Source: Rhodocyclaceae bacterium
GTDB taxonomy: Bacteria > Pseudomonadota > Gammaproteobacteria > Burkholderiales > Rhodocyclaceae
Reading direction: 5' to 3'
NCBI GenBank assembly: GCA_018262875.1
Contig: JADFDL010000068.1
Coordinates: 1 to 8,093, forward strand
DNA: 8,093 nt
The position numbers and the translations under genes are program-made. Below the pieces are notes generated by a model. That model searched no databases. It was not told the origin of the DNA and worked only from the letters and a program-made list of their open reading frames with translations. Position 1 is the stretch's first letter; every line of letters begins with the position of its first letter. Shown one piece after another: positions 1 to 8,093 of the stretch.

Positions 1-402
1 GCAGTGATGGATGCGCACGACCAGCGCCGAGCCGCCATCGTAGTTGTCGACCAGGTGATAGCTCCACAACGGGCGGTTCGGGTCGAGCGGGGTGGACATC
101 AGATCGGCCGCCATCTTCTGCAACTCCGCCTTGTGGTCGCCGGCGGGCAGGGCGGCGTGGTGCAGGTGGCCATCAAGGTCGAAGTCCGCGTCGTCCTCCC
201 ACCAGGCGCCGGTGGCGTCGTGCACGACTTTCTGGCGGAAGCGGCGATAGGGCAGCAGCCGCGCTTCCAAGGTGCGCCGCAGGCGGGCGTAATCCATGGG
301 ACCGTCGAACATCATGACGCCGACGATCATCATCAGGTTGGTCGGCCGGTCCATGCGCAGCCAGGTGGTGTCGACCGGGGAGATGCGCTCGCGCTTGCTC
401 AT
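1..402 (-). CDS. Wax ester synthase/diacylglycerol acyltransferase (WS/DGAT), N-terminal part, cut by window edge
   Basis: This gene reads on the minus strand from ATG at 402 and runs off the left edge after 134 codons, so only the N-terminal third or so is present (family members are usually 450-500 residues). The protein begins MSKRERISPVDTTWLRMD, the typical opening of the family, followed by a PTNLMMIVGVMMFDG strand. Further on comes PLDPNRPLWSYHLVD (residues 105-119), and the visible part ends in RIHHC, where H132-H133 are the first two residues of the catalytic HHxxxDG motif. The remaining motif residues lie outside the window. Enzymes of this family transfer the acyl group of acyl-CoA to fatty alcohols or diacylglycerol, making wax esters or triacylglycerol for storage inclusions at the cytoplasmic membrane. 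Which acceptor is used cannot be read from this part. No good Shine-Dalgarno precedes the ATG. It is divergent from an acyl-CoA-binding protein, a plausible acyl-CoA donor partner. Confidence 0.9.
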   Translation of the reverse strand, partial: MSKRERISPVDTTWLRMDRPTNLMMIVGVMMFDGPMDYARLRRTLEARLLPYRRFRQKVVHDATGAWWEDDADFDLDGHLHHAALPAGDHKAELQKMAADLMSTPLDPNRPLWSYHLVDNYDGGSALVVRIHHC

Positions 403-442
403 TGGAGTAGGGGTGCCGTCAAGGGGATCGGGACGATTCGCC

Positions 443-448
443 TATAAT
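443..448 (+). promoter_or_regulatory. Candidate -10 box for the acyl-CoA-binding protein gene
   Basis: A perfect TATAAT stands out in an otherwise GC-rich 98-nt gap between the divergent acyltransferase and acyl-CoA-binding protein genes. It lies 53 nt before the ATG at 502. No good -35 hexamer is found 16-18 nt upstream: the best candidates (TCAAGG, CAAGGG at about 419-425) are poor. The promoter would therefore need an activator or another kind of upstream contact. On the opposite strand the same bases read as ATTATA/TATTAT, so a reverse promoter is also possible, but no -35 was seen for it either. Confidence 0.35.
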
Positions 449-501
449 ACCGGAGGACGGGGGCATGGGCCCGGCCGTCGAGAACCTTCCGGGAGATGAA
501 A

Positions 502-759
502 ATGGCGGACCTTCAGGCAAGCTTCGAGGCGGCGGTGGCAGCCTCCAAATCGCTGAGCGAGCGGCCGGACAATCAGACGCTGTTGCAGCTCTATGCCCTG
601 TACAAGCAGGGCACGGCCGGCGATGCGGAGGGCAAGCGGCCCGGCTTCGGCGACATGGTCGGGCGCGCCAAGTTCGATGCCTGGGCGGCGATCAAGGGCA
701 CCGGCAAGGAGGCTGCGATGCAGCGCTACATCGACCTGATCGAATCCCTCAAAGGCTGA
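502..759 (+). CDS. Acyl-CoA-binding protein (ACBP family)
   Basis: This small 85-residue soluble protein is of standard ACBP length (about 86-90). It shows the family core YALYKQGTAGD at 31-41, then RPGF, RAKFDAWAAIKGTGKE (55-70) and RYIDLIESLKG at the C-terminus. Aligned by eye with bovine ACBP, the acyl-CoA contact residues Tyr28, Lys32, Lys54 and Tyr73 correspond to Y31, K35, K57 and Y76, all present; the Trp after Lys54 is replaced by Phe58. The role is to bind long-chain acyl-CoA esters in the cytoplasm, buffering them and delivering them to acyltransferases or degradation. Two in-frame ATGs exist, at 496 and 502. The GGGAG at 491-495 directly touches the first but sits 6 nt before the second, so 502 is chosen. 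ACBPs are mainly eukaryotic and patchy in bacteria. The divergent WS/DGAT gene suggests a link to neutral-lipid synthesis; that link is inference. Its stop codon abuts that of the next, convergent gene. Confidence 0.93.
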   Translation: MADLQASFEAAVAASKSLSERPDNQTLLQLYALYKQGTAGDAEGKRPGFGDMVGRAKFDAWAAIKGTGKEAAMQRYIDLIESLKG

Positions 760-1056
760 TCACACTTTCGGGCCGGCATCCGGCCCGAAGTTCTCGTCGA
801 AAAACCGGTGGATCTCTTCCTCGACACGCGGCTTGATCGCAAAAAGGAGGAAGCCGAGCCGGACGCGGATGTGCACTTCCTTCTTTTCCACGACCAGTTC
901 GCCGCTGACGCCGCTGCGCTTGAAGACGAGGACGTTGTCGTCCCATTCATAGGCGAGATCGAACTCTTCGTCGAGCTGGCGGGCGATCTTCTCGGCGGCC
1001 TGGCGGGCGGCCTTGGCGCTCATGGTGTGCTTGCGGCGGATCAGGATGTCGCTCAT
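760..1056 (-). CDS. Polyhydroxyalkanoic acid system family protein (PHA_gran_rgn-like)
   Basis: This 98-residue protein reads from ATG at 1056 down to TGA at 760-762. The start MSDILIRRKH matches the conserved opening of the family, and the ATG follows a weak GGA about 8 nt upstream. An in-frame ATG further upstream at 1116 would add 20 residues encoded by what looks like promoter DNA, so it was not chosen. The family pattern is visible: an amphipathic helix (AARQAAEKIARQLDEEFDL, 16-34), the YEWDDNVLVFKRSGVSGEL strand pair (36-54), a second strand region with KKEVHIRVRLGFLLFAIKP (58-76), and a C-terminal helix EEEIHRFFDENFG (79-91). Members are found near polyhydroxyalkanoate genes and are thought to act at PHA granules or in their regulation; the biochemical role is not settled. 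No pha genes are visible in this window, so the assignment rests on sequence resemblance. Confidence 0.82.
   Translation of the reverse strand: MSDILIRRKHTMSAKAARQAAEKIARQLDEEFDLAYEWDDNVLVFKRSGVSGELVVEKKEVHIRVRLGFLLFAIKPRVEEEIHRFFDENFGPDAGPKV
767..789. terminator. Perfect GC-rich hairpin at the convergent gene junction, possible terminator
   Basis: TTCGGGCCGG (767-776) and CCGGCCCGAA (780-789) are exact inverse complements, 10 bp each, separated by the 3-nt loop CAT. The hairpin starts 8 nt after the stop of the acyl-CoA-binding protein gene and lies inside the last codons of the PHA-system gene, where it encodes FGPDAGPK. No run of T follows on either strand, so it is not a classical intrinsic terminator. 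It could still stop or stabilise the plus-strand transcript. Confidence 0.45.
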
Positions 1057-1094
1057 CGGCGTTTTCCGATTTCTGTTTCTGGGAATTCCGGCGG

Positions 1095-1123
1095 ATTGTA
1101 TTCGAGTCGCCGCCACCCGTCAC
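1095..1123 (-). promoter_or_regulatory. Candidate sigma70-type promoter for the PHA-system gene
   Basis: On the minus strand GTGACG (1123-1118) and TACAAT (1100-1095) are separated by exactly 17 nt. The -10 matches TATAAT at five of six positions and the -35 matches TTGACA at four of six. Transcription would begin near 1088, giving a leader of about 30 nt before the ATG at 1056. It lies in the gap shared with the divergent kinase gene. Confidence 0.45.
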
Positions 1124-1171
1124 CGGCTGTGGGATTTTGCACATTGCCGGGGATGGCGCGAGAATAAGACA

Positions 1172-1186
1172 GTCCTCTGGCAGGAC
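1172..1186. repeat. Short inverted repeat GTCCT-N5-AGGAC upstream of the kinase gene
   Basis: GTCCT (1172-1176) and AGGAC (1182-1186) are exact inverse complements around CTGGC. The element lies 44 nt before the kinase ATG, roughly where a promoter or regulator site would be expected. No convincing plus-strand -35/-10 pair was found in the gap; the best is a poor TTGCAC-N17-GAGAAT at 1137-1165. The element could be an operator or chance; it is short. Confidence 0.25.
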
Positions 1187-1204
1187 ATCCTTTCATATAG
1201 GCAA

Positions 1205-1218
1205 GGCGCCAACGCGCC
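1205..1218 (+). repeat. Small GC hairpin in the kinase leader
   Basis: GGCGC (1205-1209) and GCGCC (1214-1218) pair around CAAC, ending 12 nt before the kinase ATG at 1231. No Shine-Dalgarno is recognisable in the remaining spacer. The hairpin could influence initiation, or it may be chance in GC-rich DNA. Confidence 0.25.
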
Positions 1219-1230
1219 GCAGAATCGCCC

Positions 1231-4200
1231 ATGTTCAGCATTCCGATCCAGATTGCCATCGTCAACTCCATCATCGGCAATGCCGTGCTGGCGGGGATAT
1301 TCCTTTACCTGTGGCGGGTGGACAAGCGCGAAAGTGCGCTGGGCTACTGGGCGGCTGCCTCCGCCGCCAGCGCCTGCCGGATTTCTTTTCGGCTCATCCG
1401 GCTGGAGGGCTACCCGGCGGCGATTTATGGTGAAGCGCTTTGCGGCGCGATTTCGGTCGTCCTGCTCTGGATGGGCACGCGGGTGTTCGTCGGGAAGCCC
1501 TTCGAGGCGCCGTGGAAGGTTGGCCTGGTCGCGGCGGCGGGCATGGGCGGGGTGGCTGGCCTGGGGGCAATCGGCGCCATCCCGATCGTCATTCCTTACC
1601 TGATTGCCGGGGTGGTTTGCTTTCTGGTCGGCCTCGCGCTGCTGCGGCGCGGGCGCGAACATCCCGGCGTCGGCTACAGCATCATCGGCTTCTTCTTCGC
1701 GCTCTACGGCGGCTACCTTTTCGTTTTTTCCAATCTGGCATCGGCCCCGCAGGATCCGCGAGCCTACATTTTCGGGCCGATCATCAATCTGGCGATGGGC
1801 ATGGTGCTGCTGGTGGTCACGCAGCGCAAGCAGCAGTTTGCCGCCGACAAGCTCAGCGATGCGCTGCTGCGCGAGGCGGAGGGGCGCCGCGCCGCGGAAG
1901 ACGTGGGGCTGCAAAGCGAGCAGCGCTATCGCGCCATCGTCGATACCACGCGCAGCCTGATCGGATTGCTGACGCCGGACGGGACCCTGATCGATATCAA
2001 CCGCACGGCGCTGGAGCGGGTCGACGTCCGCCGCCAGGATGCGATCGGCAAGCCGTTCTGGGAGACGCCGTGGTGGACGCATGACGCGGAGCAGCAGCAG
2101 CGGCTGAAGCAGGCGATCCGGCGGGTGGCTGCGGGCGGTCACGACCGATTCGAATCCACGCACCCCTCCGCCGACGGGAGCATCGGCTATTTCAATTTCT
2201 TCCTGACGCCGATCCGCGACGCTGCCGGCCAGGTGATCTACCTGGTGCCCGAGGCCCACGATATTTCCGCCCGCCGGCGGATTGAGCAGACGCTGCATGT
2301 TGCCGAGCAGCGCTTTCGCGCCATCAGCGAGGGGTCCATGCTGGGGGTGTTCGCCACGGATCCGCAAGGCAAGACCAATTTTTTCTCCCGGCGCGCCAAC
2401 GAAATCACCGGCATTTCGGAATCCGCCGCGATCGGCGGCCGCTGGGCCGAACATGTTCATGCGGGTGACCGGAGCCAGCATAAAACACAATGGCGCAACG
2501 CCATCGCGGAGCGCAAGCCTTTCGTCAGCGAGCGCCGCTATGTGCGGCGGGACGGCAGCATTTCCTGGGCGCGTGTCCATGTCGCGCCCATTATCGAGGG
2601 GGAGAGCCTGCTGGGCTTTGTCGGCACCGTCGAGGACATCAATGCCCGCAAGCAGTCCGAACTGGCCTTGCGCGAGAGCGAAGAGCGGTTTTCCAGCTTC
2701 TTCGCACTGTCTCCGGAACCTTTTGTCGTTGCCGCTTATCCCGTGGGAGAGTTCATCCAGGTGAATGAGGCCTGGGAGCGCACCTTCGGCTTCAGCCGGA
2801 ATGAGGCGGTCGGACGGACCGGGATCGGCCTCGGCCTGTGGGAGAACCCCGAGGACCGGCGCAAGCTGTACGAGGCCATCGTGCGCCGCGGAGAGGCGCG
2901 CAGCGGCGAGACAAGGCTGCGACGCAAGAACGGCGATTTCATCGTCGTCCAGATGTCGGCGCGGGTGGTGACGGTAGGACAGAATAAATACATCCTGTGG
3001 GGGGCCCATGACGTCACCGAGCGCAGGCAGATGGAGCAGGCGCTCAGGGAAAGCGAGGGGCGCGTTTCCCAGGTGTTTTACCTGCTGCCCGACCTGGTGA
3101 CCATCAGCAGCCTCGAAGAAGGGCGCTTCGTCGACATGAACTACCAGTTTGAAGCCATGATGGGCTTTACGCGGGAAGAAGCCATCGGCAAGGCGACGGC
3201 GGATCTCGGCATCTGGGTGCATGCGGGGCAGCGCCAGCAGTTTATCGAGGACGTGAAACGCGACGGCATGGTGCGCAGCCGGGAGATCGCGGTGCGGCGC
3301 AAGGATGGCCGCGAGATGATCTGCGAGACGTCCGGCAGCATCTTCGACTGGCAGGGCCAGAGCCTGCTGCTGATGGTGACGCGCGATGTGACGGCGCAAA
3401 AGGTGCTGGAAAGGGCGCGGGTTGCAGCCGAGGCGGGCTTGCGCGAAAGCGAGGAGAAATTCTCCAAGGCTTTCTACAGCAGTCCGGACTACATGACGAT
3501 CAGCCGGCTGTCGGACGGCGTCATCCTGGACTGCAACGAGGCGTTCGAGAGTTTTACCGGTTATGGCCGCGCCGAGGCCATGAATCGTACAACGCTCGAT
3601 CTGGGCATCTGGCTGCATCCGGCGGAACGCGCCCGGTTTGCCGACATCCTCAGGCAGCAAGGTTGGCTGCGGGATTTCGAGTGCACCTTGCAAGGCCGCG
3701 ACGGACGCCGGATGATCGCCTTGGTGACGGCTTCGACGATCGACATGAACGGCGAGCAATGCGTCATCGCCGTCGCGCGCGACGTAAGCCGGCAACGCCG
3801 CATGGAGCAGGAATTGCGCGCCGGCGAGGAAATGTTTTCCACCATATTCCATCAACTGCCGGTAGCCATTGCGGTGTCGACAAGACAGGAAGGCCGCTAT
3901 ATCGACGTCAACACTGCCTGGCTGGAGCAGTTCGGCTACAGCCGCGATGACGTCGTCGGCAAGACCGGGCGGGAGTTGAATTTCTGGGTCGACCTCGACG
4001 ACAGGGCGAAACTGGCGGAACATCTTGACCATGAATCGGCTTTCTTCAGACGCGAGATCGCTTTCCGCGCCAGGGACGGGCGGCTCATTCTGACCGAGTG
4101 CTCCGGGCGGCTTTTCGGTATTGGCGGCGAGGAAGTCATCATCTGGAGCGCGCCGGACATCACTGAACGCAAGCGCATCGAGCAGGCGCTGCGTGAGGGC

Positions 4201-5451
4201 GAGGAGATGTTTTCCGCCATTTTCCACCGCTCGCCGGTGGCGCTCGGGGTGACATCGGTCCCCGATGGGCGCTATATCGATGTCAACGAGACATGGGAAA
4301 GACAGTTCTGCTTTACGCGCGAACAGATGATCGGCCGGACCAGCCTGGATATCGGACTTTGGCTCGATCCGGATGAAAGGACACGGTTGTTCTCGGATCT
4401 CGATAAGGATTCGCAGGTGCAGAATCGCGAAGTACACTTCCTCTGCGGCGATGGGCGGGAAGTGCTCTGTGAGTTGTCGGGCCAGGTTTTCGAGCTGAAT
4501 GGCAGGAACGTGCTCCTGTGGGGCGCGCACGATGTTACCGAGCACCGCCGAGCCCAGCGCGAGATCGAGGAACTCAACCTGCGTCTGGAGGCTCGCGTGC
4601 TCGAGCGGACCGCCAAACTGAAAAAGGCCAATGCCGAGATCGAGACGGCCATGGAGTCTCTCAAACTGGCGCAGCATGAGCTGGTACGCGCGGAGAAGCT
4701 GGCTGCGCTGGGATCGCTCGTGGCGGGCGTGGCCCATGAATTGAACACCCCCATCGGCAACAGCGTGACCGTGGCCAGCACGCTGCACGACAAGACGGAG
4801 GTTTTTGGCCAGGCCGTGGCATCGGGCAAGCTGAAGCGCTCGACCCTCGACCATTACCTGGAGGACACCCGCACCGGCAGTGATTTGCTGCTGCGCAACC
4901 TCATGCAGGCGAGCGATCTGATCGTCAGTTTCAAGCAGGTGGCGGTGGACCAGGCCAGCGCCCAGCGGCGCCGCTTCGGCCTCAGGCAGGTTGTCGAGGA
5001 AGTGGCCGCCACCCTGGCGCCGATGCTCAAGAAGACGCCGTTCAAGCTTGAGCTGGAATTGGCCGATAATGTCGTCATGGACAGCTTCCCGGGCTCGATC
5101 GGGCAGGTGATAACCAATCTTGTTACCAACGCACTGGCCCATGCCTTCGAGGATCGGGAGTACGGTGTCATGCATATCAAGACCTGGCGGCGAGGGCTGC
5201 ATGGGGTGGAGATGGTGTTTACGGACGATGGCGTGGGTATTCCGGAAGCCGACATGAAGCGGGTGTTCGATCCTTTCTTTACGACGAAGCTCGGGCGGGG
5301 CGGCAGCGGTCTCGGCCTGCACATTGTCTATAGCCTGGTGACGCGCGTGCTGGGCGGCAGAATCCAGGTGACGAGCCAGCCCGGCCTGGGCACCCGCTTC
5401 CAGATCAGCCTGCCCATGAAAGCGCCCGACAGGGCGGAACGCGAGACATGA
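1231..5451 (+). CDS. Multi-PAS membrane sensor histidine kinase
   Basis: This is a 1406-residue sensor kinase. Residues 1-197 hold about six or seven hydrophobic segments (roughly 7-28, a weak 37-57, 65-87, 97-117, 119-138, 148-169, 179-197) with short loops, so there is no periplasmic sensor domain. A helical linker leads to seven PAS modules: 230-344, 359-469, 484-594, 609-719, 741-851, 866-976 and 991-1101. A coiled coil (about 1107-1160) then leads to the phosphoacceptor motif VAHELNTPIGN with H1169. The HATPase follows with N box N1296/N1300, G1 DDGVGI 1332-1337, F box FDPFFTTK from 1346 and G2 GGSGLGL 1357-1363, so the catalytic core looks intact. The start is well fixed: an in-frame TAG at 1198 precedes it and ATG 1231 is the first start codon after it, although no Shine-Dalgarno is visible. 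The stop overlaps the next ATG (ATGA), implying translational coupling with its likely cognate regulator. The signal is unknown; PAS modules 3-7 are clearly paralogous. Confidence 0.95.
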   Translation: MFSIPIQIAIVNSIIGNAVLAGIFLYLWRVDKRESALGYWAAASAASACRISFRLIRLEGYPAAIYGEALCGAISVVLLWMGTRVFVGKPFEAPWKVGLVAAAGMGGVAGLGAIGAIPIVIPYLIAGVVCFLVGLALLRRGREHPGVGYSIIGFFFALYGGYLFVFSNLASAPQDPRAYIFGPIINLAMGMVLLVVTQRKQQFAADKLSDALLREAEGRRAAEDVGLQSEQRYRAIVDTTRSLIGLLTPDGTLIDINRTALERVDVRRQDAIGKPFWETPWWTHDAEQQQRLKQAIRRVAAGGHDRFESTHPSADGSIGYFNFFLTPIRDAAGQVIYLVPEAHDISARRRIEQTLHVAEQRFRAISEGSMLGVFATDPQGKTNFFSRRANEITGISESAAIGGRWAEHVHAGDRSQHKTQWRNAIAERKPFVSERRYVRRDGSISWARVHVAPIIEGESLLGFVGTVEDINARKQSELALRESEERFSSFFALSPEPFVVAAYPVGEFIQVNEAWERTFGFSRNEAVGRTGIGLGLWENPEDRRKLYEAIVRRGEARSGETRLRRKNGDFIVVQMSARVVTVGQNKYILWGAHDVTERRQMEQALRESEGRVSQVFYLLPDLVTISSLEEGRFVDMNYQFEAMMGFTREEAIGKATADLGIWVHAGQRQQFIEDVKRDGMVRSREIAVRRKDGREMICETSGSIFDWQGQSLLLMVTRDVTAQKVLERARVAAEAGLRESEEKFSKAFYSSPDYMTISRLSDGVILDCNEAFESFTGYGRAEAMNRTTLDLGIWLHPAERARFADILRQQGWLRDFECTLQGRDGRRMIALVTASTIDMNGEQCVIAVARDVSRQRRMEQELRAGEEMFSTIFHQLPVAIAVSTRQEGRYIDVNTAWLEQFGYSRDDVVGKTGRELNFWVDLDDRAKLAEHLDHESAFFRREIAFRARDGRLILTECSGRLFGIGGEEVIIWSAPDITERKRIEQALREGEEMFSAIFHRSPVALGVTSVPDGRYIDVNETWERQFCFTREQMIGRTSLDIGLWLDPDERTRLFSDLDKDSQVQNREVHFLCGDGREVLCELSGQVFELNGRNVLLWGAHDVTEHRRAQREIEELNLRLEARVLERTAKLKKANAEIETAMESLKLAQHELVRAEKLAALGSLVAGVAHELNTPIGNSVTVASTLHDKTEVFGQAVASGKLKRSTLDHYLEDTRTGSDLLLRNLMQASDLIVSFKQVAVDQASAQRRRFGLRQVVEEVAATLAPMLKKTPFKLELELADNVVMDSFPGSIGQVITNLVTNALAHAFEDREYGVMHIKTWRRGLHGVEMVFTDDGVGIPEADMKRVFDPFFTTKLGRGGSGLGLHIVYSLVTRVLGGRIQVTSQPGLGTRFQISLPMKAPDRAERET
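2305..4533 (+). repeat. Tandem array of equal-length PAS modules inside the kinase gene
   Basis: Six coding repeats run from each E-x-[RKM]-[FV] start to each D-[VI]-[TSN] end: 2305-2637, 2680-3012, 3055-3387, 3451-3783, 3826-4158 and 4201-4533. Each is exactly 333 nt (111 codons inclusive) with no net insertion or deletion. The last five also share a tryptophan at offset +53 (W537, W662, W794, W919, W1044). In at least the first three of these, an asparagine at offset +28 was also checked. The last two share runs such as GRYIDVN and EGEEMFS/AGEEMFS. This indicates repeated intragenic duplication. Confidence 0.85.
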
Positions 5452-7691
5452 GCAAAAGCGGCGACAAGGCGGAGGCGGGCGACCTGGTCGAGATTGTCGA
5501 CGACGGGGACGATGCCGCCGTTCCCGCCGGCCTGGCGTCATGGCGGGTGCTGATCGTCGATGACGAACGCGAGGTGCATTCGGCCACGCTGTTCGCGCTC
5601 AAGGGCCTCATCGTGGCGGGGCGCCCGCTGGCGTTCCTGCATGCCTATTCGGCCGCCGAGGCGCGCGGCATCATGGGCAGCACGCCGGACGTTGCCGTCG
5701 TGCTGCTCGATGTGGTGATGGAGAAGGGCGACGCCGGACTGCAACTGGTGCGCACGATCCGCGACGAGTTCGGCTGCGTCGACACCCGCATCATCCTGCG
5801 CACCGGCCAGCCGGGTTATGCGCCCGAACTCGATGTCATCCGCGACTACGACATCAACGATTACAAGACCAAGTCCGAGCTGACCCGCACGCGGCTGGTG
5901 ACATCCCTGACGACGGCGATTCGTTCCTATGAGCAGATTCGCATGGTGCTCGAAAGCGAACGCGGCATGGACGGAATCGTTCGCTCGGCGCCTTCCCTTC
6001 ACGCGCAACATGACCTGAAAGGCTTCGCCAAGGCAGCCCTGCAACAGGTAGTCATGCTGCTGGGTACGCCGGCGCACGGTGTTTTTTGCGCCCGCCGCGA
6101 AGCCGGTGGGGAAACGAACGATGAACCGCCCTACTTTGTCGCGGCGGCCTGGGGGTGCTATGCGGGCGAGACGGATCGCGATATCGATGCGGTGCGCAAT
6201 CCGGAACTGATCGAGATGCTGGCGCGCTGTCGCCGACCGGGCGGCCAGCTGCTGGAGTCGAATGCCTTGTCGCTTTGCCTGGGAGAAGGCGACAGCCGGG
6301 CCTTGCTGCATGTGCGCGTCGATCGCCCGCTCAACGATCTGCAGCGCCGGCTGGTGGACGTGCTGGCCGTCAGCATTGCCGTCGGCCTGGAGAACGTGGT
6401 CCTGTTTCGCCAGCTCCGCAGCTATGCCTATTTCGAGCCCCTTTGCCACTTGCCGAACCGGGCAAATTTCATTTCGCAGATCGACTTGCGCCTGCAGCGC
6501 GGCGAAACGGACTGGACGGCGTCGGTGGTGGATATCGACCATTTTTCCGACATCAACGCCGCCCTCGGCCATCAGACGGGCGATCAGTTGCTGAAAGCGG
6601 TGGCCAGGCGCTTGCGCGACGGGCTTCAGGATGAGGTTGTGCTGGCCAGGGTATCGGGCGGCACGTTCGGTCTGCTCGGACGGGACGGAGCGCTCGATCC
6701 CGAGCAGGTGATTGCCCTGTTCGCGCAGCCGTTCGTGGTCGATGGCCAGTCACTCATGATTCAGCCCTGCCTGGGTCTGGAAAAGCTCTCCGAAGCCGAA
6801 GGCACCGGAGCGGATGTCTTCAAGAATGCCAATATCGCACTCTCCCGCGCGCGAGTGGACCGGCGCGATCGCTGGCAATACTTTACCCGCGACATGCAGG
6901 TTGCCACACAGCAGCGCCTGGGCCTGCTGCATGACTTGAGGCACGCGGCCGAAGCCAAACGCGGGCTGTCCCTGCATTACCAGCCCCAGGTCGATATCGC
7001 GCAAGGCCTCGTGACTGGCGCGGAAGCCCTCATGCGCTGGACCAATGATCGCGGCGAGAGCGTTCCGCCCTATCGGTTCATTCCGGTGGCCGAGTATTCC
7101 CATCTCATCATCGAGCTGGGGGAATGGGTGCTGTGCTCGGCTTGCGGACAGTTGCGCGAATGGGATCGCGCCGGTCTCGACGGGCTGCGCATGTCGGTGA
7201 ACGTCTCGCCGGCGCAGTTTCGCGATCCGGGATTCGTCGACATGGCACGGCGCTGCATTCTGGACTCCGGCATCGATCCGGCCCGGATCGAACTTGAGGT
7301 GACGGAAAGCATGGCGCTGACCGAAACCGAATCCGTAGTGGCGACGCTGCACAAAATGAGGCAATTTGGCGTCAGCATCGCGGTGGATGATTTCGGCAGC
7401 GGTTTCTCTTCGCTCGGCCACCTGCTCCAGCTTCCCCTGAACCGCCTCAAGATCGACCGGGTTTTCGTGTCCGACCTTGCGGCCGGCAGTTCGGGTTCAA
7501 CCATAGCGGAGATGATCGTCAAGCTGGGCAAGATGCTCGGCTTGTCGGTGATCGCCGAGGGCGTCGAGACCAGCGAGCAGCTCGACGCCCTGCGCGAGAT
7601 GGGCTGTCAGGAAATACAAGGCTTCTATTTCTCGCCGCCGGTGCCCGCCGGCGAATTCGCTGCGCTCCTCAAGAAGAAGCTTTACCGCTAA
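5448..7691 (+). CDS. Response regulator with DUF3369, degenerate GGDEF and intact EAL: predicted c-di-GMP phosphodiesterase
   Basis: This 747-residue cytoplasmic regulator starts at an ATG overlapping the kinase stop. After an acidic 31-residue tail comes a receiver (33-155) with D38, D39, phosphoacceptor D88, T119 and K140. Its RTGQPGYAPE and YDINDYKTKSELT stretches are typical of receivers joined to DUF3369, which fills about 165-320. The GGDEF-like domain (about 325-485) keeps LPNR (334-337), D362 and TGDQLL, but its signature is SGGTF (403-407) and no RxxD inhibitory site precedes it. It should not make c-di-GMP. The EAL domain (about 492-742) has E526-A-L, N585, E617, E620, D647-D648, K668, E704 and Q724, the full set expected for activity. 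The likely job is to hydrolyse c-di-GMP to pGpG under control of the upstream kinase, lowering c-di-GMP and thereby affecting motility or biofilm. The direction of phosphorylation control cannot be read from sequence. Confidence 0.94.
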   Translation: MSKSGDKAEAGDLVEIVDDGDDAAVPAGLASWRVLIVDDEREVHSATLFALKGLIVAGRPLAFLHAYSAAEARGIMGSTPDVAVVLLDVVMEKGDAGLQLVRTIRDEFGCVDTRIILRTGQPGYAPELDVIRDYDINDYKTKSELTRTRLVTSLTTAIRSYEQIRMVLESERGMDGIVRSAPSLHAQHDLKGFAKAALQQVVMLLGTPAHGVFCARREAGGETNDEPPYFVAAAWGCYAGETDRDIDAVRNPELIEMLARCRRPGGQLLESNALSLCLGEGDSRALLHVRVDRPLNDLQRRLVDVLAVSIAVGLENVVLFRQLRSYAYFEPLCHLPNRANFISQIDLRLQRGETDWTASVVDIDHFSDINAALGHQTGDQLLKAVARRLRDGLQDEVVLARVSGGTFGLLGRDGALDPEQVIALFAQPFVVDGQSLMIQPCLGLEKLSEAEGTGADVFKNANIALSRARVDRRDRWQYFTRDMQVATQQRLGLLHDLRHAAEAKRGLSLHYQPQVDIAQGLVTGAEALMRWTNDRGESVPPYRFIPVAEYSHLIIELGEWVLCSACGQLREWDRAGLDGLRMSVNVSPAQFRDPGFVDMARRCILDSGIDPARIELEVTESMALTETESVVATLHKMRQFGVSIAVDDFGSGFSSLGHLLQLPLNRLKIDRVFVSDLAAGSSGSTIAEMIVKLGKMLGLSVIAEGVETSEQLDALREMGCQEIQGFYFSPPVPAGEFAALLKKKLYR

Positions 7692-8093
7692 GCGGCCTTC
7701 AGCGCCCGATCGAGATCGGAGAGGATGTCGTCGATATGCTCGATGCCGATCGACAGGCGCACCATGTCTTCCGACACGCCGGCCTTGGCCATTTCCGCGG
7801 CGGAGAGCTGGCGGTGCGTGGTCGAGGCCGGGTGGCAGGCTAGCGATTTGCAGTCACCGATGTTGACCAGCCTGACCACCAGTTGCAGCGCATCCTGGAA
7901 GCGCGCACCGGCCGCCTTGGCGTCGCCTGTGCTGCTCTTGACGCCGAAGGTGAGGATGCCCGAGGCGCGCCCGCCCATGTACTTTTGCACCAGGCCGTGG
8001 TCCTTGTGGTCCGGCAGGCCGGCGTAATTCACCCAGGATACCTTGGCGTGGTCCTTGAGGAACTGCGCGACTTTCTGCGTGTTTTCGCAGATG
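7688..8093 (-). CDS. metY: O-acetylhomoserine sulfhydrylase (aminocarboxypropyltransferase), C-terminal part, cut by window edge
   Basis: This minus-strand reading frame enters from the right edge and ends at TAG (7690-7688). It gives 135 C-terminal residues of a protein usually about 425-430 long. Recognisable blocks are WVNYAGLPDHKDHGLVQKYM, GRASGILTFGVK, the HPASTTHRQLS segment and VRLSIGIEHIDDILSDL near the end. These are hallmarks of the Cys/Met-metabolism PLP enzymes, and the long YAGL...QKY form fits the O-acetylhomoserine branch. The Arg in VRLSIGIE is the expected substrate-carboxylate ligand; the PLP lysine lies outside the window. The enzyme makes homocysteine from O-acetylhomoserine and sulfide in methionine synthesis. 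A GTG at 8032 is internal, since the frame continues with family-like sequence upstream (ICENTQKVAQFLKDHAKVSW). Its stop overlaps the regulator gene stop by 4 nt (CTAA), tail to tail. A related sulfhydrylase such as the O-acetylserine type is a less likely alternative. Confidence 0.92.
   Translation of the reverse strand, partial: ICENTQKVAQFLKDHAKVSWVNYAGLPDHKDHGLVQKYMGGRASGILTFGVKSSTGDAKAAGARFQDALQLVVRLVNIGDCKSLACHPASTTHRQLSAAEMAKAGVSEDMVRLSIGIEHIDDILSDLDRALKAA

Follow-up and report, generated by a model that had tools for sequence, protein, structure and literature searches.

PAS modules of fixed length on linkers stepping by seven residues, and their ordered subsets in the orthologues of a Rhodocyclaceae sensor kinase

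The stretch of DNA analysed here, which we call the window, comprises 8,093 nucleotides from a Rhodocyclaceae bacterium, and carries the gene for a sensor histidine kinase (1231..5451, +), an open reading frame of 1406 amino acids with a hydrophobic N-terminus, seven PAS modules and a DHp/catalytic domain. The PAS S-box profile (TIGR00229, Pfam PAS clan) matches seven stretches of the kinase and reaches 415.5 bits against a curated cut-off of 22.9. The N-terminal region (residues 1–229; 1231..1917, +) is hydrophobic in sequence and, judged by eye, likely contains several membrane helices; a Pfam search of these residues matched no family. With residues 1–225 as the query, 36 proteins were found, the window's own among them, and the closest named record, from a groundwater Rhodocyclales metagenome genome, is 90% identical over this region. 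The PAS modules follow on the same strand: M1 (residues 230–344, span 114; 1918..2262), whose closest solved relative is TodS PAS1; M2 (359–469; 2305..2637), which reaches a span of 110 through compensating indels and has no Trp at offset +53; and five modules that carry this Trp, namely M3 (484–594, Trp537; 2680..3012), M4 (609–719, Trp662; 3055..3387), M5 (741–851, Trp794; 3451..3783), M6 (866–976, Trp919; 3826..4158) and M7 (991–1101, Trp1044; 4201..4533), which by their relationships below belong to classes A, B, D, E and F, respectively. Further along lie His1169 (GVAHELNTPIGN; 4735..4737, +), the likely phospho-acceptor as judged from its H-box, and a HATPase_c catalytic domain (residues 1290–1397; 5098..5421, +; PF02518, E 3e-23) in which we located motifs that we take to be the N, G1, F and G2 boxes. 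No HisKA family matched the DHp region at E up to 0.01; the H-box HELN is present at residue 1169. The equivalent of this histidine lies 68 residues past the D of the last module in 31 of 35 orthologues, the distance being unread in the other four, where the exact motif was not found.

The kinase stop codon overlaps the start of a second gene (5448..7691, +), which encodes a response regulator with a receiver, a DUF3369 domain, a degenerate GGDEF domain and an EAL domain and is the likely partner of the kinase. Its receiver scores below the Pfam cut-off (22.5 vs. 30.2 bits). A search of 15 further genomes from the genus found an orthologue of the kinase in 8, and the regulator gene adjoins it in all eight; the receiver and EAL motif residues are kept in the window and in five of the eight, the remaining three having been missed by the search motif. 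The GGDEF motif reads SGGTF in the window and SGDTF in two relatives. Given this degeneration, the regulator is likely not a cyclase, and the retained EAL motifs, together with its position beside the kinase, suggest that the likely output is c-di-GMP breakdown. Elsewhere in the window, two genes lie upstream at 496–1116, one for an acyl-CoA-binding protein (+) and one for a polyhydroxyalkanoate granule-region protein (−), and 7688–8032 (−) holds the 3′ end of an O-acetylhomoserine sulfhydrylase-like gene, matched by the last quarter of the family profiles only. An open frame of 1473 amino acids runs antisense to the kinase (1120–5541, −); GC-rich codon use is its most likely cause. The same genome encodes a second multi-PAS protein (G000:C7:2380-3615, −), which matches kinase residues 733–1144 at 37% identity.

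The original prediction held that modules 2–7 each measure 110 residues from the E of an E-x-x-F start to the D of their end, with module 1 at 114 and a Trp at +53 in modules 3–7. Our re-measurement returned all these distances exactly, and the E-x-x-F start holds with the exception of module 4, which begins EGRV. The additional claim of no net indel between modules 2 and 7 survives for modules 3–7, which align as five rows over 111 columns with zero gaps, but not for module 2, which can be aligned with them only through several offsetting gaps; its sharing of the number 110 is thus a coincidence, and as it also lacks the Trp, five modules rather than six are truly equal in the sense meant. 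Two observations had been named that would count against the idea. Compensating indels inside modules are found in module 2 and are absent from the gap-free modules 3–7, whereas freely varying module length among orthologues is not seen: the length is nearly fixed, and it is the presence of modules that varies. Module 2 keeps a length of its own, 110 residues in all 34 orthologues that possess it, and the Trp-type modules of the 35 full-length orthologues span 110 in 161 of 164 cases (111 in two and 109 in one). All 167 modules examined have the Trp at +53, and with it go Phe at +7, Pro at +11, Asn at +28 and Arg at +59.

The same length recurs outside the kinase. As a background we took the 82 proteins that lack the kinase's N-terminal region from the best 120 of 3870 matches; of 597 modules, the 150 that covered the profile incompletely were set aside. 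Among the matches listed, 351 of the 447 full modules in these proteins carry the Trp, and 321 of those 351 span 110. Another 36 proteins, drawn from genomes at the level of genus, family and order, gave 110 in 56 of 75 measured spans and the Trp in 66 of 78 modules. In a less selected sample of PAS domains from the phylum, which is small and weak (33 spans and 12 linkers from 30 loci, collected with a home-made profile), the spans range from 102 to 116 with a mode of 113 (15/33). As 110 recurs in Trp-type modules of other proteins, the length is a trait of a PAS subtype, and the equality of the modules does go beyond chance, but mostly as a property of that subtype.

The spacing of the modules is regular in a different way from their length. 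Along modules 1–7, the start-to-start pitch is 129, 125, 125, 132, 125 and 125 residues, non-uniform because the linker after module 4 has 22 residues and not 15. The strictness lies in the linkers, whose lengths differ by one heptad. This B–D linker (3388..3450, +), with a D-to-E distance of 22, is one heptad longer than the others, and the predicted structure gives it a helix of 30 residues (H244–273) against 23 (H119–141) at the 15-residue A–B linker, in a monomer model with a pTM of 0.32 and a mean pLDDT of 85 that is broken at the D–E linker. Every one of the 198 linkers in the 35 full-length orthologues measures 15 or 22 residues from the D to the next E; the linker of 22 usually follows module B, lies between A and B instead in P0033 and is found in both places in P0035. 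Linkers of 8, 15 or 22 residues also make up 280 of 283 in the 82 background proteins among the matches listed, with three off phase, though these proteins were found through similarity to this array and may favour its pitch; the proportions are 35 of 35 in the 36 other proteins and, in the small phylum sample, 4 of 12 linkers off phase. The lengths differ by multiples of seven, as in a heptad-linked tandem PAS array, and hydrophobic residues are near constant at positions 11 and 18 counted from the D, and at 25 in the 22-residue linkers. The proposed selection on stacking geometry accordingly finds its support in the linkers, with their 8, 15 or 22 residues and heptad hydrophobics, and less so in the module length, a subtype trait found elsewhere too. 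Linkers that step by heptads and tandem PAS domains at regular spacing have both been described before (in the available text of PMC6798134), so the linkers of the kinase are a natural instance of a known rule.

The orthologues found via the N-terminal 225 residues differ in length mostly in steps of 125 or 132. In a module tree, their Trp-type modules sort into six classes, A–F, each forming one cluster across orthologues except for the long-branched last module of P0036. After the truncated P0024 and P0037 were dropped from 37 proteins (P0044 and P0045, both M1-BCDEF like P0034, stand outside the count), the 35 full-length orthologues display 14 architectures, all of them ordered subsets of M1-M2-A-B-C-D-E-F, with 3–6 modules of the A–F type in each. 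The full row occurs in 8 of the 35, at least one module is missing in 27, and none of the 35 has a duplicated or reordered module. The window has the architecture M1-M2-A-B-D-E-F, without C, shared with three other proteins, P0004, P0006 and P0035. Within the genus, the eight genomes with an orthologue contain the arrays ABCDEF (three times), ABCDF (twice, once with the N-terminus cut by a contig end), ABCF, ABCEF and ACD (once each). Retention is uneven: A and F are each kept in 33 of the 35 orthologues and the inner modules in 23–25, and parsimony on a tree built from the rest of the protein needs at least 2 state changes for A, 8 for B, 7 for C, 4 for D, 7 for E and 1 for F, in total 29; the tree is unrooted and gives no direction of loss or gain. 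Joining one module start to another cannot remove F, and this may account for some of its retention.

Excluding the divergent P0033–P0036 and the eight full arrays left 23 proteins with 27 joints, the places where modules are missing, and these were located by likelihood against the class profiles; P0027 and P0032, which lack E and F at the end of the array, contributed no joint for that loss. Measured from the nearest module start, all 27 joints lie between −16 and +6 residues, with support intervals from −16 to +9. For the missing module C of the window, the joint maps to 3448..3471 (+), with likelihood support from −1 to +6 residues relative to residue 741. The close relatives P0018 (ACDEF) and P0019 (CDEF) are one clean module apart, and the C module of P0019 starts with residues resembling those of the lost A. 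At the DNA level, the best 30-nt stretch of paralogue identity begins five residues ahead of the module in each of four arrays, with identities of 0.64–0.72 against means of 0.50–0.57. In two of these arrays, the longest in-register exact run is 17–24 nt for six module pairs and falls each time in the linker or start region; the other two arrays, one of them the window's, contain no pair with an in-register exact run of 16 nt, so long homology is absent there now. Two full six-module arrays of the same genus (L034 and L035, in genomes G003 and G006) have in-register exact runs of up to 23–24 nt at the linker. Joints at such positions would be expected from mutation at linker homology and equally if hybrid PAS cores are selected against, and the data do not separate the two.

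A recent tandem duplication, one source suggested for the equal modules, fares badly. It could draw on the pairing of A with C, B with D and E with F in the module tree (the last with a support of only 84) and on E and F being the closest pair in the window at 44% identity; yet the five window modules are 28–44% identical as proteins, which leaves no room for recent duplication, and about 50% identical as DNA, and the module classes are common to the orthologues, each being older than the orthologue split. In a wider tree, limited to at most two modules per database protein and weakly resolved, B and D group closer to PAS modules from other kinases than to the modules beside them, and we regard a recent duplication as extremely improbable. 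From the same tree, a single in situ origin of all the modules was considered and is not supported, B and D being nearer to other kinases' modules, with the weak resolution of the tree applying here too. It would be another matter if the array grew, with orthologues gaining modules independently, and parsimony on an unrooted tree leaves the direction of change free. Independent gains would be expected to nest inside neighbouring classes or to alter the order, however, whereas each class forms one cluster (the last module of P0036 aside) in a constant order, and growth of this kind is unlikely.

Assembly is another concern, as many of the orthologues come from metagenome contigs, and the genome of the window itself, 54% complete, is split into 334 contigs; some of the differences might then be assembly errors. 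Against this, two single-contig genomes differ (ABCF in G001 and ABCEF in G002), which means that not all the differences between arrays are assembly errors, the window's architecture recurs in three other proteins, and the paralogues are near 50% identical, with in-register exact runs of no more than 24 nt in the four arrays examined; we thus give artefacts of metagenome assembly very little weight. A reading with much more in its favour is that nothing here is specific to the kinase, the equal length being the fixed size of a common PAS subtype and the pitch a known heptad spacing. For length and pitch, this is compatible with the explanation that we prefer and is probably correct, as other proteins show the span of 110 and the +53 Trp too, and heptad linkers in regularly spaced tandem PAS domains are on record (in what is available of PMC6798134), but it leaves the 14 ordered-subset architectures and their joints unexplained.

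Our preferred explanation, to which we assign a probability of roughly 0.7, is a row of PAS modules held in phase: 110-residue modules on linkers of 15 or 22 residues, a predicted coiled-coil relay through the dimer and the loss of whole modules at the linkers. The sequences themselves establish the fixed module span, the linkers in steps of seven residues, the ordered subsets, the positions of the joints and the adjacent regulator; the steps that connect them are conditional. Same-subtype modules of fixed span form one row on their 15- or 22-residue linkers, which, extrapolating from a monomer model, would pair as a parallel coiled coil through the dimer, and this relay would pass signals in phase to the kinase. 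The ancestor probably held all six modules A–F, the other architectures being losses, and transfer between relatives could restore modules. The joints may have arisen where the linker DNA is conserved, by recombination or slippage, and the products to survive would be only those with intact modules and a kept phase; loss would come in whole units probably because the spacer is the easiest place to cut and is also the predicted coiled rod that would keep the phase. At the output end, the kinase would phosphorylate the adjacent EAL protein and so control c-di-GMP breakdown. A bolder version, which we put forward tentatively and consider somewhat less probable than its opposite, is that the 15-residue linker acts as a cassette joint, at once one step of the coiled coil and the DNA homology by which exactly one sensor is removed, such that a kinase of many inputs could be re-tuned in frame and in phase with no hybrid PAS core.

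Within the preferred explanation, the conserved Trp would line the PAS pocket as Trp85 does in TodS, whose PAS1 domain has 12 toluene-pocket residues, Trp85 among the lining (according to the portion of PMC4861429 at hand). A profile alignment of the A–F modules with M1 and TodS, in which this was the only pocket position compared for A–F, puts the +53 Trp at the position of Trp85 and runs ungapped from the conserved Asn to this Trp. The match supports the earlier suggestion of a ligand pocket marked by the Trp and makes a pocket role in A–F likely. M1 is itself a relative of TodS PAS1 (5hwv, 5hwt; E 1.9e-12), having identical residues at 6 of the 12 pocket positions, one conservative change (V59 = Ile) and clear differences at five (F46L, I114H, V126F, A145P and G147A); its Trp281 and Trp282 match Trp84 and Trp85 of TodS, and by this analogy M1 may sense aromatic compounds. 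Both Trp residues of M1 are invariant in 34 of 34 orthologues examined. The FAD-binding PAS domains of NifL, Aer and MmoS have a conserved Trp inside helix Fα (as given in the accessible text of PMC10468136), and the +53 Trp, which precedes the predicted helix Fα by three residues in 5 of 5 modules, appears to differ from it in position as far as predicted secondary structure tells. The solved PAS domain closest to the array profile (3bwl, E 4.8e-8) has Met at the Trp position.

Several known systems share parts of this picture. The coiled-coil linkers of tandem PAS receptors step by seven in length as well, as in the engineered YF1 and YHF (in the available text of PMC6798134), but in the kinase the steps occur in nature, among orthologues set apart by the presence or absence of entire modules. 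KinA provides a precedent on a small scale for PAS number differing between orthologues, with three PAS domains in Bacillus subtilis and two in other Bacillus KinA proteins, and the accessible text of PMC3734008 contains no joint analysis; the kinase, by contrast, has 3–6 modules of one subtype, 14 ordered subsets and a linker quantum kept throughout. In the periscope proteins, also bacterial, gene length varies by whole tandem domains, but these are surface stalks with adjacent SHIRT domains 82–100% identical (as far as PMC8201768 was available), whereas the modules of the kinase are 28–44% identical, likely cytoplasmic and kept in order and identity; the kinase shares with them a variable domain number (3–6) and lacks the high DNA identity between repeats (mean 0.50–0.57 in four arrays). 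TodS is related through M1 and differs in kinase and output. By E-value, the best structural matches are PpsR (4hh2) and DosP (9cmf and others), at low TM-scores, and two adjacent modules compared with the FixL PAS pair (8js5, 8js6) give TM-scores of 0.61–0.68 by target for the better chains and about 0.42 for the others; none of PpsR, DosP and FixL is a five-module array of the kinase's PAS subtype. A literature search that covered few subscription journals found no description of a single PAS array whose ordered subsets form a series with mapped joints, and it is this series with its module joints that is new here.

The role of each PAS domain in long arrays is rarely known, and here there are 14 natural versions of one array with defined modules missing. 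The linker quantum is the same throughout, and the series could show which modules sense and which only transmit, and whether selection preserves the phase, while the alignment of the conserved Trp with a known pocket residue suggests where ligands might be sought. If the 15-residue linker does act as a cassette joint, the genus would represent a natural module-deletion series of one signalling array.
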